Shown here: in pieces, positions 1 through 64,000 of the stretch
Layout: every line of letters starts with the position of its first letter
Numbering within the stretch: the stretch's first letter is position 1
From: Alphaproteobacteria bacterium
GTDB lineage: Bacteria > Pseudomonadota > Alphaproteobacteria > Rickettsiales > JABCZZ01
Length of the DNA stretch: 64,000 nucleotides
Assembly (NCBI GenBank): GCA_013288335.1
Contig: JABDCC010000003.1
Span: 25,978 to 89,977, forward strand
Reading direction: 5' to 3'
Notes under the pieces: model-generated
Told to the model about the DNA's origin: nothing
What the model saw: the letters and a program-made list of their open reading frames with translations, nothing else
The model's database searches: none
Program-made: the position numbers and the translations under genes

Positions 1-389
1 TTTAGAATATCTCGTATTTCTGTCAGTAGTATTTCCTGATTCGTAGGAGGTGCAGGTTCATCATGCTTAAAGCGATTTACTTGCTTTACCAAAATAAAAA
101 TAGCCACTGCAATTATCAGAAAATGAATAATGTTATTTAAAAAGATTCCATAATTTATGGTTGCCGCACCGGCTTTTTTTGCTTCGCTTAATGATGCATA
201 AGTGGTTTTAGATAAGTTTATATAAAATTCAGAAAAATCGATGCCACCTATCAACAACCCAATGGGCGGCATAATGATATCATTGACGAGGGAGCTGACA
301 ATCTGACCAAAAGCGGCACCAATAATGACACCAACCGCAAGATCAATGACATTGCCTTTCATGGCAAATTTTTTGAATTCTTTAAACAT
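1..389 (-). CDS. mscL: Large-conductance mechanosensitive channel MscL (3' end cut by window edge)
   Basis: This inner-membrane homopentameric channel opens under membrane tension to release solutes on hypo-osmotic shock. It is missing from the ORF track because it runs off the window. The minus strand reads [20 protein letters not shown], followed by the glycine/alanine-rich first TM helix ([24 protein letters not shown]), a periplasmic loop, the second TM helix ([20 protein letters not shown]) and the C-terminal helix ending TEIRDIL. About 129 residues are present, so only a few C-terminal residues are lost. The ATG at 389 has an AAGGGG ribosome binding site about 8 bases upstream. It lies downstream of the terminase gene on the same strand with a 47-base gap; no functional link is evident. 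Confidence 0.95.
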
Positions 390-436
390 AATAACCCCTT
401 CTTCGTTATTAGAAAGAATTAGCATGCAGACAATAT

Positions 437-1870
437 TCAATCAATAATTTCCTCTGCCATGGTTCCATAATAATCAAGAAATCCTCCACCAGTAATATGC
501 TGGATTGCATGCGCGTATATCAAGCTGTCACCTTTATCCGGGCTGCGGCCGATGCGCTTTATAATAGAATCTTTTGCTTCCACCAATATTCCGCGCACAG
601 TTAAACGCCAACGTGCCGCCGCAATATCGGCAAGTAACTCCCGATCCGGCGGAAGCGCAATATTATCACCATTTTCCGGGTCAAGTGCTTCACGCAGCGA
701 CCACCACCACTCTGCTCGTCTATTGACGAAACTGAGCTGCCCGCTTTTGTCATGGGCATCACTTGCCTGTGCTGAATTCATTGCCTGTGCAGCATTACCT
801 ATATAACGACGCAATGAATCAAATACGCTTGAGCCAACGCCTATGACATCAATATTTACATTACAGTTTGATGTTCCGCGTGCCGAGAGCACAAGTTGTG
901 CAATGGAATCACCGGTTTTTGTAGTGCTCCCTTTATACACTTTCTGAATCTCAAACCAGTTTTCATAACGCAGCGTAATCACCGTTTTGTCATTTCCTCC
1001 GCGCGCAACATCCACACCGATGCAAGAGAGTTTCGCATTCATATTACGAGTTTCGAATCGCAATATCGCTTTTTCAATCCATTCCGTTGGAATTAACTGA
1101 TAAGGATTATCCGCACGATCCGCACTAAAATCACCGTAGAGCAATTTCGAGCGTAGAGGTTCCGGCAAAGCCTGCAATGTGGCCTTATATCCTGATCTCA
1201 TATAATGAGGATTATCCTCAACATGCGCAGGAAAAAATGTTCTGCTCTTAGGAACAATTATTTCCCCTTTATGCTCAAAAGGTTCGCCATTTTCTACTTC
1301 AGTATCTTTTCCATCAATCGTGGTAAACCAACGTAATTCTCCAGGCTTTGCAGGATTTGCATAGGTAGTATCTAGCCACGGTGCAAAGAACCTGATTACC
1401 CATTCTCCTTCGCTATCGGTTGGGGGATTTCCTGTAGCTATAACCCGACATTTCTGTTTTGGATTTGCACTTCTGAGCCATCCGCAAAGAGTGCGAAATT
1501 GCATTTCGCTGAAATGGGCTAGTTCATCAAAGGCCTTTAAATCATGCGGCCTACCCTGATATTTACGTTCATCACCAATATACTGAACTGCTCCGAATTC
1601 TATAGTACGTCCGTTTTCAAGCGTCCAGACCATGGTAGATTTATTGAATTTTCCAACATCAATAAGCAGTTCGGTAGCGCGATCAATAATGGCACGAAGC
1701 TGCGTAAATTCACGTCGAAATATTATACTCCGTTCATGTTCAGTGTGAGCAGCACCTATTAACAGATCGGTTTTTCCACCGCCTGCAGCACCACCATAAA
1801 ATAAAATATCTGCCTGACTCAACAAGGCATTGGTTTGCGGCCCCGGTAAGGGCTCCCATGTTTGCTGCAT
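437..1870 (-). CDS. Phage terminase large subunit (TerL), orphan
   Basis: This is a phage DNA-packaging motor subunit with an N-terminal ATPase and a C-terminal RNase H-like nuclease. Walker A is GGAAGGGKT (about residues 26-34), the Walker B/catalytic glutamate stretch is LKAFDE (111-116), and the nuclease aspartates are in IGVDVARGG (284-292) and NIDVIGVG (339-346). The length, 477 aa, is normal for the family, and all key acidic residues are present, so it looks intact. It starts 7 bases after the small upstream gene. No portal, capsid or tail gene follows; mscL comes next. It does not resemble the gene transfer agent terminase as I remember it. A prophage remnant or a domesticated packaging gene are the likely explanations. 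Confidence 0.85.
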
Positions 1871-1877
1871 AATCTCA

Positions 1878-2171
1878 CTATTGATGACAATTTGTTTTTG
1901 CTATTGCGGCGCGGCGCACGAGCGCAGGAGATATGCCCGCCAGCGTGCATATTAAAAAGAAATCCTGATTATCACGAAGCAACCAGCGCTCTGCTTCTGC
2001 TTTCTCATTTTTTATATCCATATCTGTCAGCGCCTGATGAATCACTGCACACCACAAACTATGTTCACCTTGAATGGACGCATGTAATTTTTTGTATTCA
2101 TGTCCTGCATAACTATAATCAAGCGCGTCAAACCCACCCTCAACGCTGACATTGTCGTTGTGGTTGTGCAT
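1878..2171 (-). CDS. Small hypothetical protein paired with the terminase
   Basis: This 97-aa soluble protein ends 7 bases before the terminase ATG, so the two are almost certainly cotranscribed. I do not recognise the family. It is rich in His, Ala and acidic residues, with a probable helical core (HEYKKLHASIQGEHSLWCAVIHQALTD then EKAEAERWLL) and no signal peptide or TM segment. Its position suggests a phage-derived partner, possibly in the slot of a small terminase subunit, but no helix-turn-helix is evident by eye. That role is inferred only from position. The ribosome binding site is weak. Confidence 0.6.
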   Translation of the reverse strand: MHNHNDNVSVEGGFDALDYSYAGHEYKKLHASIQGEHSLWCAVIHQALTDMDIKNEKAEAERWLLRDNQDFFLICTLAGISPALVRRAAIAKTNCHQ

Positions 2172-2192
2172 AAAGGCTCAAATTCTGGGCAT

Positions 2193-2226
2193 AAAAAAAC
2201 CCGCAATAACTTTTGTTATGCGAGCT
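2193..2226 (-). terminator. Rho-independent terminator of the amidase gene
   Basis: Read on the minus strand this is CTCGCATAAC, a short AAAA-type loop, then GTTATTGCGGG and a run of seven T. The stem has one bulged A. It lies about 110 bases downstream of the amidase stop codon and upstream of the terminase pair, separating the two transcription units. Confidence 0.8.
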
Positions 2227-2333
2227 GGAAAGCTTTTTTGATATTTTTTGTGACGCGTCTTTTTACAGACTTATTCACTCTGGAAATTACTATAGATTTC
2301 GTTCACGTTTTTGTCAATAGACGAAATGCAGAA

Positions 2334-3437
2334 TTATTTTATCGAAGTATTTTTCTTCTTAAAATAAGCATCAATTGCATTTACTACGCCACGCACAAAT
2401 TTTTCTTTATGCTCGGAAGTTTGCAACATATGTTCTTCATGTTGATTGGTAAGAAATCCCACTTCAATGAGCACGGAAGGTATATCAGGGGCCTTAAGCA
2501 CAGCAAAGCCCGCAAAGCGATGGGTGTGATTCAGTAATGTAATTTGATGGCCAATATATTTTACCAGCAAGTCAGCGAATTTCATCGATTTTAATTTTGT
2601 TTCGCGCTCCGTGAGATCAATTAAAATATCTGCGACATCTTTGCTGGTATCACTTAAATCCATTCCACCAATAACATCTGCTTTGTTTTCTTTTGCAGCC
2701 AATGCCTCGGATTGTTTGTCGGATGCTTTATCCGAAATAGTATAGACCGATAATCCGCGCGCAGAATCAAACGGAGCAGAATCCGCATGGATGGAAATAA
2801 ACAAGTTACCATGCGCAAGTCTTGCACGCCGAACACGCTCGGCAAGTAAAAGATAACGATCATCGCTGCGGGTGAGCGCAACATTGTAACGATCCGTCGT
2901 GAGCAATGCATCTTTAAGCGCCAGTGCATATTCAAGCGTTAAGTCTTTTTCTTCGCTACCGGCATAACCCGATGTTCCTGGATCCTGCCCGCCATGTCCG
3001 GCATCAATTACAATCATGGGTTTAACAACTGCAGCTATTTTTTCTTTCTTTCCAGGATTGGCAATCAGGTCAAATTGCAATCGGTAAGAAGCATTTTTGT
3101 GAATTAGCGTAATATTTTTAAGTTTTACTCCTTCATTCAGATCAAAAACCAAGCGGCTGGTTTTTGTGTCATGAAATCCAAAACGCACTTTCTTAATAAG
3201 CCTGCCATTATAGTCTTCTGGCAACCCTACATTATTAACCCAGCTTGCTATCGGCAAATCCACCACCACCCTCGGAGGCGGGGTTTCCGTTAAAAATACC
3301 TTGTAATCTGTCTTATTATTAAGATGGATGGAAACATGCTCACCATTTTCGATGATTTCCACCTTTAATCCGTTTATTTCCAATGCATTAGCTGAAAAAG
3401 GCAGGAGTAATATAAATAGCAATAATAAGTATTTCAT
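2334..3437 (-). CDS. amiC: N-acetylmuramoyl-L-alanine amidase, AmiC type (AMIN + Amidase_3)
   Basis: This exported zinc amidase cleaves the peptide stem from murein during cell separation. I start it at the internal ATG (residue 18 of the track ORF), which opens directly into a signal peptide: MKYLLLLFILLLPFSANA. An N-terminal AMIN domain (about 20-120) targets peptidoglycan or the septum. The catalytic Amidase_3 domain follows, with zinc and catalytic residues in IDAGHGGQD, the glutamate of GSEEKDLTLE, SIHAD and IEVGFLTN. The resulting 367 aa is normal for the family. It is transcribed divergently from rne and ends at a clear terminator. The ribosome binding site is weak for either start, so the start rests mainly on the signal peptide. 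Confidence 0.93.
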   Translation of the reverse strand: MKYLLLLFILLLPFSANALEINGLKVEIIENGEHVSIHLNNKTDYKVFLTETPPPRVVVDLPIASWVNNVGLPEDYNGRLIKKVRFGFHDTKTSRLVFDLNEGVKLKNITLIHKNASYRLQFDLIANPGKKEKIAAVVKPMIVIDAGHGGQDPGTSGYAGSEEKDLTLEYALALKDALLTTDRYNVALTRSDDRYLLLAERVRRARLAHGNLFISIHADSAPFDSARGLSVYTISDKASDKQSEALAAKENKADVIGGMDLSDTSKDVADILIDLTERETKLKSMKFADLLVKYIGHQITLLNHTHRFAGFAVLKAPDIPSVLIEVGFLTNQHEEHMLQTSEHKEKFVRGVVNAIDAYFKKKNTSIK

Positions 3438-3896
3438 TGTGCTGATAGTTGCCCTGCTAGTGGAATGTAATATAATTATAATCTGCAAAATCTTGTAATG
3501 AATATTTGAAATTTTTACTACAAATAGTTTTATAACATAATTTAAATAACATTTGTAGTTATTAAAACTCTTCTATATAGTCGGAAAGCTAAAGAAATTC
3601 TGCTGCTTATATTATTAGCGCGTCGCCTAAATTAGGCAAGAGCGCTGTTATAAACGGCTTGAGTATTGGTTTATATTTTTTAATTTTAATTGGCCTTTTA
3701 TGGTGTGGTCACTTCATTGCAATCGTATCGGCGCCCGAGGATTTAATAATTTATCCGCGCGTCCATACATACAAAAATTCAAACGTCTTTCCACGCGTGA
3801 AATCTGCCTGAATACCGGCGAATCACAAGACTTAATTGTTGTAATCATGAAGTATCTTCCCACCTTATTTAAAGGGCCCTATATGGGAGTACATTC
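3438..3896 (+). promoter_or_regulatory. Long rne leader / divergent intergenic region with a two-step hairpin
   Basis: This 459-base gap between the divergent amidase and rne holds no convincing gene. At 3617-3646 there is a two-step inverted repeat: outer AGCGC/GCGCT, then inner GCCTAA-A-TTAGGC. A TATATA at 3574-3579 could be a -10 element, which would give rne a leader of roughly 300 bases. In E. coli RNase E regulates its own mRNA through the 5' leader, so a structured leader here fits, but that comparison is inference. The 82-aa ORF at 3700-3948 overlaps the rne start out of frame, lacks a ribosome binding site and is probably not a gene. Confidence 0.45.
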
Positions 3897-6386
3897 ATGG
3901 TATTACGATTACTTATTGATGCAGTTCACGCAGAAGAAACTCGCGTAGTAATTGCCGACAACGGACGCATTAACGATTTTGATTTTGTTACGTCCGCAAA
4001 AAAACAGGTTAAAGGCAACATTTACCTGGCAAAAATAACGCGTGTTGAACCATCATTACAAGCCGCGTTCGTGGAATATGGCAGTGGCAAACAAGGTTTT
4101 CTGCCATTTGCTGAAATTCATCCAGATTATTATCAGATTCCAACTGCAGACCGCGAACGCCTCCTGAAAGAAGCTGAAATTGCGGAAGAAGCTTATGAAG
4201 CGGCTGAATCCTCCACTGAAACAGTAAATGCCCAGGAAAGCATAAGTGAATCATCTGAGACACATAAGGAACCATTGCCTGACCCAGAAGCGGTTTTCTT
4301 AAATGCAGAGCCTGCTATTATTGCTCAATTACAAGATTCTCCTGTCACTTATAGCGAAGAAATAACTGAAAGTACTTTTGCAAAAGCCGCTACTGAGCCC
4401 GCTGCTGCAGAGGAACCAAAAGCTTCACAAGAACATACTGTCGAAAATATTACCGATGCCCAGGCCGCATCGAGTGAAGTTTCCAGTGAACAAACTGTCA
4501 GTGAAACCTCTTATGATCATGGACAAGAATCCAATGAACCCCAGGAAGTAGAAACTCTGGCCAGTGAAGAAGATGCAGTGGCTGAAGCACGCCCTGCCGC
4601 ATTTCATCGCCGCTATAAAATACAGGAAGTTATCAAGCGTAATCAGATTGTGCTGGTTCAGGTTATAAAAGAAGAACGTGGTAATAAGGGTGTATCCTTG
4701 ACTACATTCATGTCTCTTGCCGGACGCTATTGCGTATTGATGCCAAACTCGCCAAAAGGTGGTGGCATTTCACGCAAAATTTCCAGTGGTGAAGACAGAA
4801 GGCGTTTAAAAGAAATATCCGCAGAACTTAAAACCGCACGTGGCATGAGCGCTATCATCCGAACGGCCGGTATCGACAGAACCCGTGTAGAAATTCAAAG
4901 GGATTATGAATATCTGGTAAAGTTATGGGAAGGAATAAGAGAGCAGACCTTGTCCTCAACCGCGCCCGCGCTTATTTATGAAGAAGGCGATCTTATAAAA
5001 CGCACCATACGCGATCTCTATTCTAATGAAATAGAGGAAATTATTGTTGAGGGTGAAGAAGGCTATAATCAGGCAAAAAGCTTCCTGAATATGATTCTTC
5101 CAAGCCATACTCCTAAAGTAAAATTATATCAGGATAATCTTCCAGTATTTTACGCGTATAATATCGAAGACCAGCTTAATTCCATGTACGACCCGATAGT
5201 GAAACTGCGCTCTGGTGGTTATATCGTTATCAATCCGACAGAAGCTCTCATTTCAATCGACGTAAACTCAGGCCGTTCTACTGGTGAGCGCAATATTGAA
5301 GAAACCGCAACCAAAACGAATCTTGAAGCAGCGAACGAAATAGCCCGCCAATTGCGTTTACGGGATCTTGCCGGACTCGTTGTCGTCGACTTTATTGACA
5401 TGATGGATTCACGCAATCGCCGCTCTATAGAGCGCGCCATGAAAGATGCACTGCGACTTGATCGCGCTAAAATTCAGATTGGCCGTATAAGTCCATTTGG
5501 CTTGCTTGAAATGTCACGCCAGCGTTTGCGTCCAAGTATTAGTGAATCGAGCACTACCGTGTGTTCACACTGCTTGGGTAAAGGGGTTATACGTTCAAGT
5601 TCATCTGTTTCACTGCAGATAATACGGGCTATAGAAAAAGAAGTAGCGGGCGGTGTTGTGAGTGAAATAAAGATATTTGTTACAGAATCCATTGCACTTT
5701 CTCTTTTAAATACCCGCAGAGATACTTTGTCTTCCATAGAGAAAAAGTATGATCTGCGCATCACGGTGCTTACCGATGAATTACTTGCGCAAGGTAATTT
5801 CCGCATTGAAAAAGTAAAAGGGGCTCGCCGTGGAAACCCACAGGGTCCTGCTTATCACGAACCGGTTTCGATTGATCAAACTGTGCTGGAAGACATTCCT
5901 TCAAACGAAGAGGATTTTGCAAAAAGTTCTGAGCCTTTAGTAAGTGAGGAAAGATTTCCAACCGCTAATACAGAGGAGCGCCCACGCCGCAATCGTCGTG
6001 GAGGACGTGGTCGTCGCGGTGGCAATCGCAATTTCAATGAACCGCGCAGTGAAACAACTCCTGCTTCAACTTCAGAGAATATAACAGCAGATAATGAGAA
6101 CAGGCCACAGTCTGAGCGTAATAATAATGGCGAACGCAACCCCAATAGAAACCGTCGTGGTGGTCAAGGTCAACGTCGCTGGCGCGATGGACGTGATCGC
6201 AATTCGGAAAATCCTAATGCGGGAACTTCGACGAATAATAACGTAATACAATATTCTGGAAACCAGCAAGATAATCGCCCGAACCCATCTGCTCATTCTC
6301 AATCATCTGTTCCTCCGCTTGAACAGCAGGCACAAGGCGATAGTAAACCTAAAAAAGGTTGGTGGCGCAGGATTGTAGAGTCTTAG
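3897..6386 (+). CDS. rne: Ribonuclease E (RNase E/G family)
   Basis: This endoribonuclease initiates mRNA decay and rRNA/tRNA processing and usually scaffolds a degradosome. The start RLLIDAVHAEETR is typical of alphaproteobacteria. The S1 RNA-binding domain is interrupted after about residue 90 by an acidic, Ser/Glu/Ala-rich insertion (about 90-235) and resumes at FHRRYKIQEV. Catalytic aspartates are in SIDVNSG and VVDFIDM. The zinc-link is CSHCLGKG. From about residue 640 the tail is disordered and rich in Arg, Gly and Asn, as expected for an RNA/protein-binding scaffold. The ATG has GGGAG 7 bases upstream. The length, 829 aa, is typical. Confidence 0.96.
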   Translation: MVLRLLIDAVHAEETRVVIADNGRINDFDFVTSAKKQVKGNIYLAKITRVEPSLQAAFVEYGSGKQGFLPFAEIHPDYYQIPTADRERLLKEAEIAEEAYEAAESSTETVNAQESISESSETHKEPLPDPEAVFLNAEPAIIAQLQDSPVTYSEEITESTFAKAATEPAAAEEPKASQEHTVENITDAQAASSEVSSEQTVSETSYDHGQESNEPQEVETLASEEDAVAEARPAAFHRRYKIQEVIKRNQIVLVQVIKEERGNKGVSLTTFMSLAGRYCVLMPNSPKGGGISRKISSGEDRRRLKEISAELKTARGMSAIIRTAGIDRTRVEIQRDYEYLVKLWEGIREQTLSSTAPALIYEEGDLIKRTIRDLYSNEIEEIIVEGEEGYNQAKSFLNMILPSHTPKVKLYQDNLPVFYAYNIEDQLNSMYDPIVKLRSGGYIVINPTEALISIDVNSGRSTGERNIEETATKTNLEAANEIARQLRLRDLAGLVVVDFIDMMDSRNRRSIERAMKDALRLDRAKIQIGRISPFGLLEMSRQRLRPSISESSTTVCSHCLGKGVIRSSSSVSLQIIRAIEKEVAGGVVSEIKIFVTESIALSLLNTRRDTLSSIEKKYDLRITVLTDELLAQGNFRIEKVKGARRGNPQGPAYHEPVSIDQTVLEDIPSNEEDFAKSSEPLVSEERFPTANTEERPRRNRRGGRGRRGGNRNFNEPRSETTPASTSENITADNENRPQSERNNNGERNPNRNRRGGQGQRRWRDGRDRNSENPNAGTSTNNNVIQYSGNQQDNRPNPSAHSQSSVPPLEQQAQGDSKPKKGWWRRIVES

Positions 6387-6407
6387 AATATTCAGAACGA
6401 GAATATT

Positions 6408-7409
6408 TTAAGCGCGATTTTTCATTGCAGGATCATTGAATGCTATATAGCGCTTGTCTGCATCATTACGATTATTTGCATACCATTCCATAGTTTCTTT
6501 GATGCCTTCCTCAATGCCAATTTCGCATTTAAAACCATAAGAAGCAGCGCGTTGCATATCCATCAATCGCTTAGCATCACCGGCAGGTTTGCTGGTATCC
6601 CAAACGATATTTACTGGACCGCCGGGAACGTGCTTTGCCACCATTTCAGCAAGTTGTTTAATAGTTATACCGGTTCCAGAGCCAAGATTAACGGGCTCAC
6701 TCACCCCTTGCTCTACCATCATTAACATGCCGCGGGCACAATCACGGGCGTGAATAAAATCACGGATAGGTGAGCCATCACCCCACACAGTAAGCGGGTT
6801 TTCACCTTCCATTGCACGACGAATTAGCGAGGGAATAACCATAGCATTTTCTGGGTCAAAATTATCATAAGACCCATACACATTAGCGGGACGCACTATA
6901 GAAATTTTATCCCAGTTATATTCTATTTTATACGCTTCAGCCTGCAATTCCCCCATGCGTTTTGCCCAACCGGCAAATCGATCATTAGGCGACGGAAAAG
7001 TTTTCCATACATCATCTTCAAAAAATACTTCGGCGGGTGAATACACACCTACGGAACTAGTAAACAGAAATCGTTCAACATTGCTACGGCGTGCAGCTTC
7101 CATCATATTAATTGAAAACTGCATAGTCGGAACAAAAAAACTTGCCGGACGCTTTGAAGTCATTGCGGGCGAGCCTTTTACGCCTGCAAGCTGAAACACA
7201 ATATCCTGCCCAGCGCACACCTCTATACATGAAGAAAATTCACGTAAATCCGCTTTTACGAAGGTTGAGCCTTTCGGAGCGCGTGAAGGATCGTCAAGTG
7301 ATACAACAGTTACCTTGGCACCTTTTTCAATAAGCAACTCTACCAGTGGACGGCCAATTAACCCTGTTCCGCCAGTTACCAAAACTTTCTTACCACTATA
7401 AAATGTCAT
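6408..7409 (-). CDS. NAD-dependent epimerase/dehydratase, GDP-fucose synthase/GalE-like
   Basis: This is an extended short-chain dehydrogenase acting on a nucleotide sugar. The Rossmann motif is TGGTGLIG, the catalytic-serine region is TSSVGVYSP, and RPANVYG and RDFIHARD are family landmarks. The track ORF begins on a TTG; the ATG four codons in has GGGA 6 bases upstream and opens at MTFYSGKKVLVTGG, so I use 7409. By my reading the YxxxK motif is AGWAK, with alanine where the catalytic tyrosine should be, although the lysine is kept. It is the last gene of a three-gene operon with a Nudix-like gene and a second epimerase. The substrate is unknown; a nucleotide hexose is likely. Confidence 0.85.
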   Translation of the reverse strand: MTFYSGKKVLVTGGTGLIGRPLVELLIEKGAKVTVVSLDDPSRAPKGSTFVKADLREFSSCIEVCAGQDIVFQLAGVKGSPAMTSKRPASFFVPTMQFSINMMEAARRSNVERFLFTSSVGVYSPAEVFFEDDVWKTFPSPNDRFAGWAKRMGELQAEAYKIEYNWDKISIVRPANVYGSYDNFDPENAMVIPSLIRRAMEGENPLTVWGDGSPIRDFIHARDCARGMLMMVEQGVSEPVNLGSGTGITIKQLAEMVAKHVPGGPVNIVWDTSKPAGDAKRLMDMQRAASYGFKCEIGIEEGIKETMEWYANNRNDADKRYIAFNDPAMKNRA

Positions 7410-7438
7410 CACATATCCCAAAAATAATACGTTATTAG

Positions 7439-8809
7439 CTATTCATTCACAGTACATTTAGACAAGATATTAAGCAGTTCACTAGGCTTTGTTCGAGTAT
7501 TTCTAATAATTTCCGCTATTTCTTTTTCATCTTTTTTTGCCGCAATAGCCCAGGCTGCTGCAATAAAACTACGAAATATTCCTTGTCCCGTCGTATCTAT
7601 CAGGCTTGGTAAACTATTTTCATAGCCTATTGGCAAATCCTCAAGCCAGTTTATTTCACTCAATTCTCCTTCAACCTGGTGCATAAGAGCAGCTTGTATA
7701 CTAGGCGCATTTTGGAAAAGTGAAAAGATTTTCTGAGTGCGAGGTTTTGCTACTTTTGAAACTTTGGATAATAGTAAGTTCAGAAGCTCGGTTAATGTAT
7801 ATTCGATGCCTTGTATACCGTGAAAATGCATCGGCCTGCCATCATCTTTTACAATATACTGGTTTCTTTCACTGGCATGATAAATATCGCTCACTGCTAT
7901 CCATTTTGCCTCACAAGCTTCATAAGCTCCGGGTTTAAGCGGCGGTGCAGATTCAAGAATACCAAGATAAGCAAAATAATTCTGATCGGTGTTGTAGAGA
8001 CGCTCGCCACCACTTCCGATGGAAATGATATCAATAGATTTTGCCATTTTAATAATGGCATCCGGATAATTGCTAATATCCAAGCCAGCTTCTTCAAAGG
8101 TTTCCCTTATAAACGTTGATTTACTGCTGAAATCTATATGTTCCGGCCACTCTACACGATGGCGCTTCAATAATTGTTTCAGGTAACTAACATCAGAAAT
8201 TTTACCGATTGCTATATTAAACCCTTCAGCGGATACAAGGCGGCGAAACTCTTCATATACGATATATTGTACATCGCGCGCATCGGGTAAAATAAATTTT
8301 TCATGTGATTGATTAATGTTCTCCACATCATCCGGTATATCAAGATGCACACCGATAGTGGCTTCTTCTGCTTTGTTGCGAACAATTTCCGAAACTCTGT
8401 CTTTATAAATCATCTCTGCATTGGCTGGCATAACTTCCATATACCCCGCAGGATAAAGCCATTGATGAGGATCTTTAACACGCCTAACTAAAAGAACGTA
8501 AAGTTCGCCTGTTTTTGCATCAATATAATAAAAGGGGCCGGACGCGCTAATACTTGGTCTGGCAAACGGATATATATAATATTTATTACGTGACGGTGTC
8601 GGCCTATTTTCCAAAAGTTCCGCTATTTGCTGAACCAGTTCTGGTGACTGCGGCAATGAGGATTGTACGGTACCACCATCCATTAAAATGCCCGATGCAT
8701 TCAACAATTCAGCCAAAGTAGTTGATATAGACTCTTTTCGGGCTGAAGGCGACACAGCAGATAATTCATGCGCCACTACTTCCAGAATTTTTCTGGAAAT
8801 GCCATCCAT
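7439..8809 (-). CDS. Large Nudix-like protein in a nucleotide-sugar operon
   Basis: This 456-aa soluble protein carries Nudix-like sequence in two places. Near residues 100-160 there is a degenerate PAGYMEV...RNKAEEATIG stretch; near 230-260 there is a better box core, RETFEEAGL, lacking the usual upstream glycine/glutamate. Nudix enzymes hydrolyse nucleoside diphosphates linked to another group such as a sugar, which would suit the flanking epimerases. The C-terminal 150 residues are not recognised. The track start overlaps the upstream gene; the ATG at 8809 lies just after that gene's TAA, implying translational coupling. Whether it is catalytic cannot be told by eye. Confidence 0.6.
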   Translation of the reverse strand: MDGISRKILEVVAHELSAVSPSARKESISTTLAELLNASGILMDGGTVQSSLPQSPELVQQIAELLENRPTPSRNKYYIYPFARPSISASGPFYYIDAKTGELYVLLVRRVKDPHQWLYPAGYMEVMPANAEMIYKDRVSEIVRNKAEEATIGVHLDIPDDVENINQSHEKFILPDARDVQYIVYEEFRRLVSAEGFNIAIGKISDVSYLKQLLKRHRVEWPEHIDFSSKSTFIRETFEEAGLDISNYPDAIIKMAKSIDIISIGSGGERLYNTDQNYFAYLGILESAPPLKPGAYEACEAKWIAVSDIYHASERNQYIVKDDGRPMHFHGIQGIEYTLTELLNLLLSKVSKVAKPRTQKIFSLFQNAPSIQAALMHQVEGELSEINWLEDLPIGYENSLPSLIDTTGQGIFRSFIAAAWAIAAKKDEKEIAEIIRNTRTKPSELLNILSKCTVNE

Positions 8810-8810
8810 A

Positions 8811-9806
8811 TTATGCGCTCTTTCTTGTGTTCGGTGCATCAAACGGCTTTAAAGTTTCCGGGTTAATATTATCACGCCACCACTCTATGGTGCTTTTAAT
8901 GCCATCATCGAGGTTTACTTGTGGTTCCCAGCCAAGTTCTTTTTTTGCTAACGCACAATCAAGGAACAAACTTGTCTTTATAGTCGGTTGCGACAAATCA
9001 TGTTTGATCTCAAGTTTTTTGCCGGAAGCAATCACAATCTTATTCACCAATTCTTTTATAGATACTGCTTTACCGAGACCACAATTATACAGACGATATT
9101 TCTCTGGTTGTTTTTTAATAGCCAATTCTACGAAGTGGGTTAAATCTTCGGCATGCAACAAATCGCGTTCTTCTTCACCGGTTCCCCAAACGCTAATGGA
9201 ATCTTTTGCAGTCATCACTTTGGTAACCGTTGCGCCAAATACATGGCTGCGCTCCAAATCAAACTTATCATGTGCGCCGTAAATATTAGAGTGGCGGATG
9301 GCAGTGAATTTTGTCTCGCTGATGCCAGCAAAAAATTCACACATTTTTTCAATATATATTTTTGTATTACCCACGCCAAAATACCGTGGATGCAGTGGCG
9401 TGTTAGCATCAAAATCAGTCTCTTTGAGTGGCTTATCACCCGAGGGATACATCACCGTACAACTGAAAAAAATTACATGTTTTACTTTTTTCTCAAACGC
9501 TGCGCGGAAAAGGTAAGAATTCATCACAGCATTGTCGGTCACATGTATAAATGGCCGTGTCACGATATCTTTTGCACCTGAAGTCGTAGCCGCAGCCTGT
9601 ATAATTACATCTACCCCGTCGAGCAATGTATTGTATGCTTCCGGATTGCGCAAATCCGCCTTATGCCAGGTGACATCTTTGCAGGCATATTCCGGACGGT
9701 TAAAACGTACCGCATGAACATCATATTGGCCAGATTTGGCAAAATATTCCACCATATTGCGCCCGATAAACCCGGTAGCGCCGCACACTAGAAGCTTCTG
9801 TTTCAT
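8811..9806 (-). CDS. NAD-dependent epimerase/dehydratase
   Basis: This nucleotide-sugar short-chain dehydrogenase opens with CGATGFIGRNMVEYF and has the HSNIYG and ERDLLHAEDL landmarks of the family. The track start is TTG; the ATG at 9806 has AAAGG about 5 bases upstream and is preferred (331 aa). The catalytic region reads GVGNTK: the lysine is present but the position of the active-site tyrosine is valine in my alignment, although a tyrosine lies nearby. It is first in the operon with the Nudix-like gene and the 6408-7409 epimerase. The substrate is unknown; a role in surface polysaccharide precursor synthesis is inferred from family and from the glycan genes elsewhere in the window. Confidence 0.85.
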   Translation of the reverse strand: MKQKLLVCGATGFIGRNMVEYFAKSGQYDVHAVRFNRPEYACKDVTWHKADLRNPEAYNTLLDGVDVIIQAAATTSGAKDIVTRPFIHVTDNAVMNSYLFRAAFEKKVKHVIFFSCTVMYPSGDKPLKETDFDANTPLHPRYFGVGNTKIYIEKMCEFFAGISETKFTAIRHSNIYGAHDKFDLERSHVFGATVTKVMTAKDSISVWGTGEEERDLLHAEDLTHFVELAIKKQPEKYRLYNCGLGKAVSIKELVNKIVIASGKKLEIKHDLSQPTIKTSLFLDCALAKKELGWEPQVNLDDGIKSTIEWWRDNINPETLKPFDAPNTRKSA

Positions 9807-9877
9807 ATGAGCCTTTATCAATGGTGATGATTAGCTGTTATAGGCAAGATAATCCACCCCGGCAAGCGGCAAATGCG

Positions 9878-11725
9878 CTATCCTGTCCGCATATCTTCCA
9901 ACTCAAGCCACCTAGCCTCAGCGTTGGCCAGATCCTGTTGCGCGGAAGCATAGCGGCGGGTTAACTTATCAAACGCTTCGGGGTTTTTGATGTATAAATC
10001 TGCATCCAGCAGCATTTCCTTCAGTTGACTTATCTCAATCTCAAGTTCAGCGATCTTCTTCGGTAATTTTTCCAGTTCATGTTTAAACTTGAAAGACAGC
10101 TTTGGAGGTTTGGAAGACGGGAAATTGGCAATAGTAGAAGTCTCTTGGCTTTTTGACTTCCCGGCTTCTCGTATTCTCGACTTCTGGGATTTCTTGGCTT
10201 CATGGTAATCCGTATAACCACCAATATAGCCTTCAACAACCGCATCACCTTCAAAAGCAATCACCTCAGTTACAGTGCGATCGAGAAAGTCACGATCATG
10301 ACTTACTACGATCAATGTTCCGGCATAATCGGCAAGAATATCCTGCAACATGTCGAGCGTATCCATGTCCAGATCGTTTGTTGGCTCATCGAGAATGAGA
10401 ACATTGCCAGGATTGGCGAGGAGTTTCGCCAGCATTAGCCGGTTTTGCTGGCCACCGGAAAGTGTTTTTACTTTATCACGTGCAATTTTAGGATCGAAGA
10501 GAAAAGCTTTAAGATAGCCGCATACATGAGTAAGTTTTTTATTTTCTCCACTGCCAATCCCCACCTGATCGCCACCATCGGGGCATAATGTATCCCACAG
10601 GGTTTTATCGGGATCGAGATTCACGCGGTTTTGATCAAAATAGGCAATATCAATAGTTTTCCCGCGTGCCACCCTGCCCTTATCCGGGCCTAATTCTCCG
10701 GTAAGCAATTTTATAAAAGTGGATTTTCCTGAACCATTTTTTCCCAATACACCAATACGATCTCCGCGTAATATGCGTAAATTAAAATCCTTGAGAATAG
10801 GTATTTCTTTATCGCCATTTTTAAACGATTTACTGACTTCCTTGAATTCAACAATAATTTTAGAAGCCTGCACTGGTGTTAATGAATCCAGTTCAATTTT
10901 CTTCATACGCTGGGCAAATGCATCTTTATCGGATTTGAGTTTTTCACGCAGACGACCAAGCTCCCCCAAGCGCCGCTGATTGCGTTTGCGTCGCCCTGTT
11001 ACACCGCCTTGCGTCCAGTCAATTTCGGCAGCAAGTTTTTTCTGCATATTCTGCAGTTCGCGTGCTTCGTGTTCAATAATTTGCTCCGCCCAATCATCAA
11101 ACTCTTTATATCCACCAGGACACACACGGATGGTGCCTCGGTCTATCCAGAACACTTTGCGCGAGATATTGGCAAGAAATGCCCTGTCGTGGCTCACGCA
11201 CACGAGTGCGCCGCGATACCCACCAAGAAATCCCTCCAACCATTCAATCGCAGCCAGGTCAAGGTGGTTGGTAGGTTCATCAAGCAGTAATATATCTGGC
11301 TCGGCCACTAACGCTCTAGCAAGCGCGGCGCGGCGCAATTGTCCGCCGGATAATGTTCCCATCAACGCATCCGGATCAATTTGCAGTGGTTCGATTACAA
11401 TATCTGCCAGATGCTGCTTATCTTCTGTCTGGTCATGCGTATCAAGACCTGAGAGCACAAATGTTTTTACTGTATCATTCGGCTTATGAATTACCGTTTG
11501 CGCAAGGTAACCGATAGTGATTCCGGGCATGGCAAAGCGTTTACCAGCATCGAGTTCAAGTTCAGAGAGAATAAGACGCATGAGTGTGGTCTTGCCCGCA
11601 CCGTTTTTACCCACGAGGCAGATTTTATCGCCCTCACTGATATGCATGCGCAAACCCTCAAATAGGGGTTTGCCGCCAAATGTCAGGTGAATATCTTCAA
11701 GGCTAATGAGTACGCGGGGAGCCAT
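9878..11725 (-). CDS. uup: ABC-F family ATPase Uup
   Basis: This soluble duplicated ATP-binding protein has no transmembrane domain; ABC-F proteins act on ribosomes, and Uup also affects DNA element excision and ribosome quality. Both halves are complete: GKNGAGKTT, LSGGQLRRA and LLLDEPTNHLD; then GKNGSGKST, LSGGQQNRL and LILDEPTNDLD. The C-terminal 70 residues form the coiled coil expected of Uup. The linker before it is unusual: it is Lys/Ser/Arg-rich (SQKSRIREAGKSKSQ) and is encoded by a sequence resembling a repeat found elsewhere in the window, so it looks like an in-frame element insertion. The length is 615 aa. The start ATG has no obvious ribosome binding site. Confidence 0.93.
   Translation of the reverse strand: MAPRVLISLEDIHLTFGGKPLFEGLRMHISEGDKICLVGKNGAGKTTLMRLILSELELDAGKRFAMPGITIGYLAQTVIHKPNDTVKTFVLSGLDTHDQTEDKQHLADIVIEPLQIDPDALMGTLSGGQLRRAALARALVAEPDILLLDEPTNHLDLAAIEWLEGFLGGYRGALVCVSHDRAFLANISRKVFWIDRGTIRVCPGGYKEFDDWAEQIIEHEARELQNMQKKLAAEIDWTQGGVTGRRKRNQRRLGELGRLREKLKSDKDAFAQRMKKIELDSLTPVQASKIIVEFKEVSKSFKNGDKEIPILKDFNLRILRGDRIGVLGKNGSGKSTFIKLLTGELGPDKGRVARGKTIDIAYFDQNRVNLDPDKTLWDTLCPDGGDQVGIGSGENKKLTHVCGYLKAFLFDPKIARDKVKTLSGGQQNRLMLAKLLANPGNVLILDEPTNDLDMDTLDMLQDILADYAGTLIVVSHDRDFLDRTVTEVIAFEGDAVVEGYIGGYTDYHEAKKSQKSRIREAGKSKSQETSTIANFPSSKPPKLSFKFKHELEKLPKKIAELEIEISQLKEMLLDADLYIKNPEAFDKLTRRYASAQQDLANAEARWLELEDMRTG
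10140..10204 (-). repeat. Palindromic-element-like insertion inside uup (copy A)
   Basis: On the minus strand this stretch repeats words such as AGAAGTCGAGAATACGAGAAG and GGGAAGTC. About 27 of 40 bases match the reverse complement of the segment around 24000, including AGAAG, GAGAATACG and GGGAA. It encodes a low-complexity Lys/Ser/Arg linker in Uup and keeps the reading frame. Rickettsial palindromic elements behave this way; I infer an analogous family and have no database match. Confidence 0.5.
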
Positions 11726-11792
11726 ATGTTATCTATACACTATAATATTTAGGAGTGTTATAACCCGCGGTGAAGCTTATGCAAGCATAAGC

Positions 11793-13190
11793 TTAGGCAA
11801 TCCCATGTTGCAGCTCAGATGGCTGCTGGGTTTGAGCAACGAAACTATCTTGTGGTTTTTCTATTTTGTTTTTGAGTTCTGGCGAGGCAAATTTAGGAGT
11901 TTTGGTTTCTATATCACTGGCAATGCTATTTTCTGCATGTACAGCAATATCATGAAATTTATAAAGATAGCTTTCCAGATTAGAATACACCTCACCAAAC
12001 GATATAGCTTTGTTTTTAAAATGCTCTGTAAGGAACACCGCAGTTTGATTCAATGCTAGCGGAATTTTATCAGCAGGGATTTTGGCAAGATTATCTACCA
12101 CATGGGCATACACTTCTTCCATATTGACTTCCTTGGTGCCGAATTTGGCAAAGAGCCTTGTGCCAAGTCCACTTACTAAAGTTGCACCACCTAGTGCTCC
12201 TATCGTATCTTTCTTTTTAATATTCCCATAAGCCAGAGTTCCTGCCGCAACCATTTCAATACTTGAGCTCAAGCGGAAAAATACTTTTTCTCTTATATTA
12301 TCAAACCAACTGTTTGGTTTGGGGTTATACGGGTCGGGCACTTTAGAGAAAAAACCAATGGTTTTACCGATGAGATAAATAACGCCAGTATACAGATTGG
12401 TTTTATCCTTCTGATTGTTAAGCCCTGCTTTAAATGCTTCCTTGAATGAACCTTTACCTATCTCCTTAAATGCCGCTCCCCATTGTTTTACCGGAAAAAC
12501 CATTGCAAGTGAGCCAAGAATACGGAGCCCGATTTCTCCCACGCGCACCGAGTTGGCTTTCATGAAATCATAAAATTTCTGACCAAATGTTTTGGGCTTA
12601 TCAGCTTCTTTATGAAGCGGCGCAAGCTCCTGCTCAATGGAGATAGGCTGCGTGCCATCCGGTAGGTAGGGTGTGAGTTGGTTATTTATTTCCTGCTTAA
12701 TAACACGCAAATGATGTGGATCGGTACTTTTCTGCCCGCCAAAGACAATATTAACTGCATTTGCCGTCAAGTTTAATGCGGCAAAACCAAGCTTTGCCGG
12801 ATCAACTTTTTGCTTATCAAATTTACCTTTTGTAAAAAGCGAGGAATATAAATTGAGACCCTGGCCAATATTACTGAAATGCCCACGCCACGCCCAAGGA
12901 TTGAATTTCTTTTCAGGCACTGGTACAGCTAGTTTTACATCATGACCAGCAAGCGCCTGTGATAATTGTGCCTGCGTCTTTTCACCACGCGTGATAAATA
13001 CTGGTTTGCCGTCAACTACCGTTTCCGATATTATTTCCTGCCCAATATCCGGAGCGGTTAATATTTCGTGTAATTTGTCTTTATCTTGTGCGCTTCGTCC
13101 ATAAATGAATGCGAAGTTACTATCGGGACGAGGAGAAAATTCCACCGAAGCAACAGGAGAGTTCGTATTTGTATTTACAAAAACAGCCAT
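11793..13190 (-). CDS. Unrecognised 465-aa protein
   Basis: I do not recognise this family. No signal peptide is obvious. The sequence is basic, with Lys- and Phe-rich stretches and several moderately hydrophobic, alanine/glycine-rich segments (SLAMVFPVKQWGAAF, YTGVIYLIGKTIGFF, GALGGATLVSGLGT) that could be membrane-associated or amphipathic helices. The C-terminus is polar and Gln/Pro-rich. It stands alone: uup follows on the same strand and marR is divergent. There are no cysteines or evident catalytic motifs. The absence of recognisable homology in a well-formed ORF suggests a lineage-restricted gene. The start has no good ribosome binding site and could be a few codons off. Confidence 0.75.
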   Translation of the reverse strand: MAVFVNTNTNSPVASVEFSPRPDSNFAFIYGRSAQDKDKLHEILTAPDIGQEIISETVVDGKPVFITRGEKTQAQLSQALAGHDVKLAVPVPEKKFNPWAWRGHFSNIGQGLNLYSSLFTKGKFDKQKVDPAKLGFAALNLTANAVNIVFGGQKSTDPHHLRVIKQEINNQLTPYLPDGTQPISIEQELAPLHKEADKPKTFGQKFYDFMKANSVRVGEIGLRILGSLAMVFPVKQWGAAFKEIGKGSFKEAFKAGLNNQKDKTNLYTGVIYLIGKTIGFFSKVPDPYNPKPNSWFDNIREKVFFRLSSSIEMVAAGTLAYGNIKKKDTIGALGGATLVSGLGTRLFAKFGTKEVNMEEVYAHVVDNLAKIPADKIPLALNQTAVFLTEHFKNKAISFGEVYSNLESYLYKFHDIAVHAENSIASDIETKTPKFASPELKNKIEKPQDSFVAQTQQPSELQHGIA

Positions 13191-13331
13191 AAATAAATTG
13201 GTTAGTTATGTTTCTTTATCTCGCCTTATATATTACTTTGTATACGAACTACCTGCAAATAGTTATTTGTTACATTTTTGTGACTTATCAGGCGTTTTTA
13301 TGCTTATATTAGGCTAAAATAGGATAGATAA

Positions 13332-13766
13332 ATGCCCACATCACAAGATTATTCCAAGCGAATTGTAAGGTCACTTCGTCAGTTAACTCAGTATCTTGAG
13401 AGGCATTCCCGCATGCTTTTTGAGCATCAGGGAGTTACTGTGCCGCAAATAATGTGCTTGGATAATCTTATAGAAAACGGGGTGATGACAATGGCCGTCC
13501 TGGCGACCAATATACATGTAAGCCCCAGCACTATGGCAGGGATAGTCGACAGGTTAGAAAAAAAGAAACTCGTGATACGTAAGCGTGATACCAAAGATCG
13601 CCGCGTAATTTTTGTGGATATTACCGATAGTGGCAGAAAATTTATTAAAGCCACCCCTCACCTGTTACATAACCGTTTGCATGACACCCTAAACAACCTT
13701 AAGCAAAGTGAGCAGATACAGATAGCAAATTCTATGGAGATGCTGGTTAATTTGCTGCAGAAATAA
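13332..13766 (+). CDS. MarR family transcriptional regulator
   Basis: This 144-aa dimeric winged-helix DNA-binding protein has the characteristic recognition helix and wing: SPSTMAGIVDRLEKKKLV then KRDTKDRRVIFVDITDSG. N- and C-terminal helices form the dimer interface. The ATG is preceded by AGGA with 7-base spacing. It is convergent with oxyR, and the last 20 bases of the two genes overlap, so antisense interference between the transcripts is possible. The ligand and targets are unknown; the neighbourhood suggests stress response, which is inference only. No redox cysteine pattern is present. Confidence 0.92.
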   Translation: MPTSQDYSKRIVRSLRQLTQYLERHSRMLFEHQGVTVPQIMCLDNLIENGVMTMAVLATNIHVSPSTMAGIVDRLEKKKLVIRKRDTKDRRVIFVDITDSGRKFIKATPHLLHNRLHDTLNNLKQSEQIQIANSMEMLVNLLQK

Positions 13767-14622
13767 CTTCTGCCAATTTCTGAAATAAAGCTTCTTTTGC
13801 ACTGGTTTCTCGCCAGCATAAACATATCTTCCGTCCGAAGGATTTATTCTGCAGCGGGATATAACATATATTGGGGTTATCATGGCGGACTGCAAGCTCT
13901 GGAATCAAAGTAATAGCATCGCCCATAGCCACCATTTGCCTGAGTGTTTCTAAACTGGTCGCTCTGAATTTTATTGATTCTCCACTACCTATGGAGTGAC
14001 AAATTTCTAATGCCTGCGAACGCAGGCAATGCCCTTCATCGAGTAAAAGAAGTTGAATTCCTGCCAACTCCTCATCAGTTATTTTTTTCTTTTTTGAAAG
14101 AGGATTGTTTTTTGGCACAGCAAGAAAGAAACGCTCGTGAAATAATTCCACGGATTTTATTCCCTGCCTTTCAACTGGCCCTGCTATTAAAGCACAGTCA
14201 AGCCTCCCACTTTCCAATAATTCCAACAAACTTGCTGTTTTTTCTTCCACCAACTTCATTAAGAGCTTTGGAAAATTCTTTTTAATACTCCCGGAACATA
14301 ACGGAAAGAGATACGGCGCCAAAGTAGGGAACGCACCTAACGTTAATTCTCCGCAAAAAGGATCCCGCTCCGATTTAGCAAGCTGCCTGATTTCTTCGGC
14401 CTGATGCAGAATATGCCGCGTGCGCTCGCAAATATCCTTTCCAATAGCCGTCAGCATGACTTTTTTATTGCTACGTTCAAACAACTGAACACCCAGATAT
14501 TCTTCTAACTTCTTTATCTGGATGCTCAGTGTCGACTGGCTTACGTTGCAGATTTCCGCAGCTTTGCCAAAATTCCCGGTATCGGCTACAGTCACTATAT
14601 ATTGTAAATCGCGTAAGTTCAT
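13747..14622 (-). CDS. oxyR: Hydrogen peroxide-sensing LysR regulator OxyR
   Basis: This tetrameric LysR-type regulator activates peroxide defence when two cysteines form a disulfide. The N-terminal helix-turn-helix is classical (NFGKAAEICNVSQSTLSIQIKKLE). The effector domain holds the OxyR signature GHCLRSQALEIC, with two cysteines nine residues apart like Cys199/Cys208 of E. coli OxyR. That spacing, together with ahpC-ahpD next door, makes the OxyR call strong. Its ATG overlaps the pirin stop (TAATG), so the two are translationally coupled. It probably acts on the pirin/ahpC intergenic region. The length, 291 aa, is typical. Confidence 0.95.
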   Translation of the reverse strand: MNLRDLQYIVTVADTGNFGKAAEICNVSQSTLSIQIKKLEEYLGVQLFERSNKKVMLTAIGKDICERTRHILHQAEEIRQLAKSERDPFCGELTLGAFPTLAPYLFPLCSGSIKKNFPKLLMKLVEEKTASLLELLESGRLDCALIAGPVERQGIKSVELFHERFFLAVPKNNPLSKKKKITDEELAGIQLLLLDEGHCLRSQALEICHSIGSGESIKFRATSLETLRQMVAMGDAITLIPELAVRHDNPNICYIPLQNKSFGRKICLCWRETSAKEALFQKLAEVISAAN

Positions 14623-15323
14623 TATTTCGCCATATCAAAAATTAAAATATCTGCTTTATCTATACCCGTAAACTTAAGCATTTTCTCATCTTCAACAGCG
14701 GCGCCGTCACCTTGTTTTAACTCTTTATCACCGAGTATAACTTTACCGTTTGCCACATGCAGCCAGGCAATCCTGTTATCGCCCATCTTGTACTCGGCCA
14801 TTTTACCTTTTTCTAAATCAAGCACATACATAGCAATATCCTGGTGCACAGTAAGGCTACCTTCTCGCCCATCATTCGAAGCAAGGAGAGTAAACTTTCC
14901 ATTTTCACGAGACTTGGCAAAGTTTTTCTGCTCATAAGAAGGTGGAAACCCTTTCTTATCAGGCAGAATCCAGATTTGCAGCAAATGAACCTGTTTATCC
15001 TTCTGCGGGTTAAATTCACTATGCCTGATACCGGTGCCAGCAGACATGCGCTGCACATCACCAGGCATAATGACTGAGCCTGTTCCAAGTGAATCCTTAT
15101 GCTCTAACTCACCCTCCATGACGTAGGTTACTATTTCCATATTGTCATGCGGATGCGTTCCGAAACCGGAAGCGGGCGCTACAATATCGTCGTTTATCAC
15201 ACGAAGATCGCCAAATCCCATATGTTTTGGATCATAATAGTTACCAAAACTAAAGGTATGCTTAGTATCAAGCCAACCCATTTTTACGGCCCCGCGGTCT
15301 TCGGATTTTCTGAATGTAATCAT
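14622..15323 (-). CDS. Pirin family protein (YhaK-like)
   Basis: This bicupin metal-binding protein belongs to the pirin family; bacterial members include quercetin 2,3-dioxygenases and redox-responsive proteins of unclear role. The N-terminal cupin holds the metal-ligand motif GTHPHDNMEIVTYV and a later EHKDSLG; the second cupin is more degenerate. It has 233 aa, and the ATG has AAGGAG 8 bases upstream. It is the first gene of a two-gene operon with oxyR and is divergent from ahpC, so peroxide-linked regulation is likely. The exact enzymatic activity cannot be assigned. Confidence 0.9.
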   Translation of the reverse strand: MITFRKSEDRGAVKMGWLDTKHTFSFGNYYDPKHMGFGDLRVINDDIVAPASGFGTHPHDNMEIVTYVMEGELEHKDSLGTGSVIMPGDVQRMSAGTGIRHSEFNPQKDKQVHLLQIWILPDKKGFPPSYEQKNFAKSRENGKFTLLASNDGREGSLTVHQDIAMYVLDLEKGKMAEYKMGDNRIAWLHVANGKVILGDKELKQGDGAAVEDEKMLKFTGIDKADILIFDMAK

Positions 15324-15471
15324 AAAAATTCTCCTTAAAAACTATCATAAGAAAACATAGCACATATCATTGATATAATCAATCAATATAATATAAACAA
15401 TATATTTTACCAATGGACTAAATTATGGGATATTTGGCTTTGTTAAAACACACAGAACATAAGGAGGATAT
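15324..15471. promoter_or_regulatory. Divergent pirin-oxyR / ahpCD control region with palindrome
   Basis: This AT-rich region between pirin and ahpC contains ATTGAT-ATA-ATCAAT at 15369-15383, a perfect six-base inverted repeat of the size LysR regulators bind, and CTAT...ATAG halves at 15342-15360. The ahpC ribosome binding site AAGGAGG lies at the right edge. OxyR control of both directions is inferred from the gene content; the site does not match the full E. coli OxyR consensus. Confidence 0.5.
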
Positions 15472-16011
15472 ATGCTTGGTATAGGACAAAAATTTCCATC
15501 TTTTTCAATGAAAGCAACAGTTTCTAACGATATTAAAACTGCTTTCACTGACGTTACAGACAAAAGCCACCCCGGAAAATGGCTCGTATTTTTCTCATGG
15601 CCAAAGGATTTTACCTTTGTCTGCCCGACTGAAATTGCCGAATTTGGCAAGCTGAATAAGGAATTCAAAGACCGTGACGCGCAAGTATTGGGCTTAAGTA
15701 CCGATAGTGAATTCGTGCATCTTGCATGGCGCCAAAATCATAAGGATTTACACAACCTGCCCTTCCCTATGCTTGCCGATGTAAAACGTGAATTAAGCAC
15801 GGCGCTTGGTATCTTAAATGTAGCCGAAGGTGTTGCTGATCGCACTACTTACATCGTCGACCCAGAAGGCATTATTAGATTCGTTATGGTGACGGATTTG
15901 AATGTTGGCCGTAATGTTAAAGAGGTATTGCGTGTTCTTGATGCATTACAAACAGACGAGCTTTGCCCATGCAACTGGAACAAAGGCGAAGACACTTTAA
16001 AAGTCGCTTAA
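15472..16011 (+). CDS. ahpC: Alkyl hydroperoxide reductase AhpC (2-Cys peroxiredoxin)
   Basis: This peroxiredoxin reduces H2O2, organic peroxides and peroxynitrite. The peroxidatic cysteine is in FTFVCPTE, the resolving cysteine region is DELCPCNW. At 179 aa it is the short form typically reduced by AhpD rather than AhpF. The extra cysteine next to the resolving one (CPC) matches the three-cysteine mycobacterial type. A strong AAGGAGG ribosome binding site precedes the ATG. It is followed 21 bases later by ahpD in one operon that ends at a terminator. OxyR is encoded divergently and is the likely activator. Confidence 0.96.
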   Translation: MLGIGQKFPSFSMKATVSNDIKTAFTDVTDKSHPGKWLVFFSWPKDFTFVCPTEIAEFGKLNKEFKDRDAQVLGLSTDSEFVHLAWRQNHKDLHNLPFPMLADVKRELSTALGILNVAEGVADRTTYIVDPEGIIRFVMVTDLNVGRNVKEVLRVLDALQTDELCPCNWNKGEDTLKVA

Positions 16012-16032
16012 AAACTAAAAATAGGAGAATTT

Positions 16033-16611
16033 ATGACAGAGCTTAATTTAGAATCACTAAGGGAATCACTGCCAGCATATGCCAAGGATATTAAACTTAA
16101 TCTTGGCAATGTGCTGACAACTGAAGGCTCCGGAGATCTTACTATTAACCAGATAATGGGAGTAGCACTCGCTTCCGCCTATGCAACCCGCAACATTAAG
16201 GTGATAGGCGCGATTGCATATGAAGCGGCGTCTGTGATTTCGCAAGCTGAACAGGAAGCAGCAAAATCCGCTTCAGCTATTATGGCAATGAATAATATTT
16301 ATTACCGGTTCATTCATCTTGTACACGATGAAGAACTCGGAAAACTACCGCCAAAACTGCGCATGAACGTGATCGGAAGCCCTGGAATTGCCAAGGTGGA
16401 GTTTGAATTATACTCACTTGCGGTCTCTGCCATAAATGGTTGCGGAATGTGCATGGAAGCGCATGTTCATGAAGTATTGAAAGGCGGAATCAGCAAATTG
16501 GGTATTCAGTCCTCCATAAGAATAGCCGCAGTAATCAATGCAACCGCCCAAGCGATAAGTAATAGAGATGCAGAAAACGCACTACATAATAAATCAGAAT
16601 TGGCTGCTTAA
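16033..16611 (+). CDS. ahpD: Alkylhydroperoxidase AhpD
   Basis: This CxxC protein, together with a lipoamide/dihydrolipoamide system, recycles oxidised AhpC. The active site is GCGMCMEAHVHEV, with the paired cysteines and downstream histidine of the family, and the all-helical 192-aa length is normal. The ATG has AGGAG about 7 bases upstream. It is second in the ahpC-ahpD operon and is followed by a clear hairpin terminator. The combination of AhpC with AhpD instead of AhpF indicates a lipoyl/NADH-driven reducing route. Confidence 0.95.
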   Translation: MTELNLESLRESLPAYAKDIKLNLGNVLTTEGSGDLTINQIMGVALASAYATRNIKVIGAIAYEAASVISQAEQEAAKSASAIMAMNNIYYRFIHLVHDEELGKLPPKLRMNVIGSPGIAKVEFELYSLAVSAINGCGMCMEAHVHEVLKGGISKLGIQSSIRIAAVINATAQAISNRDAENALHNKSELAA

Positions 16612-16624
16612 AAGCTCCCACCTC

Positions 16625-16655
16625 ATCCACGAGGTATAAAGCCTCGTGGATCTTT
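16625..16655 (+). terminator. Terminator of ahpC-ahpD
   Basis: A perfect 10-bp stem, ATCCACGAGG / CCTCGTGGAT with a seven-base loop, is followed by CTTTTA. It lies 13 bases after the ahpD stop. The T-tract is short but the stem is strong. Confidence 0.85.
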
Positions 16656-16719
16656 TACTCTATAAAAACTTCAATAAGAATGTTACAAAGCAGATAATAT
16701 AAAATTATTTTCTGCCAAT

Positions 16720-19647
16720 ATGTTAAAGTTCACTTTTCTTGATAATATTACGGATCTAAAAACCAATGTCCGGGAGGATAATGTCGCCCGCGGAATTGAA
16801 GTGTTGATTGCAAAAAGCAAACAATCGGACAATGAAGATTTAATAAAAAAAATTAATACTATTCTAGTTCATCCTAGCGGCAAAACCTTGCTTGGTATGA
16901 TTTTTAGCTATTCACCATTTCTTACCAAAATCATTCAACAATACCCGGGTTTCTTCGTCAGTATTTGTATACACGGAAGCGATAAGTGCTTTGAAGAATT
17001 AAAAGCGTCATTATCTGCAGCATCCCCCCATAATACTAACGAACTCATGAAAACGATGCGTGTGGCAAAAGGCAAAGCTTCTCTGCTGATTGCACTTTCT
17101 GATATCGCAGGTTTATGGACACTTGAAAAAGTGACTTCTTCCATGTCAGATTTTGCCGAAATATGCGTAAGATTAACACTTTCATTTTTACTAAATGAAG
17201 CTGCACAGAAAAATGATATCATCCTTCCGCACCCTGAAAATCCCCAAAAAGATTCCGCAATATTTGTACTGGCAATGGGAAAACTGGGTGCTCGTGAGCT
17301 AAATTATTCCAGTGATATTGATCTGATTGTCTTTTTTGATAAAGAGCGGGTTCATTATCCTAATATGAATAATGTGCAGCATTATTTTTCTAAAATGACT
17401 CATGAAATGGTACGAATTTTACAAGAACGCACTGCCGACGGATATGTTTTTCGTGTCGATTTGCGGCTACGTCCGGATCCCGCCTCAACCCCTGCTGCAA
17501 TGTCCATTGCCGGGGCCATCACCTATTATGAAACGGTCGGGCAAAACTGGGAAAGAGCGGCTTTTATAAAAGCGCGCCCCATTGCCGGCGATATGGAAGC
17601 GGGATACCAATTTCTGAAACAAATTTCTCCTTTTATATGGCGCAAGAATCTTGATTTTGCGGCTATTGCTGACATTCAATCCATTAAACGCCAGATGGAT
17701 GAAAAAACCGGCAGAGATATTAATATTCCCGGACATAATGTAAAAACTGGAATTGGCGGCATAAGGGAGATAGAATTTTTTGCCCAGATTCACCAACTGA
17801 TTTGGGGCGGAAGAATACCGCAACTTCGTATCTCAAATACCTGTAAAACCCTTGAGGCACTTGCAAATAACGAATTGATTAGCCTGGATCTCGCAAAGAA
17901 ACTCATTGATAGTTATCGGTTCTTACGAACCACAGAACATCGATTGCAAATGATTGAAGATCAGCAAACCCATAGTATTCCTGTGGCAATGGAGGCAAGA
18001 GAGCAGTTTTCACGCTTTATGGGGTTTGGCAATAACATAACTTTAGAAAACGAGTTACTTATACATCTGAATTTCGTGCATGAAAATTTTTCAGGGGCAT
18101 TTCGCGGTCAGGGTAGGCTTAGTGGCGATGAGGGTAAGCTATCTTTTACAGGGGTAGAAAACGATCCTCACACTCTCGAAACTCTTACAAAAATGGGCTA
18201 TAGCAACCCCGCTTCTGTCTCCGAACTGATTCAAAGCTGGCATCGCGGAGCACGGCGCGCGACACGCACAAAACGCGCGCGCGAATTGATTACAGAACTA
18301 ACACCCACTTTACTCAAGGCATTTGCCGCCACCGTAAAACCCGATCAGGCTTTTATTCGCTTTGATGAATTTCTTTCAAAGCTTCCGGCGGGGGTACAAT
18401 TATTTTCTCTGTTTAATGCTAACCCGCAATTACTTACCTTGCTTGCACTTATCATGGGCTCAGCACCCGCTATGGCAGAGACACTCAGTAAAAACCCCAA
18501 CCTGCTGGATAGTGTATTAACCGGTGCGTTTTATGATGATTTTCAGAATAAAGCAGAATTATTTAATGAGGTTTCCAATCAATTACTGCTCGCCCGTGAT
18601 TTTGAAGACGAAATGGATATCATACGGCGCTTTAAGAATGAAAAACAATTTCAGGCAGGCGTACAATTAATCCGCCATCAGGTTACCTCTCTTGAGGTAA
18701 GCAATTTCCTAAGTGATATAGCGGAAACCTGCCTTGAGGCCATGCTTCACCGTGTAGAAATACATTTCAAGAATAAGCATCCTGATTTACAATTAGGTTG
18801 CCTTGCTACTATAGCGCTTGGCCGTCTGGGCGCACGTGAGATGACCTTCGGATCTGATATTGATCTGGTATTTGTATATAAAAGTTCTGATAAGAAAGTT
18901 CAGGAACAGAATCACATTATTTATAATAAACTATGCCAGCGTTTTATCAGTGCGCTGACTGCACTTACCCGCGAAGGACGGCTTTATGAGGTAGACACAC
19001 GTCTGCGTCCTTCGGGCAAGGATGGTTTGCTTGTTGTGAGCACCGATGCATTTGACAAATACTTCAGTGAATCTGCTTGGACGTTTGAAATCATGGCATT
19101 CACCCGCGCACGAGTAATTACTGGCGACAGAGATTTAAGAAATGAAATAGGAAAGGTAATTACTGCTAATATTATAAAGAAGCGGGCGAAAGAAACACTT
19201 ATTCAGGATATTATCGATTTACGTAGTAAAATTACCAAGGAATTTGGAAGCAACGATCCATGGAACCTCAAATACGCACATGGTGGAATTATGGATCTGG
19301 ATTTTCTGGCGCAGTATTTTGTTCTCTTACATGCTAACCAACATCCTGATATAATAATAAATTCAACAGGCAAAGTTTTTGAACGGCTTGTAAGCCACGA
19401 TCTTATTAGTAATACCACAGGGAAAGCACTGTTCGAGGCGCATAGATTTTTAAACTCTTTATTTGCCCTGCTGCGACTTTGCGGTGGAGGCATTTTAGAC
19501 GAAAGCACCGCACCGCAAGGCCTCAAGGATTTGATAACAACAAACGCCGGATTACCAAACTTTGATTCCGTGAAAGATCATTTACTTGCAACGTTGGAAA
19601 CTGTGCGTAAATATTATAGTGAATTTATCAATCCCAATAATATTTAA
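16720..19647 (+). CDS. glnE: Bifunctional glutamine synthetase adenylyltransferase / adenylyl-removing enzyme
   Basis: GlnE controls nitrogen assimilation by attaching AMP to or removing it from glutamine synthetase in response to PII and glutamine. The duplicated nucleotidyltransferase architecture is clear: the N-terminal removing domain has ELNYSSDIDLIVFFD and the C-terminal transferase domain has EMTFGSDIDLVFVY, each with its regulatory helical domain. The length, 975 aa, is complete. No convincing ribosome binding site precedes the ATG, and an imperfect hairpin (GCAGATAAT...ATTATTTTCTGC) lies just upstream. It ends with a 4-base convergent overlap with the SH3 protein gene. Confidence 0.96.
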   Translation: MLKFTFLDNITDLKTNVREDNVARGIEVLIAKSKQSDNEDLIKKINTILVHPSGKTLLGMIFSYSPFLTKIIQQYPGFFVSICIHGSDKCFEELKASLSAASPHNTNELMKTMRVAKGKASLLIALSDIAGLWTLEKVTSSMSDFAEICVRLTLSFLLNEAAQKNDIILPHPENPQKDSAIFVLAMGKLGARELNYSSDIDLIVFFDKERVHYPNMNNVQHYFSKMTHEMVRILQERTADGYVFRVDLRLRPDPASTPAAMSIAGAITYYETVGQNWERAAFIKARPIAGDMEAGYQFLKQISPFIWRKNLDFAAIADIQSIKRQMDEKTGRDINIPGHNVKTGIGGIREIEFFAQIHQLIWGGRIPQLRISNTCKTLEALANNELISLDLAKKLIDSYRFLRTTEHRLQMIEDQQTHSIPVAMEAREQFSRFMGFGNNITLENELLIHLNFVHENFSGAFRGQGRLSGDEGKLSFTGVENDPHTLETLTKMGYSNPASVSELIQSWHRGARRATRTKRARELITELTPTLLKAFAATVKPDQAFIRFDEFLSKLPAGVQLFSLFNANPQLLTLLALIMGSAPAMAETLSKNPNLLDSVLTGAFYDDFQNKAELFNEVSNQLLLARDFEDEMDIIRRFKNEKQFQAGVQLIRHQVTSLEVSNFLSDIAETCLEAMLHRVEIHFKNKHPDLQLGCLATIALGRLGAREMTFGSDIDLVFVYKSSDKKVQEQNHIIYNKLCQRFISALTALTREGRLYEVDTRLRPSGKDGLLVVSTDAFDKYFSESAWTFEIMAFTRARVITGDRDLRNEIGKVITANIIKKRAKETLIQDIIDLRSKITKEFGSNDPWNLKYAHGGIMDLDFLAQYFVLLHANQHPDIIINSTGKVFERLVSHDLISNTTGKALFEAHRFLNSLFALLRLCGGGILDESTAPQGLKDLITTNAGLPNFDSVKDHLLATLETVRKYYSEFINPNNI

Positions 19648-20213
19648 AACTTTTCTTTCTTATAGGCGCCCCAGATATCACTTTTCGGCACCCACCCCTT
19701 GTGACCGGATATTTGCATTTTGCACCAGTCAATATCGCATTCAACAAGTTTACCGATTACGCCGGGTTCTGCTTTTAAAATAGGCGGGGCTTTATCTTCG
19801 GGCGAGCGCCGCAGAACGACTGTAGTTCCTTTAATAATTGCCATTCTTTTGCCTTGCAGCATCTGTTTGTGCACCCAGCCCGTTGTACCCTGTGAGTCAC
19901 GTATCTCACGCCATTGGTCAAATTCCTGGATAATTTCTACCGGCAATGATTCATGCTTATATACCCAGTTTATGCTGTAACGCGTACCCGGCCCAATGCG
20001 CATATTTACATCGTCGGAGCGCAGAGAAGCAAAACGCGGTACCGGTAATCCGGCATCATCATGATCATCTTCGGCACTGCAAATATTAGAAAAAAACAGC
20101 GAAAGAATAACTATTATTGTGGATACGAGTCGCAGAGAAAATTGCGTAGAGCACAATTGGAGAAAGGGCTCTCTCTTTAAAAAACTACAGTAATTCTTCT
20201 TTATAGCGATCAT
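19644..20213 (-). CDS. Exported SH3-domain protein
   Basis: This is a periplasmic protein with two bacterial SH3-like segments (LRSDDVNMRIGPGTRYSINW and a degenerate second copy ending GHKGWVPKSDIWG), a family common next to housekeeping genes in alphaproteobacteria and thought to bind peptidoglycan or peptides. A hydrophobic segment, VSTIIVILSLFFSNICSA, looks like a signal peptide. The start is uncertain: the track uses GTG at 20249; I use ATG at 20213, still 29 bases inside the transporter gene, which leaves a long positively charged N-region. A later TTG is also possible. It is the last gene of the tyrS-transporter-SH3 series. Confidence 0.8.
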   Translation of the reverse strand: MIAIKKNYCSFLKREPFLQLCSTQFSLRLVSTIIVILSLFFSNICSAEDDHDDAGLPVPRFASLRSDDVNMRIGPGTRYSINWVYKHESLPVEIIQEFDQWREIRDSQGTTGWVHKQMLQGKRMAIIKGTTVVLRRSPEDKAPPILKAEPGVIGKLVECDIDWCKMQISGHKGWVPKSDIWGAYKKEKF

Positions 20214-21435
20214 GATACCCAATAAATGCAATAAGCGATATGCACGCACATAACATAATAAATAGTGCCACTATACTATTCATTTGGGTTTCTTTGACAA
20301 GCCAAGTTTCAATAACCGGTGTTAATCCGCCAAGCATCGCCGCAATATTGTAAGATAGTGCCATTCCGGTGTAGCGGATGCTGGTAGGAAAAAGTTCTAC
20401 CAGTAAGGCAGGTATAGTGCCGCCGTAGCAACTCAGAATAACAGTAAAAAGAAGCATAGCGGTTATAACGTAGCCAAAGCTGCTATTATTCATGAGTAAA
20501 AATATAGGAACGGTCGCAATCAGATAAGCTATGGCAGTCCCTACCAATAAACGTTTTCGACCTATTTTATCAGAAATATAAGCAGAAAGTGGCGCTACAA
20601 TAATCATTAAAATCATGCATAATGCACTGATGAAATAAGCTTGTTTGAATAACAAACCCAAACCGCTGATCATGTAGTCATTTAAGAAAACGGTAAGCGT
20701 GTAAAACGGAACGGTTACCGATAAATAAATCCCGATACCGCGCAAGAGTTCTACAAAATGCCCACGCAATGCTTCGCGAACAGGGGTTTGCGATAATCTT
20801 CCTTCATTCTTAGCTTTTTCATAATGCGGGCTTTCATCGGTATGATTGCGGATATAAAATCCAACGAATGCGACTACAAGACCTAAAACAAATGGCACTC
20901 GCCAACCCCAGAGTTCAAATTCCGCCTGCGTCATAAAAAAGGAAAATACGGTGGCAGAAAGAGAACCCATCAACATGCCAACACACAAACTAAGTATAGT
21001 CGTGCTACCGGCGATACCACGTCTTCCGATAGGGGAATGCTCAACAATAAATGCCATGGAACCGCTAAATTGGCCAGCCAGTGCAAGGCCTTGGAGTAAG
21101 CGTATGAGTGTGAGTAATATAGGCGCCCATATACCAATATATGCATAGGTAGGCAGAAACGCTATGGAAGCGGTCAGTATTGCCATCATAAAAATAGAGA
21201 GTGTCAGAGAAAATTTGCGGCCAAATTTATCACCGAGATAACCGAAAATGATTGCACCGAGCGGGCGCATGAGGAAACCAGCGGCAAAAACTCCGTAGGT
21301 AGAAAGCATCTGAACATAATGATTGCCGCCAGGAAAAAATAGTTTTCCGATAATGGTGACAAAATACCCGTAAAGGGCAAAATCGTACCACTCCAGTCCA
21401 TTCGCAACCATCCCGGCAATAACAACACGGCGCAT
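20185..21435 (-). CDS. MFS transporter, metabolite:H+ symporter (MHS/ProP-like) family
   Basis: This 12-TM major facilitator has the MHS start VIAGMVANGLEWYDFALYGYF and the loop 2-3 motif GYLGDKFGRKFSL, repeated in the second half as SDKIGRKR. MHS proteins import small organic acids or osmolytes such as proline, betaine, citrate or ketoglutarate with protons; the substrate here cannot be read from sequence. The length is 416 aa. It follows tyrS on the same strand after 44 bases and overlaps the SH3 gene at its 3' end. The ribosome binding site is weak and purine-rich. Confidence 0.9.
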   Translation of the reverse strand: MRRVVIAGMVANGLEWYDFALYGYFVTIIGKLFFPGGNHYVQMLSTYGVFAAGFLMRPLGAIIFGYLGDKFGRKFSLTLSIFMMAILTASIAFLPTYAYIGIWAPILLTLIRLLQGLALAGQFSGSMAFIVEHSPIGRRGIAGSTTILSLCVGMLMGSLSATVFSFFMTQAEFELWGWRVPFVLGLVVAFVGFYIRNHTDESPHYEKAKNEGRLSQTPVREALRGHFVELLRGIGIYLSVTVPFYTLTVFLNDYMISGLGLLFKQAYFISALCMILMIIVAPLSAYISDKIGRKRLLVGTAIAYLIATVPIFLLMNNSSFGYVITAMLLFTVILSCYGGTIPALLVELFPTSIRYTGMALSYNIAAMLGGLTPVIETWLVKETQMNSIVALFIMLCACISLIAFIGYHDRYKEELL

Positions 21436-21479
21436 ATTATTATTTTTCTTTTTTCTTATAGTCCCACTTTGGGAGTGTA

Positions 21480-22778
21480 TTATTCTTTTATCTTTATAAG
21501 CAAGTGATGCTTCTTACCAGAACTCAATTTGACATATCCACAATTTTTTATGTGAAATAAATTTATTGACATTTTTGCATCTACAACTTTCTCATCGTTC
21601 ACCTTTGCGCCGCCTCCCTCTATTAGTTTTTTAGCCTCCCCTTTGCTCTCTTTCATTCCCGCCATGTGAAACAGCTCAAACACTGGAACGCCAGCTTCTA
21701 GCAGGGATTTTTCAATAAAAAATGTTTTTAAGTTTTCGTCTGCACCACCCTCTTCAAAAGTCTTGCGCGCGGTTTCAGCAGATTGCTGCGCAGCAGCAAT
21801 CCCGTGGCAAAGTTTAGTCGCTTCATTGGCAAGAATCTTTTTTGCCTCGTTAATTTCGGAGCCCTGTAGTATTTCGAGTTTATAAATTTCATCCATCGGC
21901 AGCTCCGTAAAGAAGCGGAGGAATTTACCAACATCTGCATCCTCGGTATTGCGCCAGAACTGCCAGTAGTCGAAGGGCGATAACATATCGGCATTGAGCC
22001 ACACTGCACCATTGGCAGTCTTGCCCATTTTTGCACCGGAAGAAGTGGTGATAAGCGGGGTGGTGAGGCCGAATAACTTTTTAGAATCGATTTGATCTGT
22101 TCCTATGATAGCGTCACCTATGTAATTAATCTTACGGCTAAGCTCTACACCATTAACGATATTTCCCCATTGGTCACTTCCACCAATTTGTAAACGACAT
22201 TCGTATTCTTCATTCAGTTTTACAAAATCATATGCTTGCAGGATCATATAATTAAATTCAAGAAAACTCAGGTTTTGCTCGCGCTCTAACCGGAGTTTTA
22301 CGCTATCCATACTTAGCATACGGTTGACAGAAAAATGCTTTCCGTAATCACGCAAGAACTCTATATAATTGAGATTATCCAGCCAATCAGCATTATTGAG
22401 AAACAGCGCATTATTTTTTGCAGTGCCGCCGAACTGAATAAAATTTCCAAAGACATCTTTAATACTCTCCAGATTGCCAATGATGTTCATATCAGTAAGT
22501 AATTTCCGCGATTCATCTTTACCAGAAGGATCGCCGATTTTTGTAGTGCCGCCACCCATTAAAACAATCGGCTTATGCCCGCATTTTTGCAACCAGCGCA
22601 GAATCATGATTTGCATCAGGCTGCCCACATGAAGACTCGGGGCAGTACAATCAAAACCTATATACGCGGTAATGCTATCTTCATCCATTACTTTAGCTAA
22701 TCCATCAATGTCCGTGCATTGATGAAGAAAACCGCGTTCTTTTATGATATGTATAAATTCGGACTTGTTACTTGTCAT
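21480..22778 (-). CDS. tyrS: Tyrosyl-tRNA synthetase
   Basis: This class I aminoacyl-tRNA synthetase charges tRNA-Tyr. It has the HIGH-like HVGS motif (about residues 51-54), the tyrosine-pocket GGSDQWGN, the KMSKS equivalent GAKMGKT, and a C-terminal S4 RNA-binding domain ([18 protein letters not shown]). The length, 432 aa, is standard. The ATG at 22778 has AGG 8 bases upstream. It is divergent from anmK with a 70-base gap and first in a likely operon with the MHS transporter and the SH3 protein. Confidence 0.97.
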
Positions 22779-22848
22779 GGACTTACCTAGAGATAATATA
22801 CGAAAAACAATTTATAAAGATTACAAAAGAAAACGCAAGGAACGCGAT

Positions 22849-23943
22849 ATGCAGGAAAATTACTGGGCGCTGGGTTTAATGAGCGGAACATCGCTTGACG
22901 GCATAGACACCGCACTCATCCGCACCGATGGCAACGAGATATTTGAAATGGGACCGTGGGTCACGGTGCCGTTCGAGGATAATTTACGCAAAGATATTCG
23001 TGAATCGGTTTATATGCGCGGGGATATCGCGAGAATCGAGCAGAAAATTACCATGGCGCATGTGGATGCGGCAAAGGCGCTGCTTAAACAGGCAAACATG
23101 AAACCTAAAGACATCAAAGTCATAGGTTTTCATGGCCAAACTATAGCCCATCGCCCAAACGAAGGACTAACCTGGCAAATCGGCAACGGCGCACTGCTTG
23201 CAGAAAAAACCGGCATTGATGTTGTGTGTGATTTTCGCAGGCGCGATGTGGCAGCAGGTGGCCAAGGTGCGCCTCTTGTGCCGCTGTTTCATGCAAGTTT
23301 GGTCAAGCACATGGATTTGCCGGTGGTGATACTCAATATCGGCGGTATTGCGAACTTAACCTGGGTCGGGCGTTCGGAAAATACCGGAAATGACCTGCTG
23401 GCGCTCGATATTATTGCGTTTGATACTGGCCCCGGCAATGTGCTGCTTAATGAATGGGCGCTGCAATATACCGGGCAGAATCTTGATAAAGATGGAAAAC
23501 TGGCGCTTGCCGGAAAAGTGGATGAGCAAATACTCAAGGAATATATGGCCGATCCGTTTTTTGCCATTAACCCGCCAAAATCGCTGGATCGTAATTATTT
23601 TACATTGGAAGGCGTTGAAACCCTGAGTAAGGAAGATGGCGCGGCAACCCTCACTGCTTTCACCGCTAAAGCCATTGTGAGTGCGCAGGATTATTTCCCG
23701 GTTCCGGCAAAACATTGGTATGTGGCAGGCGGCGGCAGGCATAACCCGGCGCTTATGAAGGCAATCGACAAAGAATTAGTTGGCGTGCGTCCGGTTGAAA
23801 CCCTTGGCTGGTATGGCGACGCGCTGGAAGCGCAGGCTTTCGCATTTTTGGCTATTCGTTCAATCAAACGATTACCCCTCACCCTGCCCACCACCACAGG
23901 CACCAATCATATTGTGACTGGCGGCGCGTTTTACGCGGCTTGA
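22849..23943 (+). CDS. anmK: Anhydro-N-acetylmuramic acid kinase
   Basis: AnmK opens and phosphorylates 1,6-anhydroMurNAc to MurNAc-6-phosphate in cell-wall recycling. The start GLMSGTSLDGIDTALI is diagnostic, and the ATP/sugar motifs VIGFHGQTIAHRP, DTGPGNVL and YVAGGGRHNP are all present. The track start is 35 codons too long and lies in the tyrS promoter region; the ATG at 22849 has AAGGA about 8 bases upstream and yields a normal 364-aa protein. Its codons look more GC-rich than the neighbours by eye. It pairs logically with the exported amidase earlier in the window. Confidence 0.96.
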   Translation: MQENYWALGLMSGTSLDGIDTALIRTDGNEIFEMGPWVTVPFEDNLRKDIRESVYMRGDIARIEQKITMAHVDAAKALLKQANMKPKDIKVIGFHGQTIAHRPNEGLTWQIGNGALLAEKTGIDVVCDFRRRDVAAGGQGAPLVPLFHASLVKHMDLPVVILNIGGIANLTWVGRSENTGNDLLALDIIAFDTGPGNVLLNEWALQYTGQNLDKDGKLALAGKVDEQILKEYMADPFFAINPPKSLDRNYFTLEGVETLSKEDGAATLTAFTAKAIVSAQDYFPVPAKHWYVAGGGRHNPALMKAIDKELVGVRPVETLGWYGDALEAQAFAFLAIRSIKRLPLTLPTTTGTNHIVTGGAFYAA

Positions 23944-23956
23944 TTATAAGAAAAAA

Positions 23957-24034
23957 TAGAAGTCGGGAAATCGAGAATTCCAGAAATAGCAATCTTTCTT
24001 GTATTCCCTTTTTCCCGTATTCTCCGCTTCTTGT
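23957..24034. repeat. Imperfect palindromic element downstream of anmK (copy B)
   Basis: The left arm AGAAGTCGGGAAATCGAGAA and the right arm, read in reverse complement as AGAAGCGGAGAATACGGGAA, make an imperfect palindrome of about 78 bases. The right arm matches the insertion inside uup (AGAAG, GAGAATACG, GGGAA in register). It sits just upstream of the Pho-box-like promoter and probably does not encode anything. Confidence 0.5.
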
Positions 24035-24097
24035 CACAAAAGTTTCATTAAAACTTCATAAAACCGTAATAATTCTGGTAGAACGGCGTGTTACAAT
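24032..24097 (+). promoter_or_regulatory. Pho-box-like promoter of the 24194 gene
   Basis: Four six-base repeats in exact 11-bp phase are TGTCAC (24032), TTTCAT (24043), CTTCAT (24054) and CGTAAT (24065), followed after 21 bases by a -10 element TACAAT (24092-24097). The same architecture and spacing occur upstream of the small membrane protein gene at 35677. Direct repeats with 11-bp phasing are the PhoB (OmpR-family) pattern; assignment to PhoB is inference. Confidence 0.65.
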
Positions 24098-24193
24098 AAC
24101 AGCTTATTTTAGTATTCAGACTATCGCATACTTACACAAGTATCTAGCCTCAATTTGTAACAAATTAAATTTAATATATTAAAACTTAAGAAC

Positions 24194-24466
24194 ATGAAAA
24201 AAGAAAAATTTTTTGTAACTGAAAAAAGAGAGGAAAAAAAAGGAATAATTGATTGGGAATATCGCAGAAAATTGTTTGTTATCGCTGTCATTACCGCAAT
24301 TATCATGTGTGCAGCCATTGACTATTTTGTATGGCCATATTTAAGTGCTAAAGATCGCATTCAGACAATAATATTTGAAATTGTTTGTGTTGTAGCTTTT
24401 ACGTTTGCACTTAGGGCGGCCATCAAAAGATTCAGAAAAGAAGCAGGTGATTTAGGTATCCATTAA
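24194..24466 (+). CDS. Small two-TM membrane protein, unknown function
   Basis: This 90-aa protein has a basic, Lys/Glu-rich N-terminus followed by two predicted TM helices (KLFVIAVITAIIMCAAIDYFVW and TIIFEIVCVVAFTFALRAA) and a basic C-terminal tail, so both ends are likely cytoplasmic. I do not recognise the family. It stands alone between a Pho-box-like promoter and a strong terminator, so it is a single-gene unit. The leader from the expected start of transcription to the ATG is about 90 bases. The promoter twin at 35.7 kb also drives a tiny two-TM protein, which suggests a shared physiological response. Confidence 0.75.
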   Translation: MKKEKFFVTEKREEKKGIIDWEYRRKLFVIAVITAIIMCAAIDYFVWPYLSAKDRIQTIIFEIVCVVAFTFALRAAIKRFRKEAGDLGIH

Positions 24467-24492
24467 TTATTTAAATTCTCTTTTAAAGTTTT

Positions 24493-24521
24493 AAGTCCTG
24501 CCCTCGGGTGGGACTTTTTTT
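24493..24521 (+). terminator. Rho-independent terminator after the 24194 gene
   Basis: The stem AAGTCC...GGACTT, with an inner CCC/GGG pairing, ends in a run of T. It lies 27 bases past the stop, and the convergent PAP2 gene ends just beyond it. Confidence 0.88.
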
Positions 24522-24530
24522 GCCCTGAAT

Positions 24531-25127
24531 CTACTTACAAATCGGTGAATACGGTCTTATATATTTAGCAATTTCCTGAATCAAATGTTCTGCCGGAAGG
24601 CGGAATCCGTGAAGGAGTGCCGCAGTAATCACAATGCATAGAATAAGCAGATATACATTAAATGATTTGAGCGGTCCGCGTTTTACATATTGCTGCACGA
24701 GTAAGAGCGCTACTCCGCCTACAATAATACCTAACATCACTTCTGTAATATTGTGAAACCCAAGTACCACCCGCGTTGCGGCAATGGCTGCTATCAGATC
24801 GACTATGATGACAATTACAAAAATTTGCCTCCAGCCTCGTAGTTGACTGCATAAAAGCAATGTGTAAGTGCCATAAACCGCTAATGATAATGCTGTGTGC
24901 CCGCTCGGTGAATTGATGCTCGATGTATAGGAAACTCCGCCACAGCCTATGAAAAGTAATTTAGCGAGCGCAATCCCGCAGCTGCTAAGTATTAGCGCCA
25001 AAGCCAAAGCGAGTGCGCCTCTGCCGCATTTGTTATAGAGTAAATAAATGATCCCTACAAAAACGATGCCGCAAATTACGGAACTATCGCCGAGGTCTGT
25101 GATGGCAATAAGAAAATCTCTATACAT
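24531..25127 (-). CDS. PAP2-family membrane phosphatase
   Basis: This polytopic membrane phosphatase of about six TM helices belongs to the PAP2 superfamily that dephosphorylates lipid phosphates, including undecaprenyl pyrophosphate. Motif 2 is SPSGHTALSLA; motif 3 is RVVLGFHNITEV, with glutamate in place of the usual aspartate; motif 1 is weak. It starts 3 bases after the initiating sugar transferase and is cotranscribed with it. That pairing suggests recycling or trimming of the lipid carrier used for glycan assembly, which is inference. The length is 198 aa. Confidence 0.82.
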   Translation of the reverse strand: MYRDFLIAITDLGDSSVICGIVFVGIIYLLYNKCGRGALALALALILSSCGIALAKLLFIGCGGVSYTSSINSPSGHTALSLAVYGTYTLLLCSQLRGWRQIFVIVIIVDLIAAIAATRVVLGFHNITEVMLGIIVGGVALLLVQQYVKRGPLKSFNVYLLILCIVITAALLHGFRLPAEHLIQEIAKYIRPYSPICK

Positions 25128-25130
25128 AAT

Positions 25131-25742
25131 TTATGCGCCCTGCAATATGGCCGGCAACGTTCTGAATAAAATAATCATGTCGCCTGCTATACTCCAATTT
25201 CTTGCATAATCACATTCTAAAATAACCCTTTCATCAAAGGTAAGTTTGTTGCGCCCATTTACTTGCCAAGGCCCGGTGATTCCCGGTTTTACGCTTGTGT
25301 AATACCTAAAATCTTCGCCGTAATAAGTTTCCTGCCCGGGTAAAATCGGGCGCGGCCCCACAAAACTCATATCTCCCTTGAGCACATTTAGTAATTGCGG
25401 CAATTCATCGACACTGGCATAGCGAATAAATTCACCAATTTTTGTAATGCGTGCATCATTTTTGAGCTTCTGAAATTTCTGCCATTCTTCACTTTTTTGA
25501 GCATGCTCGGCTAATATACCTTCCGCGCCCACGCACATGGAGCGGAATTTATAACACGGGAAAATCCTGCCACTCTTACCAATTCGGGGTTGCTTAAAAA
25601 TAGCATGACCGCCATCGCGGCGTATAATTAGGGAAATAACTATGAAAATGGGCAGAAAAATAATAAGCGCAAAACCCGCGCCGGTAACATCAATTATTCT
25701 TTTAATTACAAGCGCTAATGACTTATTTTTTGCCTTTGTCAT
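25131..25742 (-). CDS. Initiating sugar-1-phosphate transferase (bacterial sugar transferase family)
   Basis: This monotopic membrane enzyme transfers a sugar-1-phosphate from a nucleotide sugar to undecaprenyl phosphate, the first step of O-antigen, capsule or exopolysaccharide synthesis. One N-terminal hydrophobic segment (AGFALIIFLPIFIVISLII) precedes the catalytic domain with FKQPRIG, YKFRSM, SVDELPQLLNVLKGDMSFVGPRP and KPGITGPWQVNGR, all strongly conserved. At 203 aa it is the short, PglC-like form without the N-terminal CoA-binding-like domain. It is cotranscribed with the PAP2 gene. It may prime the glycan built by the locus from 36 kb onwards. Confidence 0.93.
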   Translation of the reverse strand: MTKAKNKSLALVIKRIIDVTGAGFALIIFLPIFIVISLIIRRDGGHAIFKQPRIGKSGRIFPCYKFRSMCVGAEGILAEHAQKSEEWQKFQKLKNDARITKIGEFIRYASVDELPQLLNVLKGDMSFVGPRPILPGQETYYGEDFRYYTSVKPGITGPWQVNGRNKLTFDERVILECDYARNWSIAGDMIILFRTLPAILQGA

Positions 25743-25822
25743 ATATAAAACACTTGCTTGAGTGACCGTAAAAACAATGTTAGATACGTTGTTCTACAAT
25801 AAGATTTGCAGGAAAAATACAA

Positions 25823-26413
25823 ATGAAATCAAAACCGGTGAAAATAAAAAAACCGACGGTATCGGAAGCCGAAGAGGCCGTACGCACATTAATCCGTTGG
25901 GCGGGTGATGACCCGAAGCGCGAAGGTTTGCTCGATACACCCAAGCGCGTAGTGAAATCCTACCGCGAATTTTTTGCCGGTTATGACGTCAACGCCCATG
26001 ACATTCTGAGCCGTACTTTCAAAGAAGTCGAAGGCTATGATGAAATGGTAGTGTTGCAAGATATTGAGTTTGAATCGCACTGCGAACACCATATGGTGCC
26101 GTTTACTGGCAAGGCGCACATTGCTTATCTGCCTAATAATAAAGTCATCGGTATCAGCAAACTCGCAAGATTGGTGGATGCTTATTCCAAACGTCTGCAG
26201 ATTCAGGAAAAGATGACGGCACAAATCGCCAATGCGTTAAACGATACGTTACAGCCCAAAGGTGTTGCCGTGGTGATTGAGGCGGTGCATCAGTGCATGA
26301 CTTCACGCGGTGTGCATAAGCGTGGTTCGGTCATGCAGACCAGCCATATGCTAGGCCAGTTCCGCAGAGATGCCCGAACCCGCCAGGAATTCTTTAGTTT
26401 GCTGCATCGTTAG
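25823..26413 (+). CDS. folE: GTP cyclohydrolase I
   Basis: FolE converts GTP to 7,8-dihydroneopterin triphosphate, the first step of folate (and queuosine) synthesis. Diagnostic stretches are [10 protein letters not shown], the zinc ligand region [24 protein letters not shown] and the second cysteine in HQCMTSRGV. It has 196 aa with a typical length. AGGA lies about 10 bases before the ATG. Its 3' end overlaps the convergent purB gene by 4 bases. Confidence 0.97.
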
Positions 26414-27705
26414 GCTTTAAAGACTCTTTTAAAAATCGTATTCACATGTTTAGTGTGATAATCGAGATTAAAGAGCTTTTTAATTTCTGTGGATTTTAAA
26501 GCCTTGGTCACTTGCTTATCAGCGAGCAACTCAGTCAGGAAATCCTTGCCATGTTCCCAGACCTTCATGGCATTGCGCTGCACGAGCACGTAAGAATCCT
26601 CACGTGAAACGCCAGCCTGAGTGAGTGCAAGCAACACTCGTTGCGAGAAAACCAATCCGCCAAGTTTGTTCATGTTCCTCAGCATATTTTCCGGATATAC
26701 GATAAGTTTATCCATCATGCCGGTGAGCCGCACCAATGCAAAATCAAGCGTTACGGTGGCATCGGGGGCAATCATACGCTCTACCGACGAATGCGAAATA
26801 TCGCGTTCATGCCAGAGCGCCACGTTTTCCAGTGCGGGTATGGCATAAGAGCGCACCATGCGTGCCAGACCACAAAGATTTTCCGAAAGCACCGGGTTGC
26901 GTTTATGGGGCATTGCCGAGCTACCCTTTTGCCCGGGTGAAAAATATTCTTCTGCTTCGAGCACTTCCGTACGCTGGCTATGGCGGATCTCCGTTGCGAT
27001 GTTTTCAATGCAGCCAGCAATCACTGCTAAAGTTGCAAAATACATCGCATGGCGATCACGCGGAATTACCTGGCTTGAAACCGGCTCAACCTTCAGTCCA
27101 AGTTTTCCGGCTACATATTTTTCAACAACAGGAGCAATGTTTGCATAGGTACCGACCGCACCGGAAATGGCACAGGTCGCTATTTCTTCTCTTGCCGCCA
27201 GTAACCGTTTCTTGCAGCGTTCAAATTCTGCGTAATAGCGCGCTAATTTAATGCCGAAGGTGGTTGGCTCTGCGTGGATGCCGTGACTGCGACCTACGCA
27301 CACCATGTTTTTGGTTTCCATTGCCCGGCGCTTTAATACTGCAAGAAGTTTGTCCAAATCAGCAAGCAACAAGTCGCTCGCTTCTTTTAACTGAACAGCA
27401 AGGCAGGTATCCAAAACGTCAGAACTGGTCATCCCCTGATGCATAAAGCGTGAATCTTCGCCTACATACTCGGCCACATTGGTCAAAAACGCGATGACGT
27501 CATGCTTAGTCACGCGCTCGATTTCATCAATGCGCGCAACATCAAATTTGCCTTTTTTCCATATATTTTTGGCAGCGGACTTTGGGATTACGCCTTCTAT
27601 AGCAAGCGCATCGCAAGCGTGGGCTTCAATTTCAAACCATATGCGGTAGCGGTTCTGAGCCTCCCATATGGCAACCATTTCAGGACGGGAATAACGTGGA
27701 ATCAT
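26410..27705 (-). CDS. purB: Adenylosuccinate lyase
   Basis: PurB cleaves SAICAR to AICAR and adenylosuccinate to AMP in purine synthesis. The superfamily signature [10 protein letters not shown] is present, along with [12 protein letters not shown] and [14 protein letters not shown]. The track ORF adds 18 residues; the ATG at 27705 opens with [10 protein letters not shown], the expected N-terminus, and gives 431 aa, the normal size. A weak GGA precedes it. It is convergent with folE and divergent from sodB. Confidence 0.97.
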
Positions 27706-27801
27706 AATAACTAATCCATTAAAAATGCTAATAATACTTATCTTTAACCATACTGGCAAATTTATGCAATCATCATTGAATATTTATATAAGGGTGGTAT
27801 T

Positions 27802-27827
27802 AAGTTACCAACTTAAGAAGGTAACTT
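27802..27827 (+). promoter_or_regulatory. Hairpin enclosing the upstream sodB ribosome binding site
   Basis: AAGTTACC (27802-27809) and GGTAACTT (27820-27827) form a perfect eight-base inverted repeat that ends exactly at the ATG at 27828. The ribosome binding site AAGAAGG (27815-27821) lies in the loop and the first bases of the right arm. In mRNA this could partly mask the first start codon while leaving the internal start at 27966 free. The function is inferred. Confidence 0.55.
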
Positions 27828-28559
27828 ATGCAACTCACGCGGCGCAGTTTCTGTAAATCTACGATTGCTGTGGCCGCTTTAACCTTAATGGGGGCACGTA
27901 TGGCTGTAACTAATAGAGCGTATGCCGAAACAAACACTACTTCAATCGTTAACAAGGAGAATAACATGACTTTTACCCTTCCGGAATTGCCTTATGCAGG
28001 TGATGCCTTAGAGCCTTATATCAGCGCGAATACCTTGAGTTTTCACCATGGCAAGCACCATCAGGCTTATGTTACCAACCTTAACAACCTGATAAAAGAT
28101 TCCGATCTGGCAAAGCTTTCTCTGGAAGAAATCATCAAGAAAACCGCTGGTGACAGTGCAAAAGCTGGCATTTTTAATAATGCTGCACAGGTGTGGAACC
28201 ACACATTTTACTGGAACTCCATGAAACCAAGTGGCGGCGGCGCACCGAAAGGTAAGATTGCCGATAAAATTACCAAGGATTTTGGCAGTTTTGATGCTTT
28301 CAAAGAAGCGTTTAAAACCGCAGGCGCAACTCAGTTTGGCAGTGGTTGGGCATGGCTGGTGCTGGAAAACGGCACGTTAAAAGTCACCAAAACCCCGAAT
28401 GCTGATTTGCCGATGGTGCATAACCAGACAGCAATTCTTACGATGGATGTATGGGAACATGCTTATTACCTTGATTACCAAAACCGCCGCCCGGATTATA
28501 TCACTACTTTTCTGGATAAATTAGTGAACTGGGATTTCGCAAACGCGAATTTGGGGTAG
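27828..28559 (+). CDS. sodB: Iron/manganese superoxide dismutase with Tat signal and internal second start
   Basis: This enzyme dismutates superoxide. The catalytic part (197 aa from MTFTLPELPYAG) is a full-length Fe-type SOD with metal ligands in LSFHHGKHHQ, VWNHTFYW and DVWEHAYYLDY, and with the FeSOD-like AAQVWNHTFYW. Ahead of it are 46 extra residues: twin-arginine TRRSFCK, a hydrophobic core (STIAVAALTLMGA) and an AYA cleavage site, a good Tat signal peptide. Both starts have strong ribosome binding sites: AAGAAGG before 27828 and AAGGAG before the internal ATG at 27966. The gene may therefore make an exported and a cytosolic enzyme. It is monocistronic, followed by a palindromic repeat. 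Confidence 0.93.
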   Translation: MQLTRRSFCKSTIAVAALTLMGARMAVTNRAYAETNTTSIVNKENNMTFTLPELPYAGDALEPYISANTLSFHHGKHHQAYVTNLNNLIKDSDLAKLSLEEIIKKTAGDSAKAGIFNNAAQVWNHTFYWNSMKPSGGGAPKGKIADKITKDFGSFDAFKEAFKTAGATQFGSGWAWLVLENGTLKVTKTPNADLPMVHNQTAILTMDVWEHAYYLDYQNRRPDYITTFLDKLVNWDFANANLG

Positions 28560-28568
28560 TTTATAATG

Positions 28569-28638
28569 TGTCACCCCGCACTTGTTGCGGGGTCTGGACT
28601 TATTTTTGACTGGATACCGCAACGAGTGCGGTATGACA
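28569..28638. repeat. 70-bp double-hairpin palindromic repeat
   Basis: The left arm TGTCACCCCGCACTTGTTGC and the right arm, in reverse complement TGTCATACCGCACTCGTTGC, match closely, and each arm contains its own small hairpin (CCCCGCA...TGCGGGG; ACCGCA...TGCGGT). This is the form of dispersed intergenic palindromes known in many alphaproteobacteria. It lies between the convergent ends of sodB and the 28647 gene and could also act as a bidirectional terminator. Confidence 0.8.
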
Positions 28639-28646
28639 ACGGGTGT

Positions 28647-29315
28647 TCATTTACCACGTTTTTGGTTATTTTTGATTTCTTTTTCTTCGGCAGCAATATT
28701 CGTAAAACTTTTTCTTATTGGCAGTTTTAACTTGCCCAATACCTCATCAAAATCGGTGGCTATTTCATTATATTTAGATAGCAGGCTTTCGTTGGCAGAA
28801 TTGTGTGTATCGAGTGCATTTATGTAATCTTTAAAATGCTTGATTTTTTTAAATAAACCACTTTTTAAAACATTCTCAATTTTAAAATTATTACCGAAAC
28901 TATTATCATCATAATCTTGTTTTGTTTTAAATGGCACAATAGCAGCTTCACCATTTACAATAATGGGTGAAACACTCTTTATATTATCTTCTGTTTTGAG
29001 AGAGCGGACTACAGATTCAATTTTATCTTGCTCATTCGTATTTCCGAGTTTTTGATACAGTTTTTCAAAATCTTTCTTTAGTTGCGCCTCATCACATATA
29101 ATCTTAATCACCAGAAGCGAAAAATATAAATCGTCACTGACTGTCGATAAATTTTTCGGATTACCCAGAACAACGCCTTCAAAATAAAACCCCTCTTTGC
29201 TAAGGGAAATTCCTTCTGCAAATTTCATCACTCTTTCTAGAGCGGGATTTTCAAAGAAATTCCTTGCTTCTTCGAGTGTAAAAAATGGCGATGGTTTTTT
29301 GGTGGATTTTGTCAC
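28647..29315 (-). CDS. Unrecognised 222-aa soluble protein
   Basis: I do not recognise this family. It is a charged, Lys/Glu/Asn-rich protein without signal peptide or TM segment, probably alpha/beta in the middle (LYFSLLVIKIICDEA, SPIIVNGEAAIVPF) with helical ends and a Lys-rich C-terminus. The start is GTG at 29315, supported by GAGG 6 bases upstream. It is a single gene, convergent with sodB. Codon use is AT-rich and its asparagine content is higher than that of its neighbours, so it may be lineage-specific or acquired. Confidence 0.7.
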   Translation of the reverse strand: MTKSTKKPSPFFTLEEARNFFENPALERVMKFAEGISLSKEGFYFEGVVLGNPKNLSTVSDDLYFSLLVIKIICDEAQLKKDFEKLYQKLGNTNEQDKIESVVRSLKTEDNIKSVSPIIVNGEAAIVPFKTKQDYDDNSFGNNFKIENVLKSGLFKKIKHFKDYINALDTHNSANESLLSKYNEIATDFDEVLGKLKLPIRKSFTNIAAEEKEIKNNQKRGK

Positions 29316-29436
29316 AATAGCCTCAGAAATAAACTGATTTTGAAAGACCAGTTTAGCCCAAAGTCATTAAGAAATTCTTAATAACATCCAACAAATCGCG
29401 TATCTGGGTTAGTCAGCGTCGCTTAATAAAATTGGG

Positions 29437-29464
29437 ATTATTATAGCCTAAAGAGGCTAATAAT
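29437..29464. other. Stem-loop in the 29316-29566 intergenic region
   Basis: ATTATTATAGCCT, a loop AAAG and AGGCTAATAAT form a stem with a two-base bulge. A 15-base palindrome, TTAAGAA-A-TTCTTAA, lies at 29367-29381 in the same gap. Neither has a T-tract typical of a terminator. They may be operator sites; no function is shown. Confidence 0.4.
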
Positions 29465-29469
29465 ATTTA

Positions 29470-29513
29470 ATTCATCGCCTCGTCATAAAACTGTAACATT
29501 TCTATGCTATTAT
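29470..29513 (+). promoter_or_regulatory. Possible third Pho-box-like promoter, upstream of the 29567 gene
   Basis: ATTCAT (29470) and CGTCAT (29481) are 11 bp apart, and the second ends exactly 21 bases before TATTAT (29508-29513), the same geometry as at 24.0 and 35.8 kb. The earlier repeats are poor (AATAAT at 29459), so this is weaker than the other two. Confidence 0.4.
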
Positions 29514-29566
29514 GTTGCTGAATAAATTTGGCAATTTTGCCGTAATGCTTAATAACAACGGAATGC

Positions 29567-30112
29567 ATGCTTATGCAGCAAAGCGATATTATACGTGATT
29601 TTATTAGGTATTTAGTCAACAGCACCGACAATCATTTATTTCGTTTTAACGAAAGCCTGTATAGCGATTATATAATGCGAACCGATGATTATTTGCAAAA
29701 AACATTACGCTCCTCGTTTGGGCTAAAACCGAATTTCAGCAACTATCTTACTGATGAACAAAAAACACTCATCGACAAAAAACAATTGCTCGAGATTACT
29801 TTTCATGTGGATAGGTTAGATGCAGGTGTTATAAAAACCCATTTAAAAGAACTTGGCCTTACGGGAATTACTTACAGTATAGCATCCGTAGAAAATATTC
29901 GGGTTTTTAATAAAGATCACTCAGATTATACCGATAAAGTTCGGTTAAAAATGCTCATCGATACTCGCCAGGAAAATTTTGAGAAAAATATCGAAAATCT
30001 AAAGGAAAGAGCCAAAGCGGCTAAAGAACTAAATCCTAAACGCGGCAGACATCTTAGGACCAGCAGCATTAAGCCGGATGATATCCGCAAAGATGATATT
30101 TACATCTCTTAA
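29567..30112 (+). CDS. Unrecognised 181-aa protein
   Basis: I do not recognise this family. It is soluble and charged, with helical N-terminus (SDIIRDFIRYLVNSTDNHLF), a central segment with alternating hydrophobics (LLEITFHVDRLDAGVIKTHLKELGLTGITYSIA) and a long Lys/Glu helix followed by a basic tail (NPKRGRHLRTSS) that might bind nucleic acid. The start could be either ATG (29567 or 29573); GGA precedes both. It ends 4 bases into the convergent secD. A possible phosphate-type promoter lies upstream. Confidence 0.7.
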   Translation: MLMQQSDIIRDFIRYLVNSTDNHLFRFNESLYSDYIMRTDDYLQKTLRSSFGLKPNFSNYLTDEQKTLIDKKQLLEITFHVDRLDAGVIKTHLKELGLTGITYSIASVENIRVFNKDHSDYTDKVRLKMLIDTRQENFEKNIENLKERAKAAKELNPKRGRHLRTSSIKPDDIRKDDIYIS

Positions 30113-31695
30113 ATTGGAATTGTCTTAGGCCGTGTACGGCGCAGCCAGGTGGCGACCATCAGGCGGGTGAGGATTATCGCTGTAAACATCGAGGCGAGGA
30201 TACCAATCGCAAGGGTAACCGCGAAGCCTTTCACGGTTCCGGTACCAAAGTAAAACAGCAAAATAGCAGCAATTAGCGTAGTAACGTTGGCATCAAGAAT
30301 AGTGCCACGAGCAATACGGAAACCATGTTCAATCGCGGAGAAAGGTGATTTGCCATTGCGGATTTCTTCGCGTATGCGTTCATAAATCAACACGTTTGCA
30401 TCCACCGCCATGCCAAGCGTCAACACCATACCGGCAATACCCGGAAGTGTGAGCGTTGCCTGAAAGAGCGAAAGCGCACCCATGATGAAGATAAGATTCA
30501 CCAAAAGCGCAACATTGGCAAAAATGCCGAATAAGCCATAATTGATAAGCATGAAACCCATTACCAGCACTACGCCAAGCAGTGATGCTTGTTTGCCGGC
30601 GCTGATGGAATCCGCACCTAAGCTCGGACCAACGCTGCGTTCTTCAATTACTTTAAGCGGTACAGGCAAAGCACCGGATCGCAATAACACTGCTAATTCA
30701 TTGGCAGATTCTGTGGTATAACTTCCGGTGATAATGCCATTGCCACCAAGAATCGCGCTACGGATTACCGGCGCGGTTATTACTTTATCATCAAGCACCA
30801 CAGCAAAACGTTTGCCCACATTATCGCGGGTGATTTCAGCAAATTTCTGCGCACCAGTCGTATTAAAACGGAAACTCACTGCGGGCTCATTCGTCTGATT
30901 ATCAAAGGTCGCTGCTGCATCCACTAACATATCGCCACTGAGCATCACACGGGTTTTGATAGCAACCGGAATATGGATATCTTTGCCGTTTGAATCTTTT
31001 TCATCCTCAAATAACACACGCGTCCCCACTGGCACTTTGCCATGCATTACTTCTGTCATATCGGCAGTTTCATCCACTAAATGAAAAGTCATTTTTGCAG
31101 TTTTTCCGAGCAATGATTTTAAATGCTCGGGGTCTTGCAAGCCTGGTACTTGCAGCACAATACGGTTATCGCCCTGGCGCTGAATAATCGGTTCGCGCGT
31201 TCCACTTTCATTAACGCGGCGGTTTACAATCTGCATGGATTGCTCAAGCAACTGCAATTTTTTTGCTTTCAATGAATTTGCTGAAAAACCCACTTCATAT
31301 CTTCCATTACCTTTATCGGTAATATCGAGATCAGAATTAACACCTTTTACTACGTCTTTAATATCCACATTATTAGACTGTTTCAAAAGTGTGAAGCTCA
31401 CTACGTTATCGTTTAACGCAAGCCCCTGATACATTACTTTCTTTGCAATCAGCTCAGTGCGCAGCCCATCTACTAGACTGGTGAGCTGTTCATGCATGTA
31501 ATGATCAATCTGCAATTCGAGCAGCAAATAAGAGCCGCCCTGCAAATCCAAACCTAGATTTACAGTGCGCGACGGCAAGAAAGCTGGGAATTTCTCACGG
31601 GTATTTTCAGAAAAAAGATTAGGAAGAGCAAGCAACGTAAAAAACAGGCAGACGCCAAGTATGGTAAATAGTTTCCAGCGTGGAAAATCAAGCAC
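30109..31695 (-). CDS. secD: Protein translocase subunit SecD
   Basis: SecD, with SecF, uses the proton gradient to pull exported proteins through SecYEG from the periplasmic side. The N-terminal TM (KLFTILGVCLFFTLLALPN), the large periplasmic P1 domain beginning LGLDLQGGSYLLLE, the DANVLIYERIREE motif and five further TM helices are all present in 528 aa. The start is GTG with AAGGA 9 bases upstream. It lies 11 bases after yajC. No secF follows; the next gene is convergent and unrelated, so secF must be elsewhere. Confidence 0.96.
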   Translation of the reverse strand: MLDFPRWKLFTILGVCLFFTLLALPNLFSENTREKFPAFLPSRTVNLGLDLQGGSYLLLELQIDHYMHEQLTSLVDGLRTELIAKKVMYQGLALNDNVVSFTLLKQSNNVDIKDVVKGVNSDLDITDKGNGRYEVGFSANSLKAKKLQLLEQSMQIVNRRVNESGTREPIIQRQGDNRIVLQVPGLQDPEHLKSLLGKTAKMTFHLVDETADMTEVMHGKVPVGTRVLFEDEKDSNGKDIHIPVAIKTRVMLSGDMLVDAAATFDNQTNEPAVSFRFNTTGAQKFAEITRDNVGKRFAVVLDDKVITAPVIRSAILGGNGIITGSYTTESANELAVLLRSGALPVPLKVIEERSVGPSLGADSISAGKQASLLGVVLVMGFMLINYGLFGIFANVALLVNLIFIMGALSLFQATLTLPGIAGMVLTLGMAVDANVLIYERIREEIRNGKSPFSAIEHGFRIARGTILDANVTTLIAAILLFYFGTGTVKGFAVTLAIGILASMFTAIILTRLMVATWLRRTRPKTIPI

Positions 31696-31706
31696 AGAGC
31701 TATTCC

Positions 31707-32072
31707 TTATTTTGGTTTATCGGCCTTGTTATCGTTAGCTATCGGAGTTTTGTTCAAAACAACAGAGATGGTGTCTTGCATAACGCGTATTTTTACTTCC
31801 GGCGCAATTTCTACTACCAGAATATTATCATCTTCAATTTTCTGAATAACACCCAGTACACCACCAGCAGTCACCACCTTGTCGCCACGTTTTAGTGACT
31901 TTATCATGGCTTCATGGTCTTTTATCTTCTTCTGGTTCGGCCTTATAAGAAGGATATAAAATACCAATGCAATCATGAGCATCGGGAGCGCGCCGCCCAT
32001 AAGCGGAGAAGGTGAATCTGCCAAAGTGGGTGATGACGCTGGCTCAACAGCCAATGCATTGGAAATAAACAT
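31707..32072 (-). CDS. yajC: Preprotein translocase accessory subunit YajC
   Basis: YajC is a small single-span membrane protein associated with SecDF. It has one TM helix (LPMLMIALVFYILLIRPNQKKIKDHEAM) followed by a small cytoplasmic beta domain (GDKVVTAGGVLGVIQKIEDD), exactly the family pattern. The N-terminus before the TM is longer than in E. coli (about 28 residues, Ser/Pro-rich). It is upstream of and cotranscribed with secD. Confidence 0.95.
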   Translation of the reverse strand: MFISNALAVEPASSPTLADSPSPLMGGALPMLMIALVFYILLIRPNQKKIKDHEAMIKSLKRGDKVVTAGGVLGVIQKIEDDNILVVEIAPEVKIRVMQDTISVVLNKTPIANDNKADKPK

Positions 32073-32109
32073 TAATTTTCTCTAAAAAGATGATTAAACC
32101 GAAAAGCCG

Positions 32110-32277
32110 TTATTTCAGCTTGGTTTCCTTAAATACGACATGCTTGCGCACAACGGGATCATATTTAGTAAAAGAAAGCTTTTCAGTCTGCTTTTTCGGA
32201 TTTTTCTTTTTAACATAGAAAAAGCCAGTGTCAGCACTGCTTTCAAGCTTTATGAGAACGATATTTTTCTTAGCCAT
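32110..32277 (-). CDS. rpmG: 50S ribosomal protein L33
   Basis: This is too short for the ORF track. The 55-aa product starts [20 protein letters not shown], contains [21 protein letters not shown] and ends [11 protein letters not shown], matching the zinc-free (no CxxC) form of L33 of the large ribosomal subunit. It precedes yajC on the same strand by 37 bases. The ribosome binding site is weak (GGA about 10 bases upstream). Confidence 0.95.
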
Positions 32278-32500
32278 GACAATAATTCCACAATTGATTT
32301 GAGTCGGGGTATTTGAGTGGTGGAAAACTAATCATTTTCCGTGGCTTGTCAAGCATAAAAGCGCATATTCATCTGCATATCCATTAAGGGCAAAACACAT
32401 GAAAATTGTGTATTTGTAACAATATGTTCACATTTTAACCAATGAACTTAGCTATGCTATGTGTTAATATTAGCCTCACGATTTAACGACGGAAAGCGTT

Positions 32501-33115
32501 ATGGCTGATAATTCAGAAGATGGGCTTTATCAAAGATTAGTCGAGAAGGTCAACGCGTGGGGTGCGCCGCACTTGCATAGGACCACTGATAAATTCATCG
32601 AAAGATCAATACGTAAACATGCGCAAGATAACCCAAAACTTCAGGAACTTATTAAATTTGAGGTGCAGCGCCGTGCGTACGGCCCTGGCCAAACGCAGGA
32701 TTTTGCAGAACCCGCCATCTGGATGGTGGTAAAAACGTTTGCCGCACTTGCGATTGCCGGCGTTGCTGAACTTTTTAAGAGCCGCACCGTTAAAGCTATA
32801 GGACTCTCCACAGCATTGGTCATCATCGCCAATAACGTGGTAGAGGCATTCCGCTTTACACCGCGCTTTGTTGCAGGTCTTCAGGGCAGTGAAAAAATGG
32901 CATTAGAGAGATGGAAAGCAATTCAGACGACAGGTGTTGACCCGTTCAGTGCTTCGCAGAAAACCGCAACTGTACAACCACAACAAGCACAAACACCTCA
33001 GGAACCTCCAGCTAAGCAATTTACAGATACTATCTCGCCTAAACCCGAAATTACCTCCACCTCGCTTATGGATGCCGCACTTAATAAAGGCGATAAGACC
33101 ATATCCATGAACTAA
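32501..33115 (+). CDS. Unrecognised 204-aa protein with a hydrophobic centre
   Basis: I do not recognise this family. The N-terminal third is charged and helical (YQRLVEKVNAWGAPHLHRTTDKFIERSIRKHA), the centre has one or two moderately hydrophobic helices (AIWMVVKTFAALAIAGVAELF; AIGLSTALVIIANNVVEAF) that may span or lie on the membrane, and the C-terminal 60 residues are Gln/Pro/Thr-rich and disordered. GGAAA precedes the ATG. It stands alone between the rpmG promoter region and galU. Its architecture (helix-rich body, hydrophobic segments, Gln/Pro tail) recalls the 465-aa orphan at 11.8-13.2 kb, but I see no clear sequence similarity. Confidence 0.72.
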   Translation: MADNSEDGLYQRLVEKVNAWGAPHLHRTTDKFIERSIRKHAQDNPKLQELIKFEVQRRAYGPGQTQDFAEPAIWMVVKTFAALAIAGVAELFKSRTVKAIGLSTALVIIANNVVEAFRFTPRFVAGLQGSEKMALERWKAIQTTGVDPFSASQKTATVQPQQAQTPQEPPAKQFTDTISPKPEITSTSLMDAALNKGDKTISMN

Positions 33116-33201
33116 GCCTTTTTCGCTAAAAATCTTTGACATTTACATCTTTGCAGCAATAGTAGGGGCGAAAATTAACCGCCTGCCCAATTGTAATACT
33201 C

Positions 33202-34080
33202 ATGAAGAAAAAAGTTCGCAAAGTTGTATTTCCCGTTGGAGGCTTGGGCACACGTTTCCTGCCTGCCACCAAATCCATGCCCAAGGAAATGCTGCCGGTA
33301 GTGGATCGCCCCATTATTCATTATGCTTTTGATGAAGCGCGTGCTGCAGGTATTGAACAGTTCATCTTTGTCACCGGACGTAACAAAAGCGCAATTGAAG
33401 ATCACTTTGATCATTCTTATGAGCTTCAGCACACGCTTTCCTCACGTGACAAACATAATGAGTTGGCGCTTACCCGCGACTGGCTGCCGCCTGCCGGAAG
33501 TATCTCCTACACACGCCAGCAAGACCCGTTGGGGTTGGGCCATGCAGTATGGTGCGCGCGTAATCTGATAGGCGATGAGCCTTTTGCCGTTATTCTTGCC
33601 GACGATATGGTGCTTTCGGAAAAACCCTGTCTCGGCCAGATGATAGAACAATACAATAAAACCGGTGGAAACATGGCAGCGGTGATGGATGTTCCGCGCG
33701 AAAAAACCAAGAGTTATGGTATTCTTGATATTGAGAATTCTGAAGGCAAACTTGTAACCGCAAGAGGACTAGTAGAAAAACCCGATCCTAAAAACGCTCC
33801 CTCTACCCTTTCCATTATTGGTCGTTATATTCTTGAACCCGGTATATTTGATGTGTTGGAAACCCAGAAAAAAGGTAGCGGCGGCGAAATTCAGCTCACT
33901 GATGCTATGAATACCATGATTGGAAAAACGCCGTTTTATGGCTACCGTTTTGACGGCAAGCGTTATGACTGTGGTAACCGCGTAGGCTATGTTGAGGCAA
34001 ATATCGCTTTCGCGTTAGATCGTGCTGATATGAAAGATCGTGTGATGGAAATTATGAAACAGTTTGTGAGTAAGGAATAG
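33202..34080 (+). CDS. galU: UTP-glucose-1-phosphate uridylyltransferase
   Basis: GalU makes UDP-glucose for polysaccharide and LPS synthesis. The nucleotide-binding start FPVGGLGTRFLPATKSMPKEMLPVVDRP is diagnostic, followed by QDPLGLGHAVWCAR, LADDM and VEKP. It has 292 aa, a normal length. It is translated with ugd (3-base gap), giving a UDP-glucuronate supply operon. A TTGACA at 33136 might be a -35 box, but the matching -10 is poor. No clear ribosome binding site precedes the ATG. Confidence 0.97.
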   Translation: MKKKVRKVVFPVGGLGTRFLPATKSMPKEMLPVVDRPIIHYAFDEARAAGIEQFIFVTGRNKSAIEDHFDHSYELQHTLSSRDKHNELALTRDWLPPAGSISYTRQQDPLGLGHAVWCARNLIGDEPFAVILADDMVLSEKPCLGQMIEQYNKTGGNMAAVMDVPREKTKSYGILDIENSEGKLVTARGLVEKPDPKNAPSTLSIIGRYILEPGIFDVLETQKKGSGGEIQLTDAMNTMIGKTPFYGYRFDGKRYDCGNRVGYVEANIAFALDRADMKDRVMEIMKQFVSKE

Positions 34081-34083
34081 TAA

Positions 34084-35403
34084 ATGAAGATCGTGTTTGT
34101 AGGTACTGGTTATGTTGGACTTGTATCGGGTGTGTGTTTTTCCGAGTTCGGCTATACGGTGACTTGTGTCGATAAAGACAAAAACAAAATCGAAATGCTG
34201 AATAAAGGCGTGGCGCCTATTTACGAACCTGGCCTTGAAACCTTAATGCACTCCAATGTAAAAGCTAGTCGTTTATTTTTTAGTGACAATCTTGCAGAAG
34301 CATTGAAAGACGCTGAGGTGGTATTCATAGCAGTCGGAACACCTTCACGTTACGACGACAGCTATGGCTATGCCGATCTCTCCTACGTATTCGCCGCTGC
34401 CGAAGAAATAGCTCGCTCAAGCGATAAATATATACTCGTAGTAACTAAATCAACGGTTCCGGCAGGAACTGGTAGAAAAATTAAAGAAGTAATGCGTGAA
34501 ACCAATCCCACGCTTGATTTTGATGTGGCATCCAATCCTGAGTTCCTTCGTGAAGGCTCAGCGATTGAAGATTTCATGCGCCCTGACCGTGTGATTGTAG
34601 GTGTAGAAAGCAAACGCGCTGAAGATCTGATTTCCGAACTCTATCGTCCACTAAAAATGAATAATACCCCGATTCTGTTTACCAGCATCGAATCCTCCGA
34701 GCTTATCAAATACGCCGCCAACAGTTTCCTTGCCACCAAGATTGCTTTCATTAATGAGATGGCGGATTTATGTGAGAAGCTCGGCGCCAATATTCTCGAT
34801 GTCGCACAAGGCATGGGATTGGATAACCGTATTGGAAAACGTTATCTGGAGCCAGGCCCGGGTTATGGCGGCTCATGTTTCCCCAAAGATACTATCGCGC
34901 TTGTGAAAATGGCAGAAGCCGCAGGAGCAAATTCCCGCATTGTGGAATCGGTCGTGCTTTCCAATGATTTGCGCAAATACCGGATGACAGAAAAAATCGT
35001 TGATGCTGTTGGCGGCTCGGTATCGAAAAAGAAAATTGCTATACTTGGCCTTACCTTCAAGCCTGGCACCGACGATATGCGTGATAGTTCAAGTTTGATC
35101 ATTATACCAGAGTTACTGCGCGCGCGCGCGAATGTGAGCGTTTACGACCCACAGGGCATGAACGAAGCAAAAAAGCTTCTAACCGGTGATATTAAATGGT
35201 GTGAAAATGCCTATGAGACTATGCAGGATGCGGATGCATTAGTGCTGCTTACCGAGTGGAATGAATTCATGCGACTGGATTTGAAGAAGATCAAAAAACT
35301 TCTCAAGGAACCGCTTATCATTGACCTGCGTAATATTTATAAACGTGATGAGATGAAAAAAGCTGGGATACGCTATATTTCAATTGGAAGACCCGAAATT
35401 TAG
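34084..35403 (+). CDS. ugd: UDP-glucose 6-dehydrogenase
   Basis: This NAD-dependent enzyme oxidises UDP-glucose twice to UDP-glucuronate. It has the Rossmann start FVGTGYVGLVSGVCFSEFG, the substrate segment NPEFLREGSA, the catalytic cysteine region GPGYGGSCFPKDT, and the C-terminal domain GLTFKPGTDDMRDS. At 439 aa it is full length. AAGGA lies 7-8 bases before the ATG, inside the end of galU, so the two are coupled. The product can feed uronic-acid-containing surface glycans. Confidence 0.97.
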   Translation: MKIVFVGTGYVGLVSGVCFSEFGYTVTCVDKDKNKIEMLNKGVAPIYEPGLETLMHSNVKASRLFFSDNLAEALKDAEVVFIAVGTPSRYDDSYGYADLSYVFAAAEEIARSSDKYILVVTKSTVPAGTGRKIKEVMRETNPTLDFDVASNPEFLREGSAIEDFMRPDRVIVGVESKRAEDLISELYRPLKMNNTPILFTSIESSELIKYAANSFLATKIAFINEMADLCEKLGANILDVAQGMGLDNRIGKRYLEPGPGYGGSCFPKDTIALVKMAEAAGANSRIVESVVLSNDLRKYRMTEKIVDAVGGSVSKKKIAILGLTFKPGTDDMRDSSSLIIIPELLRARANVSVYDPQGMNEAKKLLTGDIKWCENAYETMQDADALVLLTEWNEFMRLDLKKIKKLLKEPLIIDLRNIYKRDEMKKAGIRYISIGRPEI

Positions 35404-35424
35404 TAGATTACTCAAATTCCGAGC

Positions 35425-35475
35425 AAAAAAATCCCCTGACTGATTTTAGATAACCAAATATGGTTAAGTCAGGGG
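35425..35475 (-). terminator. Terminator of the small membrane protein gene at 35486-35677
   Basis: CCCCTGACT (35433-35441) pairs with AGTCAGGGG (35467-35475), with an inner TAACCA/TGGTTA stem. The A-run at 35425-35431 becomes a T-tract on the minus strand, so it terminates leftward transcription. It shows no T-tract for the ugd direction. Confidence 0.85.
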
Positions 35476-35485
35476 TATTCCTACT

Positions 35486-35677
35486 TTAGGGAAATTCTTT
35501 TTGCTTGCGCATTTTGGCAATTGTATCACCAATTCCAATGAATATGATGATAACGGCAGCCACAAGACAAAAATCTCTAAACCCCAGGAAATAGATGAGC
35601 AGACTTATTATAAATGCAATAAGAGCTACAAATAATGCTATTCCCTTCTTTTCGTTCGTGTTTAATTTTTTCTTCAT
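35486..35677 (-). CDS. Tiny two-TM membrane protein, unknown function
   Basis: This 63-aa protein has a Lys-rich N-terminus, two TM helices (GIALFVALIAFIISLLIYFLG and FCLVAAVIIIFIGIGDTIA) and a basic C-terminus, so it is an inner-membrane hairpin. I do not recognise the family. It is a single-gene unit with its own promoter and terminator. The promoter is a near copy of that upstream of the 24194 gene, which also encodes a small two-TM protein with basic ends. Co-regulation is therefore probable, even though the two proteins are not obviously homologous. Confidence 0.75.
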   Translation of the reverse strand: MKKKLNTNEKKGIALFVALIAFIISLLIYFLGFRDFCLVAAVIIIFIGIGDTIAKMRKQKEFP

Positions 35678-35757
35678 GTCGATAAGGTTTTAGGTACTAA
35701 AAAATAGTTTAGGTATTAGTTTATTTGTGAATTCTAGATACAAAATTTAGAACGCCT

Positions 35758-35823
35758 ATTATAGCAGAATAGCACCGTAATATTATGACGGGTTTATGAA
35801 GATTTAATGAAAGTTTTATTACA
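35758..35823 (-). promoter_or_regulatory. Pho-box-like promoter of the 35677 gene
   Basis: On the minus strand the 11-bp-phased repeats are TGTAAT, TTTCAT, CTTCAT and CGTCAT (the last at 35785-35790), then exactly 21 bases, then a consensus -10 TATAAT (35758-35763). The order, phasing and spacing are identical to the promoter at 24032-24097. Confidence 0.7.
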
Positions 35824-35834
35824 AGCAGGGTATC

Positions 35835-36584
35835 TTATTGAGTTTCAGTAGGTTTCTTCTTCGATTTTCTATTGCGCTTGAGTGCGATCATCGAGGAAAA
35901 ATGCCCCATAGGAACGGTTTCTTCCCTTTCGGGTTCCGCTGATTCTGCTCGCTCTGGCCTGTTATACTCATTGAGCTTACATTCGACAGTGAATCCCCCA
36001 CCCTGCACGTGCTTTATTTCCAGTACATATTTCTTAATCGGATTTTTGGGGTCTTCGCTGCGACTAAAAACCATAATATAAAGTTTATTGCTGGCCGGAA
36101 TCGTAGTCTCAGGATATTCCAGATGCAGGCTTTGCAACGCATCATTTACTTCTTCAATGGTAGCATATTGGTGCCCATTTTTCATAGCACGCAAAATCGG
36201 ATGACCCCAGTTCGGACAGCGTGCTTTCTGGCGTTTGCGCATTGGGTGAAATCTTGGTTCAGTCACTAGTTTATTGGCAACCAAAGTAAAAAGCCCATCA
36301 CTGGCTTTCTCAATCTTTATATGGCAAAAATTTCCAATAGCACCTTTATGGGCTTCTTCTTCGCTCACGTCGTAATGGCGAATCCAGAGGATGAGACTTG
36401 GTATTTCGGGATTTTCTTCCTGCTCGCTCGCCACCGTGAATAAACGCTTGAAGGAATCGAGTTTTTTGGTTGCCTGAAAAAGAGTGTCAAAATGATAGGC
36501 ACCGTTAATTACAGCCGCAATATGCAGATGTGCCGCACTGGCGTATCGGATTCTGGGAGTTTCTTCGCTGCTTTTGCTGCTCAT
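35835..36584 (-). CDS. Unrecognised 249-aa protein
   Basis: I do not recognise this family. It is soluble, with an N-terminal alpha/beta region (YASAAHLHIAAVINGAYHFDTLFQA), a conserved-looking central segment with MRKRQKARCPNWGHP, and a second beta-rich half (KLYIMVFSRSEDPKNPIKKYVLEIKHV). The C-terminus is basic and disordered (KRNRKSKKKPTETQ), possibly for nucleic-acid or ribosome contact. AGGA precedes the ATG. It is monocistronic. It lies at the boundary between the housekeeping segment and the glycan locus. Confidence 0.72.
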   Translation of the reverse strand: MSSKSSEETPRIRYASAAHLHIAAVINGAYHFDTLFQATKKLDSFKRLFTVASEQEENPEIPSLILWIRHYDVSEEEAHKGAIGNFCHIKIEKASDGLFTLVANKLVTEPRFHPMRKRQKARCPNWGHPILRAMKNGHQYATIEEVNDALQSLHLEYPETTIPASNKLYIMVFSRSEDPKNPIKKYVLEIKHVQGGGFTVECKLNEYNRPERAESAEPEREETVPMGHFSSMIALKRNRKSKKKPTETQ

Positions 36585-36686
36585 TTTTCCTATTAATTTT
36601 AATTACTGTTTAATATTAAGTATATAATCCAGTAATGTAAAGCTACTTAATCGGGCGGGTTTTCTGAAAGTAGTTCAAAATTTTAC

Positions 36687-37364
36687 TTACAACTCCACCG
36701 GCTCACGCTTGGCATAATTACCAGGGCGGAATTTTTCACCTTTGCGAATATAGGTATTAAGCAGAACCTGACGCCATTTATCCTTCGACGTATTGGAGTT
36801 TGAGCCATGCACCAAAAGCGCATGAATATACACAACCGATCCTTTTTTTACTGCTACGTTTATGGGTTTATAGTGTGAGGGAATAACGGTTTCTTCATTA
36901 TTAGCATTCGGATCCTGCTTCTCATCTTTCTGCCCTGTCGCCTTCTGCACTGGCAGCAAACCTTCCTTGTGGCTTCCCGGCCAGACAATCAACGCACCAT
37001 TTTCCACTGCAACATCGGTAAGCGCACACCATGCAGAAGCAAACGCACCAATAGGTGCCTCGACAAAAAAATTATCCTGATGGCGGCCAAACCCTTTGGT
37101 GCCGGGCTTGCAGTAAAAGAATTCCGTTTGCAATCCTACAGGAGTTCCTCCCACGGCTTGCGCAATGGAGGCAACAACTTGCGGCTTACGCAGAGCTTTC
37201 AGGTAAAGTGCATCGGTGCGGTGCGGCATCATTTGCGGATAATGAATGCCTTTGACATAGCTTTCCAGTTTTTTGGATGCTTCAATGAATTCGTCACATT
37301 CAGCAGTGCTGAAGACGTTTTCTTCGATGAAATAACCATGTTCGTTAAAATAGTCTAAATCCAC
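36687..37364 (-). CDS. Phytanoyl-CoA dioxygenase (PhyH) family protein
   Basis: This is a probable non-haem Fe(II)/2-oxoglutarate-dependent hydroxylase. The metal triad is visible as GRHQDNFF (HxD) and the distal histidine in ALLVHGSNSNTS, with the 2-oxoglutarate-binding arginine in KWRQVLLNTY. It has 225 aa. The start is GTG with AGGAG 8 bases upstream; the N-terminus NEHGYFIEENVF is the usual PhyH beginning. It is cotranscribed after an SDR oxidoreductase (26-base gap). Bacterial PhyH proteins modify diverse small molecules; the neighbourhood suggests a glycan or lipid precursor, which is inference. Confidence 0.88.
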   Translation of the reverse strand: MDLDYFNEHGYFIEENVFSTAECDEFIEASKKLESYVKGIHYPQMMPHRTDALYLKALRKPQVVASIAQAVGGTPVGLQTEFFYCKPGTKGFGRHQDNFFVEAPIGAFASAWCALTDVAVENGALIVWPGSHKEGLLPVQKATGQKDEKQDPNANNEETVIPSHYKPINVAVKKGSVVYIHALLVHGSNSNTSKDKWRQVLLNTYIRKGEKFRPGNYAKREPVEL

Positions 37365-37390
37365 TTTTCTACTCCTGTAATGGGTAAAGT

Positions 37391-38101
37391 TTAACGCGCT
37401 CCGGTCACACCTACTATAGAGCCAGAGACATACGACGCCGCGTCAAAGAGCAGCCACGCGATAGTTTCCGCAACTTCTTCCGGCTTTCCCATACGTCCCA
37501 TGGGGATGGAAGCAAGCCGTTCCGGCGTTACGGTGGCTTTTGCGTCTGTGTAAATAATTCCTGGGCTTACCACATTTACACGAATATTATGGCGAGCTAC
37601 TTCGCGCGCAAAACCGATGCTAAATGTATTAACCGCAGCTTTGGAAGAGGCATAGGCAGCCATGTTATTGCCGCCAAATTTTGCTGCTTCGGAAGACACA
37701 TTGACGATTGCACCGCCGTTTGCCTTCATGTGTTTTACTGCTTCGCGACAGGCGGTGAACACTCCAAACACATTGACGCGATAAATATCCTCCAGCGTTT
37801 TATAGCTGATTTCCTCCACTGCCCCCACAGAGTTCACCGCTGCATTATTGACCAATGCTGAAATGGCACCCCATTTTTTATCCACCGTTTCAAACATCCG
37901 CAGAATATCGGCTTCTTTGCCCATATCCGCCTGAATTGCCACAGCCTCACCGCCGTTTTTCAGGATAGTATTTACGACTGCATCGGCTTTTTCGCGGCTG
38001 TTATTATAGTTCACTGCTACTTTATAGCCTTTGCCTGCCAGCAAGACAGCGGTTGCTGCTCCAATACCCCTCGATGCTCCGGTTACGATGGCCGTTTTCA
38101 T
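37391..38101 (-). CDS. Short-chain dehydrogenase/reductase (FabG-like)
   Basis: This classical SDR oxidoreductase has the cofactor motif TGASRGIG, NNAAVN, the catalytic serine (NVSSEA) and YASSK. The residue pattern after the glycine motif (VNYNNSREKA) favours NADP(H). It has 236 aa, and AAGGG precedes the ATG. It is first in an operon with the PhyH dioxygenase. It could act in fatty acid or sugar modification; the specific substrate cannot be assigned. Confidence 0.92.
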   Translation of the reverse strand: MKTAIVTGASRGIGAATAVLLAGKGYKVAVNYNNSREKADAVVNTILKNGGEAVAIQADMGKEADILRMFETVDKKWGAISALVNNAAVNSVGAVEEISYKTLEDIYRVNVFGVFTACREAVKHMKANGGAIVNVSSEAAKFGGNNMAAYASSKAAVNTFSIGFAREVARHNIRVNVVSPGIIYTDAKATVTPERLASIPMGRMGKPEEVAETIAWLLFDAASYVSGSIVGVTGAR

Positions 38102-38196
38102 AAAAAATACCCTTAATCGCTATAATTATTACAATTCTTCTTGACTTATCTTACCACTCTTGATGATAGTGGCGACCTATTTTTTAGCATAAGCAT

Positions 38197-38271
38197 GACC
38201 CCTTCGTCTAAGGGTTAGGACACCACCCTTTCACGGTGGTAATACGGGTTCGAATCCCGTAGGGGTCACCA
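38197..38271 (+). tRNA. tRNA-Glu (anticodon TTC)
   Basis: A complete cloverleaf is present: acceptor GACCCCT / AGGGGTC, a D-arm with GGTTAGGA, anticodon stem CCACC / GGTGG around CTTTCAC with anticodon TTC, and T-arm ACGGG-TTCGAAT-CCCGT. The discriminator A is followed by an encoded CCA. It stands alone between the SDR gene and paiB. Confidence 0.97.
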
Positions 38272-38402
38272 CTTTAGAAAATAGCTATCAATCAATATAT
38301 TGATAAATAATGGTGCTTGTCATAAAATTTTAACTTACTTGTATGTGGCTATATTTATAATATCCACTGCTCTCGAAGGCGCTTAAACAAGAAAGTTGAA
38401 TT

Positions 38403-39110
38403 ATGCATTACGAGCATTTTAAACAACGCGATCCGCGTGTACTTAAAGCGCTTGTGGAAAATTTTCCATTTGCCACGATTACAGCCAACGGCCCAGACGG
38501 TCCTGTGATAGCATATGCACCACTTACTTTCCGACAAGACACCAACACTAATGGAATCGTGGAATTTCATTTGGCAAAGGAAAATCCAATCACTCCTTAT
38601 CTGACAAATGAAACTAAGCTAACCATTGTAGTTAATGGCCCAAGCGCATCCATTTCGCCTAGTTGGTATACAGCGCGCTTTCCCACCGATAAAGCCGACC
38701 GTAGCGAGACAGCACCCACCTATAATTATATTAGTGCCAATATAAAAGGCTCCATCCAAGTGATGGATGATAGTAGTCTGGTTAATCAAATCAGTGATCT
38801 TGTGAAGAAGAATCAGCCCACTGAAGGGTGGAAGATTCAAGAGATTGATCCGGTAATTTTTAGCAAATGGCGCGGGCGGGTTTCAGGATTTCGTATAATA
38901 ATAGAGTCTTTCGATCTAACGGCTAAGCTTAGTCAGGAACAAAATGTGGCGGATAGGCCAGGAATCATCTCTGGATTGCAAAAACGTGCGGAAGTATCCG
39001 ATCTGGCAATGGCAGAAATAATAGAAATATTTGATGGCACACCGGAATCACTGGTAAATGCATTGCACACTGTCGGTCATCAACTTTCAAAGCCTTCTGG
39101 CAATTTATAG
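38403..39110 (+). CDS. PaiB-type FMN-binding protein
   Basis: This FMN-binding split-barrel protein belongs to the PaiB family of negative transcriptional regulators (sporulation/protease control in Bacillus), widespread in proteobacteria with unclear function. Typical stretches are FPFATITANGPDGPVIAYAPL, NPSWYTA-like SPSWYTARFPTDKADRSETAPTYNY and GISGLQKR-like IISGLQKRAE near the end. It has 235 aa. The ribosome binding site is weak. It overlaps the convergent dioxygenase gene by 31 bases. Confidence 0.88.
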   Translation: MHYEHFKQRDPRVLKALVENFPFATITANGPDGPVIAYAPLTFRQDTNTNGIVEFHLAKENPITPYLTNETKLTIVVNGPSASISPSWYTARFPTDKADRSETAPTYNYISANIKGSIQVMDDSSLVNQISDLVKKNQPTEGWKIQEIDPVIFSKWRGRVSGFRIIIESFDLTAKLSQEQNVADRPGIISGLQKRAEVSDLAMAEIIEIFDGTPESLVNALHTVGHQLSKPSGNL

Positions 39111-39943
39111 CGCAAACCAAAACGTGTTGCCGGACGCAAAGTAATGGGTTCAAAGAACTCGCCCAGTTTCTTATCTGCATAGGGACTCAGAGCGCTTTTG
39201 AAGCGGCAATTAGATGACCAGCGCGATTCCGTTTCCGTGTTTACACGATTTCCGTGCATTATATTCTGCGTAAACAGCAATACTTCACCATAATTTGTTT
39301 CAATAAACGGGGCATCTTTGGCAATTGCATTGTACAGATCTTCCGAGCTTTTATTCTGGAACTTCTCCAGATTTCCCTGCACTTTTTCATCCACTTTAGC
39401 ATCGCAGTAATACATCGCTTTAGTGCCGTAACAATTTACATACGGAACCCAAAGCACAACCTCATAAGGTGAGTCACCGGACCATACATCTGAATGCACA
39501 GGCAACGTTGAGCTATCATCGTTTGGCAATTGGATGCTCAGGTTAATGTTCCTTTGCATTACCAATTCATTGCCGACAAGAATTTCAATAGCACGGCGAG
39601 CAATGGAAAAATAAGCCGGACGCAGCCATGATTGCTGCTTCATTGCATTGATGAGTGCCATACGAAAATCATTAAGTTTATTCACATCAATATGATTATG
39701 AATATTATCAAGAAACTGGCCCTTATCTTTTTGAACAGGAAGCTGTAGCCAGCTTGCGGCAGTATCCGCCAGAAAATCCCGTATTTTATCCAGTGCTACC
39801 TTATCTTCCGCTGGCACACGTACAATCCCCTTCTCAAGGAACTTTTGTATCAGCGAGCTTTCTTCGGTGAGAAGAAAACTCTGATGTGATTTGGAACTAT
39901 CTTCGGAAGATTTTTTCTTAAGCAACTGCGATGCGGAGGTCAT
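39080..39943 (-). CDS. 2OG-Fe(II) oxygenase of the sporadic carbohydrate cluster type
   Basis: This probable non-haem iron dioxygenase shows the facial triad as LPVHSDVWSGDSP (HxD) and a distal histidine plus arginine in NIMHGNRVNTETESRW. The track start is 40 codons too long; the ATG at 39943 has AAGGAG about 8 bases upstream and gives 287 aa. It overlaps the end of the transketolase C gene by 26 bases, so it belongs to that operon. The sequence and the neighbouring split transketolase recall the 'sporadic carbohydrate cluster' oxygenase family, named from memory; hydroxylation or oxidation of a sugar is inferred. Confidence 0.75.
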   Translation of the reverse strand: MTSASQLLKKKSSEDSSKSHQSFLLTEESSLIQKFLEKGIVRVPAEDKVALDKIRDFLADTAASWLQLPVQKDKGQFLDNIHNHIDVNKLNDFRMALINAMKQQSWLRPAYFSIARRAIEILVGNELVMQRNINLSIQLPNDDSSTLPVHSDVWSGDSPYEVVLWVPYVNCYGTKAMYYCDAKVDEKVQGNLEKFQNKSSEDLYNAIAKDAPFIETNYGEVLLFTQNIMHGNRVNTETESRWSSNCRFKSALSPYADKKLGEFFEPITLRPATRFGLRYKLPEGFES

Positions 39944-40880
39944 TTTTGTTCTCCTTAAGTGCTTGCCGAATTGTTTCTGCAATCTGCAGGGGTTGCAGAC
40001 CATAGGTATTGAGCAAATCATCCTGGCTACCGTAATGCGCAGCAAATACATCAGGTATACCAAGACGTTTTACTGGTACGCCCAGCTGGTTTTCATCCGC
40101 CAGGCATTCAAGCACAGCGCTGCCAAGGCCACCCATAAGCACATGTTCTTCAATAGTCACAATAAGGCTGGAAGATGCCGCCAATTTACAGATAGCTTCT
40201 TTATCCAGTGGCTTAATAGTATGCATATGTAACACGCGGCAGTGGATGTCTTCTTTTTCCAACTGTTCTGCTGCTGCAAGGCTGCGGTTAGTAGTAACGC
40301 CTGTTGAAACGATAAGAACCGGTTTATGTACGCTGGTATCTTTCAGCAAAATAGCCTTGCCTATGGCGAAGCCGTTTTCCGATTTACTGACGACCGGATC
40401 ACCACCTTTGGCGAGACGAATATAAACCGGATGTTTCCACTCCAGCGTTTCTACCATAAGACGTTTCATTTCTTCAGCATCACTTGCCGCCACTACAGTC
40501 ATATTGGGCAGTGCACGCATAATTGCCATATCTTCAATAGCCAAATGTGTTGGCCCAAGTGGGGCGTAAACCAATCCTCCACCATTTCCAATCAAACGAA
40601 TTGGCAAATGATGCAAGCAGGCATCAAGCGCTACCTGCTCATAGCAACGGCGGGTTATAAAGGTGGCAATAGTATTGACGTAGGGGATAAATCCATCCAT
40701 CGCGAGTCCTGCCGCAACTCCGATAATATTTTGCTCGCTTACACCTTCCATGAAGTATCTTTCCGGAAACTCAGCTTTCATTTCTTTGAGCAAACCAGGG
40801 CTTAAATCTGAACCCACAAACACCACCCGTGGGTCGCGCTTGGCTAATTCATACACCATATCAATACATGCTTTACGCAT
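39918..40880 (-). CDS. Transketolase C-terminal subunit
   Basis: This is the pyrimidine-binding plus C-terminal part of a split transketolase (320 aa). RDPRVVFVGSDLSPG opens the Pyr domain, MEGVSEQNIIGVAAGLAMDG holds the catalytic glutamate, and the C-terminal domain follows (LIVSTGVTTNRSLAAAEQLEKE). It forms an enzyme with the adjacent N-terminal subunit, which starts upstream with a 9-base gap. AAGGA precedes the ATG. Split transketolases in glycan loci usually make an unusual sugar; a two-carbon transfer step in precursor synthesis is inferred. Confidence 0.9.
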   Translation of the reverse strand: MRKACIDMVYELAKRDPRVVFVGSDLSPGLLKEMKAEFPERYFMEGVSEQNIIGVAAGLAMDGFIPYVNTIATFITRRCYEQVALDACLHHLPIRLIGNGGGLVYAPLGPTHLAIEDMAIMRALPNMTVVAASDAEEMKRLMVETLEWKHPVYIRLAKGGDPVVSKSENGFAIGKAILLKDTSVHKPVLIVSTGVTTNRSLAAAEQLEKEDIHCRVLHMHTIKPLDKEAICKLAASSSLIVTIEEHVLMGGLGSAVLECLADENQLGVPVKRLGIPDVFAAHYGSQDDLLNTYGLQPLQIAETIRQALKENKNDLRIAVA

Positions 40881-40889
40881 AAATAATCC

Positions 40890-41735
40890 TTACGCTGCTT
40901 TCAATTCTTCTTCCATTTTAGCAAACACCTCTGGCTTGATGCCTGATTGATGATGCCATTTTGGTTCGTTTTCGGTGAATGAGAACCCCTTACCCTTCAC
41001 GGTATGGCAAATTAATGCCTTCGGTTTTCCCGAGTTATTTGATTTTTTTAACGCACTACGTAACGCTGCGACATCATGACCATCTACTTCTTCCACGTCG
41101 AAGTTAAAGGCGCGCCATTTATCCGCCATCGGTTCCATGTCCTGAATATCCCGCGTAAAACCGGCAGACTGAATTTTATTATAATCTATCAGCACAGTGA
41201 GATTGGAAAGTGTGTGCTTACCCGCGCACATGGCAGCTTCCCACACGGAGCCCTCATTGGTTTCGCCGTCCCCCATAATGACAAACACTTTGCTATCGCG
41301 TTTTTGTATGCGCGCTGCCAAAGCCATACCTATGCCGATGGGAAGCCCATGCCCGAGTGCGCCTGTAGAGGCTTCAACTCCCGGAACTTTGCCATATTCA
41401 GGGTGGCCGCCCAATATGCTGTCCTTGTGGCAAAACCGATCCAGTTCTTCCATTGGAAAGAATCCTTTATCGGCAAGTAAAGCAAAGAGGGCTATGCAAC
41501 CGTGACCTTTGCTGAGTATACAGCGATCACGCTCCGCCCAGCGCGGATTCTTAGCATCGAACCGCAATACATCGTCATAGAGCACGCGCAGAATCTCAAA
41601 CAGGGATAAAGCAGGCCCTATATGGCCACGGCCATCCACTTTTATCATGCGCACCAGCAACCCGCGCAACTCACGCGAGCGTGCATCTAGTGGAGGCGTG
41701 TTATATGGGGGATGGAGGCCGGGTACCTCTGTCAT
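40890..41735 (-). CDS. Transketolase N-terminal subunit
   Basis: This is the thiamine-pyrophosphate-binding half of a split transketolase. The TPP motif GDGETNEGSVWEAAMCAG...DYNKIQSAG is complete, with GHIGPALS and LSKGHGCIALFALL as further landmarks. The track start is TTG at 41777; the ATG at 41735 with GTGAG upstream is preferred (281 aa). It is the first gene of the transketolase N - transketolase C - 2OG oxygenase operon. A normal transketolase is one 660-aa chain, so this pair is probably a dedicated biosynthetic enzyme. Confidence 0.9.
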   Translation of the reverse strand: MTEVPGLHPPYNTPPLDARSRELRGLLVRMIKVDGRGHIGPALSLFEILRVLYDDVLRFDAKNPRWAERDRCILSKGHGCIALFALLADKGFFPMEELDRFCHKDSILGGHPEYGKVPGVEASTGALGHGLPIGIGMALAARIQKRDSKVFVIMGDGETNEGSVWEAAMCAGKHTLSNLTVLIDYNKIQSAGFTRDIQDMEPMADKWRAFNFDVEEVDGHDVAALRSALKKSNNSGKPKALICHTVKGKGFSFTENEPKWHHQSGIKPEVFAKMEEELKAA

Positions 41736-42012
41736 AGAAAACTCACTATTGCTGTAATAATTAACTCTGTTTAACAAAGATGGCGCTCAATGCAAATAAA
41801 TTCATAAAAAAACAATGATGATCCTAACATTTCACGCTATCAAATGTTGGTTTCTATGGATAAACTTCTAAGTTCATCAATCAATGATTAGAAATAAAAT
41901 TAACTAACTGATTTTGCAACAAACCAGCAAAATAAATATTGTACTTTATGCTTAAATCATTAAATTCTCTTTTTTGTTTGCCAAATTAAAGAGTTTTAGG
42001 GATCATATAAAT

Positions 42013-44955
42013 ATGAGGAGAATATCCGTTCTATCTATTATTTATATTAGTAAATCGTACCTCTTTATCAGGAGATCCCTATCAAAAGTTCCATTTATTT
42101 ATGCCTTATATTGTAGATCGAATTTATTAAGGACGACAGAAAAAAGCTTTAGCTCATTACTTGGTGCATTGGGCGGAAGTTTCAGGAAAGGAAAAAACAT
42201 CCGCCTTTCCAAAGAAGACCAGCAAAGATTGCAATACCTTCTGAGTGAAAAACGCTATCGCGACTTTTTATATCTAGCCAATAATATGGCCGCTGGTGGT
42301 TGTTTATTTGGCGGAAATATGGTTATGGAATTACTATATGCATCGGCTCTTTTGAAATCTTGGAGATTATTTGACAAGGCTCTTTTGCCGGAATTGAAAA
42401 TTATTGCCTTTGATGCTATCCGAGAAACCTCGCTCATTATCAAAAATGATTGCCAATTGTTTCTCGAAGAGGTTGCTCTAATTTTGATTCAGAATTCTAG
42501 AATTAGTGATGCCTTAAAAGTGCTTTACCTGATTGAGCTAATAGATTCAAAACCCAGATATGATACTCTGATAAATTTGCTTAATTTTATTCAATCAGAA
42601 GATGCAGAAATCGTCAGGCGTTCTGAAACAATAACCATTCAATGTTCAGAGGAAGAGATTAATCTCGTCGGCTCTATCGTATGGGGTAAGAAATATCTAG
42701 ATGATTTCATGAATTATAATGTGCGCTCCATGCTGGCTTCCGGCAATATGCCTGCCTTGAAAGCGCACGGTTTACTTGTACATTCCATCGTTACAACTCC
42801 CGAAGGCAAAGAATTTATAGAAAATCATGCTGTGTACGCGGAGCTATCAAAGGTAGCTCAAGTTGAATTTTTCTGTTTCCCGGAAAAATGTCTTGGGCTT
42901 TTTACAGGAGAGGACGGCCCGGACAAATGGTCCTATATGCTGTATGGAATTTTAGATCATATAAATATACTCTTTGCACGTAGCCTTAAAGCGAATCTCT
43001 TCCTTATTCCGGTTGATTCAATAGTCGCCAACCCTTCTTTTACTAATATGCATCGTTACCTGAAAGAAGGTTATGATTGCTGTGGTGCAGGCAACCTTGT
43101 TGCTGAAAGAGACAGTTTTCTGAAGGCATTGAAAGATACATATGGGGTAACCGGTGCGTTAGAAATAAAAACCAAGGATTTAGCAAGCCTTGCCTTAAAA
43201 CATCCGCATAATTATATCACTTCCCAGTTAGTACATGACCAAAACAAGAGTTTTGGCAAACATGCACGCGAAATATTCTGGCCTGTTCCTGAAGGAATAG
43301 TCGTACATTCCATTTATACTCATCCGCTTGCTACTTCTGCCCGCAGGATTTGCAGTGATTATGTTATGCCATTTTCCTGGGTAGATTTTCTGCTTCCGGT
43401 TCGCATGTTTTCCGATGCAGATGAATTTCCAAAATATAAAATTATTGAGAACGCCGAAGAGGCCTATATCAATAATTTTGCGCCCGCTTCGAGAGTGTTT
43501 GAAGTCACTGGCAGGGCATTTAGTCCAAATGATTTTGTCGCAGCCCATACTTACAGCCACCCGATTCACCATTCTATGTTAAATACGCGACAATTTATCC
43601 CCTGTGAATATGAACCACTTAAATGTAGTAATGATGTGGATAGTGATATAATTGCTGTTAAAAAAGAATTAGAGAAACATTTCGTCGATAAATTACAAAA
43701 TACTAAATACAATGCATCCGGTTGTCGTTTGTGTTCGAGTACGGACTTGCATGAAGTAATCAATCTGGGATATATGCCTTTATCGCACCAGTTGCGCAAA
43801 TCACTGTCTGAGAAAGAATATTTTTTTCCGGTACATTTCCACTATTGTAATAATTGCGGGCTATTGCAAATTCACGACACAATTCAACCTGATATTTTAT
43901 ATGATGCAGAGACCTATTCTACCAGCTTTCAGAAACCCAGACATATTGATGAACTTATTACTACGGTTGTTGCCTATAAGTCGCCGGGTGCCGTGTTAGA
44001 TGTAGGCTGTAACGATGGCAGCTTGCTAAAATCACTCAAAGGACATGGATTTAATATACTGGTTGGTATCGAACCCAATAGCCATGCTGCTGTTATCGCT
44101 AAGGAGGGTTTTCAGAATATATATGTTGATTACCTAACCTCTTCCAGCAGCGAATCATTGCTCAAGAAACATGCTAAATTTGATTTTATTTTTGCGCGCC
44201 ATGTACTCGAACATGTCACTGACCTTGAAGATTTTTTTGCCAGCCTAAATATGCTGCTTTTACCAGATGGACTTTTCATTATGGAGCTTCCGCATGTCGA
44301 AACGGGTTTTGCTTTTGGAAATCCTGTAATCCTGTGGGAAGAACATGTAAATTATTTTACGGAAGATTTAGTGCATGCCATGTTTAGGCGCTATGGCTTT
44401 GAAGTTCTCGATAAAAGGTATTATGCTTTTGGCGGTGGATCAGTTGCCTTTATAGCTCGTCGTATACTTCCTGAAACTCTCAATCTTGCAAAAGCAAAAT
44501 CTTTTTCATTAAGTTATTATCAGGGGTATGCTGATCGAATTCATATTTTGAAAGAAGATATAAACTCACTTCTCACTCTCGCCAAATCTAGAAATTATGA
44601 GGTTGCTATTTATGGCGCAGCACCGCGTTCCTGTACCATGATAAATTATATTAAATGTGGTGCTAATATTGATTTTGTTATTGACGATCGTGCGGATATA
44701 CATAATCGCTATATGCCGGGCACAGATAAGCCTATACATTCGCTGAGTGAAACTAATCTTGGCAGCAAAAAACCTTTGGTGCTGCTTGGTGTTGGCGCAG
44801 AAAATGAATATAAAGTGCTAGAAAAGTTGAAGGCAAAACTTGGTTATTACCCAGTATCTGTTAGCCTTTTTCCTCCTCGTGATGTTTATACTTCGGTTAA
44901 AGATGCTATAAATATGTTAAATAATGAAGTGGAAGAAAAGAGTAGAGTAGCTTGA
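42013..44955 (+). CDS. Fusion of an unknown glycan-locus domain to a sugar C-methyltransferase
   Basis: The C-terminal 400 residues are a sugar C-methyltransferase of the TylCIII/NovU type: an N-terminal zinc-binding module (CRLC...CNNCGLLQI), a SAM-binding core (VLDVGCNDGSLLKSL, FARHVLEHV) and a C-terminal Rossmann-like module (VAIYGAAPRSCTMI). The first 550 residues are different: a helical region, then a segment (SIVWGKKYLDDFMNYNVRSM, VTTPEGKEFIE, VDSIVANPSF) resembling uncharacterised domains of polysaccharide loci, perhaps glycosyltransferase-like. The track start is TTG; I use the ATG at 42013 (AGGGA about 10 bases upstream), giving 980 aa. It leads the run of three acyltransferase genes. 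Confidence 0.75.
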   Translation: MRRISVLSIIYISKSYLFIRRSLSKVPFIYALYCRSNLLRTTEKSFSSLLGALGGSFRKGKNIRLSKEDQQRLQYLLSEKRYRDFLYLANNMAAGGCLFGGNMVMELLYASALLKSWRLFDKALLPELKIIAFDAIRETSLIIKNDCQLFLEEVALILIQNSRISDALKVLYLIELIDSKPRYDTLINLLNFIQSEDAEIVRRSETITIQCSEEEINLVGSIVWGKKYLDDFMNYNVRSMLASGNMPALKAHGLLVHSIVTTPEGKEFIENHAVYAELSKVAQVEFFCFPEKCLGLFTGEDGPDKWSYMLYGILDHINILFARSLKANLFLIPVDSIVANPSFTNMHRYLKEGYDCCGAGNLVAERDSFLKALKDTYGVTGALEIKTKDLASLALKHPHNYITSQLVHDQNKSFGKHAREIFWPVPEGIVVHSIYTHPLATSARRICSDYVMPFSWVDFLLPVRMFSDADEFPKYKIIENAEEAYINNFAPASRVFEVTGRAFSPNDFVAAHTYSHPIHHSMLNTRQFIPCEYEPLKCSNDVDSDIIAVKKELEKHFVDKLQNTKYNASGCRLCSSTDLHEVINLGYMPLSHQLRKSLSEKEYFFPVHFHYCNNCGLLQIHDTIQPDILYDAETYSTSFQKPRHIDELITTVVAYKSPGAVLDVGCNDGSLLKSLKGHGFNILVGIEPNSHAAVIAKEGFQNIYVDYLTSSSSESLLKKHAKFDFIFARHVLEHVTDLEDFFASLNMLLLPDGLFIMELPHVETGFAFGNPVILWEEHVNYFTEDLVHAMFRRYGFEVLDKRYYAFGGGSVAFIARRILPETLNLAKAKSFSLSYYQGYADRIHILKEDINSLLTLAKSRNYEVAIYGAAPRSCTMINYIKCGANIDFVIDDRADIHNRYMPGTDKPIHSLSETNLGSKKPLVLLGVGAENEYKVLEKLKAKLGYYPVSVSLFPPRDVYTSVKDAINMLNNEVEEKSRVA

Positions 44956-44994
44956 TGTATCTACAACGAGTAATAACTTTGATTATATTTTGAT

Positions 44995-46083
44995 ATGGGA
45001 CTTATTCGTTTATTTCTTGCACTTGTAGTTGTTATTGACCATTTCCGGATTATTGTATTGCATCCGCAAGGACTTGACACTGGAGATTACATTAAGCTCG
45101 GCATGAATGCCGGGAGTTCTGTAATGTTCTTTTTTGTTATCAGCGGCTTCCTGATTAGCTATGTCTTGGAAAAAAAATATCCCGCTAATACTGAGAGTAC
45201 ATATAAGTTTTATAAGTCCCGAGCTATTCGTATTTATTCACTTTATTGGGTAATGTATCTATTTTCAGCATTAGTAATTAATCCTGAATGCGTACATAAG
45301 ATATGGAGCAGTGGCCCTTTGAATTACCTTCCCAGCCTGTTCCTCTTTGGGGTAGATTGGAGAGTTTCATTTGGAGATTATCCGCATGAATATTACGGCC
45401 TTTTCCCTATCGGACTAAATCAAGCATGGACACTTGGGTCTGAAATGGCGTTTTATCTTATTGCTCCATTCGTCTTACGCTCTTTGACAGCTACTTTGGT
45501 TTTATTAATCATGTCAGCAATGGTTCGGGCAGCGCTTGTGCATGTATTTGGTTTTTTTGAAAGCTGGACGTACCACTTTTTCCCCTCCATCATTTTATTT
45601 TTTCTGCTCGGGCATTTATCGCGTGTAGTACATAATAAGATAAGATTGCCGAACAAGGTGGGAATCGGTTTTTTGGGATTAGCGATATTCTTTATGATGC
45701 TAAGCGTTAACCGGATTTTTGATTCGCCCTATTTTTATCTAGGAATCGTATCTTTTGCACTATCACTTCCGTATGTTTTTGAACTTACCAAGAACAATAG
45801 AATCCTGAATTTCTTAGGCGACACTTCTTATGCAATATATCTGATACACGTTATGATAATAGTCTATATATGGCCGCTGATTTCCCCGCACATCCCCTTT
45901 ATAGCAATCTCAAACCATCCAAAATTTGTATTTGCCTGTATTCAGACAGCAATCATTGTCTGCATAGCGATTGGCATTGGCATACTAGTCGAGATAATTG
46001 TTGAAAAACATGTAGCCTCTGTATTCCGTAAAATATGGGGATTAGCAGAACAAAAAATTGCGCGCGCATGCATAATAAATTAG
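44995..46083 (+). CDS. Acyltransferase-3 family membrane protein (OafA-like), copy 1
   Basis: This polytopic O-acyltransferase of about 10 TM helices decorates surface polysaccharides, usually with acetyl groups. It begins GLIRLFLALVVVIDHFRI, with the family arginine and the DH dyad, continues with MFFFVISGFLISYV and has SRAIRIYSLYW. It has 362 aa without an extra SGNH domain. It lies 39 bases after the fusion gene and overlaps the next acyltransferase. The acyl donor and glycan substrate are unknown. Confidence 0.9.
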   Translation: MGLIRLFLALVVVIDHFRIIVLHPQGLDTGDYIKLGMNAGSSVMFFFVISGFLISYVLEKKYPANTESTYKFYKSRAIRIYSLYWVMYLFSALVINPECVHKIWSSGPLNYLPSLFLFGVDWRVSFGDYPHEYYGLFPIGLNQAWTLGSEMAFYLIAPFVLRSLTATLVLLIMSAMVRAALVHVFGFFESWTYHFFPSIILFFLLGHLSRVVHNKIRLPNKVGIGFLGLAIFFMMLSVNRIFDSPYFYLGIVSFALSLPYVFELTKNNRILNFLGDTSYAIYLIHVMIIVYIWPLISPHIPFIAISNHPKFVFACIQTAIIVCIAIGIGILVEIIVEKHVASVFRKIWGLAEQKIARACIIN

Positions 46084-47252
46084 AAATTCCAGCTCTTACA
46101 GGGTTGCGCTTTATAGCTGCTTTCAGTATTGTCTATGGACATTTTACCATTCCGCAAAGCTATACAATATTTGGGGTCGCTTGGCAGACCACCATTATTG
46201 GCATGCCATTGTTTTTTGCCCTGAGTGGTTTTATTATTCATTACGTCTATGCGCAGCTTTTCTCTCTAGGATGGTGGGCGGCTGTACGGGAGTTTGCCTA
46301 TGCGCGTTTTTCCCGTCTTTATCCTTTATTCATTTTTTTATTCGCTTACTTCTTTTTCTTTAGATGGCTAGTGCCCTTTGACCCACGGTTGACCACGCCT
46401 CACGGTTGGCCTACGCTGCTTTCTTATCTTACGCTAACTTCGAGTTGGTGGTATCAAACAATTGAGGGTAAATCATTAATACAATTTACTTATGGCTGGT
46501 CATGGTCTGTTTCCACAGAATGTTTTTTTTATCTTATGTATGCGGTTGTGTTTTATCGCGTAGAGCGCATTCAGAGTCCTCGTCTATGTCTTAAATTACT
46601 GGTGGGCTTTTGTATTTTTGCTTATCTGCTCCTGTATTGGGTGTATAGCACGCAAGATAGCTGGGAAACATATATATTAGCCCACCATCATAGCTATATC
46701 TCCCGTAATCAGGATTGGAATAATTCTTTTGTGCGCTGGTTTGTTTATGTCTCTCCTTATTTGCAAATTTTGGAATTTATAGGCGGTTGCTTAACATGCC
46801 AATTTTACCTTTTAATACGTAATAGTCATGAACTAAAACGAAAAGCACAACCAGGCTTATTGGCACTGGTGGGTATAATATGGATGTTAGTCTGCCTTCT
46901 GGGTATGTCAGAGGCATTACCACAAGGATTACAGGAATACACATCTGGGTTTCCACACTTCTTGCATATGAATTTCCTGCTAGCACCGGCATGCTTCATG
47001 CTTATACTGGCCTGTGCGTTGGGAGGCAATTTATTAAGTAAAGTTCTGTCGTATCCATTGCCTGTATTCTTAGGAACCATCAGCTACTCCATATATCTGA
47101 TATATCCGGTTATTCCCTCTGTAGTTCCTTTTGGACACCCTGACAGAAGTTTACGGTTGGTTTATTCTTTTATAATGGCTGTTATAGTAGCTTCTGGTCT
47201 TTATACGGTAATAGAAGTGCCTACCAAACGCTGGTTGCGGAAACTATACTAA
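46068..47252 (+). CDS. Acyltransferase-3 family membrane protein, copy 2
   Basis: This is another OafA-type membrane O-acyltransferase, starting LEIPALTGLRFIAAFSIVYGHFTI, the most canonical of the three (TGLRFIAA and the histidine), then MPLFFALSGFIIHYVY and YARFSRLYPLFIF. The track start is ATG at 46035; the ATG at 46068 starts directly before the conserved N-terminus and is preferred, though neither has a clear ribosome binding site. It overlaps copy 1 by 16 bases, so translation is coupled. The length is 394 aa. Confidence 0.9.
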   Translation: MHNKLEIPALTGLRFIAAFSIVYGHFTIPQSYTIFGVAWQTTIIGMPLFFALSGFIIHYVYAQLFSLGWWAAVREFAYARFSRLYPLFIFLFAYFFFFRWLVPFDPRLTTPHGWPTLLSYLTLTSSWWYQTIEGKSLIQFTYGWSWSVSTECFFYLMYAVVFYRVERIQSPRLCLKLLVGFCIFAYLLLYWVYSTQDSWETYILAHHHSYISRNQDWNNSFVRWFVYVSPYLQILEFIGGCLTCQFYLLIRNSHELKRKAQPGLLALVGIIWMLVCLLGMSEALPQGLQEYTSGFPHFLHMNFLLAPACFMLILACALGGNLLSKVLSYPLPVFLGTISYSIYLIYPVIPSVVPFGHPDRSLRLVYSFIMAVIVASGLYTVIEVPTKRWLRKLY

Positions 47253-47269
47253 ATGCATGGTAAGGATAG

Positions 47270-48334
47270 ATGTTCGGGATTTTTCGTTATGTGCTCGCGA
47301 TAACTGTAGCGTTTGCGCATTTATGGATACAGAAAGCCCCCTGGGCAGCGCATTATGCAGTATTTGCATTTTATGCATTGAGCGGCTATCTCATGACCCG
47401 CGTATTAAGTGAAGTATACCCTTATACGGTCAATGGGATGAAGCGCTTTTGCTTAAATAGGTTTTTACGGATATATCCTACCTATTATGCAATATTATTA
47501 TTGAATATAGCATGTATTTACTACATCCCTCCCGCCATTGTAAACGTATCTACCAGTACGCATATGCCGATTACATTAGGGGAGTGGGTTGCCAACCTTT
47601 CTATTTTTGGTATCACACAATGGTATGCAGCAGGAACGCATACCTTAATGTCAACGCGACTAGTAAATAACGTTTGGTCACTCAATATTGAGTTGTGGTT
47701 TTATATAATTTTGTCTCTTTTTGGCGCAATGCGGCGTCTAAATTTTGTAATACTCTGGGTCATTATTGGTGTATTGCAGGTAGGATATAGTCTTTATCAT
47801 GGATACGATTTTCAGGATAGATATTCACCAATAACAGCAGGTATACTGCCCTTTGGTGTAGGCAGTTTATTATACTACCTTGTCAAACGTTGGCCTTGTC
47901 CAAAAACGTGGAATATAATATTATGCTGCTTTGCTATTAGCGCTTGGGGGGTGCTGCCATTCATTTATAAAACGCATCCATTACGTGCGGAAGCTGAAGG
48001 ATTATATATATCCTTAATAATTAGCGCTGTTATTATATATTGCTTGGCTAATTTTCAATCAAAGTGTTACCCACGCTGGGCTATGACTGATAAATGGTTA
48101 GGAAACTTGTCTTATTCTATTTTTCTTTGCCATTTTACCGCTGGAATAATAATGAAATGGATATTTCCGTCTGCCTTAGATCAAACCGATGGTTCGTTAT
48201 TTTTGGCTGCCCTACCTTTAATTCACCTCATGGCATGGTTATTATACATAGCAATTCAATACCCGCTGGAACACTTACGCAAGCTCATACACGATAACAG
48301 GTCCTTTAAACAGCTTTCGTCAAAGGATATTTAG
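47270..48334 (+). CDS. Acyltransferase-3 family membrane protein, copy 3
   Basis: This is the third tandem membrane O-acyltransferase. It begins GIFRYVLAITVAFAHLWI, with YALSGYLMTRV and NRFLRIYPTYYAI, the same topology as its neighbours but clearly diverged. It has 354 aa; AAGGA lies about 5 bases before the ATG. Its 3' end overlaps the convergent radical SAM gene by 29 bases. Sequence differences from copies 1 and 2 suggest a different acyl group or position rather than a recent duplication. Confidence 0.9.
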   Translation: MFGIFRYVLAITVAFAHLWIQKAPWAAHYAVFAFYALSGYLMTRVLSEVYPYTVNGMKRFCLNRFLRIYPTYYAILLLNIACIYYIPPAIVNVSTSTHMPITLGEWVANLSIFGITQWYAAGTHTLMSTRLVNNVWSLNIELWFYIILSLFGAMRRLNFVILWVIIGVLQVGYSLYHGYDFQDRYSPITAGILPFGVGSLLYYLVKRWPCPKTWNIILCCFAISAWGVLPFIYKTHPLRAEAEGLYISLIISAVIIYCLANFQSKCYPRWAMTDKWLGNLSYSIFLCHFTAGIIMKWIFPSALDQTDGSLFLAALPLIHLMAWLLYIAIQYPLEHLRKLIHDNRSFKQLSSKDI

Positions 48335-50597
48335 GCTCCTGCTGGAACCATTCTTCTGCATTAGTCATCTTATTCGCACGGATAGAATTAATTATAATAC
48401 CGCTGTTTTTGTTGCCCGCAAAGATGCTTTGGAGTTCGCTGTCCGCCATGAATACATTCAGTATTACTGCTGAGTTGCTATAGAATGCAAAATTAAAGTA
48501 GAGAATAAATGTGCCTTCGGAAATCATCTTTATTTCAATATCAGATACACGGTCAATCACCGATTGTTCGCCCACAATTTTTGAAGATTTTAGGTCAAAC
48601 AGCAACCTTGCATAGTCGGAAAGATTCATGGAATGTATTTCAATCCCTATGAACTGGCTATTAACAGGGGTTATATTGATCGCAAAACGATAGCTCCCCA
48701 TATAGTTAGCTGTATCTCTGAACATAACGCGATGATGTTCATGAGCTTCGGTGGCATAGAACACAGGTTTATTATTAATAGTGCGTGTCTCCATACCCTC
48801 AAGACGGCATTGGGAAGACATCGGGATATAATCTTGAGATAGGAATAAATCACTATCTCCAAAACCTTCATAATTGGCAAAATCATGCTGGATGCCCACC
48901 ATTTTAAATATCGGGCGTTTAATCATCTCAATAAATTCGGAGAATAAAGCATGATCAGCCCTGTGTACAGCGCGCTCTAGATATTGCTCAGCAGTAAATG
49001 CTCCTACATTTTGTAACGGCTCGAATATAATTTTATCCGCACCAAAGGAATGACTAAAATGGACAAATTCTTCCATTTCACGGAAATTTTCTAATTGGTA
49101 AGTAAACGAGAAAGTCAATCCACCAATTTCTTTTTTTAGACGCAACTTTTGTAGGAAGCCCAGGTTCTCCAGCAGCACTTCATGGATGGCAAAACGGCGT
49201 AGTTTTTCAAAAGTTCCCTTTCGTGCTCCATCGATAGATATACGCACGCCTCCTACTTTGCCATGAATGCCAGGAAATTTCTGCCATTCTTTTTCCGTAA
49301 ACAGCATGCCGTTAGAAATCATGTCAATGCTCAGATCAGGACAGGTTTCCTGCGAAATCATACTAAGGATCTGCCGTGAAGGCTTGCTCACAAATACTTC
49401 ACCTGCGACATTTATCTCCAGATGTTTCAGCTTGCTGAGCAGAGGCATAAGCTTGGTTTCAACAATACGCGCCTTTTCCTCGTTTTGTGATGGCTTCTCA
49501 ATGATGCGCTCTTTACGACAGGAAGGACAAGCGAGATTGCAGCTTTGATCGTAGGCAAATAGCATATTGTCCACATGGCCGACGCCAAAGTCATCATAGG
49601 CAATAGCAGTATCGATGATAGGATCATTTACGGTTTCGCGGCGCGGAATAACATTTTGGGCCAGATGAACGCATTCAAGATGGTTACAATATTTATAGGT
49701 TCCGTCCGTCATGGTTTTTCGTATCGCCTTGGCTGTCTTAGAATTGAGGATATTATCCAAGCTATCGGTTTCAATATTGCCAACAGGCGTAGGCAGCCAG
49801 TGGCCGCAACATACGTTTACTTCTCCTGTTTCCACGATATCAAAACGTTTGAATGGCATATCACAGACAAAATTTCTGAGGTAACCATTGTCAAATCCGA
49901 CAAATTTCTCAAGACGCGGAGGAACGGCCTGATTCTGGAGGCGCAGATGCAATGTATGGCTTGCTGCTTTTAAATGAATGGAGGTGCGAGGTTCCTGCAA
50001 TGCTATGCCGACGAAATAAAGCGCGCGTTCATAGTTACCTAAGCTACCGTAATATTTGCATAATGCGATAGCGGCTGCTTCCACTACACCATATTGTAAT
50101 TCGCTCTTCCAGGTGAACGCAAGAAAAGCCAGCCAGAATTTTTCCAGCATTACAACTTTAGGATTATCGCTACCCAGCGGATTAAGCTGTGAGGTTGCCT
50201 CCTTATGACGTTTTTCAGTTTTTTTATTAAGAAAATGAGTTATTTCCAGAGGAAATTTTTCTTCCTTCTGCAAAAGCCACGCAAACCAATCCTCAAAAGC
50301 ATCGTAAGTTTCACGCTGAAAAGCGCTGCATAGGGCTTTCATAAAAAGATTATCCGTCAGTATGCCTTGAGAGAAAGCACGTATAATTTCTTCCGATTTT
50401 ATCGGGTCCAGTTCAAGAAAACTACGATGCTTACCTTCTGCATCTTTAAAAACGACAGCCATATAGGGAAGAAATATTGGTTTCTCAAATGCTACAAGCA
50501 GCTCTATGTGAAAAGGCAGTGCACGCTTGATACGCACAAAAGCATCAAACCGTTTTAATATAACAAATCTTTTAACACTGGCCGTGAACTGTGACAT
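48306..50597 (-). CDS. Large radical SAM protein with an N-terminal SPASM-like cysteine domain
   Basis: This 763-aa protein has the radical SAM [4Fe-4S] motif CNLACPSC (cysteines about 353, 357, 360). Upstream, at about 240-312, is a cysteine-rich SPASM-like segment (VCDMPFKRFDIVETGEVNVCC, GNIETDSLDNILNS, YCNHLEC) that would normally follow the radical SAM barrel, so the order is inverted. The first 230 residues look helical, TPR-like in places; the last 150 form an unrecognised beta-rich domain. In glycan loci such proteins often modify sugars or peptides by radical chemistry. The substrate is unknown. It is convergent with the acyltransferase genes. Confidence 0.8.
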   Translation of the reverse strand: MSQFTASVKRFVILKRFDAFVRIKRALPFHIELLVAFEKPIFLPYMAVVFKDAEGKHRSFLELDPIKSEEIIRAFSQGILTDNLFMKALCSAFQRETYDAFEDWFAWLLQKEEKFPLEITHFLNKKTEKRHKEATSQLNPLGSDNPKVVMLEKFWLAFLAFTWKSELQYGVVEAAAIALCKYYGSLGNYERALYFVGIALQEPRTSIHLKAASHTLHLRLQNQAVPPRLEKFVGFDNGYLRNFVCDMPFKRFDIVETGEVNVCCGHWLPTPVGNIETDSLDNILNSKTAKAIRKTMTDGTYKYCNHLECVHLAQNVIPRRETVNDPIIDTAIAYDDFGVGHVDNMLFAYDQSCNLACPSCRKERIIEKPSQNEEKARIVETKLMPLLSKLKHLEINVAGEVFVSKPSRQILSMISQETCPDLSIDMISNGMLFTEKEWQKFPGIHGKVGGVRISIDGARKGTFEKLRRFAIHEVLLENLGFLQKLRLKKEIGGLTFSFTYQLENFREMEEFVHFSHSFGADKIIFEPLQNVGAFTAEQYLERAVHRADHALFSEFIEMIKRPIFKMVGIQHDFANYEGFGDSDLFLSQDYIPMSSQCRLEGMETRTINNKPVFYATEAHEHHRVMFRDTANYMGSYRFAINITPVNSQFIGIEIHSMNLSDYARLLFDLKSSKIVGEQSVIDRVSDIEIKMISEGTFILYFNFAFYSNSAVILNVFMADSELQSIFAGNKNSGIIINSIRANKMTNAEEWFQQEPKYPLTKAV

Positions 50598-50706
50598 AAA
50601 TTTCTTAAAATTGCTTCCATGTACCGGATATGCCCACTTTGTTTATCTTAATTTGCCGTGCCTTGGCAATGATTTTTGTTAATAAAAACCCCATCATCTC
50701 GGTATA

Positions 50707-51648
50707 TCACAAACGGCAAACCGCTCTCACCGCCATTAAAAACTGTCGTGGCAGGAATTTCTTCAGCCAGAAAGCACATTGATGGCCAATACAGCGCCAT
50801 ACAAGTAACGGGGTGATGAACCAACGGTAAGGTGCAGCCGTTAACGCCATAAGAACGTTAAGGCTATATTTAGGGACAATGGCTGTTTCCCTAAATAATT
50901 GTGCCTGGGCGGGATAGCGTTCTCTTAACAAATCGACCATGCGCAATGTGAGCATTTTCTGTTCATACGGGTCATCAAGCCCGGAAGAAAAGCTTTTTTT
51001 ACCCTCAATCCTGTAGACGGAATAGTTGACTGGTACATAAGCGAAGCCATGCGTGAAGCCAATAAGGTAGTATAAAAACCAGTCCGCATACCACTTAAGT
51101 GCCACGTCTTGGCCGCCGAGTGCCAGATATACATCCCGCCGGATAGTGTTGCCGCCGCCATTCATACTCACCGGCGCGACGCGGTTGCGGGCAGTGTATT
51201 CTTCGGGGGAGATGAAGGATGCCACTTGTGGAAGCCGCATGACCATATCTGGGCCTGCACAATTTTTTACCGCATCCCACACTGCAACGTTAGCACTAAT
51301 CATGGCAACGCCCGGGTAGCGTTCGACCATTTTGTGACCGTACTCCACAATGCAGGGAAAGTAAGTATCATTCGCCGAGATCAGGTGGACATAGTCGCTT
51401 TTGATCAGCAGGATGCCGTTGTCGCAATTTGCCACCACGCCCATATTCTTTTTGTTGCAATGCAGACGCGCCTGAGGGACGTCCCTGATCATTTCCCGGA
51501 TGATTTCGACACTGTTGTCCGTAGAAACATCATCCACAATCAGGATTTCGTCAAAAGGAACGGTCTGTTCTAATACACAGCTAATTGCCACACCGATCTG
51601 TGCGGAATCATTATAGTTAAGGATAACGGCAGCAAATGTAGGTTTCAT
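50707..51648 (-). CDS. Family 2 glycosyltransferase
   Basis: This GT-A fold glycosyltransferase uses a nucleotide sugar to extend a glycan. Opening AAVILNYNDSAQIGVAISCVLEQTVPFDEILIVDDVSTDNSVEII is typical; the DXD-like region is LISANDTY, and a later NGGGNTIRRDVY forms the acceptor side. It has 313 aa with a hydrophobic C-terminal stretch near residues 270-300. It overlaps the kinase-like gene by four bases (ATGA), the third member of a tightly coupled HAD-kinase-GT operon. The donor sugar is unknown. Confidence 0.92.
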   Translation of the reverse strand: MKPTFAAVILNYNDSAQIGVAISCVLEQTVPFDEILIVDDVSTDNSVEIIREMIRDVPQARLHCNKKNMGVVANCDNGILLIKSDYVHLISANDTYFPCIVEYGHKMVERYPGVAMISANVAVWDAVKNCAGPDMVMRLPQVASFISPEEYTARNRVAPVSMNGGGNTIRRDVYLALGGQDVALKWYADWFLYYLIGFTHGFAYVPVNYSVYRIEGKKSFSSGLDDPYEQKMLTLRMVDLLRERYPAQAQLFRETAIVPKYSLNVLMALTAAPYRWFITPLLVWRCIGHQCAFWLKKFLPRQFLMAVRAVCRL

Positions 51649-52649
51649 ATCAGCGATAGTTTAATAAGTTTTTTTGCTTTAGCAAGCTGTCCACTCAGAA
51701 TGCTTTGCTTGTCTTCCACTTTATACTGGCCTGACTGTACACGATGCGCAAAACGTTCAGGAATAAATTCTCCAAGGATAATGTTGCACATGCGCGCAGC
51801 ATAAAGCGGCAACAATGCGGTGAGCCTCTCTGCATATAACGGATCGCTTTTGATGAATAGTTTTTCCATCAGGGTAAGAAATTGCTGTTTCTGGTGTTCA
51901 GAAAGTGACATGGCCGGATGCAGCAGAAAATTAGCAGTACTGGTGACCGGATCGTCCCAGCCGAAATATTCAAAATCCAGAAAATAAAGCCCGCCTGCAG
52001 AACGCAAGGCATTATGGCCGCCAAAATCAGAAGGGATGAGTACTTGGAATTTTCTGTCAATATCTTTATTAAATGACAAGTTATGTTTGGAATAGAAGTT
52101 GCGCGCGCGATCTGTGGCGCCCTGGATATAGGGTTTCAGAATCCGCGAAAGAAATTCCTCAAGCTCCGTATGTTCACATGCAGCCTTTTCCAGTTTTTCC
52201 ATTCTCTGTTCTATATGTTGCAATATCATACTTCCGCTGACACATGCTTCAGATGCATAAGGCATGTTTTCTTCTGTCGCCGTACCACTCATTTCAGCCA
52301 GCTTGGAAAGAAATTGTGCAAATGAAATTATATCGTTGTCGTTTATTTGCGTCACCGCATCGCCATCAATCCAGTTCAGCAAGCTATAGGCCTGTTCGGG
52401 ATCTTTGGCGATTACTTCAGGAATATTTTTGATTCCATGTTTTCGCATATATTGCAAAGCTAGAGTTTCTGTGTGCAGACGATCGCGAGGGTCTTTGGCA
52501 CTCGGTAACGGATAACGTTTTAACGCATAAACGCCTTTATTTGTCAGAACTTTATATATCCTGCTATTGCCGCCTTTTTGTAATTCGGTAACTGATTCCA
52601 CCTGATGTGGGGAAAGCCGTTTGGCTATAGTATAAATATCCGGGTTCAT
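51645..52649 (-). CDS. Aminoglycoside phosphotransferase-like kinase (APH/choline kinase fold)
   Basis: This protein-kinase-like small-molecule kinase has an N-lobe ELQKGGNSRIYKVLTNKGVYALKRYP with the ATP-binding lysine, and a C-lobe whose catalytic HxD region is replaced by IPSDFGGHNAL, followed by FLDFEYFGWDDP, the DFG-equivalent metal-binding motif. The family phosphorylates sugars, choline or ethanolamine. It has 334 aa, with four-base overlaps on both sides. Its place between a HAD phosphatase and a glycosyltransferase suggests a role in making or attaching a phosphorylated glycan unit. Confidence 0.8.
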   Translation of the reverse strand: MNPDIYTIAKRLSPHQVESVTELQKGGNSRIYKVLTNKGVYALKRYPLPSAKDPRDRLHTETLALQYMRKHGIKNIPEVIAKDPEQAYSLLNWIDGDAVTQINDNDIISFAQFLSKLAEMSGTATEENMPYASEACVSGSMILQHIEQRMEKLEKAACEHTELEEFLSRILKPYIQGATDRARNFYSKHNLSFNKDIDRKFQVLIPSDFGGHNALRSAGGLYFLDFEYFGWDDPVTSTANFLLHPAMSLSEHQKQQFLTLMEKLFIKSDPLYAERLTALLPLYAARMCNIILGEFIPERFAHRVQSGQYKVEDKQSILSGQLAKAKKLIKLSLI

Positions 52650-53263
52650 GCAAAATCTTTGCTAATAGTTTCCAAGGTACGTTGAATCTCATGCCAGGAT
52701 GAATAGTTCTTCAGAGTTTTTTCTGATATTACACTGAAAAATACCGGCACACAGCTTTTTGGAAAGTCGGTATCTAATAATACTTCTGGCAGATCATCAA
52801 TAAATACATTGCACCCAAGTTCTTTAATGCGCTTGATTTTATCTTCGCGGGTAGTTTCAAAAAACACATGCTGGCGCGGCAATCCCAGCCGATTAAAGAA
52901 ACCATGCGACTCCAGAAATTGAAGGGCACTTGTACGCAGGTTAGTCTGCAAAGGATCGTGATGCGCAAGCTCTGTTTTATGGCTCACTATAAATAATTCT
53001 ATACCTGCTGTTTTTGCTGCACGGTCAAAAAAGTCTTCCACGCCTTCAAATAACTTTGCCTGCATTATCAGCTTACCATAGACAAGCCCTTGCAAGCGTT
53101 GCCATTCATATTCGCCATTGGCTAAATTGCGCACCGCATCTCTTACATCCGTTTTTGACATATTATTAGATGTCTGCGGCAACAGTTTTTCCTGCTTTGC
53201 TACCGCCAGAAATGCTTCGTCATAACAGACGATAGTATTATCAAAATCAACCCCTATACGCAT
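52646..53263 (-). CDS. HAD-superfamily hydrolase
   Basis: This haloacid dehalogenase-type phosphatase, 205 aa, begins IGVDFDNTIVCYD (motif I, DxDN), has FIVSHK (motif II) and IDDLPEVL (motif IV). The track start adds 40 residues that read into the divergent promoter region; the ATG at 53263 with GGGA upstream fits the domain start. It is first in the HAD-kinase-GT2 operon. A GmhB-like sugar bisphosphate phosphatase role in heptose-type synthesis is possible given the GmhA- and HldE-like genes nearby, but the specificity cannot be read. Confidence 0.85.
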   Translation of the reverse strand: MRIGVDFDNTIVCYDEAFLAVAKQEKLLPQTSNNMSKTDVRDAVRNLANGEYEWQRLQGLVYGKLIMQAKLFEGVEDFFDRAAKTAGIELFIVSHKTELAHHDPLQTNLRTSALQFLESHGFFNRLGLPRQHVFFETTREDKIKRIKELGCNVFIDDLPEVLLDTDFPKSCVPVFFSVISEKTLKNYSSWHEIQRTLETISKDFA

Positions 53264-53413
53264 GAATAATTCCCAGAATTTGGCGTGATTAAGAAATAAA
53301 ATAGTGGATTGGTCAATATAAAACGGAAAAGACAATGCTTTTGCTGGATATTTTGTGGATTTTCTTAAATCTTGAGTTATCATGCGGTCTTCAAAGCTTT
53401 AAGGAAATACGCG

Positions 53414-54589
53414 ATGCAATCGAATGTAAAAAAAACGACCTCTGATTCGTTAATTGACCTGCCACTGCAACCAAATGGCACAAAAGTGCAATGGTCGTAT
53501 CTTGATAAGCAGTTTTCTTCTGAAAAAATGGAACAGGTATTTGATCTCTTCCGCAGCTTTATACCCACAGGTGATTTTACCCTTGGCAAACCTTTGCAGG
53601 AATTTGAAGCAAAGTTTGCAAAACTTATAGGCACTAAACATGCGCTGGGCGTTAATTCTGGTACGGATGCACTAAAACTCTCGCTGAAAGCTTTGGGTGT
53701 AGGGTATGGCGATGAAGTCATTACCACTGCCAATACTTTTGTAGCTACCGTTGGAGCCATTGCAGAAACCGGCGCCAAACCAGTGTTTGTAGATTGCACA
53801 GATAATTTCTGCATGGACGTGTCACAGGTTGAAAAAGCGATCACCTCCAAAACCAAAGCTATCATGCCGGTGCATTACGCCGGACAGATGACCGATATGC
53901 CCGCGCTTTTAGAAATTGCAAAGAAGCATAACCTTCCGGTAGTAGAAGATTCCTGCCAGTGTATTCTGGGCAATATTGATGGCAAAAATTCCGGCACTTG
54001 GGGTAATACAGGCGCATTCTCCCTCCACCCGCTTAAAAACCTCAATGTCTGGGGTGATGGCGGTATGATCGTCACTAATGACGACACCTTGGCCGACACT
54101 CTTGGCAAAATGCGTAATCACGGCCTTGCCGGACGTGACGAAGTCGTCATGCTTGGCTGTAATTCACGCCTTGATACATTGCAGGCAGTGATTGGCAACT
54201 GGCTCATTGGCGACGTGCATAAAATTACCGATACACGCATCCGCAATGCAAAAATTTTAGACGAAGGTTTAGGAGCTATTCCGCAAATCACCATTCCACC
54301 AAGGCTCAAGAATCGCAAACTGGTTTTCCATCTTTATATTGTATTTGCTGAACGCCGTGATGAGTTGATGAAATTCTGCAAGGAAAAAGGCATCCAGACC
54401 AAAGTGCATTACCCTGTGCCGATTTACCGCCAGCCAGCGCTTGTAAATCTCTGCGGACATAAAGAAGGGGATTTTCCGGTTACTGATCGCCATGCAAAGA
54501 ATATGATTTCCTTTCCCGCACATGACCACTTAACTGAGGCGCAGGTTAATTATATCGTCCAGACTGTAAACCAATTCTATAAAGGCTGA
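53414..54589 (+). CDS. DegT/DnrJ/EryC1-family sugar aminotransferase 1
   Basis: This PLP-dependent enzyme transfers an amino group to (or dehydrates) a keto nucleotide sugar. Key features are GVNSGTDALKLSLKALGVGYGDEVITTANTF, EDSCQCILGNIDGK and the lysine segment AFSLHPLKNLNVWGDGG. The track start is TTG; the ATG at 53414 with AAGGA about 9 bases upstream gives 391 aa. It carries an N-terminal extension of about 25 residues absent from the next gene. It is followed 4 bases later by a second family member in the same operon. Confidence 0.93.
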   Translation: MQSNVKKTTSDSLIDLPLQPNGTKVQWSYLDKQFSSEKMEQVFDLFRSFIPTGDFTLGKPLQEFEAKFAKLIGTKHALGVNSGTDALKLSLKALGVGYGDEVITTANTFVATVGAIAETGAKPVFVDCTDNFCMDVSQVEKAITSKTKAIMPVHYAGQMTDMPALLEIAKKHNLPVVEDSCQCILGNIDGKNSGTWGNTGAFSLHPLKNLNVWGDGGMIVTNDDTLADTLGKMRNHGLAGRDEVVMLGCNSRLDTLQAVIGNWLIGDVHKITDTRIRNAKILDEGLGAIPQITIPPRLKNRKLVFHLYIVFAERRDELMKFCKEKGIQTKVHYPVPIYRQPALVNLCGHKEGDFPVTDRHAKNMISFPAHDHLTEAQVNYIVQTVNQFYKG

Positions 54590-54593
54590 TAAA

Positions 54594-55736
54594 ATGGCTC
54601 TTTATTCCATTCCCTATGTGCAGGTGGCAAAACAATATGCGGAAGAACGCGAAGAGCTGGAAGCTGTCATTCAAGACGTACTTGCCAATCGTTCCCATGT
54701 TGCCGATCCATTGGTAGATGAGCTGGAAGAAGAGTTGACGGCCTATTGTGGAACCAAATATGCGATTGCGCTCAATTCTGGAACCGATGCCTTAATGTTT
54801 GCCATGACTACAGCAGGCATTAAACCCGGCGATGAAGTTATTACCCCGCCTAATTCTTTTGTGGCTTCTACTTCTACCATCGTCCATATCGGTGCTAAGC
54901 CGGTGTTTGCAGATGTACTACCTGATCAAAATATTGACCCGGATGCAGTGGAAGCTGCAATTACCCCGCGCACCAAAGCTATAATGGCGGTGCATCTTAC
55001 GGGCCGTGTCTGCCAGATGGACAGATTACAAAAAATTGCCGACAAGCATGGTTTAATCATCATTGAGGATGCTGCCCAGTCTATCGGTTCAAAATATAAC
55101 GGAAAGAAAAGCGGCTCATTTGGTGTTGCCGGGTGCTTTTCCACCCATCCGCTTAAGAACCTCAATGCCTGCGGCGATGGTGGCTTTATTACTACCAGTA
55201 ATGCTGAAATTGCAAATCGGGTGCGCCGCATGCGTGCTCACGGAATGTCTGACAGGGTGACTGTTGAGGAATGGGGATTTGTCTCACGCATGGACACGCT
55301 GCAAGCAGCCATACTCAAATTTCGCCTGAAGAATCTTCAATCAGTCATTGATCGCCGCCGCGCTAATGCAAAATATTATCAGGAGAATTTAAACCATCCT
55401 TGTATCTTTTTTCCTGCCGACCGCAAAGAAGAATATAACACATTCCATACATTTGTGATTCAAGTGCAAGGACACCGTGATGCGCTGCAAACGCATCTTG
55501 CTAAACTTGGAATTAAAACCACTATCCATTACCCCATACCCATCCATTTGCAACCTGCGGCAAAATCACTTGGCTATAAAAAAGGCGATTTTGCGGTGAC
55601 TGAATCGCAATCAGAAAAAATTCTGACCCTGCCGGTAAACCAGTATATAACTCGCGCTGATCAGGATGCCGTCATAAAAGAAACGCTGACGTTTATGAAT
55701 CAGGTCAGCCAAAACACCGAGAGAAAAATTGGCTAG
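54594..55736 (+). CDS. DegT/DnrJ/EryC1-family sugar aminotransferase 2
   Basis: This is the second PLP-dependent sugar aminotransferase, 380 aa, with NSGTDALMFAMTTAGIKPGDEVITPPNSFVAST, EDAAQSIGSKYNGK and the PLP lysine in CFSTHPLKNLNACGDGG. It is clearly homologous to its neighbour but diverged, so probably a different keto-sugar. AAAGG precedes the ATG. It overlaps the RmlD-like reductase start by 8 bases, making one three-gene operon. Confidence 0.94.
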   Translation: MALYSIPYVQVAKQYAEEREELEAVIQDVLANRSHVADPLVDELEEELTAYCGTKYAIALNSGTDALMFAMTTAGIKPGDEVITPPNSFVASTSTIVHIGAKPVFADVLPDQNIDPDAVEAAITPRTKAIMAVHLTGRVCQMDRLQKIADKHGLIIIEDAAQSIGSKYNGKKSGSFGVAGCFSTHPLKNLNACGDGGFITTSNAEIANRVRRMRAHGMSDRVTVEEWGFVSRMDTLQAAILKFRLKNLQSVIDRRRANAKYYQENLNHPCIFFPADRKEEYNTFHTFVIQVQGHRDALQTHLAKLGIKTTIHYPIPIHLQPAAKSLGYKKGDFAVTESQSEKILTLPVNQYITRADQDAVIKETLTFMNQVSQNTERKIG

Positions 55737-56556
55737 TTTCCTTATAATCGGTGGTGACGGCATAATAGGTCATGCATTAAAAGCGCGGCTACAATCAGAA
55801 GAATTGGAATATGTGGCGACAACGCGTCGCCGTCTTTCTGAGAATGAGTTGCATTTTGATCTGGCGACAGACCCGGATCACTGGCCTGAACTACCGAAAG
55901 CAGAAGTAGTATTCTTTTGCGCAGCAGCAACAAAGCTTGATGCTTGTGAAGATAACCCCGAGGCAACAAGATTAATTAACGTCACGCATATGCAGGCATT
56001 AGCCGCGCATGTGCAGTCTTATGGTGGTTTGGTAGTGTTTCTTTCTTCCAATCAGGTTTTTGATGGCAGCAAGCCTTATCGCAAAGCGGATGAAACCCAA
56101 TGCCCGGTCAGTGAATATGGCAGGCAAAAGGCTGAGTTCGAGCAATGGCTCAGCAAGTGCCCTACCCCTTCAGCAATATTGCGTCTGACCAAAGTCATCA
56201 CCGGAAGATTGCCTATTACGGAAGCGTGGCAAGAAAAACTTGAATCCGGCGCTCAAATAGAAGCGTTTGATGACCTCACCTTTTCGCCGTTACCCATTAA
56301 AAGCGTACTTGATGGGCTTATGTTGATTGGCAAGCAGAAGAAAACCGGAATATTTCAGCTTTCAGGGAGAAAGCAATTATCTTATTACGATATAGCCTGC
56401 AAATTGGCGGTTAAAATGGGCAAGGATATAAAATTGGTAACGCCGGTCAGTGCCAAAAATGCTGGAATACGTCCACAATTCTTGCCGCGTTACGGTACGC
56501 TCGATTGTTCCACGATGGCGGATATTGCTATTGCTGAGATTGATTGCCTTGGATAG
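55729..56556 (+). CDS. RmlD-like NAD(P)-dependent sugar reductase
   Basis: This RmlD_sub_bind-type short-chain reductase starts SFLIIGGDGIIGHALKARL, has FFCAAATKLDACEDNP (substrate region) and SEYGRQKAEFE, the catalytic YxxxK. At 275 aa it is close to dTDP-4-dehydrorhamnose reductase. The start is TTG at 55729, justified by the GAGAG ribosome binding site and by the first beta-strand starting right there; no ATG fits. It reduces a 4-keto nucleotide sugar by family; the product could be a 6-deoxy sugar. It is convergent with the next epimerase, with 2 bases between. Confidence 0.87.
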   Translation: MASFLIIGGDGIIGHALKARLQSEELEYVATTRRRLSENELHFDLATDPDHWPELPKAEVVFFCAAATKLDACEDNPEATRLINVTHMQALAAHVQSYGGLVVFLSSNQVFDGSKPYRKADETQCPVSEYGRQKAEFEQWLSKCPTPSAILRLTKVITGRLPITEAWQEKLESGAQIEAFDDLTFSPLPIKSVLDGLMLIGKQKKTGIFQLSGRKQLSYYDIACKLAVKMGKDIKLVTPVSAKNAGIRPQFLPRYGTLDCSTMADIAIAEIDCLG

Positions 56557-56558
56557 TT

Positions 56559-57557
56559 TTATTCTAATCCAACGACTTTCATGCGCTTGATATTAAAATA
56601 GCGGTCATCGTCAAAAGAAGCGGGGATTTTTCCAGCATCAAAGGCATCTTTCAGATCGCGCACTGCGTCTTCAATAGTATGCTTAGCGGTAAAGCCGAGC
56701 TCGCGTTTTATTTTCTCTGAAGATACACGGTAAGAGCGGTTGTCGTTGGTCGGCTCTACCTTGATTTCCACATCGCGACCGACAACATTCTTTACCATGT
56801 TTGCTATGTCCATGATGCTATGGTTTTCATATCCGGCATTGAAAATCTTGCCATCAACTGCTTCGTCAGGCGCTTCAAGCAACAAGAGATAGGCGTCCGT
56901 CATATCGTCAATATGGATATTCGGGCGCAACTGATTGCCACCAAACACGGTTATATACCCTTTATTTATGGCGAAGTTAGTGAGGATATTTACGGATAAA
57001 TCCAGACGCAGACGTGGAGCATAGCCGCACACGGTTGCCGGACGAATCGTGACGCTTACCATATCTTTTGAATGTTCTTCAGCCAGCACGTCTTCGCACA
57101 TTGCCTTAAATTTTGAGTAATCGGTAAGTGGCTCGAGCGAAAGATCTTCTGTGACGTTAGGCTCTTCCTTAACACCGTACACGGAAGAAGATGAAGCATA
57201 AATAAAACGCTTTACTCCTGCAGCCTTCGAAGCTTGCACGAGAGGGCGGAAGCAATCGTAGTTTATGGATTTTCCGAGTTCTGGATTCAGATCAAACGAA
57301 GGATCGTTTGAGATGCAAGCCAGATGAATCACTGCATCACAGCCCGCTAAGGCTTTTTTTACTGCTGCCACGTCGCGAATATCACCTTTTACTTCGGTGA
57401 GTTTCTTGTTTCCCCGATGTTCTGCAAATAAATCTTCATCATACATGTATAGGTCGAGAACGGTAACTTCATAGCCATTCTTAAGCAGTTTTGGTATAAG
57501 GTTGCTTCCCACATAACCAGCTCCGCCCGTAACCATAACATGCTTATAGCGCTTCAT
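56559..57557 (-). CDS. NAD-dependent nucleotide-sugar epimerase (GalE-like)
   Basis: This extended SDR of 332 aa has VTGGAGYVGSNLI, HLACISNDPSFDLNP, ASSSSVYG and the intact YSKFK catalytic pair, then RPATVCGYAPRLRLD. It resembles WbpP/GalE relatives from polysaccharide loci with a substrate pocket (DPSFDLNPELGKSINYDC) unlike classical GalE. GGAG precedes the ATG. It is transcribed leftward after the SIS gene (54-base gap), so the two likely form an operon with epimerisation of the sugar whose phosphate the SIS protein handles. The substrate is not certain. Confidence 0.9.
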   Translation of the reverse strand: MKRYKHVMVTGGAGYVGSNLIPKLLKNGYEVTVLDLYMYDEDLFAEHRGNKKLTEVKGDIRDVAAVKKALAGCDAVIHLACISNDPSFDLNPELGKSINYDCFRPLVQASKAAGVKRFIYASSSSVYGVKEEPNVTEDLSLEPLTDYSKFKAMCEDVLAEEHSKDMVSVTIRPATVCGYAPRLRLDLSVNILTNFAINKGYITVFGGNQLRPNIHIDDMTDAYLLLLEAPDEAVDGKIFNAGYENHSIMDIANMVKNVVGRDVEIKVEPTNDNRSYRVSSEKIKRELGFTAKHTIEDAVRDLKDAFDAGKIPASFDDDRYFNIKRMKVVGLE

Positions 57558-57611
57558 AGCAAACTCCGTTGAATAATAAATGATGGTAGTAAGTGATTGG
57601 TAACAGAGGTG

Positions 57612-58244
57612 TTACGCTGCGATGGTTTTAGCGTCAAGACCAAGTTTGATCTCTTCAGCAGAAACATCCTTCGTACCCCATCCCATCTCTAAGTCCAGTA
57701 TCGCATGGCAGAGTGCAAGGTGGGTAATTTCAACAAACCCGTATTCTGCGGAATCTACAAAGAAATTAATATCCCCGAAAGTTCTGAGTGGGTTGTCAGA
57801 TTTGAATCCGCTGAGTGTCAGTACAAAACAACCGGCTTCATGTGCAGCGTCCACTGCATTTAATATATTAGCGGATTTGCCGGAACTGCTGATGGCGATA
57901 AGCATATCGCCTTTTCTGGCATGAAGTTCTATCTGTTTGGCAAATACGTTTTCATAGCCCAGATCATTTCCAAGACATGTAATCGCCGCGCCGTCATTAA
58001 ACGCCATAGAACGGATGCCGCCATTCTTGGAATAATCAATCGCCATGTGGCTGCATATACCGGCGCTGCCGCCATTACCAACGAACATTAATTTATTACC
58101 GCGGTTGTGAGTTTCGCGGATACGGAGCATCAGCTCGTCAAAAGCTTTATTTAAATTAACGTTCTTACCTTCGGCGTTTGTTACTAAAGTGGTAAGAGGA
58201 AGATTTCCTAATACATTGAAATAACGACTAACTTTTGACTGCAT
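57612..58244 (-). CDS. SIS-domain phosphosugar isomerase, GmhA-like
   Basis: This 210-aa sugar isomerase domain protein resembles sedoheptulose-7-phosphate isomerase. Landmarks are NKLMFVGNGGSAGICSHMAIDYSKNGG, the phosphosugar-binding AISSSGKSANILNA, and EITHLALCHAILD with the family histidine. The track start adds 20 residues; the ATG at 58244 has GAGAAG about 5 bases upstream. Together with the HldE-like protein and epimerases it suggests an activated heptose route, with sedoheptulose 7-phosphate supplied by transketolase; the pathway is inferred. Confidence 0.88.
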   Translation of the reverse strand: MQSKVSRYFNVLGNLPLTTLVTNAEGKNVNLNKAFDELMLRIRETHNRGNKLMFVGNGGSAGICSHMAIDYSKNGGIRSMAFNDGAAITCLGNDLGYENVFAKQIELHARKGDMLIAISSSGKSANILNAVDAAHEAGCFVLTLSGFKSDNPLRTFGDINFFVDSAEYGFVEITHLALCHAILDLEMGWGTKDVSAEEIKLGLDAKTIAA

Positions 58245-58445
58245 ATATCTTCTCTCATGTAATTTATGTGGACTGTCTATACCATAAATAATGGCAGAAA
58301 TCAACCATTCTTAAGTTAATCCTCTAAATTATTAATATTGGTAAATATATGTTTCCTATCGATATTTTATACGGAGATTTTCAGAGTTTCACTCGTATAT
58401 GACTTAACAATCCAAAATGAAAACCCTAAATCCGCTGTAAGACAT

Positions 58446-59606
58446 ATGCCAAAAATATCATTAATTTCGACTTTGCCAAAATCCGGCACATGGTATTCAA
58501 AGATTTTCTTCTGGCACTACGAACAGTTATTGAGCAATTCCGAGGCTTATTTGCGAGGCAACTTTAAGCCAGATATAGAATCTGCTTTACACATGCTCAG
58601 AAACTTCAATGAATCGGAGCACCGTAACTCCATGGATATCGACAAGCTATACATAGCACATGTTGTTTGTCCGGGGTTTAATGAAAGTGTGAATGATCCA
58701 CTATATCAACAATGGCAAACACTCCAGTTCCCTATTACAGGTTATAACGCCGGAGAGTGGCAATTTCGGGATCTTGTAGATTGGAACCTGCTTAATCCTG
58801 CTATTAACCCAGATGTACGTATTGTGTATCTTTACCGCAACCCACTGGATCATTTTGTATCTTATTATAAGCATGCTCAAAACCACGCTGATAAAAAATA
58901 CCGCCTGAAAATATTACCAAATGGAATGCAGGCTCCCATCAATAATCTTCATGACTTTGTTTTTGGATGGAATGGGTTGAGCGGATTTATCAAACATTAT
59001 TACGCTTTCAGACAAATGCGTGCACTGTTTCCAAAGCAAATATTGCTTATGAGCCATGAACAACTTACCACCGATCCTCATCACTCATTCCATGATATAC
59101 TTTCCTTTTTTGGTGCACCGCCTGATGATCCTATCAAAAAACAAATTTTTGAAGCAGCGCTTTCCATGTCTTCAAAAAGTTCTTTAATGCGACTTGAATC
59201 AAAGATTGGCTCCTCAGTAGCGGGGGATCAAATGAGTGGCGGCAAACATGTGCATGATAGTTTTATTGGAGCATGGAGAACCCATTTTTCGGATGACGAA
59301 ATTGAGGCAATTGAATCGGTGATGAATTTATTCAATATTACTCTTAATGAATTCACTTTGCATAATCCTGAAGCAGAATCAATGAACCTAAAATGGCTTG
59401 ATGATATTGAACCGATAAAGAAACAGAGGCATCAAATCGCTTTTCTGCAACAGCAGATGGCTTTGGCGGGAGCAGGAATAGTAGCAGAATTAACAAATAT
59501 CATGTCGTCGAGATCGTGGCGGGTTACTGCACCGCTACGCGCCTTTGGCAGAATTTCAAACCAGCTATACAATCAGGTTTTATGTAAATATAAAAAAACG
59601 ATATAA
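58446..59606 (+). CDS. Sulfotransferase family protein
   Basis: This PAPS-dependent sulfotransferase has the 5'-phosphosulfate loop LISTLPKSGTWYSKIF near the N-terminus and the 3'-phosphate-binding segment IVYLYRNPLDHFVSYYKHA. It has 386 aa. The track start is TTG in poor context; the ATG at 58446 begins just before the first beta-strand and is preferred, although the ribosome binding site is weak. The C-terminal 80 residues contain a Gln/Ala helix (HQIAFLQQQMALAGAG) of the kind found in glycan-locus sulfotransferases. It probably adds sulfate to a surface glycan. It is convergent with the HldE-like gene. Confidence 0.85.
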   Translation: MPKISLISTLPKSGTWYSKIFFWHYEQLLSNSEAYLRGNFKPDIESALHMLRNFNESEHRNSMDIDKLYIAHVVCPGFNESVNDPLYQQWQTLQFPITGYNAGEWQFRDLVDWNLLNPAINPDVRIVYLYRNPLDHFVSYYKHAQNHADKKYRLKILPNGMQAPINNLHDFVFGWNGLSGFIKHYYAFRQMRALFPKQILLMSHEQLTTDPHHSFHDILSFFGAPPDDPIKKQIFEAALSMSSKSSLMRLESKIGSSVAGDQMSGGKHVHDSFIGAWRTHFSDDEIEAIESVMNLFNITLNEFTLHNPEAESMNLKWLDDIEPIKKQRHQIAFLQQQMALAGAGIVAELTNIMSSRSWRVTAPLRAFGRISNQLYNQVLCKYKKTI

Positions 59607-59639
59607 AAAGTACTTTTTCGAATAGCTGTCAAAAATTAA

Positions 59640-61229
59640 TTACTTCAGTAAGGCTTTGATTGATTTTAATACATCTACCTTATCAACGGCACGCTGATGA
59701 CCAACGATAGCTACTTTTAGTGCGCCAACAATATTTCCGATAAAACCAATCTGGCTGAGCGAAGCCCCACTTGCTACCAATGGTGCGGTAACTGACAAAA
59801 AGGCATCGCCAGCACCTACAGTATCGACAACTGACTTGGTAATAGCAGGAATAGTATGAACAATTCCACCGCGCTCGTGCGTAACACACCCATGTTTTCC
59901 GTGCGTCACAATAAACTTCGAGCAATTAATCTTTTGCGGCAAATACTTACTTATCACATCTTCAATGGGGCTTAATTTATCGGTAACTGCCAGCCTTGCT
60001 TCCGGTGCATCAATACAGACATAGTCTGCGCGTGGGTATTTATGGATAAGATTGTACCCTATATTAGCACTATTGCTTTGGGTGTTGGTGGCAAGAAAAC
60101 GAGCTTTGCTACACAGCAACTCTACAGTGGAACGACCAATTAAACCATGACCAAAATCATTGGCAATAACAACATCATAATTATTTATACGCGATGCAAT
60201 AACAGAATTTAATTCATTTTCAAGATTACGCATTAAAGGCTCGTCATCCATGTAATATACTTCAAACAATTTGCGCATATATCCCGGATCAACAAAACGC
60301 TGTTTGCGCGTTGTGGGAGCGTCCGGCCTGGTAATAACGGTGAGCTTAACGTTGGGTTTGAGATGTTCGCGGACGAAATCCAGGTAATCGTCACGATCCC
60401 CCATACAGGTAACAATTTCAACTTGGGCACAGAATGAGGCTACATGGTTGGCAGCAGCAAATACACCCCCTGCAAATTCTTCACGATCCTGATAACGGGT
60501 GGCGATAATGTTTTCCTTGGCCGCCTTTGCCATGGGCAGAACATAATAATAATCGTCGATAATGGCATCGCCTACCAGCAAGACCTTCATATGCTTGATG
60601 CTATCAATCATCTGGGTAAGCGTTTCAAGGCCATTATTTTCCCGCAAAACGTCTAAATGGTTACATAAATGCGGTTCATAGATATTAAAGTTACGGTTAA
60701 TAAGCTCGGTTGAGCTGAACATAATTTCTTCAGTGAAAACAATTTCACCACCAACCGCTTCAATAGCCTTGCGCTCTTCGGTGATTTTGCCAGTAACGTC
60801 ACCTTCAGGATTTATATAATCCTGACCTTTTGCATAAAAATTCGCCTTAATAGTAGCGATAGCAGGAACAGCATCCAAACTATGATTGATTGCAACATAA
60901 TCAACCACTTCCAGGGCAGCCAGCATTTCAGCGCGTAATTGTTCGTTAAACACTGGGCGGTTCGGGCCTTTATTAACATAAGCATCAGCAGTGAGGGTTG
61001 TCACCAAGACATCGGCATGCGCTTTTGCTGCTTCCAAATGTTTTACATGCCCAAGATGCACGAGATCGAACGTCCCGTGCGCCTGAATAACAGTACGCCC
61101 GGACTTTCGGATCTCCTCCACTATTTTTCCAAGCTCAGCAACGGTTACTATCTTGCTTTTGGTTCTAATAGTTGTTTCTTTAGTTGAAACAATAGTTGGA
61201 ACAGTATTTTCTTTCTTAAGATTTTTCAT
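59640..61229 (-). CDS. HldE-like bifunctional nucleotidyltransferase-kinase with inverted domain order
   Basis: The N-terminal third is a cytidylyltransferase-like domain (GTFDLVHLGHVKHLEAAKAHADVLV) and the C-terminal two-thirds a PfkB/ribokinase-type sugar kinase (LLVGDAIIDDYYYV near the start, DTVGAGDAF at the end). In E. coli HldE the kinase comes first, so the order here is reversed. It has 529 aa, with an N-terminal Thr/Lys-rich tail of 30 residues. It follows an epimerase by 5 bases. By family it would phosphorylate a heptose- or hexose-phosphate and activate it with a nucleotide; the exact sugar is unproven. Confidence 0.85.
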   Translation of the reverse strand: MKNLKKENTVPTIVSTKETTIRTKSKIVTVAELGKIVEEIRKSGRTVIQAHGTFDLVHLGHVKHLEAAKAHADVLVTTLTADAYVNKGPNRPVFNEQLRAEMLAALEVVDYVAINHSLDAVPAIATIKANFYAKGQDYINPEGDVTGKITEERKAIEAVGGEIVFTEEIMFSSTELINRNFNIYEPHLCNHLDVLRENNGLETLTQMIDSIKHMKVLLVGDAIIDDYYYVLPMAKAAKENIIATRYQDREEFAGGVFAAANHVASFCAQVEIVTCMGDRDDYLDFVREHLKPNVKLTVITRPDAPTTRKQRFVDPGYMRKLFEVYYMDDEPLMRNLENELNSVIASRINNYDVVIANDFGHGLIGRSTVELLCSKARFLATNTQSNSANIGYNLIHKYPRADYVCIDAPEARLAVTDKLSPIEDVISKYLPQKINCSKFIVTHGKHGCVTHERGGIVHTIPAITKSVVDTVGAGDAFLSVTAPLVASGASLSQIGFIGNIVGALKVAIVGHQRAVDKVDVLKSIKALLK

Positions 61230-61234
61230 AAAAA

Positions 61235-62242
61235 TTATGCTGCCTTGACCTTACCATTACCCAGATATTTAAACCAATCTTCCGTTGCATCGGCAATTTT
61301 ATCGGTTGTCCATACAGGAGCATCCCGCCAATAGTCAATGTTTTGCAACATAATCTTGACACCGTCTTCGAATTTTACCTTCGGTGCCCACCCTAGTTCC
61401 TTTGCTATTTTTGATGTATCAGCCCAGGTGCAGTCTGGCTCTCCCGGCCGTTTGGGAATAAAGACCGTTTCCTTTGCACCCAATAACTCTACGAGACTGT
61501 TAACACTGACTGGGTTATTGCTGCCAATGTTATATATTTTACCAACTTCCGTGCTTTCTGCTGCGGTAACCAATGCATTTACCGCATCGGATACATAGGT
61601 AAAATCGCGAGTTTGCTTTCCGTCACCTACAATGGTGAGTGGCTTGTCAGCCAGAAGCTGTGCTAGAAACACCCCAAACACCGCACCGTAAGTGCCGCTG
61701 GTGCGTGCTCGTGGGCCATATATATTGAAGAAACGTATGGATAAGGCCGGCAGCTTGTAAACTTGCGCCCAGTGCATTACCAGCTGTTCACCTAAAAATT
61801 TTGTCAGCGCATAAGGGTATTGTGGGCGGGTTTCTGCAGTTTCCGGCGTTGGGTAATTATCCGGTATCCCATAACAGGAAGAAGAAGCCACATACACAAA
61901 ACGCTTTATGTTTGCTTTACGTGCAGCCTGTAAAACGCAAAACGTGCCGTCTACATTGGAACGGAAATACTCTTTTGGCTCTTGTATGGAAGGAACGATA
62001 TCGGCGCGCGCCGCAAGATGAAAAACGCGATCAGCGCCTTCAAATATTTTGTCTACCAACGCTTCGTCGCAAACGTCGCCTTCAATTACTTCCAGCTTTG
62101 GATTTTCTGCGTGTTGCTTCAGATTTTGTTTGCGCCCAACAGAAAAATTATCAATGACACGAACATGATTTCCTTCTGATAGTAATCTGTCCACCAAATG
62201 ACTGCCGATAAAGCCGCCACCGCCTGTAACTACGTCAATCAT
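61235..62242 (-). CDS. NAD-dependent nucleotide-sugar epimerase/dehydratase
   Basis: This extended SDR, 335 aa, has VTGGGGFIGSHLVDRL, HLAARADIVPSIQEP, ASSSCYGIPDN and an intact YALTK motif, then RFFNIYGPRARTSGTYG, which resembles UDP-glucuronate or UDP-GlcNAc epimerases. The track start is GTG; the ATG three codons later has AAGG 9 bases upstream and is preferred. It is first in an operon with the inverted HldE-like gene, so it may act on the nucleotide sugar that protein makes. Confidence 0.9.
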   Translation of the reverse strand: MIDVVTGGGGFIGSHLVDRLLSEGNHVRVIDNFSVGRKQNLKQHAENPKLEVIEGDVCDEALVDKIFEGADRVFHLAARADIVPSIQEPKEYFRSNVDGTFCVLQAARKANIKRFVYVASSSCYGIPDNYPTPETAETRPQYPYALTKFLGEQLVMHWAQVYKLPALSIRFFNIYGPRARTSGTYGAVFGVFLAQLLADKPLTIVGDGKQTRDFTYVSDAVNALVTAAESTEVGKIYNIGSNNPVSVNSLVELLGAKETVFIPKRPGEPDCTWADTSKIAKELGWAPKVKFEDGVKIMLQNIDYWRDAPVWTTDKIADATEDWFKYLGNGKVKAA

Positions 62243-62369
62243 AGATAACACCTTACCCTAATTAATATTGTCAGTTTACAACGATTCTTTTATTTGCGAT
62301 AAACTAGCGTACTGATTCAGTCAAGTCCACGATTTTCAAGGATTTGTAAAGAAAAATATCATTGTAAAT

Positions 62370-62825
62370 ATGGCCGCAGCATCCAACAAAATTGGTTTTA
62401 GGGGATATATAGGGACAAGAATGGAAATGGGGCGCTCCACCCCCCAGCACATTCAACAACTCGTGATGCGTGAATATTGCAAAGAGCGCAATATGACTTT
62501 CCTGCTTTCGGCGGTGGAATATCGCATGCCAGGCTGCACCATGATACTGGATGCAATTCTTGCTGATCTAAATAGCCTTGAAGGCGTTGTAATGTATAGT
62601 CTTTATCTGTTTCCGCAGTCGCGGGAAAAGCGCATGAAGATGTATAAACAACTCTTTGAAAACGGATGCGCACTACACACTGCAGTTGAAGGACTTGTTA
62701 TTAAAAACTGGGATGACGCAATGCGCGTTGAAGAAAGCCTGCTGGTAGGCGATGTTATGCGGGGCCAGTCGAAAACGGATATAGATTATCTTACAGAATG
62801 GGAATTGCAGAATGGAACAAATTGA
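62370..62825 (+). CDS. Sporadic carbohydrate cluster protein (LIC12192-type), unknown function
   Basis: This is a 151-aa soluble protein whose sequence (GFRGYIGTRMEMGRSTPQHI, REYCKERNMTFLLSAVEY, LEGVVMYSLYLFP, LHTAVEGLVI) I recognise from memory as the LIC12192-like family that marks 'sporadic carbohydrate clusters'. Its N-terminal part looks like a resolvase-fold relative (compare the Tyr/Ser and PQHIQ pattern). Its biochemical function is not known. It overlaps the following methyltransferase by 14 bases, so they are coupled. There is no strong ribosome binding site. Confidence 0.65.
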   Translation: MAAASNKIGFRGYIGTRMEMGRSTPQHIQQLVMREYCKERNMTFLLSAVEYRMPGCTMILDAILADLNSLEGVVMYSLYLFPQSREKRMKMYKQLFENGCALHTAVEGLVIKNWDDAMRVEESLLVGDVMRGQSKTDIDYLTEWELQNGTN

Positions 62826-63474
62826 TTTTTTAACCGCTTACCAGAAAAAAACGCAGCGTAATTACATTGAACGGGTAACCAGCCACGATAAGGCTGAATG
62901 TGCCGCAATCGCCAAACAATGGGGCAAAGACTATTGGGATGGCGAACGCCAATATGGTTATGGCGGCTATAAATATGACGGACGCTGGTTACCCATTGCA
63001 AAAGATATTGCCACCCATTACGGCTTGAAAGCCGGAGATAAAATTCTGGATATTGGTTGTGGTAAAGCGTTTTTATTACATGAATTCACTAATACTGTTC
63101 CCGGTGTTGAAATTGCCGGACTGGATATTTCGGAATATGGTATTGAGCACGCCAAGGAAGAAGCCAAGCCATTTATTAAACTTGGAAACTGCACTTCCCT
63201 ACCGTGGCCGGATAACCACTTCGATTTTGTCTATACCATCACTACATTCCACAATCTTCAGATTGATGAGCTAAAGAAAGCCGTGCAGGAAATGCAGCGC
63301 GTCGGCAAAGGCAAGAAATGGTTATGCGTAGAATCTTACCGCAATGAACGCGAAAAAATGAATCTGCTTTATTGGCAGTTAACCTGCGAATCGTTTTTCC
63401 GTCCTGAAGGGTGGAATTTTCTCCTCAAGGAATGGGGTTATGATGGCGATTACGGATTTATTTATTTTGAATGA
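62812..63474 (+). CDS. Class I SAM-dependent methyltransferase
   Basis: This 220-aa methyltransferase has motif I KILDIGCGKAFLLHEF, motif II AGLDISEYGIEHA and a post-motif DNHFDFVYTITTFHNL, the methyltransferase-11 type pattern. The N-terminal 45 residues (RDKAECA-like YIERVTSHDKAECAAIAKQWGKDYWDG) are unusual and may bind the glycan or partner. It is coupled to the LIC12192-type gene before it and to the oxidoreductase after it (ATGA overlap). A sugar O- or C-methylation is inferred from context. Confidence 0.88.
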   Translation: MEQIDFLTAYQKKTQRNYIERVTSHDKAECAAIAKQWGKDYWDGERQYGYGGYKYDGRWLPIAKDIATHYGLKAGDKILDIGCGKAFLLHEFTNTVPGVEIAGLDISEYGIEHAKEEAKPFIKLGNCTSLPWPDNHFDFVYTITTFHNLQIDELKKAVQEMQRVGKGKKWLCVESYRNEREKMNLLYWQLTCESFFRPEGWNFLLKEWGYDGDYGFIYFE

Positions 63475-64000
63475 ATACTGATTTTCTAATCATAGGCGGC
63501 GGCATTATAGGGCTTAGCATAGCTCGCAGGCTTAAGGGCGCATTTCCCAAAGCCTCTATCACTATTATTGAAAAAGAATCCGAGGTTGCTCGCCATGCAA
63601 GCGGACGCAACAGCGGTGTACTCCATGCCGGATTTTACTACACAGCCGATTCACTGAAAGCAAAGTTCTGCCGTGACGGCAATATTGCGATGCGTGCTTA
63701 CTGCGAAGAAAATGGGCTGAAGATTAATCCCTGCCATAAACTGGTGGTGGCTTCTAATGCGAAAGAAGTGGAAGGGTTAAAGGAACTGAAGCGGCGCGGC
63801 GATGCTAACTCTGTGGCAGTAGAATTGATAAACGAACAACAGGTTGCCAGTATTGAACCTAATGCCCGCACCTATGAAATGGCGCTTTTTTCGCCATCAA
63901 CAGTAACGGTTGATCCGGTGCAAATATGCTATCATATGCGTGATGAACTTCTCAACACGGGAGTGCAAATTCTAACTAGCCATCCTTATAAAAAGAGGCT
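63471..64000 (+). CDS. FAD-dependent oxidoreductase, LhgO-like (3' end cut by window edge)
   Basis: The first 176 residues of a DAO-family flavoprotein are visible; the ORF track omits it. It opens NTDFLIIGGGIIGLSIARRL (FAD-binding GxGxxG) and has HASGRNSGVLHAGFYY and SLKAKFCRDGN, the pattern of L-2-hydroxyglutarate oxidase. The ATG overlaps the methyltransferase stop (ATGA). Oxidation of a hydroxyacid or, given the context, of a sugar acid is likely. The C-terminal half, including substrate residues, lies outside the window. Confidence 0.88.
   Translation, partial: MNTDFLIIGGGIIGLSIARRLKGAFPKASITIIEKESEVARHASGRNSGVLHAGFYYTADSLKAKFCRDGNIAMRAYCEENGLKINPCHKLVVASNAKEVEGLKELKRRGDANSVAVELINEQQVASIEPNARTYEMALFSPSTVTVDPVQICYHMRDELLNTGVQILTSHPYKKR

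Follow-up and report, generated by a model that had tools for sequence, protein, structure and literature searches.

Near-identical direct-repeat promoters of tiny membrane-protein genes in a Rickettsiales genome and their probable place in an OmpR/PhoB-family regulon with secretion genes

Two genes for tiny two-transmembrane (two-TM) proteins, located on opposite strands of a 64,000-nucleotide stretch of Rickettsiales DNA (the window), have promoters that are almost the same. Why should such promoters precede unrelated proteins, and what kind of regulator would recognize them? The original prediction saw PhoB-family direct-repeat sites replacing a -35 box and suggested a small stress-induced regulon of membrane proteins, possibly responding to phosphate.

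On the forward strand, the promoter of the 90-aa gene (24032-24070) reads TGTCAC-AAAAG-TTTCAT-TAAAA-CTTCAT-AAAAC-CGTAAT, followed by 21 bases and then TACAAT (24092-24097). The promoter of the 63-aa gene on the minus strand (35823-35785) reads TGTAAT-AAAAC-TTTCAT-TAAAT-CTTCAT-AAACC-CGTCAT, again followed by 21 bases and then TATAAT, and both -10 boxes are of the extended (TGn-TATAAT) type. Thus, the predicted hexamers, 11-bp phase, 21-base gap and -10 box were all in place; the 39-base pattern with at most 3 mismatches had 2 matches in the window and 0 in 100 dinucleotide shuffles. The two proteins were dissimilar (17% identity), and each gene was indeed a single unit with its own terminator hairpin and two TM segments (Table 1).

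The genome (1.47 Mb in 67 contigs, 66.9% complete; its site counts refer to this incomplete assembly) was scanned with an iterated 43-position matrix, and the reversed genome and column-permuted matrices served as controls. Seven further near-identical promoters were found. The resulting nine sites, designated class A, scored 60-69 bits, the next-best hit scored 43.7 bits, and the controls produced nothing above 8 bits. Each array had four hexamers and a gap of 21-22 bp to the -10 box, with no hexamer at the fifth position. In the alignment of the nine promoters, 33 of 93 columns were invariant, the extended -10 core among them; conservation centred on the hexamers and the -10 box and did not extend in like measure to the later leader or the ORFs.

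Table 1. Promoter elements and genes in the window, and class A sites across the genome
Feature	Location	Strand	Details
Class A array of 90-aa gene	24032..24074	+	4 hexamers in 11-bp phase (24032-37, 24043-48, 24054-59, 24065-70) and conserved AATT
Extended -10	24089..24097	+	TGT-TACAAT
Leader	24098..24193	+	96 nt, G-poor, without Shine-Dalgarno
Two-TM protein	24194..24466	+	90 aa; no Pfam family above cut-off
Intrinsic terminator-like hairpin of 90-aa gene	24494..24521	+	hairpin and T run; from sequence
Class B promoter	29470..29513	+	hexamers 29470-75, 29481-86, 29492-97; 10-bp gap; TGC-TATTAT
Protein behind the class B promoter	29567..30112	+	181 aa; no assigned function
Class A array of 63-aa gene	35781..35823	-	4 hexamers in 11-bp phase
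Extended -10	35758..35766	-	TGC-TATAAT
Leader	35678..35757	-	80 nt, contains GTATCTAG element, G-poor, without Shine-Dalgarno
Two-TM protein	35486..35677	-	63 aa; no Pfam family above cut-off
Intrinsic terminator-like hairpin of 63-aa gene	35425..35476	-	hairpin and T run; from sequence
Class A site	C3:50009	+	window 24032; ORF 90 aa
Class A site	C3:61800	-	window 35823; ORF 63 aa
Class A site	C2:7230	-	ORF 41 aa
Class A site	C8:5866	+	ORF 72 aa
Class A site	C9:35584	-	ORF 85 aa
Class A site	C9:36070	-	ORF 86 aa
Class A site	C9:39304	-	ORF 93 aa
Class A site	C17:25003	-	ORF 121 aa
Class A site	C19:19751	-	ORF 91 aa

When TGnTATAnT was sought together with a pair of hexamers in 11-bp phase, a wider promoter type emerged, with about 60 sites in the genome and, at an equal score, 4 in its reversed version. 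When the spacing from the box pair to the extended -10 was left free, peaks appeared at 10 bp (36 real versus 0 reversed), 21/22 bp (27 versus 0), 32 bp (10 versus 0) and 43 bp (9 versus 0), and all other gaps were near background. Such a series is characteristic of OmpR-family sites arrayed head to tail; many of the 21/22-bp cases simply had one extra hexamer in between. About 45 sites, designated class B, had YKTMAY hexamers in 11-bp phase with the last hexamer 10 bp before the extended -10. Class A is a branch of this promoter type, its array standing one helical turn further upstream than that of class B, and the two classes together comprised about 50 sites.

The genes behind the class B promoters pointed to secretion. 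Namely, the promoter at C18:17977 preceded the TrbC/VirB2 pilin gene that heads a virB operon, with TrbL/VirB6 and VirB8 next, and the one at C19:8867 adjoined VirB8/VirB9 genes; virB8 was duplicated, in keeping with Rickettsiales. Further targets encoded a peptidoglycan-binding protein, a glycosyltransferase and a protein with a weak match to ankyrin, but most were orphans of up to 1738 aa. A Pfam match (E<=0.01) was absent from 25 of 30 class B proteins versus 3 of 20 random ORFs (24 drawn, 20 scanned; p=2e-6). When the class B model was searched in the complete genome of a same-genus relative (G002), the orthologous virB2 was found with the same promoter type, together with many orphans. 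Since class B drives virB2, other type IV secretion (T4SS) genes and many orphans, and was found before virB2 and many orphans in this relative too, a secretion/host-interaction regulon was the best reading. The orphans may accordingly include effectors, with the reservation that a missing Pfam match is no proof of an effector role. The gap-10 pattern was present in 45 of 88 relatives with up to 16 sites per genome, versus almost none for the reversed pattern, and thus recurred across deep Rickettsiales lineages. Also on contig C18, an 898-aa protein (L086, 1037-3733) encoded upstream of virB8 combined a VirB2/TrbC-like N-terminus with a TrbL/VirB6 domain.

The anatomy, phasing, membership and conservation pattern of these promoters were observed directly, and from them we infer how they would be bound and activated. 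Dimers of an OmpR/PhoB-family response regulator would bind the head-to-tail YKTMAY hexamers beside the extended -10, and the bound regulator would activate transcription without a -35 box. From class B sites, with their Pho-box-like spacing, it would drive virB2, other T4SS genes and many orphans; at class A sites, uniform monocistronic shells would express lineage-specific, mostly membrane-embedded micro-proteins alongside this programme, which would most likely serve secretion and host interaction. The class A products would then most likely be membrane accessories co-expressed with it. We consider it probable that both window sites belong to one such regulon together with T4SS genes, orphans and tiny proteins. 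The idea of PhoB/OmpR-type direct repeats in place of a -35 box gained support. The proposed regulon of small membrane proteins held in that nine units exist, seven of them with TM segments, but not as a stand-alone system: these units make up one branch of a promoter class with about 50 sites, whose other targets include T4SS genes and genes for large orphans.

Among known systems, ChvI, BvrR and BatR exert OmpR-family control over VirB T4SS in Alphaproteobacteria. Their sites differ from those described here, and no ChvI-like regulator was identified in this analysis. In Legionella and Coxiella, Dot/Icm effectors are under the control of the OmpR-family regulators PmrA and CpxR (PMC2701608, citing Zusman 2007 and Altman 2008). 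As in those regulons, an OmpR-family regulator would govern secretion genes and effector-like orphans here, and its site could be used to predict effectors. Unlike them, the present case involves VirB-type secretion, a different bacterial order and nine tiny, mostly membrane proteins. To our knowledge, the substrates of VirB-type secretion in early-branching Rickettsiales are largely unknown. A promoter signature common to virB2 and dozens of orphans allows candidate substrates to be listed from sequence alone and provides a handle for finding the regulator.

The class A units themselves were uniform. Each promoter was followed by a single short ORF of 41-121 aa with an ATG start, a TAA stop and a terminator-like hairpin at the 3' side (9/9). 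The leaders were 75-111 nt long with 7% G; none of the nine had a Shine-Dalgarno match of at least 4 bases, versus 20 of 41 class B genes, and in eight of them a short element, GTAT or GTAC, lay 14-17 nt downstream of the -10 box. Seven products had TM segments, and no clear one was found in the 41-aa (C2) and 121-aa (C17) proteins. The Pfam scan, which covered the class A proteins of 41, 63, 90, 91, 93 and 121 aa, returned no family above cut-off. A common homologous family was considered and rejected, because the other small proteins shared an unconvincing 16-32% identity with the 90-aa protein.

Class A had no match in any of the order's 343 other genomes that were searched (344 with its own), the pattern had no exact match in GTDB or viral contigs beyond its own genome, and no close relatives of the 90-aa protein were found in 85,000 genomes. 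A phage origin received no support. In the complete sister genome G002, the unit was missing at all three loci checked: both neighbouring genes were adjacent at the C2 locus, and the 3' sides of the anmK and acpS loci lacked it. Therefore, either this lineage gained the units or the sister species lost them.

Such a distribution is what one would expect if a promoter-leader-terminator shell had spread as a duplicated cassette, with its ORFs replaced or born de novo, in which case the promoter identity would reflect recent copying and not regulation. Leaders that share the GTAT element while the proteins are dissimilar fit this scenario as well as the restriction to one genome of 344 and the three empty loci do. 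However, conservation was focused on the hexamers and the -10 box, neither terminal repeats nor target duplications were seen, and class B promoters, although unrelated in the rest of their sequence, followed the same hexamer logic. We take this alternative seriously while leaning against it as a full account; it is compatible with the OmpR/PhoB-family regulon, as gene birth in copied promoter shells. Joining both lines, we propose as a possibility, though not the likeliest one, that a single species has its own repertoire of nine or more micro-proteins, most of them membrane-embedded, expressed from a shared high-affinity promoter shell, possibly as de novo births in copied shells with a Shine-Dalgarno-free, G-depleted start, and that this set is wired into a T4SS/host-interaction regulon of deep-branching Rickettsiales. 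The nine units are a compact example of a species-specific family that is defined by its promoter and not by the sequences of its proteins, and through them the origin of new small membrane genes can be put to the test.

Which member of the OmpR family might act on these promoters? Six such regulators were encoded in the assembly: a CopR-like protein, KdpE, a KdpE-like protein, CtrA, a short protein, and one that is truncated at a contig end next to an EnvZ-like kinase. In the 66.9% complete assembly, a PhoR-like kinase was present and neither PhoB nor PhoU was found; PhoB was present in both same-genus genomes. Among 64 near-complete genomes, at least two pattern matches occurred in 20 of 32 genomes with PhoB versus 2 of 32 without it (p=3e-6, phylogeny ignored), and the association weakened among genomes of similar size (p=0.03, phylogeny likewise ignored). 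Co-occurrence was weaker for CtrA (p=0.14) and EnvZ (p=0.02). In line with the PhoB association, Ca. Aquarickettsia has PhoR-PhoB and Rickettsia species do not (PMC6863919). Upstream of response-regulator or phoB genes, no autoregulation boxes stood clearly above background. On balance, PhoB appeared to be the best candidate, and we give it about an even chance of being the regulator.

CtrA also belongs to the OmpR family and has the consensus TTAA-N7-TTAA. Some class B boxes had the form CTTAAC-N5-CTTAAC and were indistinguishable from CtrA boxes (contig C4, 59082; contig C34, 2523), so that a second regulator may share some class B targets; the 11-bp phase is another likeness to the CtrA regulon. 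Control by CtrA or OmpR instead of PhoB would agree with these boxes and with the presence in the assembly of both CtrA and an EnvZ-like kinase with its response regulator. Nevertheless, we regard it as doubtful. Across the order, the pattern neither required CtrA nor always accompanied it: many genomes with CtrA lacked the pattern, and G060 (100% complete) had six pattern matches and no match to CtrA. Similarly, many genomes with EnvZ lacked the pattern, and EnvZ was not found in G047, which had three matches.

PhoB as the favoured candidate does not make the regulon a phosphate regulon. In the Pho box (E. coli phoA and pstS, and alphaproteobacterial forms), as here, head-to-tail TGTCAY-type hexamers in 11-bp phase replace the -35 box, and the 10-bp gap to the -10 box in the phoA type is matched by class B. 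Unlike in the Pho box, the second half-site here was often GTAAY or CTTAAC, the TGn extended -10 was almost always kept, and the class A array ended 21-22 bp upstream. A strong gap-10 promoter at C6:3707 headed a gene for a 45-aa single-TM protein (L040, 3707-3913) directly upstream of phoR-pstC-pstA; it stood 348 bp before phoR and was the sole site near phoR in the genome. No comparable box was found upstream of the phoR orthologues in G001, G002, G008, G022, G028 and G078, and no clear box was found in the phoB upstream regions of twelve genomes; the phosphate genes compared were phoR and phoB. Since these two genes of relatives lacked a clear box, we did not grant membership in a phosphate regulon, and this part of the original prediction gained no support. 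Low phosphate raises virulence gene expression in Agrobacterium (PMC4018554). A PhoB regulon of the classical kind, induced by phosphate starvation and using the small membrane proteins under phosphate stress, could draw on the Pho-box-like half-sites and gap, on the C6:3707 promoter and on the tracking of PhoB by the pattern across the order. It seems unlikely given phoR and phoB genes without a clear box and class B targets that are T4SS and orphan genes rather than phosphate genes.

That the class A units are regulatory RNAs with incidental ORFs is very improbable: short monocistronic units with strong promoters, terminators and no Shine-Dalgarno would suit such RNAs, but in every one of the nine the leader is followed by an ORF that starts with ATG and stops with TAA immediately ahead of the terminator, and clear TM segments are encoded by seven of them.

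Two minor observations concern the surroundings of the window sites. Imperfect hairpin repeats (GAATACGGGAA...TTCCCGTATTC) occurred at window positions 23959-24023 and at C6:62697, C9:36111, C9:39369, C14:16085 and C21:20782. In three cases the repeat lay just upstream of a class A promoter; it occurs at other loci too and thus does not define the units, and a mobile element carrying class A was rejected. Finally, the 249-aa protein encoded directly upstream of the 63-aa gene (window 35835-36584) had a 38% identical homologue in G002 (L212) with a class B promoter.
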